64,000 bases of DNA from Candidatus Nitrospira neomarina (GCF_032051675.1 NZ_CP116968.1:1364001-1428000); one strand, 5' to 3'; counted from the first letter of the stretch, positions 1-64,000 are shown. Program-made: numbers and translations. Notes: a model not told the origin generated them from the letters alone.

Positions 1-1
1 A

Positions 2-262
2 ATTCGACCTAGAGGTACACTTGTGCTCAAATCCACGTATCATGGGAACCTGTCATTAGATATGGCGGCTTTGGTCATTCAGGAAATATCCTTAATTGGA
101 TCTCGTTGCGGCCCTTTCCCTCCGGCCATCCGCCTATTAGAATCGAACCACGTCCGGGTTGACCCCCTTATCCATGCTCGCTATGCACTCCTGGATGGCG
201 TTCTGGCCATGGAAAAAGCCGCACAGAGTGGGGTACGAAAAGTCCTGTTGCAAATGACCTGA
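2..262 (+). CDS. C-terminal fragment of a zinc-type (MDR) alcohol dehydrogenase, cut by the window start
   Basis: The frame is open from the first bases of the window, so this is the 3' end of a longer gene. The 87 visible residues match the tail of medium-chain dehydrogenase/reductase alcohol dehydrogenases: a segment reading EISLIGSRCGPFPPA, then RVDPLIHARYALLDG, and the end AQSGVRKVLLQ. In that family this part completes the Rossmann fold and returns to the substrate domain. The Zn ligands and the NAD(P) glycine motif would lie upstream, outside the window, so substrate and cofactor cannot be told. The family call rests on recognised C-terminal patterns only. A tRNA-Thr gene follows after about 90 bp. 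Confidence 0.7.
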   Translation: MRPRGTLVLKSTYHGNLSLDMAALVIQEISLIGSRCGPFPPAIRLLESNHVRVDPLIHARYALLDGVLAMEKAAQSGVRKVLLQMT

Positions 263-342
263 ATCGTGGCTAGTTGGCAAAAATTTTTTTTATGTATCCC
301 ATGCTGGTTGAATGGTTCAGCCTTTGGTATGTATGATGAGGC

Positions 343-348
343 TATAAT
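343..348 (+). promoter_or_regulatory. -10 element of the tRNA-Thr promoter
   Basis: A perfect TATAAT lies 7 bp before the first base of the tRNA, the distance expected if transcription starts at or just before the mature 5' end. No good -35 hexamer is seen at the usual spacing. Confidence 0.45.
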
Positions 349-355
349 TCGCCGA

Positions 356-431
356 GCTGGCGTAGCTCAATCGGTAGAGCAGCGGTTTTGTAAACCGCAG
401 GTCGGAGGTTCAATTCCTCTCGCCAGCTCCA
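356..431 (+). tRNA. tRNA-Thr (anticodon TGT), CCA encoded
   Basis: A complete cloverleaf can be drawn. The acceptor stem GCTGGCG (356-362) pairs perfectly with CGCCAGC (421-427). The D stem is GCTC/GAGC, the anticodon stem GCGGT/ACCGC encloses the loop TTTGTAA, and the T arm carries TTCAATT. Anticodon TGT reads ACA (threonine). The discriminator base is T428 and the CCA end is encoded at 429-431. Confidence 0.95.
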
Positions 432-908
432 TACAACTCATGGGACTTGCCCCGTTTAGGCAGGCACGCCAACATCTAACTACCAAGAAAGACTTCACAG
501 ATTGTTTTTTTTAAATTGAATTGTTCTCTCCAGCCCTTCCAACCGTGTTCACCCCCTGATCTATGTTGGCCAAAGCATTCTCATACCACAGGAGTCATTT
601 CTCACCTTCTAGGCGTTGAACGTCATGATGCAAGGCCTCATGATCTTCAAAAAGTTTACGGGTTCATCCGTTTGTCCAAATACACTCCACCAGCCCTTGT
701 ATAATTGTTATTGAATTTTACATTAAGAAAAACTGCTTTTGTTCAGGGAGTTATCTGTTAAAATAACTTGACATGACGATAGTGATCTCGCAAGCAATTG
801 TGGGGGCTCATTCCCTCATGATGGGAGAAATGCCATATCCCCTAACAAGACGAACAGTCACAGAATAATGAGGAATATTGCCAACAGGTTACTCATTTCC
901 TCTCGCAT
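432..908. other. Intergenic stretch without a supported gene
   Basis: About 480 bp between tRNA-Thr and the SUMF1-domain gene. A 62-codon frame at 516-704 has no ribosome binding site and no recognisable protein character. A TTGACA hexamer at 768-773 could be a -35 element for the downstream gene, but no convincing -10 follows. A short inverted repeat (GTTAT/ATAAC) lies around 750-767. Nothing else was recognised. Confidence 0.4.
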
Positions 909-1982
909 GTGCATGCTCAGATCGCGCACCCAATGAACGACGATAACCAAACAACCCTGCCCGCGGAAAAATCTTCCCCCGCACCCCTGGCTGATCACAC
1001 AAAGCCTGAAAGCCTTCGACGACAATCGGTTGCTGGTAAACCCTCGTCTAAGCCGCGAACACCCAACCTGATTTCGGGGGAATCTTCACATGCAGAAACC
1101 GTCTCCATGCTGAAAAAACAGTACCAGCTTGCGGAGCGACAGAAACGATGGATGAAACGAGCAGGGCTCATGGCGGTCTTCATTATTATTTTGGGAGGAT
1201 TAGGCACTTGGTTGGCAGAGGAGAATAAGGCATTTAAAATGGCCATCCTGAGAGTCGTCGCTCCGGTAGTGAGCATCCATCTGGATCCCGAAATGGTTTC
1301 AATTCCTGCCGGGACCTTTCAACAGGGAGATAGCTGGGAAGAGAGTACGTCAAGCGAACTCCCGCTACGAGAAGTCCATATCAACAAATTTGCTTTAGGG
1401 CGATTTGAGGTCACCTTCGAGGAATATGACCGGTTCGCCATATCGACAGGTCGGCCGCTTCCGGGAGATGAGGGATGGGGACGTGAAAGGCATCCGGTCA
1501 TCAATGTCTCCTGGAAAGATGCCGCCGACTATGCAACGTGGTTATCACAAAAAACCGGTTATCGCTATCGACTTCCCACAGAGTCTGAGTGGGAATATGC
1601 AGCCAGAAATATGGGAAAAGGCGAAATTTGGGCGGGAACCTCAGAACAGGAACAGCTTTCGACATATGCCTGGTTCAACACAAACAGCAATGGAAGAACT
1701 CAACCAGTTGGAACCCAACAACCCAATGGCCTCGGCCTGCATGACCTGAGCGGAAATGTATGGGAGTGGGTCCAGGATTGCTGGCACGACGATTATCAGC
1801 ATGCCCCAACAAATGGGGCGGCCTGGCTAGAGGCGAATGACGGGATGTGCGGAACACGGGTGAGGCGAGGTGGTGGCTGGACTAACGCTCCGATGTCTTT
1901 GCGTTCTTCATTTCGTAATGGGTACAGCGCCGACTCACGGAGCATACAGATTGGTTTTCGTCTCGCGCAGGACATCAAATAG
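909..1982 (+). CDS. Membrane-anchored SUMF1/FGE-sulfatase-fold protein
   Basis: This 357-residue protein has a polar N-terminus of about 80 residues, one hydrophobic helix (residues about 86-105, LMAVFIIILGGLGTW), and then a SUMF1-type domain from about residue 128 to the end. Domain marks are MVSIPAGTFQQG, HPVINVSWKDAADYA, RLPTESEWEYAAR, LSGNVWEWVQD and RRGGGWTN, ending in IGFRLA. The two cysteines that bind copper in true formylglycine-generating enzymes are not at the expected place in the last motif, so a binding or scaffold role is more likely than sulfatase maturation. The helix suggests an inner-membrane anchor with the domain in the periplasm. The start is uncertain: GTG at 909 or ATG at 933, neither with a strong ribosome binding site. 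A second SUMF1 domain occurs in the caspase-like protein at 3981-7730. Confidence 0.8.
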   Translation: MHAQIAHPMNDDNQTTLPAEKSSPAPLADHTKPESLRRQSVAGKPSSKPRTPNLISGESSHAETVSMLKKQYQLAERQKRWMKRAGLMAVFIIILGGLGTWLAEENKAFKMAILRVVAPVVSIHLDPEMVSIPAGTFQQGDSWEESTSSELPLREVHINKFALGRFEVTFEEYDRFAISTGRPLPGDEGWGRERHPVINVSWKDAADYATWLSQKTGYRYRLPTESEWEYAARNMGKGEIWAGTSEQEQLSTYAWFNTNSNGRTQPVGTQQPNGLGLHDLSGNVWEWVQDCWHDDYQHAPTNGAAWLEANDGMCGTRVRRGGGWTNAPMSLRSSFRNGYSADSRSIQIGFRLAQDIK

Positions 1983-2078
1983 TATAGCTATCTTCAGCTT
2001 GTCTTTTCCCTCTTTCACCTTCATTTTTCCCTAAACATGCTTCAAAAGGACAACGGTAACGTATGACGATTCAAGTCT

Positions 2079-3353
2079 TTAGAACGTCGCTCCCACGCCT
2101 AACGTCCAGACCGCATCCGGACGGAGCCCTTCATTTTTATTGAGTGGAAGCTGGACGGCTGCCTGAACCAGAGTATTGGGAAGTGGAGCCCATTTTAGGC
2201 CGGGAGCCAAATCGACGATGTCCTTTCCACTGTTATCCTTATCGTCCAATTCGTGACGGCCCAGGAGGTCAAGAGAGAAAGCAAAAACCGGAATAGGCGC
2301 ATAATCAAACCCTGCGACATAGGTAAAAAGATTCAGTTCCGATTTGTTGTTGACAAGCACGAAGCCCGTATTCACATGGGGACCAATCATGCCGATCGGG
2401 GATGAATAATATTTAGAAGCGACAGCCAATCCCTCAAATCTGAATTCTCCGACTCCCATGAAGTTATCCTCGTTTCCCGTGGGAAAAGACACGCCACCGC
2501 GTACTCCCAAATCAGGTAAAACCTCATGATTTTTCAGGAAGTTATATTTGGTTCGAAGAAGAACGTCTCCGATCCCGGTTTTATCCGAAGAAGAGCTGTC
2601 TCTTGAAGGGTCCCCCGTACCGGGTGCCGTCCCATTGATCACGTATATACCACTGCAATTACCACCTTGAGTACAAGGGACCCCGTTGGCATCAAGCATG
2701 GTCGCCTTCGCTTTTGCCTTGATCTTGTTATTGATGAGAGGAACAAGAAGATTGATGTCCCAATTATCCGTGATGCCATACGTGCCAAAAAATCCAACAA
2801 AATTGGTAATCACTGTGACATCCAGGTTAATTTGTAATAGCTCATCTAACCCTGGGGCATTCGGCGGAGTTCCCGGCCCGGCGGTGGGAGAGACATCTTC
2901 ACTGAGAGAAGATAGCTTTTGGCCATTAAATTTTTTGTAATTGGCGTTTGACCAGACGACCTGGAAATCAAATCGCCCTTTTCCAAGCGTGTCGGCTCGT
3001 TCCGCAAAGAGTGGACCGAGGCTTTTGGTGACTTCAACAGGAACTCCCCGCTCAACATCAAACCGATACGCCGCCACGGTAGAGTTCACCGCGAATTGCC
3101 CCGTTTGAGCCCCAATGCCATTCGTCAGTTCATTAAATGAATCGAACACCGCATTGCCAAAATCATTGGACCGATTGCCTGCAAAATTAGGATCTGTTTG
3201 AAACCCATTTCCCCCATAAAGATCAGGAATCACATTCTTTAATTCTTTGGCTTGCGTGACAGATTGACTGATGACGAGCATTGCCAACACAAGGAAACAG
3301 GCCAACCGCTGCATTCGCCTACATACCAAGTTCTGCATGAGCCAATAAGTCAT
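2079..3353 (-). CDS. Outer-membrane beta-barrel protein, transporter-like (MetA-pathway type)
   Basis: This 424-residue protein has an N-terminal signal peptide (hydrophobic LACFLVLAMLVIS, then QSVTQAKE) and a body rich in alternating aromatic and polar residues. It carries marks of the family called putative MetA-pathway of phenol degradation (PF13557): NWDINLLVPLINNKI, IGDVLLRTKYNFL and GVSFPTG. The last residue is phenylalanine (GVGATF), the usual signal for assembly of outer-membrane barrels. Members are annotated as transporters but mostly have no known substrate. The gene is convergent with the SUMF1 gene and about 100 bp from it. Three methionines lie near the start (residues 1, 6 and 14), so the exact start is open. 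Confidence 0.75.
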   Translation of the reverse strand: MTYWLMQNLVCRRMQRLACFLVLAMLVISQSVTQAKELKNVIPDLYGGNGFQTDPNFAGNRSNDFGNAVFDSFNELTNGIGAQTGQFAVNSTVAAYRFDVERGVPVEVTKSLGPLFAERADTLGKGRFDFQVVWSNANYKKFNGQKLSSLSEDVSPTAGPGTPPNAPGLDELLQINLDVTVITNFVGFFGTYGITDNWDINLLVPLINNKIKAKAKATMLDANGVPCTQGGNCSGIYVINGTAPGTGDPSRDSSSSDKTGIGDVLLRTKYNFLKNHEVLPDLGVRGGVSFPTGNEDNFMGVGEFRFEGLAVASKYYSSPIGMIGPHVNTGFVLVNNKSELNLFTYVAGFDYAPIPVFAFSLDLLGRHELDDKDNSGKDIVDLAPGLKWAPLPNTLVQAAVQLPLNKNEGLRPDAVWTLGVGATF

Positions 3354-3689
3354 TATTTTTCCTCATATAATTGAAATAAACAAAAAAGGTTTCCCAAAAA
3401 TTTCCACACAACGAAATTGGCGCGATGGTCCGAGCGCAATTATCGACTTTAACTATGGGTTTGGGGGATGGTACGCTCAACACCACAGGTCCAAAAGAAT
3501 GGTGTTAATCACGCCCTTCTTCAGCTTTAGTGGCTATCAGATGGAATCATATCTAAAAACGCGATGCTGATGACGTAGAAAACCAGGCGATCCTATAAAC
3601 TCTTTCTCATGAAGTCAATCCATATTTCCCAGAGGTTTCGCTTGCACCGCCCCCCCACTCAGGCATACCCCCCAAATTTGGGATAATGA
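3354..3689. other. Intergenic stretch, no gene seen
   Basis: Upstream flank of the outer-membrane protein gene. No open frame of note and no clear promoter consensus was recognised on either strand. The following bases (3690-3925) appear to be a decayed coding remnant and are listed separately. Confidence 0.3.
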
Positions 3690-3925
3690 CCGACAGGCTT
3701 CAAGAAGGAAGGTCTCTTAGTTTTCAAGTCGTGGACCAGGCCAACAATGGCATCTCCGAGGCAAGACCCAGTAAACTGGTCTCAAAAACCCACGTCGTCC
3801 GGGATCAGCACCATGCTTATGACGCGTTCTGTTCATCGTTGCTGGACATATAGGCTCTCACGAAACGAAAGAAAAAGGCCAAAGACGAAATTCTGATGCA
3901 TCCAGAAAATGGCCCTGGCTTATTT
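3690..3925 (+). pseudogene. Decayed fragment of a caspase-like (C14) domain, related to the next gene
   Basis: Reading from 3823, the DNA encodes RVLFIVAGHIGSHETKEKG, which lines up with RVLIFFAGHIGETPGKGK around the catalytic histidine of the intact gene downstream. After a frame change near 3890 it continues LMHPENGPGL, matching MMPVDTEPGL of the intact protein in the same order and spacing. A stop codon lies directly before the first match. The part upstream (3690-3820) is only weakly similar. The simplest reading is a partial duplicate of the caspase gene that has lost its frame, left just ahead of the functional copy. The match is by eye. Confidence 0.5.
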
Positions 3926-3980
3926 TCTTGCGAGAATTTTCATGAGTAAAATTGACATAGGCCACAGGAGCACGTGAACG

Positions 3981-6900
3981 GTGTCCGATCGCATTCTACA
4001 TCACCCCATCCAGAAAAGAGGATCTTTCCACTCTCCCAGCATCTTGCTGCTCTCTTTCCTGTTATGCAGTTTGACCGCATTGCTCCTTCCAATCCAGGCC
4101 CACGCAGATACCTCCAGTAGTACCGTGAACGGAAAAGTTCCTGCCCAATATATCGCCGAGACCCAGGGAAAATCCTGGGCCGTCATCATAGGCATTGATA
4201 AATATCTGAATCTCGCCGGCCTGGCCTATGCGGTCGATGATGCGAAATCGATGGCACGCATGCTGGGACGTCAAGGATTTACGGTTTCATCCCTCTACAA
4301 CACTCAAGCCACCAAAAAAGCGATCCTTCAGGAGTTGCGCCACAACCTTGTGACACAAGTACAAAAAAATGATCGAGTGCTCATCTTTTTTGCGGGGCAC
4401 ATCGGAGAGACCCCCGGCAAGGGAAAACAGCAACCCGCAGGCTACATGATGCCCGTCGATACCGAGCCGGGCCTACTTGCGGACACCGCAATCAGTGTGG
4501 ATCTTCTTCGCGAACTTTCCGAATCACTTCCGGCAAAACAGGTCTTAATTCTCATAGACATTTGTTATGGAGGCATTGCCGGTCGCAGTCAGCGTTCATT
4601 CCCCCCCATGACCAGTAATTATCTCAAGATGATTGCCAGTGAATCTGCGCGCCAATTGATCACCGCAGGAGGAACGGGGCAGCAAGCCTTAGCCGGACCG
4701 AAGTGGAAACATAGCGTGTTTACGTATTATCTTCTGGAAGGCATTGGAAAGGGAAAGGGTGACCTGAACGGCGATGGGATCATTCCCACATCCGAACTCT
4801 TCACCTATCTCGATGAGCACGTGCAATCGGCTGCTCTCACGCATAAACATGTGCAACGACCGGAGATGTGGGGGTTGAGTGGAGATAAGGGAGAATTTGT
4901 CTTTATTCCCGAAAAATTTTCCTCCAACCCTCAAGTCGCCAACACCCAAGGAAAGACGAGCAATCCTGCAGCTGGAACGGTCGAGACCATTGTCGGACTC
5001 TTAAAGAGTTTTGGAAATCCCCTGGATGTCTTCAACAACGGTCCATCTGGAAAGAGCGAGCAGGCTGATAAACAAAAAACGGTAGAAGAAGAAGCTGCCG
5101 CGCTAGAGGCAGAGCGGGAAAAATTTGAATTGCAAGCTCTCCAATCTTTAAAGGAGCAACGGCAGCGGGAGAAGGATCTTCAAGCGCAACTGGCCGAAGC
5201 CCAACGTCTGGCCGAGGAGGAGGAACGTCGGCGGGTCGCCGCGGAACAGGCCCGTCAGGAACAAGAAGCGCTCTTAGCGGAACAACAAGCCGCGTTAAAA
5301 GCCGAACAAGCCCGCGTGGCCGCCGAAGAAGAGCACCGCAAACAAGTCTTGGCGGAACAAGAACAAACTCGTCTGGCGCAACTGGCCGAAGCTCAACGCC
5401 TGGCTGCGGAGGAGGAACGCCGGCGGGTTGCCGCGGAACAGGCCCGCCAGGAACAAGAAGCCCTCTTAGCGCAACAACTAGCCGCGTTAAAAGCCGAACA
5501 AGCCCGTGTGGCCGCCGAAGAAAAACAACAACGCCAGCTGGCCTTAGCGCAACTGGCCGAAGCCCAGCGCCTGGCTGCGGAGGAGGAACGCCGGCGGGTC
5601 GCCGCGGAACAGGCCCGTCGGGAACAAGAAGCGCTCTTGGCCGAACAACAGGCCGCGTTAAAAGCCGAACAAGCCCGTGTGGCCGCCGAAGAAAAACAAC
5701 GCCAGCTGGCCTTAGCGCAACTAGCCGAAGCTCAACGCCTGGCTGCGGAGGAGGAACGCCGGCGGGTCGCCGCGGAACAGGCCCGCCGTGAACAGGAAGC
5801 GCTCTTGGTGCAACAACAAGCCGCTTTAAAAGCCCAACAAGCCAAGCTCGCCGCCGAGGAAGAGCGACGAAAACAACTCTTGGCACAACGAGAACGGGAA
5901 TTTCAAACGCAACTGGCCATAGCCCAGCGAATGGTAGCCGAAGAAGAACGTCGACGTGTGGAAGCCGAAAAGGCCAGACTTGCGGCAGAGGAGCAAAAAC
6001 GAAAACAACTCTTGGCGGAACGGGAACTTACGCGACAAACTCAACTCGCTGAAGCTCGCCGAATGGCCGAGGAACAGGCCAGAATTGAAGCCGAGGAACA
6101 GCGCCGCAAGGAAGCCTTGGCTAAACAGGAACTCACCCGCCAAGCCCAACTCGCTGAAGCCCGACGGGTGGCCGAGGAACAGGCCAGAATTGAAGCCGAG
6201 GAACAGCGCCGCAAGGAAGCCTTAGCCAGACAGGAACTCACCCGCCAAGCCCAATTGGCTGAAGCCCGACGGGTGGCCGAGGAACAGGCCAGAATTGAAG
6301 CCGAGGAACAGCGCCGCAAGGAAGCCTTAGCCAAAGAGGAACTCACCCGTCAAACCCAACTGGCCGAAGCCCGACGAGTGGCCGAGGAACAGGCTCGCAT
6401 TAAGCAAGAGGCCGCCATGAAAGCCGAAAAGGCCCGACTGGCAGCCCTGGAAGAAGAGCGGGAACAAGTTGCCCGCCTGAAGCAAGAAGCCGCCATGAAA
6501 GCCGAAAAGGCCCGACTTGCCGCAGAAGAGCAACAACGCCAGCAGGCGGAGGAAGCGCGTCGCCTGGCCGATTTGGAAGAAGAGCGTCGACGAGTCGCCG
6601 CAGAACGTGAGCGTAAGGAACTAGAGGCGAAAGTTACGCAACCACCAATTATTGTCCCGAATGGTGGAAATGAGCCGGCAGGGCCTTCTTCTGGAAGTTC
6701 GCTAACGCCTGGGACCCTTTCCGCATCCACCCCTTCTCCCCCATCCCCCTCGGCGATTGAACCATCCTCGAACGAGAATTCAGGGTTTTTCGGATTTTTT
6801 AAGAATATGTTTGAAAATGACTCTAGCTCACCCCCAGCGGCCAGTGATCAACCGAAGGTATCCCAACCAGAACCCATTCTTGAGGCACGGCTACATCAAC

Positions 6901-7730
6901 AAGATTTACCTGGCGCCGTGGAGTCCGCCCTCTCAGGAAATGATGACGTCCCCATGATCTTGATTCCCGCCGGAGAATTTAGAATGGGAAGCACTGAGAA
7001 TCAAATTTCCAGTCTCCTGAAAGACTTTGAAGGAATCCAGTTCAATGCCTTTCAAGCAGAGATTCCTCAACGCCAGGTTAGCCTTAAAGCCTATTATATT
7101 GATCAATATGAGGTCAGCTATCGCCGCTATCGTGCATTTCTTGAATCGACAGGTCGGGCAGCCCCTGCGTTCTGGGAAAATGAACGATTCCACAAACCGG
7201 ATCATCCGGTCCTCGGAGTGACCTGGTATGACGCAACGGCCTATTGCACCTGGGCTGGCAAACGCCTTCCTACCGAAGCGGAATGGGAATACGCCGCCAG
7301 AGGACCACAAGGTTATGCCTATCCTTGGGGAAACTCATGGGATCCTCAACGGACCAATACGGCAAGTTATTGGGCAGGCAAAAATTTTTCATCAATGGCG
7401 AAATGGGGTGAGTGGATGCAAACCGCGTTGGATCGCGGAAAAGCCGGCCCGTTAGAAGTTGGCACCTTCTCGAATGGAGTGAGTCCATTTGGTATTCATG
7501 ACATGGCTGGAAATATATCCGAGTGGGTCTTTGATTGGTATACACCGTACGAGAACCAACCGACCCTCATCCATAATCCCGACGGGGCGGACTCCGGGAC
7601 CATGAAAGTGCATCGTGGAGGATCCTGGAGTGTGAGTTCGATTTTTGCCCGTTCAACCTATCGGGCTCGAGAAAATCCTGAAAAGAGAAGTCCCTACATT
7701 GGAATGCGATGCGCCAAATCTTCTCAATAA
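3981..7730 (+). CDS. Exported caspase-like protease with a long coiled coil and a C-terminal SUMF1 domain
   Basis: This 1249-residue protein starts at GTG 3981 with AGGAG about 10 bp upstream. Residues about 18-42 form a signal peptide (hydrophobic core ILLLSFLLCSLTALLLPI, then QAHA). Residues about 64-310 are a caspase-like (peptidase C14) domain with both catalytic positions present: His140 in FFAGHIG and Cys195 in LIDICYGG. Residues about 365-885 are an extreme Glu/Ala/Arg/Gln-rich coiled coil made of tandem blocks. A Pro/Ser-rich linker follows, then a SUMF1 fold from about residue 988 (ILIPAGEFRMGS, LPTEAEWEYAARG, DMAGNISEWVFD, HRGGSWS). The signal peptide puts the protease outside the cytoplasm, unlike most defence-type caspases. 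Substrate unknown; the SUMF1 domain lacks the paired copper-binding cysteines and may be a ligand-binding module. Confidence 0.85.
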   Translation: MSDRILHHPIQKRGSFHSPSILLLSFLLCSLTALLLPIQAHADTSSSTVNGKVPAQYIAETQGKSWAVIIGIDKYLNLAGLAYAVDDAKSMARMLGRQGFTVSSLYNTQATKKAILQELRHNLVTQVQKNDRVLIFFAGHIGETPGKGKQQPAGYMMPVDTEPGLLADTAISVDLLRELSESLPAKQVLILIDICYGGIAGRSQRSFPPMTSNYLKMIASESARQLITAGGTGQQALAGPKWKHSVFTYYLLEGIGKGKGDLNGDGIIPTSELFTYLDEHVQSAALTHKHVQRPEMWGLSGDKGEFVFIPEKFSSNPQVANTQGKTSNPAAGTVETIVGLLKSFGNPLDVFNNGPSGKSEQADKQKTVEEEAAALEAEREKFELQALQSLKEQRQREKDLQAQLAEAQRLAEEEERRRVAAEQARQEQEALLAEQQAALKAEQARVAAEEEHRKQVLAEQEQTRLAQLAEAQRLAAEEERRRVAAEQARQEQEALLAQQLAALKAEQARVAAEEKQQRQLALAQLAEAQRLAAEEERRRVAAEQARREQEALLAEQQAALKAEQARVAAEEKQRQLALAQLAEAQRLAAEEERRRVAAEQARREQEALLVQQQAALKAQQAKLAAEEERRKQLLAQREREFQTQLAIAQRMVAEEERRRVEAEKARLAAEEQKRKQLLAERELTRQTQLAEARRMAEEQARIEAEEQRRKEALAKQELTRQAQLAEARRVAEEQARIEAEEQRRKEALARQELTRQAQLAEARRVAEEQARIEAEEQRRKEALAKEELTRQTQLAEARRVAEEQARIKQEAAMKAEKARLAALEEEREQVARLKQEAAMKAEKARLAAEEQQRQQAEEARRLADLEEERRRVAAERERKELEAKVTQPPIIVPNGGNEPAGPSSGSSLTPGTLSASTPSPPSPSAIEPSSNENSGFFGFFKNMFENDSSSPPAASDQPKVSQPEPILEARLHQQDLPGAVESALSGNDDVPMILIPAGEFRMGSTENQISSLLKDFEGIQFNAFQAEIPQRQVSLKAYYIDQYEVSYRRYRAFLESTGRAAPAFWENERFHKPDHPVLGVTWYDATAYCTWAGKRLPTEAEWEYAARGPQGYAYPWGNSWDPQRTNTASYWAGKNFSSMAKWGEWMQTALDRGKAGPLEVGTFSNGVSPFGIHDMAGNISEWVFDWYTPYENQPTLIHNPDGADSGTMKVHRGGSWSVSSIFARSTYRARENPEKRSPYIGMRCAKSSQ
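5187..6462 (+). repeat. In-frame tandem DNA repeats encoding the coiled coil
   Basis: Two repeat types follow each other inside the caspase-like gene. The first begins at 5187, 5379, 5550, 5718 and 5910, giving unit lengths of 192, 171, 168 and 192 bp (64, 57, 56 and 64 codons). The second begins at 6042, 6147, 6252 and 6357 with an exact 105-bp period (35 codons, five heptads). Units are highly similar at the DNA level, which points to recent unequal exchange. Confidence 0.85.
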
Positions 7731-7746
7731 TTTTTTCAATGCATTC

Positions 7747-7765
7747 CCTGTTCTCACTTAACAGG
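7747..7765. terminator. Short hairpin between convergent genes
   Basis: A perfect 6-bp stem (CCTGTT/AACAGG) with a 7-base loop lies 17 bp after the caspase-like gene and before the 3' end of the first PASTA gene. No T tract follows, so termination is only a possibility. Confidence 0.25.
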
Positions 7766-7828
7766 TCCTAGCCGAATGGCCTCTTGGACTGTTGTCCCCT
7801 TACAGCGCTCCCCCTGGGCAAACAGGAA

Positions 7829-10642
7829 CTACTGAATCTCCCAATCTGTGGAGGTTGAGCCTGGGAACCCCACGGCGGAAATCGTTAATCCATTCATCAG
7901 CCACACCGCTACCGTCCCATTCCGGCTATTACGCCAAATGACATCCGCTCTGCCATCGCCATTCACATCCCGCGCCTCTGACATCTGCCAGACGGCCGGG
8001 ACGCCACCCGGAAATCCTGAAGCGGCAATGGTGGTGCCGTTCATTAACCAGATTGCGGTACTGCTGTCAGTCGTATTGCGCCAAATCAGGTCCGCCTTCC
8101 CATCCCCGTTCACATCGCCCACACCCGTGACCTTAAAGGCCGTGGAAGCGCTTCCAGGAAAACCTACGGCCGTCACCGACAACCCGTTCATCAGCCATAC
8201 AGCCACTGCCCCACTGTTGCCGTTGCGCCAGATGACATCCGCCTTGTTATCCCCATTCACATCGCCCACACCCGTGATGTGCCAGGCCTCCGGCACTCCT
8301 CCCGGAAACCCTGAGGCGGCAATGGTGGTGCCGTTCATCAACCAGATCGCGGTACTACCATCAGTGGTATTGCGCCAAATCAGATCCGCCTTCCCATCCC
8401 CGTTCACATCGCCCACGCCCATGATCTCAAAGGCGAGCGAGGCGCTACCCGGAAAGCCTGTTGAAACAATCGTTAACCCGTCCATCAACCACACGGCCAC
8501 TGCCCCATTGGTGCCGTTGCGCCAAATAACATCGGCCTTATTATCTCCATTCACATCGCCCACCCCGGCGATGTGCCAGGCCATGGTCACTCCACCGGGA
8601 AACCCTGAGGCCGCAATCGTCGTCCCATCCATCAACCAAATTGCGGTGTTGCCATTAGAATTGTTCCGCCAAACCAGATCAGCTTTGCCATTGGCATCGA
8701 GATCTCCCAAGGCCGGTGCGGTCCTGAGCGGGACCAAGGTCAAGGCTGTCGTCACAAAAAAGTCAGGGCCCGAGAGCGCAACCGCAGTTCTGGTTTTATT
8801 GTTCACATGGATTGTTTCAAACAGAATATTCTTGGAAAATCCTGAGGTCACCTTATGCTGACCTGAAAAATGATACAGGAGGTCAGGCGACGATCCTACC
8901 CCAATCGTCTCACTCTCCCGAAAATTCGGTTGTCCGGCCACGGCGCCGGCCGAGACATCCAGGAATTCCGTCGTAGCTCCCGTCGTTGTATTGACCGTAT
9001 AAATCCGTGCCGGAAACACGGTCGCCCCTCCAGGCACCGGTCGATTGTCGGTAATCGCATAGAGGATCCCGGCTGCATCAAACGCCAGATCCATGAAGTT
9101 TCCCAGAAGTTTGGCCTTTTGGGTAGCCACGCCCGTCCTGGGATTAATGGTCACTAACCGGCGGGCACTGTTCACTTCTGACGTCACGACAAGCAAGCCC
9201 CATAGCAGACCGGTCCCAGGCTCGGTGGCCAACCCCCGTCCTCCCTCTATTGATTCGCCCGTCGATAAGGACAGAGGGATCGTGGCCAGGGTGGCCCCAG
9301 TCTCGGGATTGAGCCGATACAGATTTGGCCGGGCCCCGGACTGTTGCGCAAGCGTCAGCTCTTCCACGGAATACAGCGTGGACCCGACAAACGCCAAACC
9401 ATGGGTGCGGTGGTTCAGATCCGCAATTTTGGTGACGACTCCATCAGTGCGAAGACGGTAGAGGCTATTCACGAGCGGTCCGATTCTGGGATCATTTTGT
9501 ACACCCATCAGAAAAACCGGCGGTCCGGAGGAAATGACCAGGGCCACCGAACTTCCCGGAGTCACCTTTATTCCTGGCACTGGTGTTTGATTAATGACGG
9601 TCCCGCTGGGCACCGTTTCACTATTGGCGGTCGTCACGGTCCCCACCGTTAAGCCCGCCGCGATCAGAGTCGATTGGGCGCTGCTCTGTGTCAACCCCAC
9701 GACATTGGGCACGGTCGTTCCCAGCGACACCACCAAAGCAACCGCACTTCCAGGGTTCACAGTTGTGCCGGCCCCCGGGTTTTGACTCATCACTCTACCA
9801 GCCGCTACGGTGGCGCTATTGGCCATGGTCACGGATCCCAGGGTTAAGCCAGCAGAGATCAGGGCTTTTTGGGCGTCGGCTTGCGTGCGACCAACCACAT
9901 TCGGGACTTGTGTCCCTTGGGACACGACCAGGGCCACAGCACTTCCCGCCGCTACCTTTTTTCCGGCTACCGGATTTTGACTAATAACCTTTCCTGTGGC
10001 CACGGTGCCACTAATGGCTGTCGTCACTGCACCGACGGTCAAACCAGCCGTGGTAATCGCCGATTGAGCGGCCGCCTGCGTCATGCCCACCACATTCGGG
10101 ACTGTGCTACCTAGTGATACCACCAGGTCGACCGGACTCCCAAATGCCACCTTGGTTCCCGCCGTGGGGTTTTGACTGATAACCTTGCCTGCCGCCACCG
10201 TCGCACTATTGGCCGATGTCACCGTCCCAACTTTCAGCCCTGCTTTGGTCAGATCCTTTTGGGCGTCAGCTTGCTTTCGACCGACGACGTCGGGGACTGC
10301 CACTCCAGACACCACCAGATCAACCTTCGTCCCTCGGACGACATTAATTCCTGCTGCCGGGTCTTGAATGATGACAGTACCGGGCGGGACGGTGGCATTA
10401 TTAGCCGAGGTTACTTTTCCCACCCTCAAATTGGCCTTGATAATATCCGCCTCCGCCTTAGCCTGTGAGCTGCCCACGACATTGGGGACTTCAACGGCTC
10501 TTGCCGTCTCAGGTAAGGCACAGGTCAGGAAGAGTAAACTGCCTAGGACCATTAGCTGTAAAACCAGAAACTTGAGGGCCTGACGGGTTCCCTTGTGCGT
10601 GCGGTTCAAGATCTGCTGATGCTGAACTTTCATTGCGTCCAT
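7829..10642 (-). CDS. Secreted PASTA / propeller-like / FG-GAP protein, paralogue 1 (5 PASTA)
   Basis: An exported protein of about 937 residues. After a signal peptide (LVLQLMVLGSLLFLTC, then ARAVEVP) come five PASTA domains of about 65 residues, each opening VPNVVG or VPDVVG and ending near VDLVVS or VALVVS. PASTA domains bind peptidoglycan fragments in Ser/Thr kinases and PBPs. A central domain of about 270 residues follows (opening FLMGVQNDP, with LYRLNPETGAT, LAFDAAGILYAITDN and ARIYTVN), which looks like a beta propeller. Then come six FG-GAP/VCBS-like repeats with calcium-loop motifs such as DVNGDGKAD, ending WEIQ. I prefer ATG 10642: the longer frame begins with TTG at 10687, and GGAG upstream of 10642 lies in a stretch (TGCTGAATGGAG) also found before paralogue 2. 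Probable role is cell-surface adhesion or wall binding, by domain inference. Confidence 0.8.
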   Translation of the reverse strand: MDAMKVQHQQILNRTHKGTRQALKFLVLQLMVLGSLLFLTCALPETARAVEVPNVVGSSQAKAEADIIKANLRVGKVTSANNATVPPGTVIIQDPAAGINVVRGTKVDLVVSGVAVPDVVGRKQADAQKDLTKAGLKVGTVTSANSATVAAGKVISQNPTAGTKVAFGSPVDLVVSLGSTVPNVVGMTQAAAQSAITTAGLTVGAVTTAISGTVATGKVISQNPVAGKKVAAGSAVALVVSQGTQVPNVVGRTQADAQKALISAGLTLGSVTMANSATVAAGRVMSQNPGAGTTVNPGSAVALVVSLGTTVPNVVGLTQSSAQSTLIAAGLTVGTVTTANSETVPSGTVINQTPVPGIKVTPGSSVALVISSGPPVFLMGVQNDPRIGPLVNSLYRLRTDGVVTKIADLNHRTHGLAFVGSTLYSVEELTLAQQSGARPNLYRLNPETGATLATIPLSLSTGESIEGGRGLATEPGTGLLWGLLVVTSEVNSARRLVTINPRTGVATQKAKLLGNFMDLAFDAAGILYAITDNRPVPGGATVFPARIYTVNTTTGATTEFLDVSAGAVAGQPNFRESETIGVGSSPDLLYHFSGQHKVTSGFSKNILFETIHVNNKTRTAVALSGPDFFVTTALTLVPLRTAPALGDLDANGKADLVWRNNSNGNTAIWLMDGTTIAASGFPGGVTMAWHIAGVGDVNGDNKADVIWRNGTNGAVAVWLMDGLTIVSTGFPGSASLAFEIMGVGDVNGDGKADLIWRNTTDGSTAIWLMNGTTIAASGFPGGVPEAWHITGVGDVNGDNKADVIWRNGNSGAVAVWLMNGLSVTAVGFPGSASTAFKVTGVGDVNGDGKADLIWRNTTDSSTAIWLMNGTTIAASGFPGGVPAVWQMSEARDVNGDGRADVIWRNSRNGTVAVWLMNGLTISAVGFPGSTSTDWEIQ

Positions 10643-10740
10643 GTCGTGTATGCTCCATTCAGCAACAATCGAGGAACCATATAACAAAACACGGTTTCGA
10701 ATTCATACTCTGGCCCCAGCGATCCCTCTTTCGAATGGCT

Positions 10741-10765
10741 CTCCTGCTTTTTATTATGGCAGGAG
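10741..10765 (-). terminator. Hairpin downstream of paralogue 2
   Basis: A perfect 7-bp stem CTCCTGC/GCAGGAG with an 11-base AT-rich loop lies 30 bp beyond the stop codon of the 10797-14021 gene. There is no run of T after the stem, so the assignment is weak. Confidence 0.3.
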
Positions 10766-10796
10766 TGGATATGCCTGGATATGCCTTAACCAATGC

Positions 10797-13700
10797 CTAC
10801 TGAATCTCCCAGTCTGAGGGAGCAGAGCCAGGGAAACCCACGCTTGAAATCGATGCCCCATTCATCAACCAGACGGCCACGGTCCCGCTCCGTCCATTAC
10901 GCCAGATAACATCCGATTTCCCATCGCCATTGATATCCCCGACTTGAGAAATCTGCCATGCTAAGGGAACCCCCCCAGGAAAACCGGGGGCAGCAATGGT
11001 GGTCCCATTCATCAGCCAGATGGCGGTACTGCCGTCCGTCGCATTGCGCCAGACCAGATCGGCCTTGCCATCCCCATTTACATCGCCGACGCCTGCAATC
11101 TCAAATGCCGTCGACGCACTGCCGGGAAAGCCGACTCCCGTGATACCTAATCCGTTCATCAACCACACGGCTACGGTGCCGCTCGCACCATTGCGCCAGA
11201 TGACATCCGCCTTACTATCCCCATTCACATCGCCCACACCCGCGATTTGCCAGCCCATCGGCACCCCCCCCGGAAAACCAGGAGCAGCGATTGTCGTTCC
11301 GTTCATCAGCCAGATGGCGGTACTGCCATCAGTCCTGTTGCGCCAGACCAGGTCGGCCTTCTCATCGCCGTTCACATCGCCCACGCCGGAAATCTCAAAC
11401 GCCAGCGATGCGCTTCCGGGAAAACCCACGGACGTCACCGACACGCCATTCATCAGCCACACGGCTACGGTGCCACTTGTACTATTGCGCCAAATGACAT
11501 CCCCCTTACCGTCTCCATTCACATCGCCCACACCCGCAATCCGCCAGGCCGCGGGCACCCCGCCCGGGAATCCTGTAGCTGCGATGGTCGTTCCATTCAT
11601 CAACCAAATGGCCGTGCTGCCATCTTGGGTGTTTTGCCAGATCAAATCGGTCGTGCCGGACGCATCCAGATCGGCCAACGCCGGAGTACCTGTACCCGTA
11701 TTCGTTTTCGTGGGTGGCACCAACGTCAAGGCCGTCGTCACAAAAAAGTCCGGGCCCGAGAGCGCAATGGCTTTTCTGGCCTTCGTGGTTCGATGGATCT
11801 GCTCAAACAAAATATTCTTGGTAAATCCAGAGGTCACCTTATGTTGACCGGAGAGATGATACAGTAGATCCGGCGACGATCCGACCCCTATGGTTTCACT
11901 CTCGCGGAAATTCGGTTGCCCCGCTACGGCGCCGGCCGAGACATTCAGAAATTCCGTCGTGGCCCCCGTCGTCTTATTCACCGTATAAATCCGGGCCGGA
12001 GCCACAGCCCCACCGGATACGGGTCGGTTATCCGTGATGGCATACAGCGTCCCGGCCGCATCAAACGCCAGGTCCATGAAGTTTCCAAACAGTTTCGCCT
12101 TTTGCGTGGCGACGCCGGTCGTCGGATTGATCGTGACTAACCGGCGGAGAGTATTCACCTCGGAGGTCACCACGAGTAACCCCCACAGTTGGTTGGTTCC
12201 GGGCTCCGTGGCCAGACCCCGCCCTCCTTCCAATGATTCCCCTGTCGATAAGGACAGGCGGATCGTGGCCAGCGTGGCCCCGGTGCTGGGATTGAGCCGA
12301 TACAAATTCGGCGGAGTCCCTGCTTGTTTGGCAAGTGTCAGCTCTTCTACGGAATACAAGTTGGATCCGACATAAGCTAAGCCATGTGTGCGGTGCGTGA
12401 GATTTCCAATTTTGGACACCACCCCATCGGTACGAAGTCGATAGAGGCTATTCACCAGGGGCCCGGTCTTGGGATCATTTTGCACTCCCATGAGAAGAAC
12501 CGGTGGACCGGAGGAGATGACCAAACCGACGCCACTACCTGGTGAAACATTCGTCCCCGCTGTGGGGTTTTGACTGATCACATTTCCCGAAGCCACCGTG
12601 TCGCTGAAAACTGACGTCACGTTCCCCACCGTCAAGCCTACACCAGCAATGGCAGCTTGCGCCGCAGCTTGCGATTTGTTGACCACATTGGGCACGGCCG
12701 TTCCCACAGATACGACGAGAGCGACCGCACTGCCTGGGGCCACATTAGACCCAGCTGTCGGATTTTGACTGATGACGTTTCCGATGGCCACCGTCTGACT
12801 GTTGGCCGATGTCACCGTCCCAACTTTCAGACCTGCCGTGCTCAGAGCTGTTTGAGCACTACCTTTCGTACTCCCGACGACATCGGGCACCTTTGCCCCA
12901 AGGGACACAACCAGAGCCACTGCACTACCTGCCTCCACCTTTGCCCCTGCAGCCGGATTCTGACTGATGACCTTGCCCGAGGCCACACTAGAACTATTGG
13001 CCTTGGTCACCCTGCCCACAGTCAGGTTGGCTGAGGTAATTTCCGTTTGCGCCGCCGTTTGCGTCAAGCCCACGACATTCGGCACCACCACCCCCGAGGA
13101 CACCACCAACGTCACAGCACTAGCTGGAGCCACATTGGTCCCGGCCCCCGGAGATTGACTGATGACCGTGCCCGCTGGCACCGTCGTACTGGTCTCCGTG
13201 GTCACTGTCCCCACGGTCAAACCGGAACTTTTAATGGCGGCTTCCGCCGCGGCCTGCGTCAATCCGACCACATTGGGCACCTTCGCTCCCAGGGACACCA
13301 CAAGAGCCACCGCACTGCCCGGAGGCACATTACTCCCCGCAGCCGGCGTTTGACTGATGACCCGTCCGGCCGGCACCGTGGCACTATTGGTTGTCGTCCC
13401 TGTCCCCACCGTGAGACCTGCTGCCGTAATGGCGGTTTCCGCTGCGGCTTTGGTCAACCCTATCAGGTCCGGCACCGCGGTCCCCAGCGAAATCACGAGA
13501 GTTACGGCATTACCGGGCAATACATTGGTTCCCGCTGCGGGGGTTTGACTGATAACATTGCCGATGGGCACCGTGGCACTATTGGCTGTCGTCCCTGTCC
13601 CCACCGTGAGATTTGCTGCCGTAATGGCGGTTTCCGCAGCCGCCTGCGCCAACCCCACCACATTTGGCACCGTCACTCCGGATACCACGAGGTCCACTCG

Positions 13701-14021
13701 ACTCCCCGATACCACATTGATCCCGGCCGCCGGATCCTGACTAATCACTTCGCCGATGGGCACCGTGGCACTATTGGCGGACGTTACGACCCCCACAGAC
13801 AATTCCGAGCTAATAATTGCCGCCTCTGCATTTGATTGTGGGATTCCGACCACATCGGGGACCTCTACGGCACCTGCCGTGGCAGGTACGCCACAGATGA
13901 GAAATACCAGGCACACAAGAAAACCGAACTGCAAAATGATCGAGGCAGGATCTTTTGGCAATTTCTGACAGGTGAAATTCAACATCGTTTCGTTCTGATG
14001 CAGAACTTTCATAAGGTTCAT
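10797..14021 (-). CDS. Secreted PASTA / propeller-like / FG-GAP protein, paralogue 2 (7 PASTA)
   Basis: A protein of about 1074 residues with the same domain order as its neighbours: signal peptide (hydrophobic FGFLVCLVFLICGVPA), seven PASTA domains (openings VPDVVG, VPNVVG, VPDLIG, VPNVVG, VPNVVG, VPDVVG, VPNVVN), the conserved central domain and six FG-GAP-like repeats. The FG-GAP repeats alternate between two forms, one with ADLVWRN and FPGGVP, the other with ADVIWRN and FPGSAS, so the block is three copies of a dimer. The start is set at ATG 14021, nine bases after GGAG; an in-frame ATG at 14036 overlaps that site and is less likely. The central domain is much more conserved between paralogues than the PASTA section, whose length varies. 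Confidence 0.8.
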   Translation of the reverse strand: MNLMKVLHQNETMLNFTCQKLPKDPASIILQFGFLVCLVFLICGVPATAGAVEVPDVVGIPQSNAEAAIISSELSVGVVTSANSATVPIGEVISQDPAAGINVVSGSRVDLVVSGVTVPNVVGLAQAAAETAITAANLTVGTGTTANSATVPIGNVISQTPAAGTNVLPGNAVTLVISLGTAVPDLIGLTKAAAETAITAAGLTVGTGTTTNSATVPAGRVISQTPAAGSNVPPGSAVALVVSLGAKVPNVVGLTQAAAEAAIKSSGLTVGTVTTETSTTVPAGTVISQSPGAGTNVAPASAVTLVVSSGVVVPNVVGLTQTAAQTEITSANLTVGRVTKANSSSVASGKVISQNPAAGAKVEAGSAVALVVSLGAKVPDVVGSTKGSAQTALSTAGLKVGTVTSANSQTVAIGNVISQNPTAGSNVAPGSAVALVVSVGTAVPNVVNKSQAAAQAAIAGVGLTVGNVTSVFSDTVASGNVISQNPTAGTNVSPGSGVGLVISSGPPVLLMGVQNDPKTGPLVNSLYRLRTDGVVSKIGNLTHRTHGLAYVGSNLYSVEELTLAKQAGTPPNLYRLNPSTGATLATIRLSLSTGESLEGGRGLATEPGTNQLWGLLVVTSEVNTLRRLVTINPTTGVATQKAKLFGNFMDLAFDAAGTLYAITDNRPVSGGAVAPARIYTVNKTTGATTEFLNVSAGAVAGQPNFRESETIGVGSSPDLLYHLSGQHKVTSGFTKNILFEQIHRTTKARKAIALSGPDFFVTTALTLVPPTKTNTGTGTPALADLDASGTTDLIWQNTQDGSTAIWLMNGTTIAATGFPGGVPAAWRIAGVGDVNGDGKGDVIWRNSTSGTVAVWLMNGVSVTSVGFPGSASLAFEISGVGDVNGDEKADLVWRNRTDGSTAIWLMNGTTIAAPGFPGGVPMGWQIAGVGDVNGDSKADVIWRNGASGTVAVWLMNGLGITGVGFPGSASTAFEIAGVGDVNGDGKADLVWRNATDGSTAIWLMNGTTIAAPGFPGGVPLAWQISQVGDINGDGKSDVIWRNGRSGTVAVWLMNGASISSVGFPGSAPSDWEIQ

Positions 14022-14212
14022 ATCGTTAGACTCCATTCAGCAAGAATCAGCTGCCCAGTCCACGGCGCCCCAGGCCCGCCTGGCTACACCAGCTACCTAC
14101 GCGCCTGACCCATGGATTGCCGTTGCTTTTTTCGGTGAAATGAAAAAAAAGGGCTTCGTTGTCTCTGCAATGGGGGAGGGTTGGTCGTGTTGTCAACCAG
14201 ATGGATGAAAGA

Positions 14213-14226
14213 TTTCTGATCAGAAA
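14213..14226. promoter_or_regulatory. Perfect 14-bp palindrome upstream of paralogue 2
   Basis: TTTCTGATCAGAAA is its own reverse complement and lies about 190 bp upstream of the 14021 start, in the only sizeable gap inside the array. It could be an operator. No clear promoter hexamers were recognised beside it. Confidence 0.3.
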
Positions 14227-14322
14227 CACGGAAAAAATAAAACTTACTATAACATGAGAGGGTAGACGCGTTCCATCCTTAACAGGTTGGCCTGCTGGTC
14301 CCCATCCGACCGGAATTATTAT

Positions 14323-17300
14323 CTACTGAATCTCCCAGACTGAGGAAGCGGAACCGGGGAAACCCACAGCCGAAATTGACAACCCGTTCATCAGCCAGAC
14401 GGCCACCGTACCACTCGGGCTATTGCGCCAAATGACATCCGCCTTACCATCCCCATTCACATCACCGACTTGAGAAATTTTCCACGCTAAGGGTACCCCG
14501 CCAGGAAAACCGGGGGAAGCAATCGTGGTCCCATTCATCAGCCAGATCGCGGTGCTGCCATCAGTCTGGTTGCGCCAGACCAGGTCGGCTTTGCCATCCG
14601 CGTTCACATCGCCCACGCCCGCAATCTCAAATGCTGTCGATGCACTACCGGGGAAGCCGACTCCCGTGATAGTTAACCCGTTCATCAGCCACACGGCTGC
14701 GGTACCGGTGGTATTGCGCCAGATGATATCGGCTTTGCCATCCCCATTGACATCGCCCACGCCCGCAATTTGCCAGGCCAAAGACAATCCGCCAGGAAAA
14801 CCGGAAGAAGCAATGGTGATCCCATTCATCAGCCAGATCGCGGTGCTGCCATCAGTCTGGTTGCGCCAGACCAGGTCGGCTTTGCCGTCCCCATTCACAT
14901 CGCCCACCCCAGCAATCTCAAACGCCGTTGAGGTACTTCCGGGAAAGCCCACGGATGTCACCGACACCCCGTTCATTAACCACACGGCCAACGTGCCAGT
15001 GGCATTCCGCCAAATGACATCCGCCTTGCCATCGCCGTTCAGATCGCCAACGCCTGCGATCTGCCAAGCCAGCGGCACCCCGCCTGGAAAACCTGAGGCC
15101 GCGATGCTCGATCCGTTCATCAACCAGATCGCGGTGCTACCATCAGTCGTATTCCGCCAAACCAGGTCGGTCGTACCGGATGCATCCAGATCCGCCAAGG
15201 CCGGAAGATTTGGACTCATGGGTGGCACCAACGTCAAGGCCGTCGTCACAAAAAAGTCCGGGCCCGTGATCGAAATTGCGGTTCTGGCTTTATTGTTCAG
15301 ATTGATCGTTTCAAACAGAATATTTTTAGTAAATCCTGACGTCACCTTATGCTGCCCGGAAAGATGATACAGCAGATCAGATGAAGTCCCCATCCCAATC
15401 GTCTCACTTTCTCGAAAATTCGGTTGCCCCGCCACAGCCCCGGCCGAGACATTCAGAAATTCCGTCGTGGCCCCCGTCGTCTTATTCACCGTATAAATTC
15501 GAGCCGGAGCCACTCCCCCGCCGGAAACCGATCGGTTATCCGTGATCGCATACAGTGTCCCGGCCGCATCAAAGGCCAGATCCATAAAGTTTCCAAACAG
15601 TTTGGCCTTTTGGGTGGCCAGGCCCGAGGTCGGATTAATTGTCACTAACCGGCGGGCATTGTTCACTTCGGACGTCACGACGAGCAACCCCCACAACTGA
15701 TTGGTCCCAGGCTCCGTGGCCAGCCCTCGAGCGCCCTCTAACGATTCACTCGTGGATAATGAGAGGGAGATTGTTTCCAGCGTGGCCCCGGTATCGGGAT
15801 TGAGCCGATACATCTTCGGCGGGGTCCCGGCCTGTTGCGAAAGCGTCAGCTCTTCCACGGAATATAGATTAGACCCAACAAAGGCCAAGCCATGCGTACG
15901 ATGCGTCAGATCTGCGACTTTGGTCACCACCCCGTCGGTGCGAAGTCGGTAGAGGCTATTTACCAGGGGCCCGGTCTTGGGATCATTTTGCACTCCCATC
16001 AGAAAAGCCGGCGGTCCGGATGAAATCTCCAGAGCCACCCCACTGCCCGGTTCCACATTCGTCCCCGCCGTCGGATTTTGACTAATCACGGTTCCGAGGG
16101 GAACAGTGTCGCTAAAAACCGCCGTTACCGTCCCGACAGTAAGGCCCGCCGTGATCAAAGCCGTTTGAGCAACACTCTGCGTCAAGCCCACGACATCGGG
16201 TACCTGAGCCCCTAGCGATACCACCAGGGCCACCGCACTCCCAGGCGCTACATTGTTTCCCGCTGTCGGATTTTGACTAATGACCCTACCAATCGCCACG
16301 GTTGGACTCGTGGCGGTCGTCACCGTCCCCACCGTCAAGCCCGCCGTGGTAATCGCGGATTGCGCGGCCGCCTGCGTCAAGCCCACGACATTCGGAACTG
16401 CGGCGCCCAGGGAGACGACAATATTCACTGCACTGCCCGCCGTGACGCTCGTGCCTGACGCGGGAGTTTGACTGATAACTCTCCCAATGGGCACCGACGC
16501 ACTCGTGGCAGTCGTCACCGTCCCCACTGTCAAACCGGCCGTGGTAATCGCGGATTGGGCGGCACCCTGCGTTAAACCGACCACATTCGGCACCACCGGC
16601 CCCAGCGACACCACCAACGCCACCGCACTCCCAGGCGCCACATTGTTTCCGGCCCCTGGATTCTGACTGATGACCTTTCCTTCGGAGACTGTCGCACTAG
16701 CCTCAGTCGTCACAGCCCCCACTGTTAACCCGACATTCGTAATTGCCGTTTGAGCGGCAGCTTGCGCCAAGCCCACGACATTCGGTACCGCAGTGCCCAG
16801 GGAAACGACAATGTTCACCCCACTGCCCGCTGTCACACTCGTTCCCGGTGCAGGAGTTTGACTAATGACCCTCCCAATGGGCACCGACTGACTATTGGCC
16901 GAGGTCACCGTGCCCACTGTCAGGCCGGCATTGGTAATCGCCGTTTGGGCAGCCGACTGGGTTAAGCCCACCACATTCGGCACTGCCGGCCCAGTCGACA
17001 CCACCAGATTCACTGCACTGCCTGGCGCTACGTTGTTCCCGGCCCCTGGATTCTGACTGATGACATTCCCGCTCGGCACCGATGGATGACTGGCTGTCGT
17101 AATGGCCCCTACCGTCAAACCGGCATTGGTAATGGCCGTTTGCGCGGCCGACTGGGTCAAACCCACCACATTCGGCACCGCGGTTCCCAGGGACACCACA
17201 AAGGCAACAGCACTCCCTGGCTCCACATTGCCTCCCGCTACGGGGTTCTGACTAATGACGATTCCAATAGGCACGGTCGCACTATTCGCGGAGGTCACCG

Positions 17301-18102
17301 TCCCCACCGTGAGACCCGCATTGGTAATGGCGGTTTGAGCATTGCTTTGTGTGATCCCCACGACATCCGGCACCGACGCGCCCAGGGACACCACCAAGGC
17401 TACGGCACTGCCCGCCGCCACATTGGTTCCGGCCGCCGGATTCTGACTGATGACATTTCCAATTGCCACAGTCGTACTATTCGCCATCGTCACCGTGCCC
17501 ACCGCAAGGTTGGCACTGGTAATCGCCGATTGCGCCGTGCCTTGGGGCAATCCCACGACATTTGGCACCGCGATACCCAAAGACACCACAAAGGCCACCG
17601 CATTACCCTGAAATACAGGGGTCCCCGCCGCCGGATTCTGACTGATGACGTTTCCAATAGGCACGGTCGCACTATTCGCGGACGTCACCGCCCCCACTGT
17701 GAGACCGGCATTCGTGATAGCAGTTTGGGCATTGCCCTCTGTGACCCCAACCACATTCGGCACCGCCACACCAGAAATCACAAGGTCCACCGGACTGCCC
17801 GGCACCACATTGATCCCAGCTGCCGGATCTTGGTTGATGACGTTGCCAATGGGCACACCACCATCAATGACTGCCGTCACAACTCCCACAGTGAGACCGA
17901 TGTTTATAATCTCTGATTCTGCTGTGGTCTGTGGGCTCCCGATAAAATCAGGGACTTCCACGGCTCTTGCTGTTGCTGGAAAGATAAAGTTGAGGAAAAC
18001 GAGGCTTACGGGAACCAGCAGCCAAAGAAAGATCACCTTGTGACCTTTTGGCAACTTCTGGTGGGTTAGATTCAACCCGTTCAGGTGCTGAACCTTCATC
18101 AC
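14323..18102 (-). CDS. Secreted PASTA / propeller-like / FG-GAP protein, paralogue 3 (10 PASTA)
   Basis: A 1259-residue member of the same family: signal peptide (LWLLVPVSLVFLNFIFPA, then TARAVEVP), ten PASTA domains, the central propeller-like domain and six FG-GAP-like repeats with DxNGDGKAD loops, ending VWEIQ. It begins with GTG 18102 or the adjacent ATG 18099; a G-rich stretch directly before it is a poor ribosome binding site. The N-terminal MKVQH matches the MKVQH and MKVLH of paralogues 1 and 2. The frame is open throughout, so this is the longest apparently intact member. The last and first genes of the array differ mainly in PASTA number, which suggests growth by unequal recombination between PASTA units. 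Confidence 0.8.
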   Translation of the reverse strand: MMKVQHLNGLNLTHQKLPKGHKVIFLWLLVPVSLVFLNFIFPATARAVEVPDFIGSPQTTAESEIINIGLTVGVVTAVIDGGVPIGNVINQDPAAGINVVPGSPVDLVISGVAVPNVVGVTEGNAQTAITNAGLTVGAVTSANSATVPIGNVISQNPAAGTPVFQGNAVAFVVSLGIAVPNVVGLPQGTAQSAITSANLAVGTVTMANSTTVAIGNVISQNPAAGTNVAAGSAVALVVSLGASVPDVVGITQSNAQTAITNAGLTVGTVTSANSATVPIGIVISQNPVAGGNVEPGSAVAFVVSLGTAVPNVVGLTQSAAQTAITNAGLTVGAITTASHPSVPSGNVISQNPGAGNNVAPGSAVNLVVSTGPAVPNVVGLTQSAAQTAITNAGLTVGTVTSANSQSVPIGRVISQTPAPGTSVTAGSGVNIVVSLGTAVPNVVGLAQAAAQTAITNVGLTVGAVTTEASATVSEGKVISQNPGAGNNVAPGSAVALVVSLGPVVPNVVGLTQGAAQSAITTAGLTVGTVTTATSASVPIGRVISQTPASGTSVTAGSAVNIVVSLGAAVPNVVGLTQAAAQSAITTAGLTVGTVTTATSPTVAIGRVISQNPTAGNNVAPGSAVALVVSLGAQVPDVVGLTQSVAQTALITAGLTVGTVTAVFSDTVPLGTVISQNPTAGTNVEPGSGVALEISSGPPAFLMGVQNDPKTGPLVNSLYRLRTDGVVTKVADLTHRTHGLAFVGSNLYSVEELTLSQQAGTPPKMYRLNPDTGATLETISLSLSTSESLEGARGLATEPGTNQLWGLLVVTSEVNNARRLVTINPTSGLATQKAKLFGNFMDLAFDAAGTLYAITDNRSVSGGGVAPARIYTVNKTTGATTEFLNVSAGAVAGQPNFRESETIGMGTSSDLLYHLSGQHKVTSGFTKNILFETINLNNKARTAISITGPDFFVTTALTLVPPMSPNLPALADLDASGTTDLVWRNTTDGSTAIWLMNGSSIAASGFPGGVPLAWQIAGVGDLNGDGKADVIWRNATGTLAVWLMNGVSVTSVGFPGSTSTAFEIAGVGDVNGDGKADLVWRNQTDGSTAIWLMNGITIASSGFPGGLSLAWQIAGVGDVNGDGKADIIWRNTTGTAAVWLMNGLTITGVGFPGSASTAFEIAGVGDVNADGKADLVWRNQTDGSTAIWLMNGTTIASPGFPGGVPLAWKISQVGDVNGDGKADVIWRNSPSGTVAVWLMNGLSISAVGFPGSASSVWEIQ

Positions 18103-20560
18103 CCCCCCGGCGGACTCGGTCGTGGAATAAACTACGTGGGCGAAAGATACCTGATTATGAGCATAAGAGAAATAAAATGTAAGCTAAACTGTCAAAGGAT
18201 GAGAAACTATGACTATAAGCCAATCAGTTCGAAATATCCCTCCTACTGAATTTCCCAATCGGAGGGAGCGGAACCAGGGAAACCTACGGTCGAGATTGAT
18301 AACCCGTTCATCAACCAAACCGCCACTATGGCACTTTTTTCATTGCGCCAGATGACATCGGCATTACCATCTCCGTTCACGTCGCCGACTTGAGAAATTT
18401 TCCACGCGACGGGCACGCCCCCTGGAAAGCCGGCCGTAGTAATGGCCGTCCCATTCATTAACCAAATTGCGGTACTGCCATTATTTTGATTGCGCCAGAT
18501 CAAGTCCGCCTTGCCATCGCCGTTCACATCGCCAGCACCCGCCATATCAAAAGCGATTGGTGCCACGCCGACAAAACCGACGTCGGTCACCGATAATCCG
18601 TTCATCAGCCATACGGCCACTCCCCCAGTAGTGCCATTGCGCCAAATGACATCTGCTCTACCATCCCCATTGACATCGCCCACGCCCTCGATGTGCCAGG
18701 CAAGAGGCACTCCGCCCGGAAAGCCGGAGGCGACAATGGTGGCCCCGTTCATCAACCAAATTGCGGTGCTGCCATCAGTGATGTTACGCCAGACCAGGTC
18801 GGCTTTGCCATCACCGTTCACATCGCCCACGCCTGCAATTTCAAACGCCGCCGACGTGCTTCCCGGAAAGCCTACGGCCGTCACCGCCACCCCGTTCATT
18901 AGCCATACGGCCACCGTGCCGGTGGAATTGCGCCAGATGACATCCGCCTTGCCATCGCCGTCCACATCGCCTACGCCCGCGATCTGCCAATCCCTCGGCA
19001 CCCCGCCCGGAAAACCGGAGGCGGCGATTGTCGTTCCGTTCATCAACCAGATCGCAGTACTACCATCACTCTGGTTGCGCCAGATGAGATCAGCCGTGCC
19101 CGACGCATCCAGATCTCCCAATGCCGGAGGACTCGTAGGTGGTACCATGGTCAAGGCCGTCGTCACAAAAAAATCCGGGCCTGTGAGGGCCATCGCCGTT
19201 CTGGCTTTTGTCGTCCGATGAATCGTTTCAAACAGGATATTCTTGGTAAACCCTGGGGTTACCTTATGCTGACCGGAGAGGTGATACAATAGGTCAGAAG
19301 AAGACCCCATCCCAATCGTTTCACTTTCTCGAAAATTCGGTTGCCCCGCCACGGCACCCGCCGAGACATCCAGAAATTCCGTCGTAGCTCCTGTCGACTT
19401 GTTCACCGTATAAATCCTGGCCGGAAACACCTTCGCCCCCCCAGGTGCCGATCGGTTGTCCGTGATCGCATACAGCGTCCCGGATGCATCAAAGGCCAGG
19501 TCCATAAAGTTTCCAAACAGTTTGGTCTTTTGGGTCGCCAATCCCGTCGTCGGATTAATCGTGACTAACCGCCGGGCACTGTTGACTTCGGACGTCACCA
19601 CAAGCAACCCCCAGAGCAGATTTGTCCCGGGTTCCGTGGCCAACCCTCGCCCGCCTTCTAACGATTCGCCCGTCGATAACGACAAGGGAATCCTGGCCAG
19701 CGAGGCCCCGCTTTCCGGATTCAGTCGATGCAAATTCGGGGAAGCACCAGGTTGCGGAGAAAGAGACAGCTCCTCGAGGGAATACAACGTGGTTCCGACA
19801 TAGGCCAGGCCATGCGTGCGATGCGTCAGATCCCCAATTTTGCTTACGACCCCATCGGTGCGAAGGCGATAGAGACTATTCACCAGGGGACCGGTCCTGG
19901 GATCATTTTGCACCCCCATTAAAAAAACCGGTGGTCCTGACGAAATAACTAGGGCTACCGAACTGCCCGGATCCACATTGGTTCCTGCGCCAGGCTTTTG
20001 ACTAATGACGTCGCCAACCGGCACCGTGGCACTAATGGTCGACGTCACCATCCCCCCTGTCAGGCCGGCCGCGGCCAAGGCCTTTTGAGCATTGATCTGC
20101 GACAAGCCCACCACATTCGGCACTGCGGCTCCAAGGGATACGACCAGGTCCACTGCACTGCCCGCGGCCACATTTTCTCCGGCTGACGGGGCTTGACTGA
20201 TAACTCTGCCAATGGAGACTGTCTGACTGTTGGTTGAGGCCACCGTACCCAACTTCAAGCCTGCCCTGGTAATTGCAGTTTGCGCCGCGGCCTGCGTCAA
20301 GCCCTCCACATTCGGGACGGCGGTTCCGAGGGATACGACAAGGTTCACCGCACTGCCTGCCGCCACCTTGCTTCCTGGCTGGGGAGTTTGACTGATAACT
20401 CTGCCAATGGAGACTGTCTGACTGTTGGTTGAGGTCACCGTGCCCAACTTCAAGCCTGCCCTGGTAATCGCAGTTTGTGCCGCGGCCTGGGTTAGGCCTA
20501 CGACATTCGGCACCGCCGGGCCCGTCGACACCACCAGGTTCACCGCACTGCCCGCCGCCA

Positions 20561-21784
20561 CACGCGTCCCGGCCCCCGGCGTTTGACTGATGACCCGCCC
20601 CGAGGCCACCGACGCATGGCTGCTCTCCGTGATGGTCCCGACCTTCAACCCCGCCTTGGTGACCGCGGTCTGCGCCGCCGCCTGCGGGCTCCCCACCACA
20701 TTCGGCACTGTGACCGGCGCCGGGCCCGTCGACACCACCAGGTTCACCGCACTGCCCGCCGCCACACGCGTCCCGGCCCCCGGCGTTTGGCTGATGACCC
20801 GCCCCGAGGCCACCGACGCATGGCTGCTCTCCGTGATGGTCCCGACCTTTAACCCCGCCTTGGTGACCGCGGTCTGCGCCGCCGCCTGCGGGCTCCCCAC
20901 CACATTCGGCACTGTGACCGGCGCCGGGCCCGTCGACACCACCAGGTTCACCGCACTGCCCGCCGCCACACGCGTCCCGGCCCCCGGCGTTTGGCTGATG
21001 ACCCGCCCCGAGGCCACCGACGCATGGCTGCTCTCCGTGATGGTCCCGACCTTTAACCCCGCCTTGGTGACCGCGGTCTGCGCCGCCGCCTGCGGGCTCC
21101 CCACCACATTCGGCACTGTGACCGGCGCCGGGCCTGTCGACACCACCAGGTTCACGGCACTGCCCGCCGCCACACGCGCTCCCGCCCCCGGCGTTTGGCT
21201 GATGACCCGCCCCGAGGCCACCGACGCATGGCTGCTCTCCGTGATGGTCCCGACCTTTAACCCCGCCTTGGTGACCGCCGTCTGCGCCGCCGCCTGCGGG
21301 CTCCCCACCACATTCGGCACTGTGACCGGCGCCGGGCCCGTCGACACCACCAGGTTCACCGCACTGCCTGCCGCCACACGCGTCCCGGCCCCCGGCGTTT
21401 GGCTGATGACCCGCCCCGAGGCCACCGACGCATGGCTGCTCTCCGTGATGGTCCCGACCTTTAACCCCGCCTTGGTGACCGCGGTCTGCGCCGCCGCCTG
21501 CGGGCTCCCCACCACATTCGGCACTGTGACCGGCGCCGGGCCCGTCGACACCACCAGGTTCACCGCACTGCCCGCCGCCACACGCGTCCCGGCCCCCGGC
21601 GTTTGGCTGATGACCCGCCCCGAGGCCACCGACGCATGGCTGCTCTCCGTGATGGTCCCGACCTTTAACCCCGCCTTGGTGACCGCGGTCTGCGCCGCCG
21701 CCTGCGGGCTCCCCACCACATTCGGCACTGTGACCGGCGCCGGGCCTGTCGACACCACCAGGTCCACCGCACTGCCCGCCGCCA
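20561..21784 (-). repeat. Six nearly identical 204-bp PASTA-coding units
   Basis: Units start at 20561, 20765, 20969, 21173, 21377 and 21581 with an exact 204-bp period (68 codons). They differ at only a few bases, and the encoded units differ at a single residue (GAGTR or GAGAR). Each carries a PAPVT linker. PASTA units in the other paralogues are far more divergent from each other, so this block expanded or was homogenised recently. Confidence 0.9.
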
Positions 21785-22109
21785 CACGCGCTCCCGCCCC
21801 CGGCGCTTGACTGATGACCCGCCCCGACGGCACCGACCCATCGTTAGCGGTCGTGATGGACCCCACCGTCAAGCCCGCCCCCGTAATGGCCGATTCCGCC
21901 GCCCCTTGCGTACTCCCCACCACATTCGGCACCGTCACCGGCGCCGGCCCCGTCGACACCACCAGGTTCACCGCACTGCCCGCCGCCACACTTGTCCCGG
22001 CTTCCGGCGCTTGGCTGATGACCCGCCCCGACGGCACCGAGGCATGGTTGGCGGTCGTGATGGACCCCACCGTCAAGCCCGCCCCCGTAATGGCCGACTC
22101 CGCCGCCCC

Positions 22110-22363
22110 TTGCGTACTCCCCACCACATTCGGCACCGTCACCGGCGCCGGGCCCGTCGACACCACCAGGTTTACCGCACTGCCCGCCGCCACACTCGTC
22201 CCGGCTTCCGGCGCTTGGCTGATGACACTCCCCGCCTTGCGTACTCCCCACCACATTCGGCACCGTCACCGGCGCCGGGCCCGTCGACACCACCAGGTTT
22301 ACCGCACTGCCCGCCGCCACACTCGTCCCGGCTTCCGGCGCTTGGCTGATGACACTCCCCGCC
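22110..22363 (-). repeat. 127-bp tandem duplication that breaks the PASTA reading frame
   Basis: Bases 22110-22236 are repeated without visible difference at 22237-22363. The unit is 127 bp, not a multiple of three and not the 204-bp PASTA period, so the second copy shifts the frame. An equivalent description is loss of 77 bp from one 204-bp unit. Confidence 0.85.
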
Positions 22364-22884
22364 GGCACCGTGGCATGACTGCTGTTCGTGATCGTGCCCA
22401 CCTTCAGGCCCGCCCCAATAATGGCCCCCTCAGCAGACGCCTGCGTGTTCCCCACCACATTCGGCACCGTCACCGGCGCCGGGCCCGTCGACACCACCAG
22501 GTTTACCGCACTGCCCGCCGCCACACTCGCTCCAGCCTCCGGCGTTTGACTGATGACACTACCCGAAGGCACCGACCCATCGTTGGCCGTCGTGATAGAC
22601 CCCACCGTCAACCCTGCCCCCGTAATGGCCGACTCCGCCGCCCCCTGACTCAACCCAACCACATCGGGGACATCTTCGGCCCATACTGTTGGCAAGGCGA
22701 AGGTGGGTATCAACATTCCCACCACAACCACGACCTGAAAAAGATGTATCAGCCAACCATGGCTTTCACTTCTTTTGCGTTTCCGGACTTCTTTAAGCTG
22801 TTGCTCTGCGGCGTTCATGCGCAATGCCTCTGGGGGTGGAAGCAAGCGAAACATCTTTGTCAAAGGGATGAAAACCACGGACAC

Positions 22885-23236
22885 CTATGCCCGGAATTCT
22901 CCCCTCAGGTGAAAAATTATGGATGAAGCCTAGCCAAACACCCCCCTCTTTTCAATGTACCTTTATCTCCCCATTTTGGTGCTTTTATATGCATCTGGGG
23001 AAAGAGTAAAACCTTTGGCAAGCATTAGATTCTGACAGAGGAGGGTTTGAAAAATTTAATTGGCCCCCCGGCCAAATTTTCGATAGGACCAACGAGACTG
23101 AAAATTTCAAGAGTCCTCTGGACCTCGCTCCAACTGCACGGTTGTCCACCTCTCCTGAGATCCTTATAATGACCATCAGTGTTCGCCCAATCAGCCTGAT
23201 CACATACCCGACATCACAGAAAAAGGAGTCTTCGAC
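22885..23236. other. Intergenic region between divergent genes, with a GC-rich hairpin
   Basis: About 350 bp between the start of PASTA paralogue 4 and the DUF3386 gene. An imperfect inverted repeat (AATTGGCC / GGCCAAATT around a C-rich loop) lies at 23058-23079. On the minus strand it is followed by a T-rich stretch, so it could end a leftward transcript, though no leftward gene is seen to its right. A 72-codon minus frame here shows no protein character. Confidence 0.35.
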
Positions 23237-23914
23237 ATGGAAAAGAATACAGAAGCAAAACCCACCACCGAGGTCCAGGATGATCCAAAAGCCCGCGAGC
23301 TATTACAAGCCGCCTTTGCCAAAACCGCCCGGTGGCAACCAGACTTCAAAGGCTTTCAGGCCGACCTCCGCATTAATGTGAACGGAAAAGAAACAAAAGG
23401 GACCGTGACCGTAAAAGGGCCGCGGGATGTGACGGTGGTCATCGATGATACGGAATTACAAACGTGGGCCCAAAACCAGATTGGAATGATTGCCGTGCAT
23501 CGAGGGCCCAGAACGTTTGAGGAATCAGACGGGAAACACACCCTGACTTTAGGGGGAGAAGAACAGCATCCTTTAGGTCAACGGATTACCATTCATGGAG
23601 ATGGAATGGGTTCCTGGTACCGGGTGAAAGACAACCGCATTACCCAAATCAATCGAAACATGCCACAGGCGGCTTTTACCATCAACGTGGAAGATAGTGC
23701 AGTCACCCAAGACCAACATTATCTCACCACTCGATATACGGTCTATTATTTTTCTCCAAAAGACCGGTCACTGAAGAATGTCGACAGTTTTTCAGATACA
23801 CATATCAGGATAGGCAACTCAGATCTTCCGGCGACCCGAAGGATTATTTCTTATGAAAACGGGGAAATCGTCGTGCGATCCCTCACGTTTGAAAATCACA
23901 AAATGCTGTCATAA
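23237..23914 (+). CDS. DUF3386-family protein
   Basis: This 225-residue soluble protein has no signal peptide and no membrane segment. AAAAAGGAG lies eight bases before ATG 23237, a strong ribosome binding site that fixes the start. The body (ARELLQAAFAKTARWQPDFKGFQ cut short here to its pattern: an AAF.KTARW motif followed by PDFKGF and QADLRI) resembles DUF3386, a family known mainly from cyanobacteria, plant plastids and nitrite oxidisers and without a known function. The middle carries SWYRVKDNRITQINR and a C-terminal ARRIISYE-like segment read here as TRRIISYENGEIVVRSL. A strong hairpin terminator follows at once, so the gene is probably transcribed alone. The family call is from recall and is moderately sure. 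Confidence 0.6.
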   Translation: MEKNTEAKPTTEVQDDPKARELLQAAFAKTARWQPDFKGFQADLRINVNGKETKGTVTVKGPRDVTVVIDDTELQTWAQNQIGMIAVHRGPRTFEESDGKHTLTLGGEEQHPLGQRITIHGDGMGSWYRVKDNRITQINRNMPQAAFTINVEDSAVTQDQHYLTTRYTVYYFSPKDRSLKNVDSFSDTHIRIGNSDLPATRRIISYENGEIVVRSLTFENHKMLS

Positions 23915-23919
23915 CGCAC

Positions 23920-23952
23920 AACCCCAGGCCAACATACAGTTGGCCTGGGGTT
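23920..23952 (+). terminator. Rho-independent-like terminator after the DUF3386 gene
   Basis: A perfect 13-bp inverted repeat (23920-23932 with 23940-23952) and a 7-base loop begin six bases after the stop codon. A moderately T-rich stretch follows. Confidence 0.7.
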
Positions 23953-24066
23953 GGTGGAGTTCCTGTTTCTTTTGACGATGGACCTTCCCCACCCCTACGC
24001 TCAAAGAAAAAAAATTTCTAAAGAACGTGTGAAACTGCAGAAATCGCTAAATTCAGTCCAGCTCCT

Positions 24067-24801
24067 TCACCGTAAGCCCTGGCCTCCCGTTCCTCCGCCA
24101 AATCCGCCAAAGTTTCCTCCAAATCCCCCCTGCCCCGTTCCCCAATATTCTCCATTTTTCCAGCGGGGAAACGGATGACGCCGTTCTGGGCGGGTGAACC
24201 GCCATAGCGCGTAAAACATCAGCACCACCACCGCGATATTCATCCAAAAAGCGGCCGATCGCTGAGGCTTGGGTTTCTCCTTCTGAATCGTAGCCCTGGC
24301 AGCCAGTGTGGAAAGTGATACGGCAGACCGGTAGATATTGATCCCATACTCTCCAGACCGGAACATCGGACGCAAATGCTTGAGAGAAATCTCATCCAAC
24401 TGTTGGGGAGTCACGACCGACAACAGGTTCTTCCCGACGACCACCACCGCTTGCCGTTCTTTGACAGCCACCAGTAACAGGATGCCACGCTCCTGTTGCG
24501 CCGTCCCGATCCGCCAGGATTCATAGAGGCGGGAGGCATACTCCTGGGCATGGGAAAGGGGGCTGATACTCGGAAGAGTCACCACCAGCATTTCAACACC
24601 GGACGAGGATTCAAGATCTTTGCACACGGATCGAATTTGTTTGTGCCATTCCTCATCGAGCAGGTGGGCATAATCACTCACATACCCCAGCGGGGTTGGA
24701 AGGTTTTGTTCCTGTGGAGTCATCCCCATCGAGAGTGCAGAGAAAGCCAGCACAAACACCAGAATCAACGGACCGACAAACCATCCGGTAGACCTCGTCA
24801 T
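24067..24801 (-). CDS. TPM-domain protein with signal peptide and glycine-rich tail
   Basis: This 244-residue protein has a signal peptide (LILVFVLAFSALSMG), a TPM domain at about residues 35-165 (GYVSDYAHLLDEEW, VEMLVVTLPSISP, RLYESWRIG, ERGILLLVAVKERQAVVVVG), one transmembrane helix at about 187-203 (MNIAVVVLMFYALW), and a tail rich in Gly-Gly-Phe. This is the YgcG/Psb32-like layout, with the TPM domain outside the inner membrane. The family is linked to phosphatase activity in plants and to membrane-protein upkeep; the bacterial role is unsettled. Its ATG overlaps the stop of the upstream nucleotidyltransferase-like gene by 4 bp (ATGA), so the two are translationally coupled. Confidence 0.85.
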   Translation of the reverse strand: MTRSTGWFVGPLILVFVLAFSALSMGMTPQEQNLPTPLGYVSDYAHLLDEEWHKQIRSVCKDLESSSGVEMLVVTLPSISPLSHAQEYASRLYESWRIGTAQQERGILLLVAVKERQAVVVVGKNLLSVVTPQQLDEISLKHLRPMFRSGEYGINIYRSAVSLSTLAARATIQKEKPKPQRSAAFWMNIAVVVLMFYALWRFTRPERRHPFPRWKNGEYWGTGQGGFGGNFGGFGGGTGGQGLR

Positions 24802-25562
24802 ACCCGGATTTCCTGACGAACGGCCTGAACCCGTTTACACAAACCTTCCACAGCCTGAAGATACCGCTCATATACCTTGGACCATTCAAGCGAACCCGGA
24901 CTATTCATCCCTCGCTTCATCTGCAGTATTTCGAGGAGGACCGTCGATTCAAACTGCAAGGCACGGGGAAGGGATTCAAGAATCTGGACGTCTTTTCCCT
25001 TTGAGGGTTGGCCGATAATCCACAGAATACCTCGCACACAAGGGAGAACGGAGGTAATGGAAAGCATGAGCAAAGCCCGGATCGCCTCGGCTCGTCCTTC
25101 TCCTTCGACAAACCGTTGCCGCATCCGAAACACATTCGCCAGAAGTTCATGCTCACATTGCCATCCCAACTGCTGACGATCAACGTGCACCGCGCCGAAC
25201 GGGTCTTTGCCTGCCAGGCGCACATGATGCTCTTGCATTTGAAAATATTCCAACGGGAACAGATCACGTGATTGGGACAAGTCCTCCTGAGTCATCATCA
25301 GCGGCGCGACGATTTGGTGCTTGCCCCATTTGCGATGTAATTGTCCTGCACGCTGGAGCCCGCTCACCGATAATGCCCTGACCAGCACTAGAAAATTGAA
25401 ATTGGATCGGCCGGCAATAAAATCCCCCCGGGCCGCGCTGCCATACAGAAGCAGCCCTTCTAAATCAGCACCCCAATCCTTCTGAAGCTGTGTTAAAAAT
25501 TGTTCGAGTGTTTCCCGCAGGTCTTCGGGAAGTTCGAGTGACGGCAACATTGATAGCGGCAT
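24798..25562 (-). CDS. Nucleotidyltransferase-fold protein with an altered active site
   Basis: A protein of about 254 residues. It carries the MNT/Pol-beta nucleotidyltransferase signature GLLLYGSAARGDF followed by RSNFNFLVLV. In active members the second part reads SDIDLLV, where the two aspartates bind metal; here both are replaced by Asn. The helix-rich C-terminus resembles substrate-binding domains of this superfamily. The protein may therefore be non-catalytic, or belong to a branch with a changed site. The open frame extends to 25706, but that would overlap the monooxygenase gene by 85 bp; ATG 25562 or 25550 is more likely, neither with a clear ribosome binding site. It sits between an FAD monooxygenase and a TPM-domain gene on the same strand, probably one operon. 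Confidence 0.65.
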   Translation of the reverse strand: MPLSMLPSLELPEDLRETLEQFLTQLQKDWGADLEGLLLYGSAARGDFIAGRSNFNFLVLVRALSVSGLQRAGQLHRKWGKHQIVAPLMMTQEDLSQSRDLFPLEYFQMQEHHVRLAGKDPFGAVHVDRQQLGWQCEHELLANVFRMRQRFVEGEGRAEAIRALLMLSITSVLPCVRGILWIIGQPSKGKDVQILESLPRALQFESTVLLEILQMKRGMNSPGSLEWSKVYERYLQAVEGLCKRVQAVRQEIRV

Positions 25563-25620
25563 AGGATACGAGCCAAATATTGGAAAAAGGATGAGTGACG
25601 AAGATGGACTCCAACGTGAA

Positions 25621-26895
25621 TTACGCAGACCGTGCATGATCGGGAATCTGATGGGCCCGGGGATCCGGTAACAAGCCCGCAGCTTGAAACCGATCCATCC
25701 AACCAAAGGGTGAGGTGGTTCGCAGCCCGGCTGTGGCGGTCAACACTTGATATTGCAAACGCCGATTTTTATCCATCGTTGAGAAGACGCGGTCTCGCAA
25801 CATTCCCAGAAGAGGATTTCCGGTATTCCAGAAAAAGACCTCTTCATCAGCCAGACGTTGCAGCATGGTGACCTGGGGACGCCGTTGAGTTTCAAATGCC
25901 TTAAGATTGGATGCCGACCAATTTCCCGTGCGATGACAATCATCAAGAACCTCCGCGAGGGTGACCGCGTCCACCATCGCTTGCATCCGTCCCTGGGAGG
26001 CATGCGGATTCATCCCATGGGCGGCATCACCCATCACCACCGCCCCATCCTGAACCCAGGTTTTCGCCCGGACCCTTCCGGTTCCCATATAGGCCGTCTG
26101 ATTCCAATCCTGGAAGGAGTCAAAGACCGTGGCAAGTTCCGGCGCGATCGTTTTCCATTTATTCCGAAGGGCCGGTACCCCATCGGCCTTGACCTGATTC
26201 AGGGAATCCGACGAAACCATATAAAAGGCATAGACCTTGTGACCGGCAGCGGGGAATATTCCCAGAATAGATTTTTTCCCCACATAATACTGCGCCTCCT
26301 CTAAGGATGTTGGTGATTCCAACATGGCCACAAGATAACTGTCGAGATACCGATGAAGCGCGGTGGGAATGCCAAGTGCTCCTCGAACCTCCGAAAACGG
26401 TCCGTCTGCGCCAACCACCACCTGAGCCCCAATCGTAACTTCGCTGCCCCCAATCTCCGCCTTGACGCCTGTAATACCTTTGCCGTTCCGGAGCAGAGAA
26501 CGAAAGCATGCCCCATACCGAAGTCCCTCCGGATTCTCCCGCTTCAGAGCGTCCAGAATGGTGTGATGCACGACATGAGGCCACATCACCAAAGCCCGAT
26601 TGAATGGCGGGGGCAACATCGCATAGTCAATGGTACAGAGTCGCGTTCCTCCACTTCGACGGAAATGAAAGAATCTGACCGGTTTATAGGCATGAACCGG
26701 CAACTGCTCTAATAAACCAAGCCGCTGAAGAATTTCCTGTCCATTGGGTTGAAGTATTTCTCCCCGCAAGCCCTGGGGGGGCCCTGCAGCTTGTTCCAGA
26801 ACGATATTGGCAATCCCTTTTCGGGCTAAGAGAAGTCCCAGGACCGCTCCCCCGCCACCGGCGCCTATGATCAGAACCTGTGTCTGTAGATCCAT
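25621..26895 (-). CDS. FAD-dependent monooxygenase (PHBH/UbiH type)
   Basis: This 424-residue flavoprotein has the N-terminal dinucleotide-binding motif VLIIGAGGGGAVLGLLLA with the acidic residue of the second strand in IVLEQAAGP, and GADGPFSEVR in the middle. It also carries the flavin-contact motif VMGDAAHGMNPHASQGR, typical of the PF01494 aromatic-ring hydroxylase family. Such enzymes use FAD, NAD(P)H and O2 to hydroxylate ring or lipid-quinone substrates, or reduce double bonds in the related geranylgeranyl-reductase group. The substrate cannot be read from the sequence. The gene heads an apparent three-gene minus-strand operon, and a perfect palindrome lies 13 bp upstream of its start. 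Confidence 0.8.
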   Translation of the reverse strand: MDLQTQVLIIGAGGGGAVLGLLLARKGIANIVLEQAAGPPQGLRGEILQPNGQEILQRLGLLEQLPVHAYKPVRFFHFRRSGGTRLCTIDYAMLPPPFNRALVMWPHVVHHTILDALKRENPEGLRYGACFRSLLRNGKGITGVKAEIGGSEVTIGAQVVVGADGPFSEVRGALGIPTALHRYLDSYLVAMLESPTSLEEAQYYVGKKSILGIFPAAGHKVYAFYMVSSDSLNQVKADGVPALRNKWKTIAPELATVFDSFQDWNQTAYMGTGRVRAKTWVQDGAVVMGDAAHGMNPHASQGRMQAMVDAVTLAEVLDDCHRTGNWSASNLKAFETQRRPQVTMLQRLADEEVFFWNTGNPLLGMLRDRVFSTMDKNRRLQYQVLTATAGLRTTSPFGWMDRFQAAGLLPDPRAHQIPDHARSA

Positions 26896-26908
26896 CGCTA
26901 ATACCCTA

Positions 26909-26922
26909 CGAATAATTATTCG
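26909..26922. promoter_or_regulatory. Perfect AT-rich palindrome before the monooxygenase gene
   Basis: CGAATAATTATTCG is a perfect 14-bp palindrome ending 13 bp from the ATG. Its place over the expected leader or promoter would suit an operator for a TetR- or MarR-like repressor, but no regulator gene is next to it. Confidence 0.35.
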
Positions 26923-27015
26923 CCACGTACCGGGACAGCCGGCGAGCGAGAAACTGAATGAAATTCACATATTCCGGTCTCAGAAACCAGCTATCATCCG
27001 GCGGGCATGGAGAGA

Positions 27016-27393
27016 TCAGGTTTCGGAGAAAATGGATTGAAAGTGATCGTCAGACTCTTCCCAGGCTGGCGGATAGGTACTCGACAACCATTGCCGAAGA
27101 TACAATTTCTGCTCTGAAGACAACATGCTTTTGATTTGGTGGGTCCGTCCTTGAAGGGGCTGAAGAAATCCAACCCCTTTTTGGGGATCTAACGTGGCCG
27201 TTCGTACATACACCGTTGTATAGACCAGAGGCTTGGTCTCATCGCCATCCCCTTGGAGCCAGACGGAAATATATTTATCCATCTGTAAACCTGAACTATC
27301 CAGGGCCGGGTCCGTGTCATGAAACAACTCGTTTTCGGTCTGCTCCAGGGGCACCGCCCCTTCAGCTCGAAACAAAAAATTATGCTTCCACAT
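27016..27393 (-). CDS. Small conserved-looking hypothetical protein
   Basis: About 125 residues, not recognised. ATG 27393 is preceded by AAAGGAAA at a good distance; the longer frame to 27417 is less likely. The sequence is soluble and acidic, with a regular strand-like middle (KYISVWLQGD, PLVYTTVYVRTA) and a helical end (MLSSEQKLYLRQWLSS). It contains no signal peptide and no cysteines. It lies alone between the monooxygenase operon (same strand, about 120 bp away) and a divergent lipoprotein gene. Confidence 0.5.
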   Translation of the reverse strand: MWKHNFLFRAEGAVPLEQTENELFHDTDPALDSSGLQMDKYISVWLQGDGDETKPLVYTTVYVRTATLDPQKGVGFLQPLQGRTHQIKSMLSSEQKLYLRQWLSSTYPPAWEESDDHFQSIFSET

Positions 27394-27696
27394 GAAGAAT
27401 TTCCTTTGGATTAACAATCAAACCAGGTATGATAGTGTCAAGCGCTTTACGACAATGTCAAGATAGATCATGCCATCATCATCAGGTGGCTGTGTGCCGG
27501 AATCATTCATACAAGCTCTTCACGGAAAATCAATACAAGACTAGATTAAATCCTGCGGTTTTATTATTCTTACGCTGTCTCATATTAGGATGGATGTGTG
27601 GCCTCGACACAGTAGGGTATCGGCAGCAACATCCCTCTCCCGTCACAGCACAGACGATCATCTGATATCCACTTTCTATACATGGAGGTTCCACGA

Positions 27697-28350
27697 GTGA
27701 AGACACAAGCCAACTGGTTTATCATGGTGTTCATTGTCAGCCTGGGAGTCGTCGGATGTCAGGGGTCGGGGCAGACGGTGAATTTTGATCCCCATGCATT
27801 CCCGACCACGATGAAGGGCACGACCAACCCTCACGAAGATCTGACCATTGTGGTTGAGCCGTTTCAGGATAAACGCGCGCAGAAAACCCGTCTGGGTTCC
27901 CGCACACATTTTTGGGGAGGTGCGACGCATTTTAATGTCTGGAATGGAAACCTCGGCGAAGGCATGGCGGATCTTGCCCTGGAATACCTCCAACAGGAAA
28001 AATGGCAGGCCTCGCGGGCGACAACGTCTGAAGCCGCTGCAGGAAGTGCTCCGGCCGATGTCATCCTGACAGGCGATATTTTGGTCATGGAGGCGAATGC
28101 GAAAACCGGCTTCGGCTTTACGGATATTGAGGTCAAAATACGTGTGGCCTTTGAAGCGAAGAATGCGGTAGATGGCAGCACCGTCCGGATGGTGCTCGGT
28201 GCGAATGGAACCGACAGTGTCGTCACATTCGATCCCAAAGATGTGGAAGAGCTCACCAATCATGTCGCCAAAGACTTGTTCAACCAATTATTTCTAGATC
28301 TGACAGTCAAAGATCGGGCGTTTCAATTAAAATCAGATAGATCATTATAA
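27697..28350 (+). CDS. Lipoprotein of unknown function
   Basis: A protein of about 217 residues starting at GTG 27697, which has GGAGG eight bases upstream; the ATG at 27682 overlaps that site and is unlikely. The N-terminus is a lipoprotein signal (WFIMVFIVSLGVVGC) with the lipobox cysteine followed by Gln, so outer-membrane sorting is expected. The mature part (LTIVVEPFQDKRA, ADLALEYLQQEKW, APADVILTGDILVMEA, DLFNQLFLDL) has the alternation seen in YajG-like lipoproteins and in outer-membrane-associated lipoproteins with an ABC-substrate-like fold, but no family can be assigned with certainty. It precedes the two-component genes by about 230 bp and is not obviously in their operon. Confidence 0.65.
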   Translation: MKTQANWFIMVFIVSLGVVGCQGSGQTVNFDPHAFPTTMKGTTNPHEDLTIVVEPFQDKRAQKTRLGSRTHFWGGATHFNVWNGNLGEGMADLALEYLQQEKWQASRATTSEAAAGSAPADVILTGDILVMEANAKTGFGFTDIEVKIRVAFEAKNAVDGSTVRMVLGANGTDSVVTFDPKDVEELTNHVAKDLFNQLFLDLTVKDRAFQLKSDRSL

Positions 28351-28576
28351 GATGACCGCTCTTTTGCCATTTCTCCCGTTGTGTCCTCTTCACATGCTGT
28401 GGAGAACGAACCCTCATTGTCCCCAAGAGGTGAATCGCTACTAAACATCATGCAAGTCTCGACGGAGAAGGAACGGTCTCCGACTTCCTCCTCAGAAGCG
28501 AACGTTCAAGGTCTCATGGACTATTTATTTTTTTTACTGTCTTCATGGGTCGCTTCACTTGGAAAAGGAGTCGTTG

Positions 28577-29578
28577 ATGGAAACTACTGGTACCGAACCC
28601 TCTGTCCCTCAAGCGAATATTTTAATTGTGGAGGACGAGGAAGGCCCGCGCGAGGCGTTAAAGGTCATTCTTTCCCCCTATTTCAATCTCTTTACGGTTG
28701 ATCGGGCCGAAATCGCGCATCAAATCCTGAAAACCCACCCCATTGATCTCGTCACCCTCGATTTAAAACTCCCTGATCTGTCGGGAAACGACCTCCTTTC
28801 CCAGATTCGAAAAGACGGGAAGGATGTCGATGTCATCATCATCACCGGATATGGCACACTTCAATCGGCCATTGAAGCCATCCGCCACGGAGTGGCCGCC
28901 TATATCCTCAAACCGTTCAATGTGTCCGAGTTGCTCGACACCATCAATAAAACACTCGAACGCCGCCGCCGATATTCCTCCCTGCAAGCGGCGCTTCAGG
29001 CATTTGGAAACCTTTGGGCGTCCGGGATCGATGTCGAATCCGCCCTGGCCAATATTCAAACCCTCCTGGCCGCCAAACATCCTGAGCTGGGTCAACATGG
29101 CAGCCGGGTAAATTTTTATGCGGCTCTGCTCATTGAACATCTCCAGTTAACCCCGGAGGAGCAGGCGGCCATACAACTCGGGGCCTATCTCCATGACATC
29201 GGGAAAATCGGTCTTCATGATCACCTCATTGCCGGGATGCATCCCCCGACGGAACAAGACCAGGAACTTCTCAAATGCCATCCCACGATCGGAGGGAAAA
29301 TGATGAAGGGTCTCCCATTTCATCCCTGCGTCGAACAGATCATCCGCCATCACCATGAAAAATATGACGGGTCCGGATATCCGGAGGGATTAATCGGTGA
29401 ACACATTCCCTTATCGGCACGCATCGTCGGCCTGGCCAATATTTTCGACCATTTCGTGACCGGCTATGGGCCACAAACGGCGATGCCCGTACCGGAAGCC
29501 CGGGAAAAAATTCGTCAGGAAGCGGGGAAAAGCGTCGATCCGAAACTGGCTGATTTGTTTGCGAAAGTCGTCTGGTAA
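28577..29578 (+). CDS. HD-GYP response regulator (probable cyclic-di-GMP phosphodiesterase)
   Basis: A protein of about 333 residues. ATG 28577 has AAAAGGAG six bases upstream; a longer frame from 28559 is unlikely. The receiver domain (residues about 12-130) has the acidic pocket in ILIVEDEEGPREAL, the phospho-acceptor Asp in VTLDLKLPDLSG, and ITGYG and ILKPF at the switch positions. The second half is an HD-GYP domain with YLHDIGKIGLHD, HPTIGGKMM and the full signature HHHEKYDGSGYP, so metal-dependent hydrolysis of cyclic di-GMP is likely. The adjacent hybrid kinase (55 bp downstream) is the natural partner. Confidence 0.9.
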   Translation: METTGTEPSVPQANILIVEDEEGPREALKVILSPYFNLFTVDRAEIAHQILKTHPIDLVTLDLKLPDLSGNDLLSQIRKDGKDVDVIIITGYGTLQSAIEAIRHGVAAYILKPFNVSELLDTINKTLERRRRYSSLQAALQAFGNLWASGIDVESALANIQTLLAAKHPELGQHGSRVNFYAALLIEHLQLTPEEQAAIQLGAYLHDIGKIGLHDHLIAGMHPPTEQDQELLKCHPTIGGKMMKGLPFHPCVEQIIRHHHEKYDGSGYPEGLIGEHIPLSARIVGLANIFDHFVTGYGPQTAMPVPEAREKIRQEAGKSVDPKLADLFAKVVW

Positions 29579-29633
29579 CGATATGCAAGGCTGAAGAAAC
29601 ATGCGCCCATATGAGCCGCCCCAATGAGACATT

Positions 29634-32015
29634 ATGACTAAGAACCGTCAAAAGACTTCAAAAACAATCAGCCCTGTGCAGTCCGTCGAGAAATGGGAGC
29701 AGGCGTTTGATGCCCTGACGGATCATGTCATGATCCTTGACAGCTCAGGGACGATTGTCTGGACCAATCGAGCCATTCGCGACCAGGTCCAACCGCAAAT
29801 CGGCCCATTAGTCGGACATCATTACCGTACGCCCTACTATGGAACGACCATTCCTAAAAATCCTCCGCCGTGGGAAACGGTGTTAGCAGGGGCATTGTCT
29901 GCGGTGGTGGAAACACAGTTCCCGACGATGCCGGGAGATTTCCTCGTCTCCTGCTATCCCCTCTTCGACTCGCACGGCATTCAATGGGGTGCCATCTCGG
30001 TTGTCAAAGATATTACCGAACGCAAACGCATTGATGAAGCGTTACGGAAAATTGCCCAAAGCGACCCGGCTCCCGGCAGCATGGCGTTTCTGCGGTTTTT
30101 GGTAAGAGATCTCTGTCAGGCCTTGAATGTGCCCTATGCCATATTAGCGGAATTGGAATCTCCGGCCCGGCCGCGGACCCACACGGTCGCCATTTGGTCC
30201 AATGGGACTTTCGGGGAAAATATGCCGTGGACCCCTCCTCCCGCGATTTTTGAGCAACTGCTGAAAGTCAAAGGATGCCATGGAGACAATTTGGAATCCT
30301 CGCTCTTTCCTCCGGACTCCCCGCTCGGCTCATGGTCGATCATCAGTTATTTGGGAACGGCCCTCCGTGGCCAGACAGGACAAATTATCGGGATCCTGCT
30401 TGTCTTCAGCCCAATGGCCATCCGCAACATCCATGTGGCCCAATCCATCATTCAACTGTTTGCGGCCAGGGCGGCCGGTGAACTTCAACGTAAAAAGGCC
30501 GAAGATGCCTTGCGGGATAGTGAGCAGCGCTACCGGGCCATCGTCGAACATGCCTATGATTTAATCATCGAAACCACCGCGACGGGTGAATGTCAGTACG
30601 TCACCCCGAATTGTCATAAAGTCCTGGGCTATGAGGCATCCGACATACTGGGGAAAAATTTCTTTGACTTTATCCATCCCGAAGAACGGGGGCCGTTATC
30701 CGAGTCGTTTCATTCTCATCTCAAGGCACTGCAGGAAATTGATATGGTGTGCCGCCTGCAAACGAAACAATCCGAATGGCGATGGTTTGAAAGTCACATC
30801 CACCCCTTCCGGACCAGCATCGGGACAGTCGTGGGAGTCATTGTGACACGGGACATCACCGAATGGAAACGCCTGGAAGATGAACGACTCCGGGCCACCA
30901 AACTTGAGTCGGTTGGCTTACTGGCCGGCGGCATTGCGCATGATTTCAATAATATTCTCACGTCGGTATTTGCCAATATCGGACTGGCCAAAATGGTGAC
31001 CGCCAAACAGTCGCCGCCTCAGGGAGAAAAAGTCATTGAACGACTGGAAGCGGCGGAAAAAGCCTGTTTGCGAGCGCGGGATCTCACCAAGCAACTGCTG
31101 ACCTTTGCGAAAGGCGGCGCCCCGGTCAAAAGCACAACCTCGGTGGCCTCCATTATTACCGACACGGTGCAATTCGCCCTGCGAGGTTCGGCTGTCCGGT
31201 GCACAACGCATCTCCCGGATGACCTCTGGGCGATCGAAGTCGATGAAGGCCAAATCAGTCAGGTGATACAAAATCTTGTGATTAACAGCGATCAGGCCAT
31301 GCCGGATGGAGGCACCATCAGCGTCGTCGCAAACAATTGTCTGGTCATCCCTCAGACCGTGCTGCCCCTGAAACCCGGCAAGTATGTGTGTGTGTCTGTC
31401 GCGGACCAGGGCATCGGCATCCCGGACGATCATCTTCAAAAAATCTTTGATCCCTACTTTACGACCAAACAAAAAGGGAGCGGACTGGGCCTGGCCACGA
31501 CCTATTCGATCATGAAACGCCATGGAGGGCACGTGGCCGTCACCTCTTCACTCGGCAACGGCACATGCTTCACCCTCTATCTCCCCGCCTCAACCTCCCT
31601 GTCCGCCAAAAAGGATGACACTCCGGAAAGTCTCGTGCAAGGCACGGGAAAGATTTTAGTCATGGATGATGAAGAAGACATCCAGGATGTCTTAGGAAAA
31701 ATGCTCGAGCATCTCGGATTCGAGGTGGACTTTGCCGACGATGGAATCAAAGCCGTGGCGCTCTATACCCAAGCCGTTCAGGACGGCCACCCGTATCTGG
31801 CCACCATCCTTGATCTCACGATACCCGGAGGAATGGGAGGCAAGGAGACGTTGCGCCTCATCAAAGACCATGATCCTGATGCGAAGGTCATCGTCTCCAG
31901 CGGGTATTCCAACGACCCGGTCATGGCCCATGCCGGCCAATTCGGATTCTCAGGCTTTATTGCCAAGCCGTATAATCTCCTCGATCTCTCTAAAGTCTTA
32001 ACCCAGATCATTTGA
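29634..32015 (+). CDS. Hybrid sensor histidine kinase (PAS-GAF-PAS-HK-REC)
   Basis: This 793-residue protein has no transmembrane segment, so it senses in the cytoplasm. Order: PAS at about 15-130 (FDALTDHVMILDSSG, ending SVVKDITERKR); a GAF-like domain at about 145-280; a second PAS at about 290-410 (YRAIVEHAYDLIIETTATG, ending VTRDITEWKRLEDE); the dimerisation domain with phospho-acceptor His436 in GGIAHDFNNIL; the ATPase domain with QVIQNLVINSDQAMPDGG, DQGIGIP and GSGLGLATTYSIMK; and a C-terminal receiver with Asp727 in TILDLTIPGGMGG and a switch lysine in FIAKPYN. The GIAHDFNNIL box and C-terminal receiver are typical of NtrB-like hybrid kinases. It probably feeds the HD-GYP regulator encoded directly upstream. 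Confidence 0.9.
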   Translation: MTKNRQKTSKTISPVQSVEKWEQAFDALTDHVMILDSSGTIVWTNRAIRDQVQPQIGPLVGHHYRTPYYGTTIPKNPPPWETVLAGALSAVVETQFPTMPGDFLVSCYPLFDSHGIQWGAISVVKDITERKRIDEALRKIAQSDPAPGSMAFLRFLVRDLCQALNVPYAILAELESPARPRTHTVAIWSNGTFGENMPWTPPPAIFEQLLKVKGCHGDNLESSLFPPDSPLGSWSIISYLGTALRGQTGQIIGILLVFSPMAIRNIHVAQSIIQLFAARAAGELQRKKAEDALRDSEQRYRAIVEHAYDLIIETTATGECQYVTPNCHKVLGYEASDILGKNFFDFIHPEERGPLSESFHSHLKALQEIDMVCRLQTKQSEWRWFESHIHPFRTSIGTVVGVIVTRDITEWKRLEDERLRATKLESVGLLAGGIAHDFNNILTSVFANIGLAKMVTAKQSPPQGEKVIERLEAAEKACLRARDLTKQLLTFAKGGAPVKSTTSVASIITDTVQFALRGSAVRCTTHLPDDLWAIEVDEGQISQVIQNLVINSDQAMPDGGTISVVANNCLVIPQTVLPLKPGKYVCVSVADQGIGIPDDHLQKIFDPYFTTKQKGSGLGLATTYSIMKRHGGHVAVTSSLGNGTCFTLYLPASTSLSAKKDDTPESLVQGTGKILVMDDEEDIQDVLGKMLEHLGFEVDFADDGIKAVALYTQAVQDGHPYLATILDLTIPGGMGGKETLRLIKDHDPDAKVIVSSGYSNDPVMAHAGQFGFSGFIAKPYNLLDLSKVLTQII

Positions 32016-32027
32016 CGGATCTTGCCA

Positions 32028-33068
32028 TCAGGAAGATGGCGACGAAAAATGTTGGGCTAAGGCTTGCGGGGCCAAAATCCCACGTTCCGTAATAATGCCC
32101 GCAATCAGATCGGACGGGGTCACGTCAAACGCCGGATTCCAGACTTCCACACCTTGAGGAGCAATCATCCGACCACTATGCAGAGAGGTCACTTCTGACG
32201 GGCTCCGCTCTTCAATAGGAATGCCGTTCCCATCCGCCGTCTCCATATCAATCGTCGAGGAAGGTGCGGCCACATAAAACGGGATGCCATGGGCATGCGC
32301 TAAGACCGCCACAGCATACGTGCCGATCTTATTGGCGACATCACCATTGGCGGCAATCCGGTCAGCCCCCACGACGCAACAGTGAATTCGGCCCTGGCGC
32401 ATCAGGGCCCCGGCCGCATTATCCGTAATCACCGTCACCGGAATACCATCCTGCTGAAGTTCCCAGGCCGTCAGACGTGCGCCCTGAAGGACCGGGCGGG
32501 TCTCATCGGCAAAGACCCGAATCTGTTTGCCCTGCTCCCAGGCTGCCCGGACCACGCCTAATGCCGTCCCATATCCGGCCGTCGCTAAGGCTCCGGCATT
32601 ACAATGCGTGAGAATATGGTCTCCATCACGAATGATCGCGGCGCCAAACCTGCCAATGGCCCGGTTAACCCGAAGATCCTCCTCCAAAATCGCCAGGGCT
32701 TCTTCCTGTAATCGTTTCTGGATATCGTGAATCGATGACGAGGAGATATCCGTCATCACGCGTGTCATCCGGTCAACGGCCCAGAATAAATTCACGGCGG
32801 TTGGACGGGTCGCGGCCAGCGTGCGGCACACGGTTTCCATATGGGCGGAAAATCCCTCAGAGTGAGTGTCCACATATTGCCTGGCGCCAAGGGCGATACC
32901 TAAAGCCGCCGTCACCCCGATGGCGGGCGCGCCGCGGACGCTTAAATTCCGAATGGATTCAGCCACCTCCTCATATCCCGCACACTCAAGAAACCGCACG
33001 TCTCCCGGGAGCGCACGTTGATCCAGAATCACAACATGATTATTTTTCCATTCAACTGTGGGGATCAT
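32028..33068 (-). CDS. mtnA: S-methyl-5-thioribose-1-phosphate isomerase
   Basis: This protein of about 346 residues converts methylthioribose 1-phosphate to methylthioribulose 1-phosphate in the methionine salvage pathway. Family marks: [17 protein letters not shown], the catalytic cysteine in [12 protein letters not shown], the catalytic aspartate in [19 protein letters not shown], and [12 protein letters not shown]. The length is normal for bacterial MtnA (eIF2B-alpha-like fold). The long frame begins at 33074, but AGGAA lies against that ATG, so the second ATG at 33068 has the better spacing. No other salvage gene is nearby. It is convergent with the kinase gene, only 12 bp away. Confidence 0.95.
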
Positions 33069-33177
33069 CCTCATTTCCTTTCACACGAGATGTTAAAGGC
33101 GACTCAATCGGCCCACGGCCCTCCCCCGCCTTCTCTAAATGATCATCCCGCCGTATCCGTCAGCAAAGACGAGAGAA

Positions 33178-36100
33178 TTATAAGGGACCGGGCACGCCGG
33201 ATCGTCCAGCATCACGGGGAGCGGAACCCGCATCCTCCTGAGTGCCATTCAGTAAATCATAAGGCAGGGTCAACGTATTTTTTAATATATCAAACGCCAA
33301 TTGTGCCAAACCGGTCAGCCCGGTTTTCACGGATTCCATGGGCATATACTTGACCTCCGGATCACCCAATGGTCCGTCAATCGAAAACAACGCCGTGGCG
33401 AGGCCTTTCCGATCTCCGGAAAAAATTCGTCCAAAGAGAGGAATATCTTTCAAGATATCGGAATAGACCCCAAAAGGACTGACGGCGGAAATCCCTTCAA
33501 GCCGGTCACGTTTCCAATCATACATGCCTGCGGCAGAGACTTTCATGATGGGACTCTGGATCAACAAATCTTTCGAGGAAAATACTCCGTCTTCCACGGT
33601 GAGCTTGCTGCTCACGGTGGTAAACGGAAATCCGGTCTCTTCAAGATCAACTTTTCCCCGAAGGACCTGAGGTAAATTCAAGAGCGCGAGAATGCGTGGA
33701 AAGATCGTCCCTTTGCGGATATAGCCCTCGCCGAGAGAAATTTTGACACTCCCGTTGAGAGTGGGAATGATTCCCCGGTCATCCCGGCCGTGGCCCTGGA
33801 GCATGCCACGTACCGACATGCTGCCGGTAATCAACCGACGGTCCTCACCAAAAAGGCTCAGGACATGTTCAAAAGGCAAATCCTTCGCCTGAAATGACGC
33901 ACGCATGGCAGCCGGCCGCCCTTCCGGGAGATGGACAAAGAACCGTCCCCCGACCGTGCCGTGTTCTGCCACCATCGATTGAACTTTATCCACCGAGACC
34001 AGTTTGTCATGAATCTTTAACACGGCCGATAATTTTTTTCCGGAAAGCGTCTTATAGCTCGGACGTTCGATATGCACCGAACCCTCCAGTGATCCATTCG
34101 CCGCTAACCATTCGATTCCATCCCGGATGGCCGAACGTCCCTCTTTAGGAATCAGTAAATCAATATCGAATTGCGGCGAGTCAAACATGACACTGGCAAT
34201 CGGTGTGGTCTTCCAGTTTTTCATAAAACCGGTGATGACGGCTTCACTATTCTTCAGGCGAAACTCCATGCGTTTCAAATCAAGCTGATCCTCATCCACT
34301 TTCAATCGAATAAATAAATTCGAAACGGGATCGCTGACCCCCCGAAGCGCCACCACGCCTTCGGTCAACGCCACCCAACCTTTGGTATTCCACCGGGTCC
34401 AATCGGCTCCGCGTCCGCTGCCTTTCAATTGCACTTCGAGAATGCCCGACTGGACATGATCTCCCAAAACACGGATACCTTCCGGCAGCACGCCTAAATA
34501 CACCGGGCCGGAATCAACCCGCGCCTCCCAAGTGACCTCCGAGCGATACCGGATGGTCCCCTGTCCGCGAAGACGAAGCGGGAGCATGATCAGCTCCACG
34601 CGTTCAAAATGAACACGGTTTCCGGGGTGAAACTGTCCATCAAACTCAAGGCGTCCATCCTGACCGGCCTGCTTCTGTAAAAGAGAGGGCACCTCCATGA
34701 AGGCTCCTCGCCCATCAATCCATCCTTTCAGTTTGGGATGACGGGTCGGCCCCGTGAGCGTGACCGAGGCATGAAGCGGACCGGTGATCTGCATCCCTGG
34801 GGATGCCGTCCGTTTTTGGGAAACGGGGAAGAGGTCCTCCCCGGCAAACCCGCCCTGAATGGTGAGCGGCTCAAAACGAGAAGCTTCCTTATAAGTGATG
34901 GTCCCATTCACCGCCACCGGATAGAGGCCCACGTTTCCTTGTAGACCTTCGAACACCGTACTCTCCCGCGAAAAGGTAATAGTACCGTGGCCCTGCGTAA
35001 AAGGCTGAGGCAGCCCGGGAATCTCTATCACCAATCCTTCAGGTTGAAACTCCCCGTACTGGAATTTCAACCCTGGCCCTTCCAACAGATTCCCTGCAAA
35101 CCGGAGACGAAGCAGGCCACTGCCATCCACTACCTTCCAGGCATTCAACAGTCCAAAGTCGGATGGCGCTCCCAACTGCGTCACCACCCGGTGAACCTTC
35201 TCCGCGGGAACAGGCCCTTGAAGGCCCACATCGCCCCACGGGCCTGACTCTTTTAACAGGAAGACGCCTTCCGTCACCTCAACGGGGATACCATCATAGA
35301 TGCCCTGCACCCCGGACAATTGCATGCGATCCGGTTCCACAATCACCGTTCCCCGGATATGATCGGTGGTGGGCCAATCGGGAATACGAACGTACCCATC
35401 GGTTAAATGAAACGTGCCGGTGACCGACGTCTGCACATCCTCACGCGTGGACCCGGTCACACGCGCCTCGGCAATGTTCAACCCCCCTCCCCATTCGCCT
35501 TTCTCCCACACCGGAAGCAGATCATCCGGAATCCACGTCTTGGGCAGATATTGTCGAATCATATCGAGGTCGACATTCGAGGAGCGCATGGAAAACCCCA
35601 TCATCTGATGCCCGTCTTCCAGCATTTCCGTGTTGGCGGAACCATCCAGATCAATAAATGAACTGGAGAAGTCGATATGAGAGAGAGAGAGTCGTGAGGT
35701 TTTGGCATTCTGAACCCAGTTCACCTGAGATTTGACCGACAGCGTACCGGGCACTGCCATAAGCGATTGACCATTGTGCAGATATTCTGCCAGTTGATTG
35801 ATCTCCAGATGATCGGCTTTCACCTTCCCGGAAAATCTGATCTGCTCGAAACCAACCGGTTCGCTGGCAATGGACAGCACCGGGGACGCCCAACGGGCTT
35901 CGAGTTCTCCCTGAATGAAAAAAGGGGCCAGCTCCTGCGTCTGCCGGATTTTTCCGGACAATTCGAAGGATGATCCCATAGTAGGTCCGTCATGAGTGGT
36001 ATCAGAGGCAAAAGCCACATCTTCAATGACAAATCCCCGAACGGTTTCACGCGGCGACTCATCAATGACAATAATTTTACCGTCCGTGACCACAACCTTT

Positions 36101-36537
36101 CCCAGCACCAGAAATTTCGCCGCCGACGCAATGGGAGAGTCGTTGCTGGCATAGCTTAAAAAACGCCATTCCCCGTCGGCCTCACGACGCAATTCAATCT
36201 CGGGAGACTCCACCAGGAATTCACGAACCACAATTTTCTTCATGAGCAACTGCCCGATTCCCAGGTCCAAACTCATGGATTTCGCGCGAAACACCGCATG
36301 CGATTCAGGCTGTTCCTGAACCACAATGTCCAACACCAAAAAATGCGGAGAGGGAAATAAGGCAAAAGACGTCTGCCCCACGGTCACGTGCGAACCAAAC
36401 GTCCGTTGAATTTGTTGCAGCGCCAGAGTCTTCAGATAATCCGGATTCAAAAACAAGGGAAGCACAATCAGGGCAATGGTCAGGACCAGGGCTCCGAGTG
36501 CACCCCACCAGAACATCTGTTTGCCGGACCATCGCAC
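33178..36537 (-). CDS. AsmA-like large envelope protein
   Basis: This 1119-residue protein has a short cytoplasmic start, one N-terminal membrane helix (WWGALGALVLTIALIVLPLF) and a long beta-rich body. GAGGG lies seven bases before GTG 36537. The opening (NPDYLKTLALQQIQRTFG, then FPSPHFLVLDIVVQE) is the AsmA N-terminal pattern, and the C-terminal part (LNGSVKISLGEGYIRKG, LALLNLPQVLRGK, GMYDWKRDRLEG, GRIFSGDRKGLATALFSIDGPLGDPEV) matches the YhdP/AsmA-2 region. Proteins of this group span the periplasm as hydrophobic grooves for phospholipid movement to the outer membrane in enterobacteria; the same role here is an inference. Confidence 0.85.
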   Translation of the reverse strand: MRWSGKQMFWWGALGALVLTIALIVLPLFLNPDYLKTLALQQIQRTFGSHVTVGQTSFALFPSPHFLVLDIVVQEQPESHAVFRAKSMSLDLGIGQLLMKKIVVREFLVESPEIELRREADGEWRFLSYASNDSPIASAAKFLVLGKVVVTDGKIIVIDESPRETVRGFVIEDVAFASDTTHDGPTMGSSFELSGKIRQTQELAPFFIQGELEARWASPVLSIASEPVGFEQIRFSGKVKADHLEINQLAEYLHNGQSLMAVPGTLSVKSQVNWVQNAKTSRLSLSHIDFSSSFIDLDGSANTEMLEDGHQMMGFSMRSSNVDLDMIRQYLPKTWIPDDLLPVWEKGEWGGGLNIAEARVTGSTREDVQTSVTGTFHLTDGYVRIPDWPTTDHIRGTVIVEPDRMQLSGVQGIYDGIPVEVTEGVFLLKESGPWGDVGLQGPVPAEKVHRVVTQLGAPSDFGLLNAWKVVDGSGLLRLRFAGNLLEGPGLKFQYGEFQPEGLVIEIPGLPQPFTQGHGTITFSRESTVFEGLQGNVGLYPVAVNGTITYKEASRFEPLTIQGGFAGEDLFPVSQKRTASPGMQITGPLHASVTLTGPTRHPKLKGWIDGRGAFMEVPSLLQKQAGQDGRLEFDGQFHPGNRVHFERVELIMLPLRLRGQGTIRYRSEVTWEARVDSGPVYLGVLPEGIRVLGDHVQSGILEVQLKGSGRGADWTRWNTKGWVALTEGVVALRGVSDPVSNLFIRLKVDEDQLDLKRMEFRLKNSEAVITGFMKNWKTTPIASVMFDSPQFDIDLLIPKEGRSAIRDGIEWLAANGSLEGSVHIERPSYKTLSGKKLSAVLKIHDKLVSVDKVQSMVAEHGTVGGRFFVHLPEGRPAAMRASFQAKDLPFEHVLSLFGEDRRLITGSMSVRGMLQGHGRDDRGIIPTLNGSVKISLGEGYIRKGTIFPRILALLNLPQVLRGKVDLEETGFPFTTVSSKLTVEDGVFSSKDLLIQSPIMKVSAAGMYDWKRDRLEGISAVSPFGVYSDILKDIPLFGRIFSGDRKGLATALFSIDGPLGDPEVKYMPMESVKTGLTGLAQLAFDILKNTLTLPYDLLNGTQEDAGSAPRDAGRSGVPGPL

Positions 36538-36652
36538 TAGATTACCCTCTTCGGATTACCAGAAACCCAAACCGTTGTGTGTGTAATGTCAGGGATAGAA
36601 GCCATGAAAACCTGTCTTGCATCATACCGAAATCCGTGTGAAATGTAAGAAT

Positions 36653-36774
36653 GGGTCTGTTGAAAAAAGCCACCAGCGGCGTTCTCGCCAATTTCCGATG
36701 CTCACGTACTGGCCGTACGCTCCGCGTCTGAAATTGGCTGTGGCCTTGCTGGATGGACTTTTTTGAACAGACCC
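36653..36774. repeat. Large imperfect palindrome (REP/MITE-like)
   Basis: GGGTCTGTTGAAAAAAGCCA at the left pairs with the right end TGGACTTTTTTGAACAGACC. Inside, GCCAATTTC pairs with GAAATTGGC, and the centre is CGTAC-TGGC-CGTACG-like. The whole 120-bp element can fold on itself almost from end to end. It sits between the divergent AsmA-like and HD-domain genes and ends next to the ribosome binding site of the latter. Confidence 0.75.
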
Positions 36775-36789
36775 TATCGGAGAGGATCC

Positions 36790-37797
36790 ATGAACGGCCA
36801 CCCCTCCCATGTGGAGAACGCCATCGGTTTCTTGACACCTCCCCAGGCCTGGGATATCCTGCCCCACTGTTCAACACTCCATAATCCTTACGCATTTCAT
36901 TATGAGGATTGTACCATTCTAGCCGTCGTGTCCCGGCCACCATTGAAATCCACCCACACCGTTCTCACCCGTACGCAAGTGGCCTCGCTGCTGAGATGGT
37001 ACGAACAGCCGCACCCCGTCAGGCCCGATCGCACGATTCCCGGATATGACAAGGCGCATGCGTTGCGCACGGCACGCCTGTGTGTGGCCGTCGCCGCAGA
37101 CTTAGGCCATCCACTCTCCCGCCTTCGTCAATTTGAAGCCGCCTGTCTGCTGCATGATATGGGGCGGGCCGGACTTGATCCCGCATTATTCGGCCGGATC
37201 TGGTCGTGGGCGAAGGAACAAAAGATTCCGACCAGGCCACGGGAATGGCGGGCCCGCTACCCCCACACCCCCTATGGCCGTGAATCTGACGCCTTCATCG
37301 CACAATATGAAGCCGCCCTACACGCTCGAGGTCTGCCGCTTACCCCTAGGGTCAGGGATCACATCGATATGCGATTGGGATTTGCCCGACGCCTCCACAC
37401 CTACCTCCGTCCGGTAAAAACCGCAATCGCCACCATAGACATTCCCTGGTCCCCCTGGATGGAACGCATCATGTTGTACTATTACTATCCGGAAAAACTC
37501 GAACGCGCCGCCGCCTGGACACACCAACTCGCAGAGATCCTCGTCGCCTGCGAACAACTGGAAGCCTATAGCAATCACCGGCGGGGCAAAGATTATTATG
37601 CGCGCACAGAAGAAAGTTTTGCCGCCGCCTTCGCCTATCTCCGTCAACTCACCGATCAGCGAATCGTCAGTCGCCAGGTTATGGATGTCATCTGCCGGCT
37701 TACCAGGGAAGGCCGTTTTACCACTATTTTACGGCAGGCCAGAGGGGGCACTCTATCAGCCGCCGATCAACAATTTTTACAAACCGTCTCGTGCTGA
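36790..37797 (+). CDS. HD-domain metal-dependent phosphohydrolase
   Basis: A protein of about 335 residues starting at ATG 36790, with AGAGGA directly before it (an in-frame ATG at 36763 would start inside the upstream palindrome). The HD metal site is spread over KAHALRTARLCVAVA and ACLLHDMGRAGLD, the expected His...HD pattern. A later helical segment (MERIMLYYYYPEKLERAA, cut here to the pattern MLYYYYPEKL) is unlike classical HD-GYP, whose GYP motif is missing. Substrate unknown. The stop is 8 bp from the start of the YjbQ gene, so both belong to one transcript, with the HtrA-like gene following. Confidence 0.75.
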   Translation: MNGHPSHVENAIGFLTPPQAWDILPHCSTLHNPYAFHYEDCTILAVVSRPPLKSTHTVLTRTQVASLLRWYEQPHPVRPDRTIPGYDKAHALRTARLCVAVAADLGHPLSRLRQFEAACLLHDMGRAGLDPALFGRIWSWAKEQKIPTRPREWRARYPHTPYGRESDAFIAQYEAALHARGLPLTPRVRDHIDMRLGFARRLHTYLRPVKTAIATIDIPWSPWMERIMLYYYYPEKLERAAAWTHQLAEILVACEQLEAYSNHRRGKDYYARTEESFAAAFAYLRQLTDQRIVSRQVMDVICRLTREGRFTTILRQARGGTLSAADQQFLQTVSC

Positions 37798-37805
37798 GGA
37801 GGCCC

Positions 37806-38228
37806 ATGGCCGTCATCACCCACTACCTCAACATTTCCATGACCGGCCATTCGACCATCGAAAACCTCACAAAGCCGATTCACCGCCTGCTCGCAGAGTC
37901 TGGCCTACAGGGGGGAATGCTGACGCTCTTTGTGCAACATACAACCGCCTCGGTCATGATCATCGAAGATGAGCCGGGAATTCGTGCCGATACCAAAACC
38001 TTTTGGGACCGCACGATACCCGCCGATCCGCAGTTAGAACATAATACGCGGAATGCCGGCGAAGATAACGGTCACTCCCATCTTCGCGGTCAGTTACAGG
38101 GACCTTCGCTGACGATTCCCTTCGTGAATGGCGCCTTAACGCTGGGCACCTGGCAACAACTCGTCCTCATCGATTTTGATACCAGACCACGAACACGAAA
38201 CCTGGTTGTCCAACTCATGGGAGAATAG
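37806..38228 (+). CDS. YjbQ-family protein (UPF0047)
   Basis: A 140-residue protein starting at ATG 37806, with GAGGAGG just upstream. It carries the YjbQ/UPF0047 fold marks: LTLFVQHTTASVMIIEDEPG, the tripeptide-rich metal site NAGEDNGHSHLRGQL, and LGTWQQLVLIDFDTRPRTR. Members have weak thiamine-phosphate synthase activity in vivo and are sometimes annotated as secondary thiamine-phosphate synthase; the true role is unclear. Length is exactly that of the family. It sits between an HD-domain gene and a serine-protease gene on the same strand. Confidence 0.9.
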   Translation: MAVITHYLNISMTGHSTIENLTKPIHRLLAESGLQGGMLTLFVQHTTASVMIIEDEPGIRADTKTFWDRTIPADPQLEHNTRNAGEDNGHSHLRGQLQGPSLTIPFVNGALTLGTWQQLVLIDFDTRPRTRNLVVQLMGE

Positions 38229-38247
38229 GTCCGGAAACACTCTTCAT

Positions 38248-39435
38248 ATGCTGCAGCACCCTCCACCGCAGGCCATCCCTTCAGACCTGGCCAAAGTTCA
38301 CCATCGACCACACCGACGGTTTGGAAAATGGCGGAAGGGTATTCTTCTCGTCGCGTTCGTCACGGGGCTTCTGCCGAATACCGCCATAGGAGAGCCATTC
38401 ATCCCGAAACAGGCGCGATCGGTTCCAGCCTCACCCTCATATCGACACCTCGTCGCCCAGAAACCGCTCGGTGCGGAAGAACTCAATACCATCGCCGTCT
38501 TTGAAAAAGCCGCGCAGTCAGTAGTCTACATCACCAATACGGCGGTGCGCCGGGATATCTGGTCGCTCAATACCTTCGAAGTGCCGCAAGGGTCGGGATC
38601 CGGATTCATCTGGAACCGCCAAGGACATATCGTCACCAATTACCACGTCATCTATGGCGCGGATTCCATACAAGTGGTGCTGGACGATCAATCCACCCGT
38701 GACGCGCGCATCGTGGGCGTCGACCCTGATCATGACCTTGCCGTGCTCCAGATCTCCGGCAAGCCCGAGACACTTATGCCCTTAGAGATCGGCACCTCCC
38801 AGGACCTTCGCGTCGGGCAACGCGTGTTGGCCATCGGCAATCCCTTCGGGCTGGATCACACCCTCACCACCGGTGTCGTCAGTGCTCTGGGTCGTTCAAT
38901 TAAATCGGTGAACGACCGCACGATTGAGAACGCCATCCAAACCGATGCGGCCATCAACCCCGGCAATTCCGGAGGACCGCTCCTCAACAGCGCAGGAGAA
39001 CTCATTGGCGTCAACACCCAGATTGTCAGTCCCAGTGGAGCCTACGCGGGCATCGGCTTTGCGGTGCCGGTCGACATTGTCAAACGAGTCGTCCCCCAAC
39101 TCATTCAATATGGAAAAGTCATCCGCCCTGGTCTGGGCATCTCGCTCATCCCGGATTCCATCGCCGCCCGCTGGGGAATCAAAGGCCTGGTTATCGCCAA
39201 AGTGCTGCCGGGAAGTATGGCCGACAAGGCGGGCCTGCATGGTTTAGAAGAAACCAAAACCGGCCGGATTCGCCTGGGTGATGTTATTACGGCTATTGAT
39301 GGAGAAGCGATACGCACCTATGACGACCTCGCCCGACTCTTAGACCGGCATAATGTCGGAGATCGCATCAAACTCGGCATTCGCCGCAGCGGCAAAGAAC
39401 AAACCCTCTCCCTCAAGCTCCAAGCCGTCCAATAA
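38248..39435 (+). CDS. HtrA/DegP-type serine protease with one PDZ domain
   Basis: A protein of about 395 residues. I prefer ATG 38248, just after the YjbQ gene; the frame is open back to 38176, inside that gene. A hydrophobic segment (KGILLVAFVTGLLPNTAIG) exports or anchors it. The trypsin-like domain has a complete triad, numbered from 38248: His133 in VTNYHVIYG, Asp163 in DPDHDLAVLQI, Ser241 in INPGNSGGPLL. One PDZ domain follows (LGISLIPDSIAARWG, GDVITAIDGEAI, LGIRRSGKEQTL). This is the DegS/HhoA-like layout, a periplasmic quality-control or signalling protease. Confidence 0.9.
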   Translation: MLQHPPPQAIPSDLAKVHHRPHRRFGKWRKGILLVAFVTGLLPNTAIGEPFIPKQARSVPASPSYRHLVAQKPLGAEELNTIAVFEKAAQSVVYITNTAVRRDIWSLNTFEVPQGSGSGFIWNRQGHIVTNYHVIYGADSIQVVLDDQSTRDARIVGVDPDHDLAVLQISGKPETLMPLEIGTSQDLRVGQRVLAIGNPFGLDHTLTTGVVSALGRSIKSVNDRTIENAIQTDAAINPGNSGGPLLNSAGELIGVNTQIVSPSGAYAGIGFAVPVDIVKRVVPQLIQYGKVIRPGLGISLIPDSIAARWGIKGLVIAKVLPGSMADKAGLHGLEETKTGRIRLGDVITAIDGEAIRTYDDLARLLDRHNVGDRIKLGIRRSGKEQTLSLKLQAVQ

Positions 39436-39610
39436 GCCATCAGCCAGAATCCTCCTCCGTCAACACCTCCGGAGGTCCTCATCAAGCATCCATCTTCTCG
39501 TCTCCGTCATCCCAGATTGTTGTTATCGGCATCCATCTCCACATTTTTCCTCTCACCTTCAGGGCAGCCAACCAGGCAAACGCACCAACCAACAGGCGAC
39601 CCATTGCCCC

Positions 39611-39798
39611 GACGCCTTCCGGCTGGCCCCCGGGAGGGACGCTCTTATCCGTTGCGGCCCTTGTCTGAGCCATGCGAGTTGGGCCGCTCTTCAAAAAGTT
39701 CGCGTCCCTCCCCTCCCATGAGGCCAGGCGGGGCGTCAATGGTTTTGGTCCCTTTTGCCGAAACAAAAGGGACTCGTCGCCCGAGGACGAAACCCCGG
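39611..39798 (+). repeat. 188-bp structured repeat, copy a
   Basis: First of eleven copies between here and 52.5 kb, all in this orientation. Shared plan: an outer arm GACGCCTGCCGGCTGGCC pairing with GGCCAGACGGGGCGTC; a second arm GGGAGGGACGCT pairing with AGCGTCCCTCCC; a central hairpin GCGGCCC...GGGCCGC with GAGTTGGGC; then CAATGGTTTTGG; then two small hairpins, CCCTTTTG-CCGAAA-CAAAAGGG and CCGGGG-ACGAAA-CCCCGG. Upstream of several copies is a further conserved stretch with CAGCCAACCAGGC and CCCATTG. In this copy the last hairpin reads CGAGGACGAAACCCCGG. Confidence 0.9.
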
Positions 39799-39900
39799 AG
39801 GCCCTGAAAAAAGAAGAGACGCATCAACCCAACGCTCCGCCGTCTTTACTCCGCCCCCACTCTTTCATATGAAGTCCTGAAGTTCTCTTGTATTGCTTCC

Positions 39901-40088
39901 GACGCCTGCCGGCTGGCCCCCGGGAGGGACGCTCTTCGCATCTGGCGGCCCTTGTTTGAGCCATGCGAGTTGGGCCGCTCTTCTCCGATTAGCGTCTCTC
40001 CCCTCCCAGAAAGCCAGACGGGGCGTCAATGGTTTTGGGTCCTTTTGCCGAAACAAAAGGACCTCGTCGCCCGGGGACGAAACCCCGG
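39901..40088 (+). repeat. 188-bp structured repeat, copy b
   Basis: Follows copy a after about 100 bp. The first small hairpin has the arms GTCCTTTT/AAAAGGAC instead of TCCCTTTT/AAAAGGGA, a paired change. It precedes the HigBA module. Confidence 0.9.
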
Positions 40089-40301
40089 AGGCCCTGAAAA
40101 AAAAGAGACGCATCAACCCAGCGCTCCGCTCCCGGGCCGACATCACACCAGAAAGTCGTCATCCATCATCATCCTTGTTTTGAAGAAACAGAGCGCCACT
40201 CAGAAGAGGCACAGAATGGGAACGCATTGACCGGTTTCGTGCTTCATGGTTAGATAACGGCACTATTTTTCCCTTTTACGTATCCCATAAAATATGCCAG
40301 A

Positions 40302-40580
40302 ATGATTAAGAGCTTTAAGGACAAAGCCACCGAAGAGTTCTTTGGCGGAAAACCAATAAAGCAGTTTTCGGGCTTCAAAAGGATAGCTGAGCGGAAACTG
40401 ACAATGTTGGATAGTGCCACCGAATTACGTGACCTGCTAGCGCCTCCCGCCAATCGCCTTGAAAAATTAAAAGGAGATCGGGCCGGGCAGCACAGCATTC
40501 GCATCAATGATCAGTGGCGGATTTGTTTTGTATGGAAGCCGGATGGACCCTACGAAGTCGAGATAACCGATTATCACTAA
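40302..40580 (+). CDS. higB: HigB/RelE-type toxin
   Basis: This 92-residue protein has the HigB fold marks: MIKSFKDKATEEFF at the N-terminus, FKRIAERKLTMLDSA, LRDLLAPPANRLEKLKGDR, and the core ending GQHSIRINDQWRICFVW followed by VEITDYH. HigB toxins are ribosome-dependent mRNA endonucleases of the RelE superfamily; the conserved Arg-Ile-Asn-Asp-Gln-Trp-Arg region is intact, so the toxin looks functional. The toxin-first order with the antitoxin 12 bp downstream is the usual higBA arrangement. The ribosome binding site is weak. It lies between repeat copies b and c. Confidence 0.9.
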   Translation: MIKSFKDKATEEFFGGKPIKQFSGFKRIAERKLTMLDSATELRDLLAPPANRLEKLKGDRAGQHSIRINDQWRICFVWKPDGPYEVEITDYH

Positions 40581-40592
40581 GGAGACGGCAAC

Positions 40593-40913
40593 ATGGTAAA
40601 AAACGACATGCGCCCGGTTCATCCGGGAGAGGTACTACAGGAAGAGTTCTTACAACCTTCTAATCCCCCACTCAATGCCAACACCCTGGCCAAGGCGCTT
40701 GGCGTACCAGCCAACAGGATTACCGCCATCCTCAAAGGACAGCGAGGTATCACCGGCGATACGGCGTTACGACTGGGGACATTTTTCAACACGTCACCTG
40801 AATTCTGGATGAACTTGCAGAAAGCCTATGAGCTGCGCCTGGCCGAAAAGGCCCTGTCCAGCAAGATCAAAAAACACATCCAGAAAAACCGGGAATCCCT
40901 CGTTTCAATCTAA
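40593..40913 (+). CDS. higA: HigA-type antitoxin (XRE family)
   Basis: This 106-residue protein opens MRPVHPGEVLQEEFL, the typical HigA start, with a helix-turn-helix of the XRE type (NTLAKALGVPANRITAILKGQRG) and DTALRLGTFFNTSPEFWMNLQ. It neutralises HigB and normally represses its own operon through this domain. AAGGAG lies eight bases upstream of the ATG. It is complete and immediately follows the toxin gene. Confidence 0.92.
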   Translation: MVKNDMRPVHPGEVLQEEFLQPSNPPLNANTLAKALGVPANRITAILKGQRGITGDTALRLGTFFNTSPEFWMNLQKAYELRLAEKALSSKIKKHIQKNRESLVSI

Positions 40914-41043
40914 GAGACCCCTGGAACCAACTCCATCTCCCGTTCATTCCGTGGTCAGCAGAAAAGATAAAAGCGATTCCCCCTACACTCCACCTTCAGG
41001 TCAGCCAACCAGGCTGACGCACCAATGAAATAACGGACTGTTC

Positions 41044-41231
41044 GACGCCTGCCGGCGGCCAAGGGAGGGACGCTCTTCTTATCCCTTGCGGCCCATGTTT
41101 GAGCCCGGCGAGTTTGGCCGCTCTTCAAAAGTTAGCGTCTCTCCCCTCCAAGAAAGCCAGACGGGGCGGCAATGGTTTTGGTCCCTTTTGCCGAAACAAA
41201 AGGGACTCGTCGTCCGGGGACGAAACCCCGG
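41044..41231 (+). repeat. 188-bp structured repeat, copy c
   Basis: Lies between HigBA and the HicBA-like pair. The outer arm is slightly changed (GCCGGCGGCCAAGGGAGGG) and the central motif reads GAGTTTGGCC rather than GAGTTGGGCC. Confidence 0.88.
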
Positions 41232-41335
41232 CATCCATCAAACTCTCTTATCATTCATTCATGCATGCACGACGGCATCAATCTCTCCGCCTTGTCATTC
41301 CTACAAGTTTCTAACAGGAATCTCCTTATTCCACC

Positions 41336-41362
41336 TGTACTTTCCCTACAAGGTTGGATAGC
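41336..41362 (+). promoter_or_regulatory. TGTAC-N17 motif before the HicBA-like pair (variant)
   Basis: TGTAC, then 17 bp ending AAGGTTGG, then ATAGCAT in place of the second half GTACAT. It lies 48 bp before the start codon of the next gene. Confidence 0.45.
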
Positions 41363-41409
41363 ATAAAAACACATCACAAATCCTACACCTCTACTCAATA
41401 GGAGTTCCC

Positions 41410-41616
41410 ATGTCGGAAATCATATTTTTGGTAGAAGATGCACCCGAAGGAGGAGTCACAGCACGGGCCTTGGGAGAATCAATCTTCACCAAAGCGGACA
41501 ATATGGCTGAACTGCACACCAAAGTTCGTGATGCGGTCAAATGCCACTTTGACGAAGGGAAAGCCCCCAAAATCATTCGCCTACACCACGTGCGAGAAGA
41601 AGTCATCGCGGTATGA
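41410..41616 (+). CDS. HicB-like small antitoxin
   Basis: This 68-residue protein (SEIIFLVEDAPEGGVTARALG, shortened here to IIFLVEDAPEGGVTA, then ADNMAELHTKVRDAVKCHF and IRLHHVREE) corresponds to the short HicB partial-RNase-H fold, often annotated as 2-oxoisovalerate dehydrogenase E1 beta-like. AGGAG precedes the ATG. It overlaps the start of the next, HicA-like, gene by 4 bp, the standard translational coupling of this antitoxin-first arrangement. It lacks a separate DNA-binding domain. Confidence 0.75.
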   Translation: MSEIIFLVEDAPEGGVTARALGESIFTKADNMAELHTKVRDAVKCHFDEGKAPKIIRLHHVREEVIAV

Positions 41617-41873
41617 AATTACCGCGCGACCTATCTGCAGAAGATCTCATTCAAAAGCTAAAGCGTTTAGGATACCGGGTTACACGACATACCGGTAGCC
41701 ACATCCGGTTAACCAGCGCACACAAAGCGGTGATGCGTCAGCCGGTTCGACGCAAGAGAGGCCCTTGGGGGTATAATCTGAAAGAGGCCGGGAAAAGACG
41801 TGAATGGTCATTGAGAATTCCTCAAACCTCCTCTCAACCATTCCCGACGAAGGATATCGAAACGCGATCGTAA
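41613..41873 (+). CDS. HicA-like toxin with an aberrant C-terminus
   Basis: The first 32 residues are clear HicA (YcfA): MKLPRDLSAEDLIQKLKRLG and RVTRHTGSHIRLT, with the catalytic histidine in SHIRLT. From there the usual HicA ending, which has an IPxHxPLxxGTL pattern, is missing. In its place is a basic tail of about 50 residues (HKAVMRQPVRRKRGPWG and onward) that I cannot match in any frame. The toxin is therefore probably truncated or fused to unrelated DNA and may be inactive. Together with the upstream HicB-like gene it stands between repeat copy c and pepN. Confidence 0.65.
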   Translation: MKLPRDLSAEDLIQKLKRLGYRVTRHTGSHIRLTSAHKAVMRQPVRRKRGPWGYNLKEAGKRREWSLRIPQTSSQPFPTKDIETRS

Positions 41874-41906
41874 TATTTTTGTTCACAATCCAATGGAGAT
41901 GATGCC

Positions 41907-44582
41907 GTGTCTGAAGTCAATACCGTGACATACTTGAAAGATTATCAACAACCGGATTACTGGGTGACGCATGTTGACCTGACAGTTGATTTACGCGAGG
42001 GAGAGACGTTGGTCCGCGCCGCATTACAGGTGAAAAAAAACGGAAATCACGACAACCCGCTTGTGCTCGATGGCGAAGAACTCGAACTGCTGGAAGTCAA
42101 ACAGAATAATCTGCCTGTCGCGAAGGGGACCAATCCGGCAGAAAGCTACGTGGTTGATCGCACATCCCTCTCGCTCCAGCCCGCGCAGGATGCCTTTACA
42201 ATCGAAACGCTTGTCAGAATTCATCCTGAACAAAACACGGCACTGGAAGGCCTGTACAAATCAGGAGGCAATTGGTGTACCCAATGCGAAGCGGAAGGGT
42301 TTCGGCGGATCACCTTTTTCCCTGACCGCCCGGACAATATGGCAACCTACAGCACCAGGATTATTGCGGATCAAATAGCCGCTCCTGTCCTGCTTTCTAA
42401 CGGTAACCTCATTGATCAGGGGCAACTCGACAATGGACGGCATTATACGGTGTGGGAAGATCCCTTCCCCAAGCCCAGTTATTTGTTTGCCCTGGTCGCA
42501 GGGGATCTCGCCTGCCTGGATGATACGTACGTGACCGCAAGTGGTCGTCAAGTCATGTTGTGTATTTATGCCGCACCGAAAGATCTCGATAAACTCGAGC
42601 ACGCCATGGCCTCCCTAAAACAAGCCATGAAATGGGATGAAGAGGTGTATGGTCGTGAATATGATCTCGACTTGTTCAATATTGTCGCCGTGGACGATTT
42701 CAATATGGGCGCCATGGAAAACAAATCGCTGAATATCTTCAACACGAAATATGTGTTGGCGCATCCCGATACGGCCACCGATGCCGACTATGAAGGCGTG
42801 GAAGGGGTAGTGGCGCATGAATACTTTCACAACTGGACCGGCAACCGGGTGACCTGCCGGGACTGGTTTCAATTATGTTTGAAAGAAGGGTTGACCGTCT
42901 TTCGAGATCAGGAATTTTCCGGTGATATGGGGTCACAAGCGGTCAATCGCATCGACAACGTCAGAAGCTTGCGCATGAGTCAATTCCCCGAGGATGCCGG
43001 GCCGATGGCGCACCCACCAAGACCGAATCAGTTTGTCACGATCAATAACTTTTACACCGCCACCGTCTACAGTAAGGGGGCTGAGCTCAACAGGATGTTG
43101 TATGCCTTATTGGGAAAGGAAAATTTTCGCAACGCGTCGGATACGTATTTTGAACGGTTCGACGGGCAAGCCGTCACCGTGGAAGACTGGGTGCGCTGCA
43201 TGGAGGAGGCATCCGGTCGGGACCTCAGCCAGTTCATGCTGTGGTATACCCAAGCGGGAACGCCCACGGTCACAGCCCGGTGGTCCCATGATCAGGCGAC
43301 CAAAAACTTCACACTCACGCTTGAGCAGGATGTCCCCACGATCACTAATCAGTCAAACGGGCAACCCAGACACATCCCCGTGACATTCGGATTGGTGGGT
43401 CCTGATGGGAAGGATGTGTTTCAGGGTGTCCTGGAGCTCACGCAAGCGACGCACACCTTTACCTTTGAGCATGTCCCGCCGCACTCGGTCCCTTCGCTAT
43501 TCCGGCATTTTTCCGCCCCGGTCATTCTGGAGGCTCCGTATACCGACGACCAATTGCGACATCTGATGGTCCATGACCGGGACGGATTCAATCAGTGGGA
43601 GGCCGGAAACCGATTCCTGACCACGAACCTCATGGCGCAGGTGGATCGCTATGAACACGGACAAGTCATCCACGTGGGCGACGAGGTTCTGGATTCGTTT
43701 CGTCGCATTCTGCAACGCGCCGACATGGACCAGGAACTCAAGAGCCTCGCCTTAAGTCTGCCCGTCTACCAGGAAATCGCGCCGCAGCGAGAGGTCATTG
43801 ATCCGCATGCCATCATCGCGGTTCGGAAGGCGTTCTTGGAAACGCTCGGGCGTCAACTGCACGATGAGTTTCTCGAGATGTACAACACCAATTATCATCC
43901 CGGCAATCCGTATGATCGTGCCGATGCCGGTCGCCGCAGTCTACAAAATATCGCGCTCGGGTATTTATCGCATTCAGGAGATGTGGAAGTGGCCGAGTTG
44001 GCCGTCAGGCAATATCGCCAGGCCAACAATATGACGGACCGCTATGCAGCCCTCAATATCATCATCAATATGGATGAGGCGCAACCCTATCGGGAGGAGG
44101 TGGCTCAACATTTTTACGATCAATTCAAACATGATGCGTTAGTCGTGGATAAATGGGTCGGAGCCTTTGCCAGATCCCAGGCGGATGATGTGTTACAGAT
44201 CGTGAAATCCCTCACACAACATGATGCCTTCACACATCCCACCCCGAACAGAATGCGAGCGTTGTATGGGACCTTCTCGCAGGCCAACCCCAAAGGCTTT
44301 CATGCGGAAGACGGATCAGGGTATGCCTTTGTCGCCGACTTTCTCATGAAACTGGACGCCAAAAACCCCCAAGTCGCCTCAAGAATGATCGGGGCATTCG
44401 AAAAATTCAGGCAGCACCGAATGGAATTACAAACCCACATGGAGGCACAACTCCGTCGTCTGGCCGCCATGGAAAGTCTATCACCCGATCTCAGTGAAAA
44501 GTTGGAGCGGTACTTGGGGAAGGAAACATTCAACCGGCTCAGGGGTGAAAAAGGGAATGCGCAAACACCATCTCCCTCATAA
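41907..44582 (+). CDS. pepN: Aminopeptidase N, M1 family
   Basis: This 891-residue zinc aminopeptidase is of the E. coli PepN type. It starts at GTG 41907 with GGAG about eight bases upstream. The exopeptidase motif GAMEN is at residues 268-272, and the zinc motif HEYFHNW begins at His304 (His304, Glu305, His308), with the third ligand in LKEGLTVFRDQEFSG. The C-terminal half (LALSLPVYQEI, NPYDRADAGRRSLQNIALGYL, AFEKFRQHRMELQ) is the PepN helical domain. The enzyme trims N-terminal residues from peptides in the cytoplasm. It is a housekeeping gene sitting inside the repeat and toxin-antitoxin region. Confidence 0.95.
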   Translation: MSEVNTVTYLKDYQQPDYWVTHVDLTVDLREGETLVRAALQVKKNGNHDNPLVLDGEELELLEVKQNNLPVAKGTNPAESYVVDRTSLSLQPAQDAFTIETLVRIHPEQNTALEGLYKSGGNWCTQCEAEGFRRITFFPDRPDNMATYSTRIIADQIAAPVLLSNGNLIDQGQLDNGRHYTVWEDPFPKPSYLFALVAGDLACLDDTYVTASGRQVMLCIYAAPKDLDKLEHAMASLKQAMKWDEEVYGREYDLDLFNIVAVDDFNMGAMENKSLNIFNTKYVLAHPDTATDADYEGVEGVVAHEYFHNWTGNRVTCRDWFQLCLKEGLTVFRDQEFSGDMGSQAVNRIDNVRSLRMSQFPEDAGPMAHPPRPNQFVTINNFYTATVYSKGAELNRMLYALLGKENFRNASDTYFERFDGQAVTVEDWVRCMEEASGRDLSQFMLWYTQAGTPTVTARWSHDQATKNFTLTLEQDVPTITNQSNGQPRHIPVTFGLVGPDGKDVFQGVLELTQATHTFTFEHVPPHSVPSLFRHFSAPVILEAPYTDDQLRHLMVHDRDGFNQWEAGNRFLTTNLMAQVDRYEHGQVIHVGDEVLDSFRRILQRADMDQELKSLALSLPVYQEIAPQREVIDPHAIIAVRKAFLETLGRQLHDEFLEMYNTNYHPGNPYDRADAGRRSLQNIALGYLSHSGDVEVAELAVRQYRQANNMTDRYAALNIIINMDEAQPYREEVAQHFYDQFKHDALVVDKWVGAFARSQADDVLQIVKSLTQHDAFTHPTPNRMRALYGTFSQANPKGFHAEDGSGYAFVADFLMKLDAKNPQVASRMIGAFEKFRQHRMELQTHMEAQLRRLAAMESLSPDLSEKLERYLGKETFNRLRGEKGNAQTPSPS

Positions 44583-44597
44583 ACAGAAAAGCCGGCT

Positions 44598-44639
44598 TAA
44601 TGACAGACAGGGCTCAAAGGTAATGGAGCCCTGTCATTA
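44598..44639 (+). terminator. Hairpin after pepN
   Basis: TAATGACAGACAGGGCTC pairs with GAGCCCTGTCATTA, with a 4-base bulge in the left arm. It starts 15 bp after the pepN stop codon. A T tract is missing. Confidence 0.5.
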
Positions 44640-44798
44640 ATGAATGCCTGCGAATCTTGTCATTTCCCATTCAAAGCCCCTTCTCCCCCTCCCTCATCCC
44701 CGGCATTCGATATCGGAGCTCCATCTTCGAATCTTTCTTATCATCTGCAGGTTGGCCAACCCGGCTGACATGCTAAGAAACAAGTGGCCCATTGATCC

Positions 44799-44985
44799 GA
44801 CGCCTGCCGGCTGGCCCCCGGAGGGACGCTCCTGGCATTTAGCGGCCCTTGTCTGAGCCCTGCGAGTTGGGCCGCTCTTCTAAAGTTTAGCGTCCCTCCC
44901 CTCCAATAAGGCCAGACGGGGCGTCAATGGTTTTGGGTCCTTTTGCCGAAACAAAAGGGACTCGTCGTCCGGGGACCAAAACCCG
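44799..44985 (+). repeat. 188-bp structured repeat, copy d
   Basis: Downstream of pepN and preceded by the conserved flank with GGCCAACCCGGCTGAC and CCCATTGATCC. The last hairpin is imperfect (CCGGGGACCAAAACCCGT). Confidence 0.88.
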
Positions 44986-45022
44986 TTCCCAATGTCCCTG
45001 AAGTTTTCATGTTTTGCCTTCC

Positions 45023-45210
45023 GACGCTTTCCGGGCAGCCTCAGTGGCAAACATCCGCACAAATTGGCGGGCCTTGTCTGAGCCAGGCGAGTTGGCCCGC
45101 CTTCCTACACTCGGTGTTTGCCTCTTGTAATATGGCTGAACGGGGCGTCAATGGTTTTGGCCACTTTTGCCGAAACAAAAGTGGCTCGTCGTCCGGGGAC
45201 GAAACCCCGG
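45023..45210 (+). repeat. 188-bp structured repeat, divergent copy e
   Basis: Again 188 bp, but the inner arms have a different sequence that still pairs: CAGCC/GGCTG, GGCAAAC/GTTTGCC and GGCGGGCC/GGCCCGCC. The first small hairpin is CCACTTTT/AAAAGTGG. Structure is kept while sequence changes. Confidence 0.88.
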
Positions 45211-45270
45211 CATCTAAAAACCTCTCACATCACCCCCCAATCCCCCCTCAGCACATTACAATCAAATTTC

Positions 45271-45297
45271 TGTACTTTTTCATAAAGGTTGGATAGC
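45271..45297 (+). promoter_or_regulatory. TGTAC-N17 motif before the 84-residue gene (variant)
   Basis: TGTAC, 17 bp ending AAAGGTTGG, then ATAGCAT as in the site at 41336. It lies about 24 bp before the ATG at 45321. Confidence 0.45.
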
Positions 45298-45320
45298 ATT
45301 GGACGGGGAAGGAGGAATAC

Positions 45321-45575
45321 ATGGCCAATAAACAGGTAAACATCAAGGACCCGGATCTGGCCAAAGTGGGTGTGGCATTAGAACGCGCGGCCGCAAACGC
45401 AAGACAATTAGGATTTGACACCAACACGCCAGTCTATGTGTATCGAGATGGCAAAATTGTCGATATCGTCAAAGAACATCGCACGACCCAATCAAAGAAA
45501 AAGACGAAAGCGAAAAGTTCACCGAAAAAAACGACCGCACCGCACCGAAAAGCGCAATCAAAAAAGACCCGGTAG
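45321..45575 (+). CDS. Small basic protein of unknown function
   Basis: This 84-residue protein has an excellent ribosome binding site (GGAAGGAGG, five bases before the ATG), so it is probably expressed. The first 55 residues look folded (NIKDPDLAKVGVALERAA, then TPVYVYRDGKIVDIVKE). The last 28 are almost only Lys, Ser, Thr and Arg, a disordered nucleic-acid-binding type of tail. No family recognised. It stands alone between two repeat copies in the position held elsewhere by toxin-antitoxin pairs, so a role in that group is possible but unproven. Confidence 0.6.
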   Translation: MANKQVNIKDPDLAKVGVALERAAANARQLGFDTNTPVYVYRDGKIVDIVKEHRTTQSKKKTKAKSSPKKTTAPHRKAQSKKTR

Positions 45576-45661
45576 AACTACTGACTGAATAATCCATCCC
45601 TCCCACACCCAAAGGTCGGCCAACCTGACCAACGTGAAAAAAACTAGCGGCTCGTTAATCC

Positions 45662-45848
45662 GACGCCTGCCGGCTGGCCCCAGGGAGGGACGCTCTTATC
45701 CGGTGCGGCCCTTGTTTGATTCTGGCGAGTTGGGCCGCTCTTCAAAAGTTAGCGTCTCTCCCCTCCAAGAAAGCAAGACGGGGCGTCAATGGTTTTGGTC
45801 CCTTTTGCCGAAACAAAAGGGACTCGTCGTCCGGGGACGAAACCCCGG
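45662..45848 (+). repeat. 188-bp structured repeat, copy f
   Basis: Close to the consensus; small hairpin TCCCTTTT/AAAAGGGA and CCGGGGACGAAACCCCGG. A long open frame (45634-46029) runs through it but is only a translation of the repeat. Confidence 0.9.
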
Positions 45849-45922
45849 AGGACCTCAAAAAGGAAAAGACGCACCAAGCAAGGCCTCCGCCACCGGGACG
45901 CCCCCCCGTCCCTATCAAATTC

Positions 45923-45949
45923 TGTACTTTATGCAAAAGGTTGGGTACA
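45923..45949 (+). promoter_or_regulatory. TGTAC-N17-GTACA motif before the DUF433/DUF5615 pair
   Basis: A full inverted repeat TGTAC...GTACA with exactly 17 bp between. Homology to the site at 50396 extends further, through TCAAATTC upstream and a TACAACG stretch downstream. Confidence 0.5.
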
Positions 45950-46029
45950 TTCCTCCTACAACGAATCCTTTGTGGCGCAAAAAGAAGGAGCCATCCCACC
46001 CAATAGCAAAACAACTGGAGGAACACGTG

Positions 46030-46269
46030 ATGAACTACCAACAGCACCTGATTCGTGATCCCCAAATCTGTGGGGGAGAGTTGGTGATCAAAGGCACACG
46101 AGTGACCGTGCGCACCATTCTCGCAAGTTTGGCCGAAGGCGCCACCATCGACGAAATCCTCAAGGACTTTCCGACGGTAACAGAACCCGCCGTGCGTGCC
46201 GTCATAGCCTTTGCGGCCACATCAGCAGAAGAGGACCTCCCGTTACCCAGCGTACCGAGTATTTCGTGA
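46030..46269 (+). CDS. DUF433 antitoxin
   Basis: A 79-residue protein from ATG 46030, with GGAGG eight bases upstream. It has the DUF433 pattern: IRDPQICGGELVIKGTRVTVRTIL, shortened here to GGELVIKGTRVTV, then LAEGATIDEILKDFP and VRAVIAFAA. This small HTH-like family is the usual antitoxin partner of PIN-like DUF5615 toxins, and that gene follows with a 4-bp overlap. The frame is open further upstream, through repeat copy f, but that part is not real protein. Confidence 0.85.
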   Translation: MNYQQHLIRDPQICGGELVIKGTRVTVRTILASLAEGATIDEILKDFPTVTEPAVRAVIAFAATSAEEDLPLPSVPSIS

Positions 46270-46625
46270 AGATCAAACTCGATGAAAACCTCCCTGTCCG
46301 GCTGGCTCGTACCCTGCAGAAACTAGGACATGATACGGATACCGTTTCCGAAGAAGGCTTGACTGGACGGAGTGACCTTCACATATGGGAGGCCGCTCAA
46401 GAAGCAGAACGATTTCTGATCACACAAGATCTGGATTTTTCGGATACCCGTCGATTTTCCCCCGGCTCCCATTACGGGATTTTATTGGTTCGACTGCGTG
46501 ACCCTGGACGAAACGCACTCCTGAAACGGGTGCAGGATATCTTTCAAACCGAGGCCGTGGAGAATTGGAAACACTGCTTGTGGTCGTCACCGATCGAAAG
46601 TTACGGGTGCGGTCTCCCAATATAA
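46266..46625 (+). CDS. DUF5615 PIN-like toxin, frameshifted near the C-terminus
   Basis: A protein of 119 residues starting with GTG overlapping the antitoxin stop. The PIN-like (Mut7-C) marks are present: MKIKLDENLPVRLARTL, EEGLTGRSDLHIW and FLITQDLDFSDTRRF, which carry the acidic metal-site residues. The last part in this frame (ENWKHCLWSSPIESYGCG) does not fit the family. Shifting frame at about 46579 yields VVVTDRKLRVRSP, the normal family ending, and stops at 46633. A single base appears to be missing. The acidic core is unaffected, so activity could remain; a sequencing error is also possible. Confidence 0.75.
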   Translation: MKIKLDENLPVRLARTLQKLGHDTDTVSEEGLTGRSDLHIWEAAQEAERFLITQDLDFSDTRRFSPGSHYGILLVRLRDPGRNALLKRVQDIFQTEAVENWKHCLWSSPIESYGCGLPI

Positions 46626-46672
46626 GTGGATAATCAGGGCAACCACAATCTGGGCCATCAAAAGGTTGAAAC

Positions 46673-46939
46673 ATGATGGAAGTGATTACCCGCCAAACAG
46701 TCGTCGATAAGCTTGCAGCCTACCTACGACATGAGCTAGCACTTCCCACTCTCGTCACATGGGCAGAAACAGCCCTCATGGAAGGCGAATTTGAACCCCA
46801 ACATTTCGGAGAAATTCGAGACGCGGTGGCAAGGTTGGGAGTGGCGGATGTACGCGCCTTTGGCCTGACATGGGAAGACTGCGAACAATTATTTCAGCAA
46901 TTAGGCTATTCAGCCCGTGTCCACATCCAAGCCACCTGA
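46673..46939 (+). CDS. Small helical protein of unknown function
   Basis: This 88-residue protein (ITRQTVVDKLAAYLRHEL, VTWAETALMEGEFE, FGEIRDAVARLGVADVRAFG, WEDCEQLFQQLGY) is acidic, helical and has no signal peptide. Similar short proteins with a WAE.ALMEGEF-like pattern are found beside toxin-antitoxin loci, but I know no function. It starts 40 bp after the repaired end of the DUF5615 gene and may share its transcript. The start can be either of two adjacent ATG codons, neither with a strong ribosome binding site. Confidence 0.55.
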   Translation: MMEVITRQTVVDKLAAYLRHELALPTLVTWAETALMEGEFEPQHFGEIRDAVARLGVADVRAFGLTWEDCEQLFQQLGYSARVHIQAT

Positions 46940-47034
46940 CGGAACCCATTCACACCAAAATTCTCAACCCCATTGGCCGCACCAGCAATATCGAGAATCC
47001 CTCTTCCTTCCCACATTCTCCCCCCGGCATTGTC

Positions 47035-47090
47035 ATCCTGATCCATTCGACTTCGCTCAGGACAAGGGCCTGCGAAGGATCTGAGCCCAG
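47035..47090 (-). repeat. Short intergenic repeat of the TCCTGAGCGAAGTCGAATGG type
   Basis: On the minus strand this reads GGCCCTTGTCCTGAGCGAAG and TCGAATGGATCAGGATGACA, a sequence class seen between genes in many unrelated bacteria. It lies upstream of repeat copy g. Confidence 0.6.
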
Positions 47091-47197
47091 CCAATCCCGT
47101 ACACCGAAACCCGACGGCGCGAAAAGGTCCACCTTCCCACCACCTTTAAGTCAGACAACCGGGCGAACGCACCAATCAACAAGCGGCCCATTGACCC

Positions 47198-47385
47198 GAC
47201 GCCTGCCGGCTGGCCCTAGGGAGAGACGCTCTTCGCATTTAGCGGACCTTGTCTGAGCGGAGCGAGTTGGGCCGCTCTTCTCCGATTAGCGTCCCTCCCT
47301 TCCGATGAGGCCAGACGGGGCGTCAATGGTTTTGGGTCCTTTTGCCGAAACAAAAGGACCTCGCCGCACGGGGGCGAAACCCCGG
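47198..47385 (+). repeat. 188-bp structured repeat, copy g
   Basis: Preceded by the conserved flank (CAACCGGGCGAACGCACCAA, then CCCATTGACC). Small hairpins GTCCTTTT/AAAAGGAC and CGGGGGCGAAACCCCGG. It separates the DUF433/DUF5615 group from the YfdX-like gene. Confidence 0.9.
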
Positions 47386-47502
47386 CAACAACCCCGGAAG
47401 CTCTGAACTAGAAAGAAACACACCAGGCAAGTGCACAAAGAATCGTGACCCTATTAACTCGGGCCTTCTTCCACGGCAAGACGGGAGACAACAGCGCCAG
47501 AC

Positions 47503-48375
47503 TTAGAACCACAACTCCACGATTTTCCTCCAGGCCAGAAATTGGCGACCCACTCTCTGCATCAAGGTGGGGTCCTTGTTTTCCAGCGCCGTATCCAGGC
47601 GGGCAATTTCTCGTTGGAGTGTGTGTACCCCTTGAGTGTAAGGTGTGGCCCTCGGATCTTTTTCCCACTGGACTAAACCATGTTTGACATTGACGACAGT
47701 GAGACGGGCGCTGGGGTACAGTCCGTTTTGAATAAAATTTTTGGCCAAGGCTAGGTTGTCATAAATAATGAGGCGCGGGTCAGTGTTGACGCTTTCTTCC
47801 ACAATGGCCCCTTGAAAGATTTCTTCTAAGGCGTGTTGAGACTTCTCATAGCGTTTATTGGAAAGTTCCTGTTTCGCGTTCCTGAGGGCCGCCGCAAGGT
47901 TTCGGAGGTCAACGGAAAAATCGAGTTTCACGATGCCGGCATACGTCTGTTTGATATCAAATGACTGCAGGTGGCGATACACGGTGTCATACTCGCTGAG
48001 AAGAAAGAGGTCATCCAACACAGGCACGTAATAGTGTTTGTTCGCATTCCGTGAGGTAAAGGTCACCTTTCCATACTTAAATGTGGAGTCGATCTTCATC
48101 GAAGGCAGGTCACGTGTGAGCTGACCAGCCAGCGCTTCGGCCTGTTCGATATGGTGGAGGGCGTCGTCCGGCAGATTGATATCCAGTGCTAAATACGCAA
48201 TATTAATATGGCCCATCATTTTATGGACTTCCATACCCGTAGCAGTCCTGTTCTGTGCCAGGGGTGACACTGCCGCCGATTCCACAGGATCTTGGGGGCC
48301 TGGTGTTGCTCCATAGGCGGGTTGCCCACAGATGAGGAAGCCCAGCGCAACCATAAGGCATAATTTCTTCATCAT
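47503..48375 (-). CDS. YfdX-like periplasmic protein
   Basis: This 290-residue protein has a signal peptide (LCLMVALGFLICGQPAYG) and a helical body. The pattern HKMMGHINIAYLALDINLPDDALHHIEQAEALAGQL (quoted in parts: AYLALDINLPDDALHHI and QAEALAGQL), then AALRNAKQELSNKRYEKSQ and IIYDNLALAKNF, resembles YfdX proteins: periplasmic helical proteins found in acid- and heat-stress loci. It is the only minus-strand gene between 39.5 kb and the window end with support. The region to its right (48376-48661) is shared with a divergent gene. Family assignment is by pattern and fairly likely. Confidence 0.65.
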   Translation of the reverse strand: MMKKLCLMVALGFLICGQPAYGATPGPQDPVESAAVSPLAQNRTATGMEVHKMMGHINIAYLALDINLPDDALHHIEQAEALAGQLTRDLPSMKIDSTFKYGKVTFTSRNANKHYYVPVLDDLFLLSEYDTVYRHLQSFDIKQTYAGIVKLDFSVDLRNLAAALRNAKQELSNKRYEKSQHALEEIFQGAIVEESVNTDPRLIIYDNLALAKNFIQNGLYPSARLTVVNVKHGLVQWEKDPRATPYTQGVHTLQREIARLDTALENKDPTLMQRVGRQFLAWRKIVELWF

Positions 48376-48661
48376 AACAACGTTCGTTGAGGATAAATTT
48401 TACGCAGTTCAGCAAGGCAGCCGGTAAAGCGCTGTGCCCCACCCGCTGGACCCGGCATCATCACAGTCTCCCTCTCTAAACACAGATCCACCTTAGCATG
48501 TGAACATTTCCAGGACGACATTCTACAGGTGACAAAACTCCCCGGCAGGGGCAAGAACATATACACCAAAAGCCGGTCCCAATGCGTTAGTATCAATCAT
48601 CCCACGTCGGTGACCAACGAAAGCCTCATTTACAGTGTTGAAATAGAAAGGAAGTGAAACC

Positions 48662-49924
48662 ATGGTAGATCGATTACAATTTTTATTAGGACGTCTCGGC
48701 GAGCGGCTATGGGTCAAACCACTCATTATGGTCGTGCTATCCGTAGCGGCCGCCTTTCTTGCCAGCGCGGCGGACCATACAGAACTTGGCAAAATTGTTC
48801 CGGAAATATCTGTAGATTCAATTGAGACGCTTTTAAAGGTTATTTCTGCCAGCATGTTGGTGATCGCCACCTTCTCTGTGGCTTCGATGGTCTCCGCCTT
48901 TGCCTCCGCCGGCAGTACAGCGACTCCACGGACCTTTCCTCTTGTAATAGCTGACGACGTTTCCCAAAACGCACTCTCGACTTTTATCGGCGCCTTTATC
49001 TTCGGCATTGTCGCACTCATTGCCCTCAAAAATGGCTTGTACGATAAAGCGGGGCTTTTCGTCTTATTTAGTCTGACGTTAGTCGTATTTGCCATCGTCA
49101 TCGTGATATTTGTGAAATGGGTCGATAACATTGCCCGGCTTGGGCGCCTGGGGACCACCATCGATAAAGTTGAAAAAGCGGCGAAACACGCCTTGCAACG
49201 ACGCCAGTGCGCTCCGAATTTAGGCGGAGTTCCTGTCGGCCAGACCCGGGAGAAGGGGCAGGCCATTTATTCAGAATCAATCGGGTATGTCCACCGTATT
49301 GATGTTCCCGCATTGCAGACATGTGCCGAAAAAGCCGATGCCCGTATCACCGTCTCGGCCTTACCGGGGACATTCGCTGCTCCGGGTAGGGCACTGGCCT
49401 ATGTGACCCCGTCGCCCAGTCGTTTGTCAGAAGATGACACCAAGAAAATAGCCAAGGCATTTTTGATTGGCCAGGACAGGACATTCGACGAGGATCCACG
49501 ATTTGGTCTGATCGTGTTATCTGAAATTGCCAGTCGGGCATTGTCCCCTGCCGTCAATGATCCCGGGACTGCCATCGACATTATTGGCACGCTGGTGCGG
49601 CTGTTTGCGCTTTGGGGAAAACCTTGTGAAGAGGGAGATATTTCCCCCCCAAAATATGACCGCGTGGAAGTGCCCGAAATATCCCTCAACGATATGTTTG
49701 ATGACGCTTTTTCGGCAATTGCCCGTGACGGAGCCGGCACGGTTGAAGTTTCCATGCGCCTCCTGAAAGCCCTGGAGTCGTTGACCTTTGCTGGTGATGT
49801 CACAATGCGAGCCGTCGCAAAACATCATGCCAATTTGGCACTGGGAAGAGCTGAGGCTGCCCTGACGTTTCCACAAGATGTGCAAAATGTACGGATATTG
49901 GCCAGCTTCGCTCAAGTCGGTTAA
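48662..49924 (+). CDS. DUF2254 membrane protein
   Basis: This 420-residue protein has AGGAAG seven bases before its ATG. Four hydrophobic segments lie in the first 170 residues (PLIMVVLSVAAAFLAS; VISASMLVIATFSVASMVSAF; LSTFIGAFIFGIVALIAL; AGLFVLFSLTLVVFAIVIVI), followed by a soluble half with QAIYSESIGYVHRID, RTFDEDPRFGLIVLSEIASRALSPAVNDPGTA (cut here to FGLIVLSEIASRALS and PAVNDPGTA) and ARDGAGTVEVSMRLL. These are DUF2254 marks. The family is a predicted inner-membrane protein without a known function. Confidence 0.85.
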   Translation: MVDRLQFLLGRLGERLWVKPLIMVVLSVAAAFLASAADHTELGKIVPEISVDSIETLLKVISASMLVIATFSVASMVSAFASAGSTATPRTFPLVIADDVSQNALSTFIGAFIFGIVALIALKNGLYDKAGLFVLFSLTLVVFAIVIVIFVKWVDNIARLGRLGTTIDKVEKAAKHALQRRQCAPNLGGVPVGQTREKGQAIYSESIGYVHRIDVPALQTCAEKADARITVSALPGTFAAPGRALAYVTPSPSRLSEDDTKKIAKAFLIGQDRTFDEDPRFGLIVLSEIASRALSPAVNDPGTAIDIIGTLVRLFALWGKPCEEGDISPPKYDRVEVPEISLNDMFDDAFSAIARDGAGTVEVSMRLLKALESLTFAGDVTMRAVAKHHANLALGRAEAALTFPQDVQNVRILASFAQVG

Positions 49925-50072
49925 ATCCTCAAACCTCCCTCAAAGCGAAGCTTGAAGGTCTTGGCATCCGGAGGGCACCCATAGATCTCGCTCGGCCTGT
50001 AGCATGGCATCTCTTCACCACCTACAGGCCGGACGACCGGGCTGACGTACAAATCAACCGGCGGACCGTGTC

Positions 50073-50112
50073 TGAGCCCTTCAGCGTTGGCTCAGGATAA
50101 ACTCCGCGAGTT
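50073..50112 (+). repeat. Short repeat shared with 51234-51282
   Basis: GAGCCCTTCAGCGTTGGCTC then AGGATAAACTCCGCGAGTTT; the second copy at 51234 differs at a few bases. Both stand directly before a copy of the 188-bp repeat. Confidence 0.7.
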
Positions 50113-50163
50113 TGACTCCCACCCACATGGGAATCCTATAAAGATTTCTCTCCTTCTTTGTCC

Positions 50164-50382
50164 GACGCCTGCCGGCTGGCCCCAGGGAGGGACGCTCTTA
50201 GCATTGAGCGGCCCGTGTTTGTGCCCGGCGAGTTGGTCCGCTCCTCTCAGGTTAGCGTCCCTCCCCCTTCAATGAGGCCAGACGGAGCGTCTTATGGCAA
50301 GGTGCGTATCGCGGAGCGCGACCTTTGTTTGGAGACTTTTTCCGAAACAAAAGTGGCTCGTCGTTCGGGGGCGAAACCCCGG
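50164..50382 (+). repeat. 188-bp structured repeat, copy h, with an insertion
   Basis: 219 bp. About 31 extra bases lie after the outer arm (GACGGAGCGTC), replacing the CAATGGTTTTGG link and spoiling the first small hairpin. The central hairpin is covariant (GCGGCCC loop variant with GTTGGTCCGC). Confidence 0.85.
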
Positions 50383-50395
50383 CTGTATAAAATTC

Positions 50396-50422
50396 TGTAC
50401 TTTAGTCAATGGGTTGGGTACA
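50396..50422 (+). promoter_or_regulatory. TGTAC-N17-GTACA motif before the DUF2281/PemK pair
   Basis: Perfect TGTAC and GTACA arms with 17 bp between, preceded by TATAAAATTC. It lies 45 bp before the antitoxin start codon. Confidence 0.5.
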
Positions 50423-50467
50423 TTTGTCATACAACGTATCCCTTACAGAGCAAATGAGGAGCACGCC

Positions 50468-50668
50468 ATGTCAACGGCTGAACAAATCATGCGAGAAATT
50501 CAAAAGCTTCCCGAACCTTTGGCGAAGGAAGTCTTAGATTTCATCGGGTACATTGAATTGAAACATGGTCTCAAAGACAGACTAGCTGAGGAACTCAAGC
50601 TCGCTCAGACTCCGGCCATGAAAAATGTCTGGGACAATTCTGAGGATGAGGTTTGGAATGACATGTAG
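50468..50668 (+). CDS. DUF2281-type antitoxin
   Basis: A 66-residue protein from ATG 50468 with GAGGAG upstream. Sequence MSTAEQIMREIQKLPEPLA, then EVLDFIGYIELKHG and a short acidic tail, is typical of DUF2281 antitoxins that pair with PIN or PemK toxins. The frame is open upstream through repeat copy h but without protein character. The toxin gene begins inside its last codons, so they are translationally coupled. Confidence 0.75.
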   Translation: MSTAEQIMREIQKLPEPLAKEVLDFIGYIELKHGLKDRLAEELKLAQTPAMKNVWDNSEDEVWNDM

Positions 50669-50994
50669 CGCCTATGACCTTGTTCTGATTCCCTTTCCTT
50701 ATGCTGATTTAAGTTCATCCAAAAAGCGTCCGGTCCTCGTCCTGACAGCACCCGATCACCATGGCGATTTTTATTGCCTTGGCCGTTACAACTGTCCCTC
50801 AAGAAGAACCTGCCATCCCATTAATTGCAATGGATATCGAAGATGGTAATCTGCCCAAACCCAGTTGGATACGAGTGGATAAGGTATTTACCCTCTCAGA
50901 CCAAAACATCGTCAAGCATATCGGAAAGATCAAAACGGCATGCATGGAAAAGGTCCTAAAAAGTCTATGCAGTATTGTCGGTTATGCTAAATGA
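50658..50994 (+). pseudogene. PemK/MazF-type toxin, frameshifted in a T run
   Basis: The first part (SAYDLVLIPFPYADLSSSKK then RPVLVLTAPDHHGDF) is the N-terminus of PemK/MazF mRNA interferases. At the T run 50768-50772 the frame changes, and the protein continues one frame over as IALAVTTVPQEEPAIPL, SWIRVDKVFTLSDQNIVKH and KSLCSIVGYAK to 50994. One T too many explains the break exactly. In the assembled sequence the toxin is cut to about 60 residues plus an out-of-frame tail and should be inactive; a homopolymer sequencing error is the main alternative. Confidence 0.85.
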
Positions 50995-51078
50995 CGCCCT
51001 ACCCGCAAACGTCTTCTCACTCCATCCTCGCCCTGAGCCTTCCTTCCTTTTATGCAAACCCTCCTTTTTTCTTCAACC

Positions 51079-51150
51079 GACGCCTGCCGACTGGCCCCAG
51101 GGAGGGACGCTCTTAGCATTGAGCGGCCCGTGTTTGTGCCCGGCGACTTA
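51079..51150 (+). repeat. 188-bp structured repeat, truncated copy i
   Basis: Only the first part is present, to the central motif CCCGGCGACTTAGCCCG. The sequence then runs into other intergenic repeat-like DNA (GTGGCATGGCCGAGCAGTGC), a form of which also occurs near 52245. Confidence 0.75.
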
Positions 51151-51233
51151 GCCCGAAATCTCCCGATGGTGTACCCTGGCCGGGTGGCATGGCCGAGCAG
51201 TGCAACCGGCCCCGGAGAAAAGGCGGGCACTGC

Positions 51234-51282
51234 TTGAGCCCTTCGACGTTGACTCAGGATAAACTCCGCGAGTTGGACCACC
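51234..51282 (+). repeat. Second copy of the short repeat at 50073-50112
   Basis: TTGAGCCCTTCGACGTTGAC then TCAGGATAAACTCCGCGAGT. It lies between repeat copies i and j. Confidence 0.7.
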
Positions 51283-51320
51283 GTCCGTGGGTTTGCCTCA
51301 ATACGCTTTCATCTTGTGCC

Positions 51321-51508
51321 GACGCCTGCCGGCTGGCCCCAGGGGGGGACGCTCTTAGCATTTAGCGGACCTTGTTTGAGCGGAGCGAGTTGGGCCGCTC
51401 TTCAAAGGTTAGCGTCCCTCCCCTCCAATAAAACCAGACGGGGCGTCAATGGTTTTGGCCACTTTCGCCGAAACAACAGTGGCTCGTCGCTCGGGGTCGA
51501 AACCCCGG
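51321..51508 (+). repeat. 188-bp structured repeat, copy j
   Basis: Exact 188-bp length. The first small hairpin is of the CCACTTT/CAGTGG kind with CAACAGTGG on the right arm, and the last is TCGGGGTCGAAACCCCGG. It precedes the RelE-type pair. Confidence 0.88.
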
Positions 51509-51661
51509 CATCCTATGCCAGCCCCCTCAACATTCTGTCCTTGGATTTCTTCCTATATTTCCCACAAAATCCTCATAGATACTCGAGAAACCTTCAAGTA
51601 CAATAAACGCATGAAGCCCAGACCGTCCGCCTATTGTCCCAAAGGCTAGAGGGAGGAAACG

Positions 51662-51880
51662 ATGAAAGACATTCTAGAGATCAAACAGATGTCTCGCGAG
51701 GAAAAGCTCCGAATCATGGAAGCCCTTTGGGAAGACCTGTCAAGCGAAGACCAATCGCTTCAATCTCCTGCATGGCATAAATCGTTATTACAAGAAACAG
51801 AACAGAGGGTTCAAGCGGGACAGGAGAAAATTCATGACTGGAAGGAAGCAAAAAAGGAACTTCGGAAACGATTTGAATGA
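51662..51880 (+). CDS. Addiction-module antitoxin (CHP02574 type)
   Basis: This 72-residue protein opens with a helix motif of the family (LEIKQMSREEKLRIMEALWE, then DLSSED) and has SPAWHKSLLQETEQRVQAG followed by a basic helical tail. CHP02574 proteins are the antitoxins of RelE/ParE-like toxins, and that gene follows with a 4-bp ATGA overlap. GAGGGAGG lies about eight bases before the ATG. Confidence 0.85.
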   Translation: MKDILEIKQMSREEKLRIMEALWEDLSSEDQSLQSPAWHKSLLQETEQRVQAGQEKIHDWKEAKKELRKRFE

Positions 51881-52170
51881 AGATCAGGATATTGGGCTCT
51901 GCCCTGGAGGACCTTCATTCAGGGCGGCAATTTTATGAAAACCAAGCAGAAGGAGTCGGCGAGTATTTCTTTGATGCCGTATTTGCAGACATCGACTCCT
52001 TGGCATTGTATGCTGGAATTCACCAGAAGTTTTTTGGATATCACCGCTTGTTGGCCAGAAGATTCCCATACGCCATTTATTACAAAATGGCTGATCCTAA
52101 CACCGTAATCGTGCAAAGGGTTTTGGACCTGCGTCAACATCCCCAAAAGATTAAAACCGCCTTGACCTAA
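51877..52170 (+). CDS. RelE/ParE-type toxin
   Basis: This 97-residue protein has the superfamily fold marks: MKIRILGSALEDLHSGRQFY at the N-terminus, VGEYFFDAVFADIDSLALY, FFGYHRLLARRFPYAIYYK and a C-terminal VLDLRQHPQKI. The order beta-alpha-alpha-beta and the basic residues around HRLLARRFP are normal for this group. It appears intact, in contrast to three other toxins in this region. Whether the target is mRNA on the ribosome or gyrase cannot be told. Confidence 0.85.
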   Translation: MKIRILGSALEDLHSGRQFYENQAEGVGEYFFDAVFADIDSLALYAGIHQKFFGYHRLLARRFPYAIYYKMADPNTVIVQRVLDLRQHPQKIKTALT

Positions 52171-52358
52171 CACCCTGGATTGGCTCGCCTTCCCACCTTC
52201 GTCCTCAGGCATCCACCTTCGGAACCTATCTTTGCATGAGTCCCCCAGGCCTGGTGGCAGGGTCGAGCCGTGCAACCGGCTCCAACCTTCTCTCCCCCGT
52301 CATTACTCCGGCCCCCGCTCTCTCATATGAAGTCCCTGAAGTTCATGTTTTGCCTTCC

Positions 52359-52546
52359 GACGCCTGCCGGCTGGCCCCAGGGAGGGATGCTCTTATCCGT
52401 TGCGGACCTTGTTTGAGCCCTGCGAGTTGGGCCGCTCTTCACAAAGTTAGCATCCCTCCCCTCCCAGAAAGCCAGACGGGGCGTCAATGGTTTTGGGTCC
52501 TTTTGCCGAAACAAAAGGACCTCGCCGTACGGGGGCGAGACCCCGT
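52359..52546 (+). repeat. 188-bp structured repeat, copy k
   Basis: The last copy. The small hairpins are GTCCTTTT/AAAAGGAC and ACGGGG-GCGAGA-CCCCGT; the second shows a compensating change of the outermost pair against the usual CCGGGG/CCCCGG. Confidence 0.9.
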
Positions 52547-52723
52547 CCCTCCCTCTTGAAATCTCAATGCCCCCTCGCGACCAAAACCTGGAACAATCCC
52601 AAAAAAGATATTTAGCTGGGAATTTTCCCATTTTCAGTCCTAAGAATTGAGGCCATACCCTCGAAACTTCGCGGCAGAAGTTCAAAAGTTTCACGCCCAC
52701 AATATTTTTTAAATTTCACCTTC

Positions 52724-52739
52724 GATTCTCCGGAGAATC
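52724..52739. promoter_or_regulatory. Perfect 16-bp palindrome upstream of hsdR
   Basis: GATTCTCCGGAGAATC is its own reverse complement. It may be an operator for the restriction-modification operon; no controller gene is seen in the window. Confidence 0.4.
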
Positions 52740-52830
52740 TTGTGAGAAAAATTATTCTCTAACTAAATTGAATCAGATCTCCCCCATTTTTGTAAAACAA
52801 ACCTAACGCCCTCAATCCGAAAGTTTTTTC

Positions 52831-52857
52831 TGTACTTAAATGGATGGCTGAGGTACA
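52831..52857 (+). promoter_or_regulatory. TGTAC-N17-GTACA motif upstream of hsdR
   Basis: Same arms and same 17-bp spacing as the sites in front of the toxin-antitoxin modules, here about 220 bp before hsdR, with TTTTTTC before the left arm. Confidence 0.45.
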
Positions 52858-53079
52858 TTTCTGGATACCTGAATTCATCGTGCCCAACACATTGGCCATT
52901 ACCTGAATAACCCCCAAACAGGTTTATGCCCACGCCTGAAGACCAGACTAACAAACCAATTATTGTTCTCCCTATCCTCGTGAGATACTTTCTCACAAAA
53001 AATTGGTATTCTTCGGCGGGGAGTTTAGAACTGTGCATTTTCTCTAAATCCAACGCACTATTCTGCAACGATCTAGGCG

Positions 53080-56000
53080 ATGAATCCGCCTCCCATGTTC
53101 ATTAGCAACTTTGCTCAGCTTAAGGAACACGATGAACAGCTCCTACGGCTTGGACTGCTCGCCGAGCGTTATTTTCCTGAAGATCCCAACACATCGATAC
53201 TCAAACTTCGCCAACTGACAGAGCTCCTCGCGCAGCATGTCGCAACGAAAATCGGCGAATATGTATCCACCGAAGAGGGACAATACAAACTTATCGGTCG
53301 GTTACAAGACCAGGGAATCCTTCCTCGGGAAATTTACCAACTCTTCAGCGAAGTGAGACGGGCGGGCAACGCTGCCAGCCATTCCATGGTAGGGGATCAC
53401 CGAACTGCCCTTACTGCACTCAAGATTAGCTGGCAACTCGGCATCTGGTTCCATCGCACATTCAAGGACCCCGCATTTAAGCCGGGTCCATTCATTCCAC
53501 CACGGCCACCCAAGGATGAAACCGAAGATCTGAGAGCTGAGCTTGAACGCCTCAGCCAAGGACTCGCCGAATATCAGACAGCGCATAAAGAGACAACGCA
53601 ACGGCTGGAATCAACGGAAGGGATGCTCAAAGAGGCGGCCGACGAACGGTCATTCTGGGAGCAAATGGCGACTGAAACCGAATCAGCCAAAGCTGATTTG
53701 GAGCAGCAGCTTGCAGCTCAGCAGGCACAGTCTGCGACACAAACCAAGGTCACAGTTGCCGCTCTTGTCGCAGCATCCAACCAAGCAGCAGCGGTCATTC
53801 ACTTAGACGAGCCTGAAACCCGTAAGCTGATCGACCAGCAGCTCCAACAGGCTGGCTGGGAAGCAGATTCAGCGACCCTGCGCTACGGAGTAGGCATCAG
53901 GCCCGCGAAGGGCAAGAACCTTGCGATTGCCGAGTGGCCGACAAACAGCGGGCCTGCTGACTACGTTCTGTTTGCCGGACTGATACCAATGGCAACTGTG
54001 GAAGCAAAGCGAAAGAATATCGATGTCTCCGGATCATTGCAGCAGGCGAAACGCTACAGTCGCAGTTTCGTGGTAGCCGAAGAGCTCCAATCACCTGGTG
54101 GCCCGTGGGGTGAGTTTCAAGTTCCTTTCGCCTTCTCTTCCAACGGACGACCTTATCTTCGACAGTTGGCCCAGCGTAGCGGAATCTGGTTCTGTGATCT
54201 GCGCCACCCCGAGAATCTCGGTCACGTCCTTGATGGATGGTACACTCCGGAGGGGCTCACAGCACTACAAAAACGTGACAAACAGCGAGCACACGAACAA
54301 CTTACGAACGAGCCCTTCAACTACGGCTTCACTTTAAGACCCTACCAACAGGAGGCGATACAATGTATTGAGGCAGCCATTGCACGTGGGCAGCGAGAGA
54401 TGCTGCTAGCCATGGCAACAGGCACGGGTAAAACGAAGACCTGTATTGCACTAATTTATCGGCTGCTAAAAGCACAACGGTTTCGGCGTGTGTTGTTCCT
54501 GGTGGATCGGTCTGCACTGGGGGAACAGGCAACGAACGCCTTTAAAGATACCCGGATGGAGAACCTTCGAACCTTTGCAGACATTTTTGGGATCAAAGAG
54601 CTTGAGGAACAGGACCCCGACAGTAACACCTCAGTTCATATCGCCACGGTCCAAGGAATGGTCAAGCGAATTCTGTATGGCCCGGAGGGAGCAGCACCTC
54701 CGGCCGTGGACCAATACGATTGTATTGTCGTTGACGAATGCCATCGCGGATACCTCCTTGATCGTGAGCTGTCCGAAACCGAACTCACCTTCAGGAGCTA
54801 TGGTGACTATATCTCCAAGTATCGCCGAGTGTTAGACTATTTTGATGCCGTCAAGGTAGGGCTAACGGCTACCCCTGCTTTACACACCACTGAAATATTC
54901 GGGATCCCGATTTACTCATACAGCTATCGTGAGGCGGTCATTGATGGTTTTTTGAGGGATCATGAGCCGCCCATTCAGATAAAAACAGAGCTTTCCACCA
55001 AGGGCATCCTTTGGCGAGCGGGCGACAGGGTCAAGGTTTACAACGTCCAGCGGAGTGAAGTGAATCTATTCACCACACCAGATGAAATACAAATTGAAGT
55101 AGAGGAGTTTAATCGCAAGGTCATTACGGAACCCTTCAATAAGGTGGTCTGCCAATTTCTTGCACGAGAGCTGGATCCTAGTTCACGCCAAAAAACACTA
55201 GTCTTCTGTGCCAATGACGCGCATGCCGATCTGGTGGTTGAATTACTCAAAGGAGCTTTCAAGGAATACTACGGAAACATCGAAGATGATGCGGTCATCA
55301 AAATCACCGGAGCGGCTGACAAACCCCTGCAATTAATCCGCCGATACAAGAACGAACAAAATCCCAACGTGGCAGTCACGGTTGATCTACTGACGACTGG
55401 CGTGGACGTTCCTGAAATCTGTAACCTTGTGTTCCTCAGGCGGGTCAACAGCCGAATTCTATTCGACCAGATGCTCGGGCGAGCGACACGCCTCTGTGAC
55501 GAGATTGGAAAAGAATCATTCAGAATCTTCGATGCTGTCAGGATTTACGAAGCGCTCCAGACATTGACGGCAATGCAACCCGTTGTGGCTGACCCGAAGA
55601 TTTCCTTCTCGCAGTTGGCACGCGAGTTGATGGAATTAAAAGAGGTGGATGCCCGCATGCTGGTTCGAGATCAATTCATCGCCAAACTCCAACGCAAGAG
55701 ACGCCACTTCTCAGAAAAGATCAAAAAGGATTTTGAAAATAGTGCTGGCATGTCACCAGAGGCATTTATCAAACAAATGCAAAAGATGTCCGTGGCTGAG
55801 ATAGCAGGGTGGTTTACCAAAAATCCTGATCTCGGTGAAATCCTCGACAGAAAAGGTGAGGGAAGAATTAAACCCATACTCATTTCCGAGCATCCGGACA
55901 AGCTAACCGGCGTTGAACGGGGGTATGGTGCGGCAAAAAAGCCCGAAGATTACTTGAAGGAGTTTTCTGAATTCATCCGAACCCAAAGCAATACTATACC

Positions 56001-56454
56001 CGCATTAGTAACCGTTCTAACTCGCCCACGAGAGCTGACTCGCAAACAGTTGCGGGAACTGGCCTTAGAATTGGATAAGGCGGGTTTCACTGAGTCGAAC
56101 CTTGCAATCGCCTGGCGAGAGATGACAAACCAAGAGATTGCCGCCCGTATTATCGGCTATATCCGCCAGGCTGCGTTGGGAGATGCCCTGATACCCTATG
56201 AACAACGTGTAGACCGTGCGCTCCAAACCATTCTAACCTCACAGTATTGGACCACTCCGCAACGAGAATGGTTAAAGAAGATCGCAGCACAAACAAAAGC
56301 TAATGTTATTGTAGATCGCGATGCGCTGGATGATCCCGATCTTGTGTTTAAAAGGGAAGGCGGGGGATTTTCCCGAATCAACCGAATTTTTGAGGGTCAA
56401 CTACAACAAATCCTGGAAACATTCAACGACACAATTTGGAAACCCGCTGCCTAG
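53080..56454 (+). CDS. hsdR: Type I restriction enzyme, R subunit
   Basis: This 1124-residue motor and nuclease subunit has, in order: an N-terminal DUF4145-like helical domain (residues about 1-140), a coiled coil (about 145-225), the HsdR nuclease domain with ADYVLFAGLIPMATVEAKRK carrying the Asp and Glu-x-Lys of the PD-(D/E)xK site, a DEAD-like helicase with Walker A ATGTGKT (Gly448 onward), DECH at 552-555, TATPA, and the C-terminal helicase half (FCANDAHADLVVELL, LLTTGVDVPEI, LGRATRLCDEIG), then an EcoEI-type C-terminal domain. It cleaves unmodified DNA after ATP-driven translocation. The start ATG 53080 has only a weak ribosome binding site. hsdM begins 21 bp after the stop. Confidence 0.95.
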   Translation: MNPPPMFISNFAQLKEHDEQLLRLGLLAERYFPEDPNTSILKLRQLTELLAQHVATKIGEYVSTEEGQYKLIGRLQDQGILPREIYQLFSEVRRAGNAASHSMVGDHRTALTALKISWQLGIWFHRTFKDPAFKPGPFIPPRPPKDETEDLRAELERLSQGLAEYQTAHKETTQRLESTEGMLKEAADERSFWEQMATETESAKADLEQQLAAQQAQSATQTKVTVAALVAASNQAAAVIHLDEPETRKLIDQQLQQAGWEADSATLRYGVGIRPAKGKNLAIAEWPTNSGPADYVLFAGLIPMATVEAKRKNIDVSGSLQQAKRYSRSFVVAEELQSPGGPWGEFQVPFAFSSNGRPYLRQLAQRSGIWFCDLRHPENLGHVLDGWYTPEGLTALQKRDKQRAHEQLTNEPFNYGFTLRPYQQEAIQCIEAAIARGQREMLLAMATGTGKTKTCIALIYRLLKAQRFRRVLFLVDRSALGEQATNAFKDTRMENLRTFADIFGIKELEEQDPDSNTSVHIATVQGMVKRILYGPEGAAPPAVDQYDCIVVDECHRGYLLDRELSETELTFRSYGDYISKYRRVLDYFDAVKVGLTATPALHTTEIFGIPIYSYSYREAVIDGFLRDHEPPIQIKTELSTKGILWRAGDRVKVYNVQRSEVNLFTTPDEIQIEVEEFNRKVITEPFNKVVCQFLARELDPSSRQKTLVFCANDAHADLVVELLKGAFKEYYGNIEDDAVIKITGAADKPLQLIRRYKNEQNPNVAVTVDLLTTGVDVPEICNLVFLRRVNSRILFDQMLGRATRLCDEIGKESFRIFDAVRIYEALQTLTAMQPVVADPKISFSQLARELMELKEVDARMLVRDQFIAKLQRKRRHFSEKIKKDFENSAGMSPEAFIKQMQKMSVAEIAGWFTKNPDLGEILDRKGEGRIKPILISEHPDKLTGVERGYGAAKKPEDYLKEFSEFIRTQSNTIPALVTVLTRPRELTRKQLRELALELDKAGFTESNLAIAWREMTNQEIAARIIGYIRQAALGDALIPYEQRVDRALQTILTSQYWTTPQREWLKKIAAQTKANVIVDRDALDDPDLVFKREGGGFSRINRIFEGQLQQILETFNDTIWKPAA

Positions 56455-56475
56455 CAGGGAAGATTACAACAAAAT

Positions 56476-57933
56476 ATGAGTAACATCACACATGATATCG
56501 TCGCGAAACTGTGGAACCTTTGCAACATCCTCAAGGATGATGGGGTTACTTACCACCAATACGTCACTGAATTAACCTATCTGTTGTTCCTCAAGATGGC
56601 TAAGGAGACAGGCACTGAGGAACAGATTCCCAAGGGGCACCGTTGGGATGACCTTGAGGCCAAGACTGCCCCTGATCGTCTTGAAGAATATAAAAAGACC
56701 CTCATCCACCTTGGTACCCACGGCTCAAAGTTGGTGAAGGCGATCTTCACTAATGCTAGCTCATTTATAAAGAAACCAGCCACACTCTCGATCCTTGTGA
56801 CTGAGATCGATAAACTCGACTGGTATAGTGCGCGCAAAGAAGGTTTAGGCGATCTGTATGAAGGCTTATTGGAGAAAAACGCCAATGAGAAAAAGTCAGG
56901 CGCAGGTCAGTACTTTACGCCACGCCCGCTGATTGACAGTATGGTCGCGGTGATGAAACCAACCCTCGACGACATTATCCAGGACCCAGCGGCCGGGACC
57001 GGTGGCTTTTTAATCGCTGCCAACCACTATCTGCGCGAGCACACCGATCCTGATGGTTGGACCGAGACTCAGCAGCGAAAATATCGCCGCGAAACCTTCT
57101 ACGGAATGGAGCATGTGGAGGAGGCACATCGCCTCGCCCTGATGAATTTGATGCTTCATGGTCTAGAGGCCGCACCGAATGGAGCAGGAATACGATATGG
57201 CGATACACTGTCTCCTGAAGGGGCGGCCCTGCCAAAGGCCACGCTGATACTCACAAATCCACCATTTGGCACCAAGAAGGGTGGCGGTTTGCCCTCCCGC
57301 ACCGACTTCACCTTCCCGACAAGTAACAAACAATTATGTTTTCTCCAGCACGTCTACCGCAGTCTGGAACCTGGAGGACGAGCTGCGATTGTATTGCCTG
57401 ACAATGTGCTCTTCGAAGGCAATGTCGGCAAACAAATTCGGGGTGATTTGATGGACAAATGCAACCTGCACACCATCCTCCGTCTACCCACGGGTATCTT
57501 TTACGCACACGGGGTCAAAACCAATGTGCTCTTCTTCACACGTGGAGAGAGGGAAAAGGGCAACACCAAAAACGTCTGGGTTTACGATCTGCGCGCCAAC
57601 ATGCCGCAATTCGGCAAGCGTTCGGTCCTCACCCGTAAGCATTTTGGTGCCTTTGAAGCGGCCTTCGGCAAAGATCCACTCGGTAAACCCGCGAGCCTAA
57701 AGAAGCGCAAGGACACCGGCGAGGAAGGACGCTTCCGCTGCTTCACTCGCGACTGGATTACAGAGCGCGGTGAAAGTCTCGATATCGCATGGCTCAGGGA
57801 TGAGAGCGATGGCGAAACTGGGGAGGCGGAGGAACCGGTCGTGCTGGCACAGGAAGCCATGGACGAGCTTGAAGGGGCGATGGAAGAATTAAAGGGAATT
57901 CTAGATGAGTTGGGTGAGGAGATCGAGGCGTGA
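56476..57933 (+). CDS. hsdM: Type I restriction-modification, M subunit (N6-adenine methylase)
   Basis: This 485-residue methyltransferase has an N-terminal helical HsdM domain (NITHDIVAKLWNLCNIL, TYLLFLKMAKE), the AdoMet motif DPAAGTGGFLIAA (Asp170 onward), and the catalytic NPPFG (Asn261-Phe264). It forms the M2S core with HsdS and methylates adenine in the recognition site, protecting host DNA. The C-terminus is acidic and helical (EEMDELEGAMEELKGILDELG-like, here AMDELEGAMEELKGIL), as usual. Its end overlaps the GTG start of hsdS by 4 bp. Confidence 0.96.
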   Translation: MSNITHDIVAKLWNLCNILKDDGVTYHQYVTELTYLLFLKMAKETGTEEQIPKGHRWDDLEAKTAPDRLEEYKKTLIHLGTHGSKLVKAIFTNASSFIKKPATLSILVTEIDKLDWYSARKEGLGDLYEGLLEKNANEKKSGAGQYFTPRPLIDSMVAVMKPTLDDIIQDPAAGTGGFLIAANHYLREHTDPDGWTETQQRKYRRETFYGMEHVEEAHRLALMNLMLHGLEAAPNGAGIRYGDTLSPEGAALPKATLILTNPPFGTKKGGGLPSRTDFTFPTSNKQLCFLQHVYRSLEPGGRAAIVLPDNVLFEGNVGKQIRGDLMDKCNLHTILRLPTGIFYAHGVKTNVLFFTRGEREKGNTKNVWVYDLRANMPQFGKRSVLTRKHFGAFEAAFGKDPLGKPASLKKRKDTGEEGRFRCFTRDWITERGESLDIAWLRDESDGETGEAEEPVVLAQEAMDELEGAMEELKGILDELGEEIEA

Positions 57934-59549
57934 GCGAATTGCCTCACAATTGGATGACGGCACCGATCGGTGCCGTAACCGTTAACTGTGCCCAGAGAAT
58001 TCCGTCTGATGAAGAACAGATCCAATACATAGACATCGCATCTATTGCCCGGGACAAGAAGTTGATCTCCCGCCCACAGTGTATTTTAGGAAAAGACGCT
58101 CCTAGTCGCGCAAGGAAGCACGTTTTTGCGGGGGATGTACTCGTATCCATGACTCGCCCCAACCTTAACGCAGTTGCCATGGTGCCAGACAGTCTTGATG
58201 GCCAGATAGCCTCTACCGGGTTCGATGTGCTACGCGCTCCAAAGCTTGATCCACGATGGCTCTATTACATTGTGCGCACAAACTCTTTCGTAGAACGCAT
58301 GACTGAGCTTGTTCAGGGTGCTCTTTACCCTGCGGTGAAGTCCCAAGATGTGCGGAGCTTCGAAGCACCCTTTGCTCCTTTCAATGAACAGAAGCGCATT
58401 GCTGACAAGCTCGACACAGTCCTCGCTCGGGTGGACGCCTGCCGCGAACGCCTTGACCGCATTCCCGCAATACTCAAACGCTTCCGCCAATCGGTTCTCG
58501 CCGAAGCTACCTCCGGTAAGCTTACGGAGAATTTGCGGAATACAGTAGCGCCCAAACAAGTTTCCACTTCTCCTGAATCTGGTTTATTTGCCATTCCTAT
58601 GTCTTGGGTATGGGCACACCTGGGAACACTTGCTGAGGTAAAGGGTGGAAAACGTTTACCAAAAGGCCAAAAGCTAGTTCCAGAAAATACTGGTTTTCCA
58701 TATATTAAAGCTGGGCAATTGAAAAATGGCACTGTCAGAAGCGAAGGCCAAGAATATTTACCAAAAGATGTTCACCGAATAATAAAACGGTATGTCGTCA
58801 AGAGCGGAGATGTCTTTATAACAATTGTGGGGGCTAATATTGGCGATGCTGGAGTAATCCCACCCGAGTATGACAAGGCAAACCTAACAGAAAATGCTGC
58901 GAAACTATGCAACCTAAAAGGCGTACGTAACAATTACCTCGCCTTCTGGCTGCAATCACCTGTTGCACAAAGTTATATAGATCGTCTCACGAAATCCGGC
59001 GCTCAAGGGAAATTAGCATTAATGCGAATAAAGGAAATCCCAGTCCCCTTGCCAAGCATGGATGAGCAAAATGAGATTGTCCGTCGCATCGAATCGCTTT
59101 TTGGTTATGCCGACCGCATCCAGGCCCACTATGCAGTCGCTCGTGCCCATGTCGAACGCCTGCCACACGTCTTACTCGCAAAAGCATTTCGAGGCGAGCT
59201 TGTCCCCCAAGACCCCACCGACGAGCCCGCCTCTGTTTTGCTGGAGCGAATTCGTTCAGCTCGCTCGTTAAAACCGATCAAACTGAAAAGAGGTATGATT
59301 AGCAGCCCATCAATAAGATTGCGCAAAGTGGAGGCCCAAATGTTAAGTCGCACAGAGATCCAGGACATGCATCTGACCAAGATTCTAAAGGAACGGGGAC
59401 CCCTGCCTGCCGAAGCACTCTGGGCTGCGTCTCAGCTCGACATTGATGACTTTTACGAGCAACTCAAGGACGAAGAAGCCCGTGGTCTATTGAGAGAAAA
59501 ACGCGGCAAATCGCCCACAGCCTCGCGGTTGCTCGAGGCCGCCGCATGA
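57930..59549 (+). CDS. hsdS: Type I restriction-modification, specificity subunit
   Basis: This 539-residue protein starts at GTG 57930. It has two target-recognition domains (about 1-145 and 215-390), each followed by a conserved helical spacer. The first spacer holds FAPFNEQKRIADKLDTVLARVDACRERL (quoted in part: NEQKRIADKLDTVLARVD), the second MDEQNEIVRRIESLFGYADRI. It names the bipartite DNA site; the site cannot be read from sequence. A C-terminal extension of about 90 residues (from SARSLKPIKLKRG) ends in a helical segment with MHLTKILKERGPLPAEALW, longer than in a standard HsdS. The last codons overlap the ATG of the PtuA-like gene by 4 bp. Confidence 0.93.
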   Translation: MSELPHNWMTAPIGAVTVNCAQRIPSDEEQIQYIDIASIARDKKLISRPQCILGKDAPSRARKHVFAGDVLVSMTRPNLNAVAMVPDSLDGQIASTGFDVLRAPKLDPRWLYYIVRTNSFVERMTELVQGALYPAVKSQDVRSFEAPFAPFNEQKRIADKLDTVLARVDACRERLDRIPAILKRFRQSVLAEATSGKLTENLRNTVAPKQVSTSPESGLFAIPMSWVWAHLGTLAEVKGGKRLPKGQKLVPENTGFPYIKAGQLKNGTVRSEGQEYLPKDVHRIIKRYVVKSGDVFITIVGANIGDAGVIPPEYDKANLTENAAKLCNLKGVRNNYLAFWLQSPVAQSYIDRLTKSGAQGKLALMRIKEIPVPLPSMDEQNEIVRRIESLFGYADRIQAHYAVARAHVERLPHVLLAKAFRGELVPQDPTDEPASVLLERIRSARSLKPIKLKRGMISSPSIRLRKVEAQMLSRTEIQDMHLTKILKERGPLPAEALWAASQLDIDDFYEQLKDEEARGLLREKRGKSPTASRLLEAAA

Positions 59550-61132
59550 GATTGGACCGACTCAGCATCCCGAACTACCGTAACTTGCGCTCATTTGAAA
59601 TCGACTTCGACGAGAGCCAACCAACCACGGTGCTGCTCGGCCGGAACGGTACCGGTAAGTCAAACCTCATTGAGGCAATTGTCGAAATCTTCCGCGAGTT
59701 GGAGTTGGGTGGCACGCCTGGTTTTGCGTACACGTTGGAATATGTTTGTCGCGATCGTGCCATCCGTATAGATGCGGATCCTGCACGGACAAATAAGCGA
59801 CTGGACATCACCGTCGACGGCAAAACGATCACTCAGGCCGCTTTTCAACGTGAGCTCGACACCTACCTACCGAACTACGTCTTTGCCTATTATTCTGGCT
59901 GGAGCAGCCGTCTTGAACGGCATTTTGATCGTCCCACACGTAAACACTACGATCGAATCTTGAAAAGCCCAGATCGAGAGTTACCACTTCGACGTCTGTT
60001 CTTCTGTCGAAAGGAGTATAGCCAGCTTGTACTCCTAGCTTTCATTCTTGCACAGGCCCCTGCCGCCCGCCAATTGTTGCAGGAGTACCTCGGTATTAAG
60101 CATTTTGAGTCAGCACTCTTCGTACTCAAGACTCCCTGGTGGCGCGGGAGCGGTGCACCCAACAAGACTCAGCAGGCTGAGGGCGATCCACGCTTCTGGT
60201 ACGCCCGAGGGGCTTTTAAGGGCTTCCTTGGCAGATTGTGGGACCGCGCCCTCGCCCCGATTCGAAACAATGAAACCATTGAACGCGATATCCGCCGGCA
60301 GGGAGAGAGCACGGAGCGCCTTTTCCTTTTCATTAAGAACGAAGCTGAACTTGCCGCACTGAAGGAGCCAGGTGAGGACTCTAAGACCCTATTTGGCTAC
60401 CTGGAGAGTCTGTTTCTCTGTGACCTGATCGATGAGGTCCGCGTCACCGTCGAACGTATGGATGGAACCCGAGTGAAATTTGTGCAGATGAGCGAAGGAG
60501 AGCAACAACTTCTAACCGTACTCGGTCTGCTGCTGTTTACTCAGAACGACGAGTCGCTTTACCTCTTGGATGAGCCCGACACCCACCTCAACCCCGTCTG
60601 GACCTACGACTTCCTCAAGCTACTTCAGGACAATATCCGCGCCGAGAAGGGCCAGTTGATCGTTGCCACACACAACCCGCTGATGATCGGCAGCCTGCAC
60701 AAAAATCAGGTTCGCATGCTTGCTCAAGCAGAGGATCGTATTACGGCGAACGAACCAGAGTACGACCCAATCGGAATTGGAGTTGAAGGCTTATTAAAGT
60801 CAGAGTTGTACGGGTTGCGATCGACCTTGGCACCGGAAGTTCTGAAAAACCTCGACCGGCACTATGCCCTACTTGGAAAGAAGAGTAAGACCCCCGACGA
60901 ACAAAATGAATTGATGGCTCTTGCGATGGAATTGAATGAACTTGGAGTCTCTCGCACCCATCCAAACCCATACTTTGAATCATTCGCCAATGCTTTGGCG
61001 CGACGGCGTTCTACCGAAACGAAAGCTGCACTTTCCAAAGCAGAAATCGATTCTCAAACCCAACTAGCTGACGAAGTACTCGAAGAGGTATTGTCTGAAG
61101 AGAAGGCAGGTGCCAAAGGTGGAGGAGCATGA
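59546..61132 (+). CDS. PtuA-like AAA/ABC-type ATPase (Septu)
   Basis: This 528-residue ATPase of the SMC/OLD-like group has Walker A GRNGTGKSN (Gly32-Asn40), a signature-like loop QMSEGEQQLL (Met315 onward), Walker B SLYLLDEPDTHLNP (Asp342, Glu343) and the His-loop VATHNPLMIG (His376). Between Walker A and the signature is a helical insert with YYSGWSSRLERHFD. No TOPRIM domain of the OLD type is seen. Such ATPases pair with HNH nucleases in the Septu anti-phage system and in some retrons, and the HNH gene follows with a 4-bp overlap. No reverse transcriptase is present, so this is not a retron. It is coupled by ATGA to hsdS upstream. Confidence 0.85.
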   Translation: MRLDRLSIPNYRNLRSFEIDFDESQPTTVLLGRNGTGKSNLIEAIVEIFRELELGGTPGFAYTLEYVCRDRAIRIDADPARTNKRLDITVDGKTITQAAFQRELDTYLPNYVFAYYSGWSSRLERHFDRPTRKHYDRILKSPDRELPLRRLFFCRKEYSQLVLLAFILAQAPAARQLLQEYLGIKHFESALFVLKTPWWRGSGAPNKTQQAEGDPRFWYARGAFKGFLGRLWDRALAPIRNNETIERDIRRQGESTERLFLFIKNEAELAALKEPGEDSKTLFGYLESLFLCDLIDEVRVTVERMDGTRVKFVQMSEGEQQLLTVLGLLLFTQNDESLYLLDEPDTHLNPVWTYDFLKLLQDNIRAEKGQLIVATHNPLMIGSLHKNQVRMLAQAEDRITANEPEYDPIGIGVEGLLKSELYGLRSTLAPEVLKNLDRHYALLGKKSKTPDEQNELMALAMELNELGVSRTHPNPYFESFANALARRRSTETKAALSKAEIDSQTQLADEVLEEVLSEEKAGAKGGGA

Positions 61133-61938
61133 GATACATTCCCCTTCGAAAGCAGACCCCTGATGCAGCCTGGTTAGCTAATGCCAGCACATTGTTGACT
61201 CAGCTGAAAGATGCCCCGGACGCTGAGTCACGAAACAAAATCATAGCCGACAACGGTGCTGTCTGGGGTGAAATGAAGCAATGGCTTCTAAAACTTTCCC
61301 ATCAGAAATGTTGGTTTTCAGAGGCAAAAGACTGCTTTAGCCATTGGGATGTGGAACACTATCGCCCGAAGAAGTCAGCCAAGGATACTGACGGCAAAGT
61401 GTATGATGGGTATTGGTGGCTAGCTTTCGACTGGCTGAACTTCCGTATTTGCGGGAACGCTGGCAACCGCAAGAAGGGTACCTTCTTTCCGCTGCGGGCC
61501 GGTTGCCCGCGATGCGCTCCACTCGGTGACCTTCGACATGAAGACGCACAGTTGCTCGATCCAATCGATGAAGACGATCCGGCGCTGCTCTCATTCAACG
61601 TGGAGGGTCGTGCTATTCCCGCAGCGCATGTCACTGATGAGTGGGAAAAAGCACGCGTTGAGTACTCCGTTGAGAGATACAACCTCGACTTTCCGCCGCT
61701 CATGGACAAACGCAAGACCGTATGGGCGGAGTGTTGGAATCGAATTCAGGAGTACCTGGACGAATTAACGCTATACCATACGGACCGGACCAATGGCATC
61801 GCGAAAGACCGTTACAAACAGGCAGCCAGACATTTGCGTGAACTCATGCATGAGGAGAAAGAACTGTCAGCAGTCGCCAAGGCCTGCATTCTGAGCACCG
61901 GGGACCCACGGTTGGCGGGGCTAATTCAGTCTGCCTGA
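61129..61938 (+). CDS. PtuB-like HNH endonuclease (TIGR02646 type)
   Basis: This 269-residue protein has the core of the retron/Septu HNH family: CWFSEAK (Cys61), DVEHYRPK with the catalytic His77, YWWLAFDWLNFRICGNAGNRK and GTFFPLRAGCPRC, then LLDPIDEDDPALLSF. In classical members the first motif is CxxC and the third has CxxCN; here the second cysteine of the first is Ser64, and the third reads CGNAGN. A later pair, CPRC, could complete the zinc site. It is expected to cut nucleic acid when released by the ATPase partner. 54 bp separate it from the McrB-like gene. Confidence 0.85.
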   Translation: MRYIPLRKQTPDAAWLANASTLLTQLKDAPDAESRNKIIADNGAVWGEMKQWLLKLSHQKCWFSEAKDCFSHWDVEHYRPKKSAKDTDGKVYDGYWWLAFDWLNFRICGNAGNRKKGTFFPLRAGCPRCAPLGDLRHEDAQLLDPIDEDDPALLSFNVEGRAIPAAHVTDEWEKARVEYSVERYNLDFPPLMDKRKTVWAECWNRIQEYLDELTLYHTDRTNGIAKDRYKQAARHLRELMHEEKELSAVAKACILSTGDPRLAGLIQSA

Positions 61939-61992
61939 CTAGATACGGAATAGGGCGGCTCTAAGCACTTACTTTGAAACAGGAGGATGCAA

Positions 61993-64000
61993 GTGTCGAT
62001 TCGGAATGGCGTCATCAAGATTGCTAACGAATATCTTGAAGCCAAAACTCAGCCGTTGAGGGCCCATCCATTGGCCGCATTTATCCGTGATGCACTACCC
62101 AAGGAAATCGGGCATGCGGTCAATAGGACAGGGGATGAACAGCAGCTTATCGTGCAGGGGACGAAACTCCCTGGCAATTGGGCTTCGGTCCCCTGGATTG
62201 GGATTATGGATACCCGTCTTACGGACAGCATTCAACGAGGGATTTATGTCGTTCTGTTGTTTGCTGAAGATATGCGCACCGTCTTCTTCAGCCTTGCAAT
62301 GGGTGTGCAGAATACCTCTCGGAGGACGCAAGCCTCGTGGCTTCGCCAGATTCCAAATGATTTTCCTCCGCCGGAGGGGTTTGCCACAGGTCCATTACCT
62401 TCTGGGTCACTTGCGGCACAAGGAATCGGCGCCCGCTATGAGCAAGCTGTCGTTTACTTCAAGAAATACCCCCGCACCGAACTGCCGGATGAGATTAAGC
62501 TGGAGGCAGATCTCCTCGTCATTTGCAATCTACTCCGGCGTATTGGTGATAGCGGACAATACCGAATTGCCAATGCCGACGAACAACCCGAAGTAATATC
62601 TATTACCATTCAGGGCCGTGATTTTCAATTCTCAGCAGATGACGTTGAGCACGCCTTTGCAAAGACGACGGAACCGCAATGGAAAGACAGACCCGGGGTT
62701 GAACCGTATTGGCATGTCATCGTTGGTGATGAGAGCAAGCCTGTCAAAGCTGTTTTTCGCAATCTCCCCGGTGTGTCAGAGGGCTTCGACTTCACAAAAG
62801 ACGCCGCAGCACGGGCTTTCGAGCGCTTGAGTTTTGAAATTATCAATATCAAACAGGATCCGATGGTAGGCGAGCTCTGTCTACTCGGCACGTGGACTGA
62901 CGTTGATGAAGAGGATGCAGTCCAGGTTAGAGCCGCTATTGCCTCCAAAAGCGCATGGGCTAGCTGGTGGAGTTTCCCGATTCGGGAGGAGTTCCACTCA
63001 AAGCTTCAACAACCGTTCTACTTTTACGTCAACGCTGGCAAGCAGAGCTTCCCTTTTCGTATGAAAGTTGAGCAATTTCAGACAAGCCGCGGTAATGAGG
63101 GGATGGCAAGCCCATGGCCAGAGATCACTGACGCTGAGTGTGTCGGTAAGTTACGGGCCGGACCCAAGAACTCCGAAGTCTTCAAAACATGGCTCTATGT
63201 GACGGAATTTGAATCGCTGGCCCCGCCGCTCACGTTGGATAGCTTTGACCCTGCGCTAGGGTCGAAGCGAACGGCACTTTTAAACCAGAGTGCATTTGGT
63301 TACGCATATCGGAAAAACTCTGTCGCTAACGAATTGGCACAACACCCACAGATCCCTCTCAATTTAATCCTCTATGGCCCGCCGGGCACTGGCAAAACAC
63401 ACTGGATGCGCCAGAAGTTCGCTGACTATACCAATGAACCAAGCGATGTGGACCACGAAACTTGGATCCAGGAATTACTCACCAACTATGGATGGCGTCC
63501 CGTGATTGCCGCATCGCTCGCCGAACTCAAGCATCCAGCACGGGTACCAGAGATTCGCGACCACCCCTGGGTACAAGCTAAGACGAAGCAACGTGGCCGA
63601 ACCGCGGCAGCGGTTCATGCCACGCTTTGGGGCTACCTGCAGGAACACACGCCCGAGACAGTTCCTGCGGTAAAAACCAGCATTCGCCGCCCCCCTTTCA
63701 TCTTCTCGAAGCGCGGCTCTGGTGAGTGGGAGTTGCAACCAGACTGGCAAGAGCTCGACGAGGAATCTGCCGAGCTCGCGCGCTTACTACAGGCAGGGCC
63801 TAGCGGAGCAATGGAGCCAATCCGTCGCTACCGCGTGGTGACATTTCATCCTTCCTTTAGCTACGAGGACTTCATTCGAGGGATTCGCCCTGTTGCGACT
63901 ACGGAGGATGGCTCGACCCAATTTCGTATAGTCGATGGGGTGTTCAAGCAGATCTGTGATGAGGCTCGCGCAAATCCGTCCAAACGCTATGCTCTCTTTA
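61993..64000 (+). CDS. McrB-like GTPase of a type IV restriction system, cut by the window end
   Basis: The frame is open from GTG 61993 (AGGAGG six bases upstream) to the last base, 669 residues. The N-terminus (ANEYLEAKTQPLRAHPLAAF, NWASVPWIGIMDTRLTDSIQ, GIYVVLLFAEDMRTVFFSL) is an MrcB_N domain (DUF3578), a sensor of modified DNA in this group. The middle (about 320-430) has WWSFPIREEFHSKL, ASPWPEITDAE and FKTWLYVTEFESLAPPL, reminiscent of an EVE/PUA-like domain. The AAA+ GTPase domain begins with LYGPPGTGKTHW (Gly462 onward) and continues at VVTFHPSFSYEDFIRGIRPV and KRYALF. An insert of about 120 residues lies between Walker A and HPSFSYEDF. The McrC nuclease would be expected next, outside the window. 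Confidence 0.85.
   Translation, partial: MSIRNGVIKIANEYLEAKTQPLRAHPLAAFIRDALPKEIGHAVNRTGDEQQLIVQGTKLPGNWASVPWIGIMDTRLTDSIQRGIYVVLLFAEDMRTVFFSLAMGVQNTSRRTQASWLRQIPNDFPPPEGFATGPLPSGSLAAQGIGARYEQAVVYFKKYPRTELPDEIKLEADLLVICNLLRRIGDSGQYRIANADEQPEVISITIQGRDFQFSADDVEHAFAKTTEPQWKDRPGVEPYWHVIVGDESKPVKAVFRNLPGVSEGFDFTKDAAARAFERLSFEIINIKQDPMVGELCLLGTWTDVDEEDAVQVRAAIASKSAWASWWSFPIREEFHSKLQQPFYFYVNAGKQSFPFRMKVEQFQTSRGNEGMASPWPEITDAECVGKLRAGPKNSEVFKTWLYVTEFESLAPPLTLDSFDPALGSKRTALLNQSAFGYAYRKNSVANELAQHPQIPLNLILYGPPGTGKTHWMRQKFADYTNEPSDVDHETWIQELLTNYGWRPVIAASLAELKHPARVPEIRDHPWVQAKTKQRGRTAAAVHATLWGYLQEHTPETVPAVKTSIRRPPFIFSKRGSGEWELQPDWQELDEESAELARLLQAGPSGAMEPIRRYRVVTFHPSFSYEDFIRGIRPVATTEDGSTQFRIVDGVFKQICDEARANPSKRYALF

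Follow-up and report, generated by a model that had tools for sequence, protein, structure and literature searches.

Four adjacent PASTA and propeller genes of 'Candidatus Nitrospira neomarina' with three inherited stalk lengths and one variable length

Work on PASTA domains has dealt almost exclusively with their role as sensors in kinases and penicillin-binding proteins (PBPs). In the Gram-negative nitrite oxidiser 'Candidatus Nitrospira neomarina' they occur in long chains that look like exchangeable spacers, in four adjacent genes of exported-protein type on the minus strand at positions 7829-22818 of the 64,000-nucleotide stretch analysed here (the window; NZ_CP116968.1:1364001-1428000). 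The locus raises the question of what one protein design, repeated on stalks of 5, 7, 10 and about 14 PASTA units, might do for this organism, and whether the lengths themselves matter. We read the array, with a probability of about 0.55, as encoding exported glycan-binding proteins of a single family in which the PASTA domains act as extended spacers. Among the papers searched, none joins the PASTA domain with Nitrospira or with FG-GAP repeats, and the array proteins are absent from the main text of the published N. marina proteome study.

Layout of the array

Each gene encodes, in order, a signal peptide, a PASTA stalk, a central domain of about 270 aa and six FG-GAP repeats. Matches to PASTA (PF03793) range from E 4e-77 to 3e-174, with every complete unit over the curated cut-off, and the central domain is 82-86% identical among the four paralogs, so that the four genes with a common central domain described by the initial annotation are confirmed, all on the same strand. 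Its unit counts also held: read in the direction of transcription, from gene 4 to gene 1, the stalks have about 14 (13 complete units and one truncated), 10, 7 and 5 units. Gene 1 (7829-10687; start probably the ATG at 10642 or 10633) comprises a five-unit stalk with a stride of 64-65 aa (9527-10489), the central domain (8720-9526) and the six-repeat FG-GAP C-terminal block, a predicted propeller (7832-8713). Gene 2 (10797-14036) and gene 3 (14323-18102) have the same plan with stalks of seven units (12510-13862) and ten units (16018-17955), respectively.

The Pfam domain order supports the earlier description of secreted proteins with PASTA as an N-terminal stalk, and no enzyme domain is found among the Pfam matches of the four proteins. 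The NCBIfam model PknB_PASTA_kin (NF033483) matches gene 3 at 585 bits against a cut-off of 450, through the PASTA repeats alone; since Pfam detects no kinase domain, the protein lies outside the Stk1/PknB PASTA kinases, which have a Ser/Thr kinase domain and a transmembrane helix ahead of PASTA, and the match is a likely source of misannotation. Inspected by eye, the signal-peptide-like N-termini end in AxA directly before the first PASTA unit. Anchoring as lipoproteins was rejected, likewise by eye, as the paralogs have no common lipobox, and neither an anchor nor an outer-membrane export route was found for the array proteins. Scanning the array for promoters and terminators gave the same counts as shuffled sequence and was uninformative on operon structure.

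Inheritance of the stalk lengths and the instability of gene 4

The whole array lies at one syntenic place in five genomes of the genus, that of 'Ca. N. neomarina' included, in the order FGE-domain gene, outer-membrane-type gene, caspase/FGE gene, array, DUF3386 gene and TPM gene (in the relative G013 a contig break separates the DUF3386 gene from the array). Several genomes are without the array at this place. The neighbouring gene at 3981-7730 encodes a caspase (C14) domain, long charged repeats and an FGE-sulfatase domain, and its synteny with the array is kept in five of five species.

In all five species the PASTA stalk is exactly 5 units long in gene 1, 7 in gene 2 and 10 in gene 3, and each unit best matches the unit at the same position of its orthologs in 100 of 100 comparisons for gene 1, 140 of 140 for gene 2 and 195 of 200 for gene 3. 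The central-domain tree forms gene-specific groups, well supported for genes 2, 3 and 4, with the gene 1 rows in two neighbouring groups, and the tree of the central domain together with the FG-GAP repeats resolves into four clean groups with all five species in each. One clade per paralog, each holding every species, implies that the array is older than the species split. The proteins are under strong purifying selection, with dN/dS of 0.04-0.15 for the two propeller domains and 0.13-0.29 for the PASTA stalks.

The fourth gene behaves differently. Its last three PASTA units (19938-20513; 65-aa stride) are orthologous in all species read, and upstream of them lies a variable block (20514-22671) of 68-aa (204-bp) units, many of them 90-100% alike within one genome, whose number varies. 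As assembled, the totals are 5 (G015), 6 (G016), 7 (G003), about 14 ('Ca. N. neomarina') and 17 (G018); in G015 the gene is cut by a contig end within the last unit, and in G013 the contig ends inside gene 4. Counts from the draft metagenome-assembled genomes may be collapsed, although reading through the array is plausible with longest exact repeats there of 45-101 bp. Gene 4 falls below the usual 10 units of gene 3 in three of the countable genomes. In another relative, G002, the gene adjoining DUF3386 has a gene-3-like stalk, which suggests further recombination.

The initial annotation had seen a steady gradient of PASTA number and held that random numbers in relatives would mark it as chance. 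Genes 1-3 come through this comparison, their 5-7-10 series being non-random and strictly inherited, and gene 4 does not: the stalk lengths form an inherited series whose fourth step is unstable and need not be the longest.

Do the fixed numbers mean that the proteins form a molecular ruler, in which selection has kept 5, 7 and 10 units so that one and the same binding end stands at defined distances from the surface? Across the five species genes 1-3 neither gained nor lost a unit, whereas gene 4 did so repeatedly, and for pneumococcal StkP the PASTA repeats are reported to be exchangeable modules that govern the thickness of the septal wall (Zucchini et al. 2018, as cited in PMC6593474). Against this, the units of genes 1-3 are only about 60-68% identical in DNA on average (at most 82%) and their exact repeats span 11-65 bp, compared with up to 394 bp in gene 4; so little substrate for recombination is enough to explain stable length without selection. 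The 5-7-10 order, moreover, was inherited once and counts as one event, a monotonic order of four is expected by chance in 2 of 24 cases, and there is no known anchor from which a distance would be measured. We therefore regard selected lengths as unlikely.

Gene 4 of 'Ca. N. neomarina' is not one open frame. Two frames overlap: an upstream frame (21844-22818, within an ORF spanning 22884-21844) encodes the signal peptide and two complete PASTA units before the reading is lost, and a downstream frame (18243-22256) encodes a truncated unit, 11 further PASTA units, the central domain and the six FG-GAP repeats (18246-19124). The split is caused by an exact, frame-shifting 127-bp tandem duplication at 22108-22363, the array's sole exact tandem duplication whose length is not made up of whole 204-bp units; no further exact 127-bp duplication occurs in the stretches of the genome examined. 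'Ca. Nitrospira neomarina DK' has been published as one circular chromosome of 4,796,652 bp and, like 'Ca. Nitrospira allomarina VA' (4,553,057 bp), was obtained by co-assembly of Illumina and Nanopore reads (PMC10579370). The chromosome sequence analysed here, one contig of 4,796,525 bp, is exactly 127 bp shorter. Because 127 is a common k-mer of de Bruijn assemblers, the length difference and the duplication look like contig-overlap handling at k=127, and we take the gene 4 duplication to be a probable artefact of assembly.

In the relative G018, gene 4 is broken by another lesion, one G missing from a GGGG run. Comparison of these two broken genes gives dN/dS of 0.11 for the central and 0.15 for the FG-GAP part; an old pseudogene was rejected on this ground, both parts being under purifying selection between two species with broken frames. 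The same observations could be read as a phase-variable contingency gene, switched on and off by recombination of 204-bp units and by frame-shifting partial duplications: both closed genomes have a frame break within the repeat block, by different lesions, the part downstream is still conserved, and copy number differs between genomes. We consider such switching quite improbable, given that the 127-bp length and the matching deficit of the co-assembled chromosome point to assembly, and that loss of one G is an error typical of long reads. The genomes compared are consensus sequences. In any case the frame break warns that repeat numbers taken from hybrid assemblies should be checked against the reads.

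The six-repeat end as a candidate lectin cassette

The C-terminal repeats of the array proteins match FG-GAP (PF01839/PF13517) and carry calcium-type loops (DxNxDG and DxNGDGxxD), with six predicted blades of 49 aa in every array gene. The calcium-dependent head proposed by the initial annotation corresponds to this FG-GAP end with its DxNxDG loops, and calcium binding is a prediction from the loop type. An AlphaFold2 model of the central domain together with the six-repeat block has a pLDDT of 84.5 (mostly 83-96 in the six-repeat part), and in it the block forms six four-stranded blades with the C-terminal strand placed to close the ring, as in a six-bladed propeller. A full-length model of the gene 1 protein (888 aa, from a three-row alignment) reached a pLDDT of 47.9 and yielded no stalk geometry. 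The central domain has no Pfam name, and a search of solved structures by sequence found no relative of it; the joint model, weak similarity to a protein that itself matches DUF4394/Tachylectin and matches to tandem propellers such as LRP6 indicate that it is probably propeller-like.

When the modelled block was compared by fold with solved structures, the best match was 9oee_A, UmbA4 of the Streptomyces coelicolor umbrella particles with teichuronic acid (Z 29.7, rmsd 2.7, 294 residues, 18% identity), far ahead of a next-best chain at Z 16.6. By sequence, the FG-GAP part gave weak integrin matches only, so the UmbA4 match comes through the fold alone. The six-bladed propeller of UmbA4 is a demonstrated glycan binder that holds wall polysaccharide through blade pockets (PMC13274773). 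The likeness covers the whole 294-residue domain, in both cases the C-terminal six-bladed propeller of a secreted protein, modelled as such in the array, with degenerate blade repeats and calcium-type loops. UmbA proteins differ in having an N-terminal trypsin-like domain that docks UmbB, which Pfam does not detect in the array proteins; there the N-terminus is PASTA, and the block is joined to PASTA stalks and to a second propeller-like domain. Seven-bladed FG-GAP propellers (integrin alpha, the Psathyrella velutina lectin and the Photorhabdus PLL lectins) share the DxNxDG loops and the propeller fold, and have lectin or adhesion function in common, a function that is predicted for the array block; they differ from its six compact 49-aa blades and score lower (Z 13.7-16.3), the fungal and Photorhabdus propeller lectins reaching Z 13.8-16.3. 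Propellers also bind proteins or serve as scaffolds. With the fold match to a glycan-binding propeller, and with 18% identity as its limit, a lectin is our best guess for the block.

That each array gene ends in exactly six FG-GAP repeats had been noted from the start; this is true of all four, but the array shares the feature with other proteins. A further 11 exported proteins of this genome, whose N-termini are unrelated (FN3, bacterial Ig, purple acid phosphatase, InlB B-repeats and others), end in exactly six such repeats, nearly all of them closing with WEIQ or a close variant. A profile of the block finds 15 copies in 'Ca. N. neomarina' (loci L075-L077 and L080-L084, with the array copies within 7832-19124), and the other four array genomes have 13-17 copies each. 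Of the 20 genomes of the genus, 14 have matches; a sample of 148 genomes from the phylum adds only two others, which indicates a cassette largely confined to this genus within Nitrospirota.

Relatives show exceptions, with five or six repeats in proteins of G007 and three in one of G009. The latter (L023:1-1392, the same as L055) has PASTA and the central domain and only three FG-GAP repeats before the same C-terminus, either half a propeller or a loss in assembly. A cassette protein at L081:5659-7266 and its apparent orthologs in other genomes of the genus stop a few residues short of the closing WEIQ strand, at a TAG whose position is identical or almost so in several species; the propeller is possibly open or closed by a partner. 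A protein of G007 that by eye resembles a multicopper oxidase (L054:1416-3857) ends in FG-GAP repeats of the same type. In another cassette protein (L076:4649-5309) exact 288-bp tandem repeats lie in the bacterial-Ig region, another recently expanded stalk.

Exchange of stalks and the role of PASTA

The initial annotation had taken the PASTA part for a wall-binding stalk. By that account it would bind peptidoglycan and so hold the protein in place, as PASTA does in kinases and PBPs, and the propellers would form an outward head. The very strong Pfam scores are in keeping with this, and PASTA domains of Ser/Thr kinases are described in PMC5786024 as binding peptidoglycan fragments. The array proteins resemble the PASTA kinases (StkP, PrkC, PknB) and PASTA PBPs in having linear tandem repeats exported to the envelope, which in StkP are reported to control the thickness of the septal wall; they differ in being without kinase, transpeptidase or transmembrane anchor, in having up to 17 units and in carrying PASTA at the mature N-terminus.

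The relative G007 speaks against such anchoring. Its proteins L052 and L053 carry the central domain and the FG-GAP end on stalks of InlB B-repeats (Flg_new_2; PF18998) instead of PASTA, and the 'Ca. N. neomarina' protein L081 likewise has the FG-GAP end on InlB B-repeats. Further large proteins of the genus combine PASTA with beta-helix, PKD and InlB B-repeat parts, and the six-repeat end, being found also on proteins without PASTA, is the better candidate for attachment. As the stalk was swapped in G007, PASTA looks like an exchangeable spacer and not like a part with a specific wall-binding role. A wall-binding stalk is thus not supported and seems unlikely to us, no anchor having been found.

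On the reading that we prefer, of exported glycan-binding proteins on spacers, a Sec-type signal peptide would be removed, so that the mature protein would start directly with the PASTA chain and have a free N-terminus. The chain would serve as an elongated spacer ahead of two beta-propellers, of which the last would be six-bladed, probably calcium-stabilised and closed by the C-terminal strand (..WEIQ). This last propeller, in its modelled form, resembles lectin propellers that bind bacterial surface polysaccharide. Because the cassette is present on many exported proteins of the genus, it would most likely dock them to polysaccharide, either in the envelope or matrix of the same cell or on neighbouring ones, which presupposes export beyond the outer membrane. 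The array would then present one two-propeller end on fixed stalks of 5, 7 and 10 units and on a fourth of variable length, variable because its units are nearly identical at the DNA level and recombine.

A bolder and distinctly tentative proposal is that lineage IV (marine) Nitrospira have a surface display system of their own. In it the six-bladed lectin propeller would be a C-terminal docking cassette on at least 12 unrelated exported proteins (phosphatase, Ig, FN3, InlB B-repeat and PASTA among their parts), and the PASTA array would set one shared domain off from the cell or matrix by three fixed distances and a fourth that can evolve. Some marine Nitrospira cultures form aggregates (PMC10579370), and a part in aggregation or matrix may be envisaged for these proteins. 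Because three of its members are fixed and one is variable, the array offers a natural series of lengths for asking whether stalk length matters, and the shared six-bladed end suggests how marine Nitrospira might display or cross-link matrix proteins.
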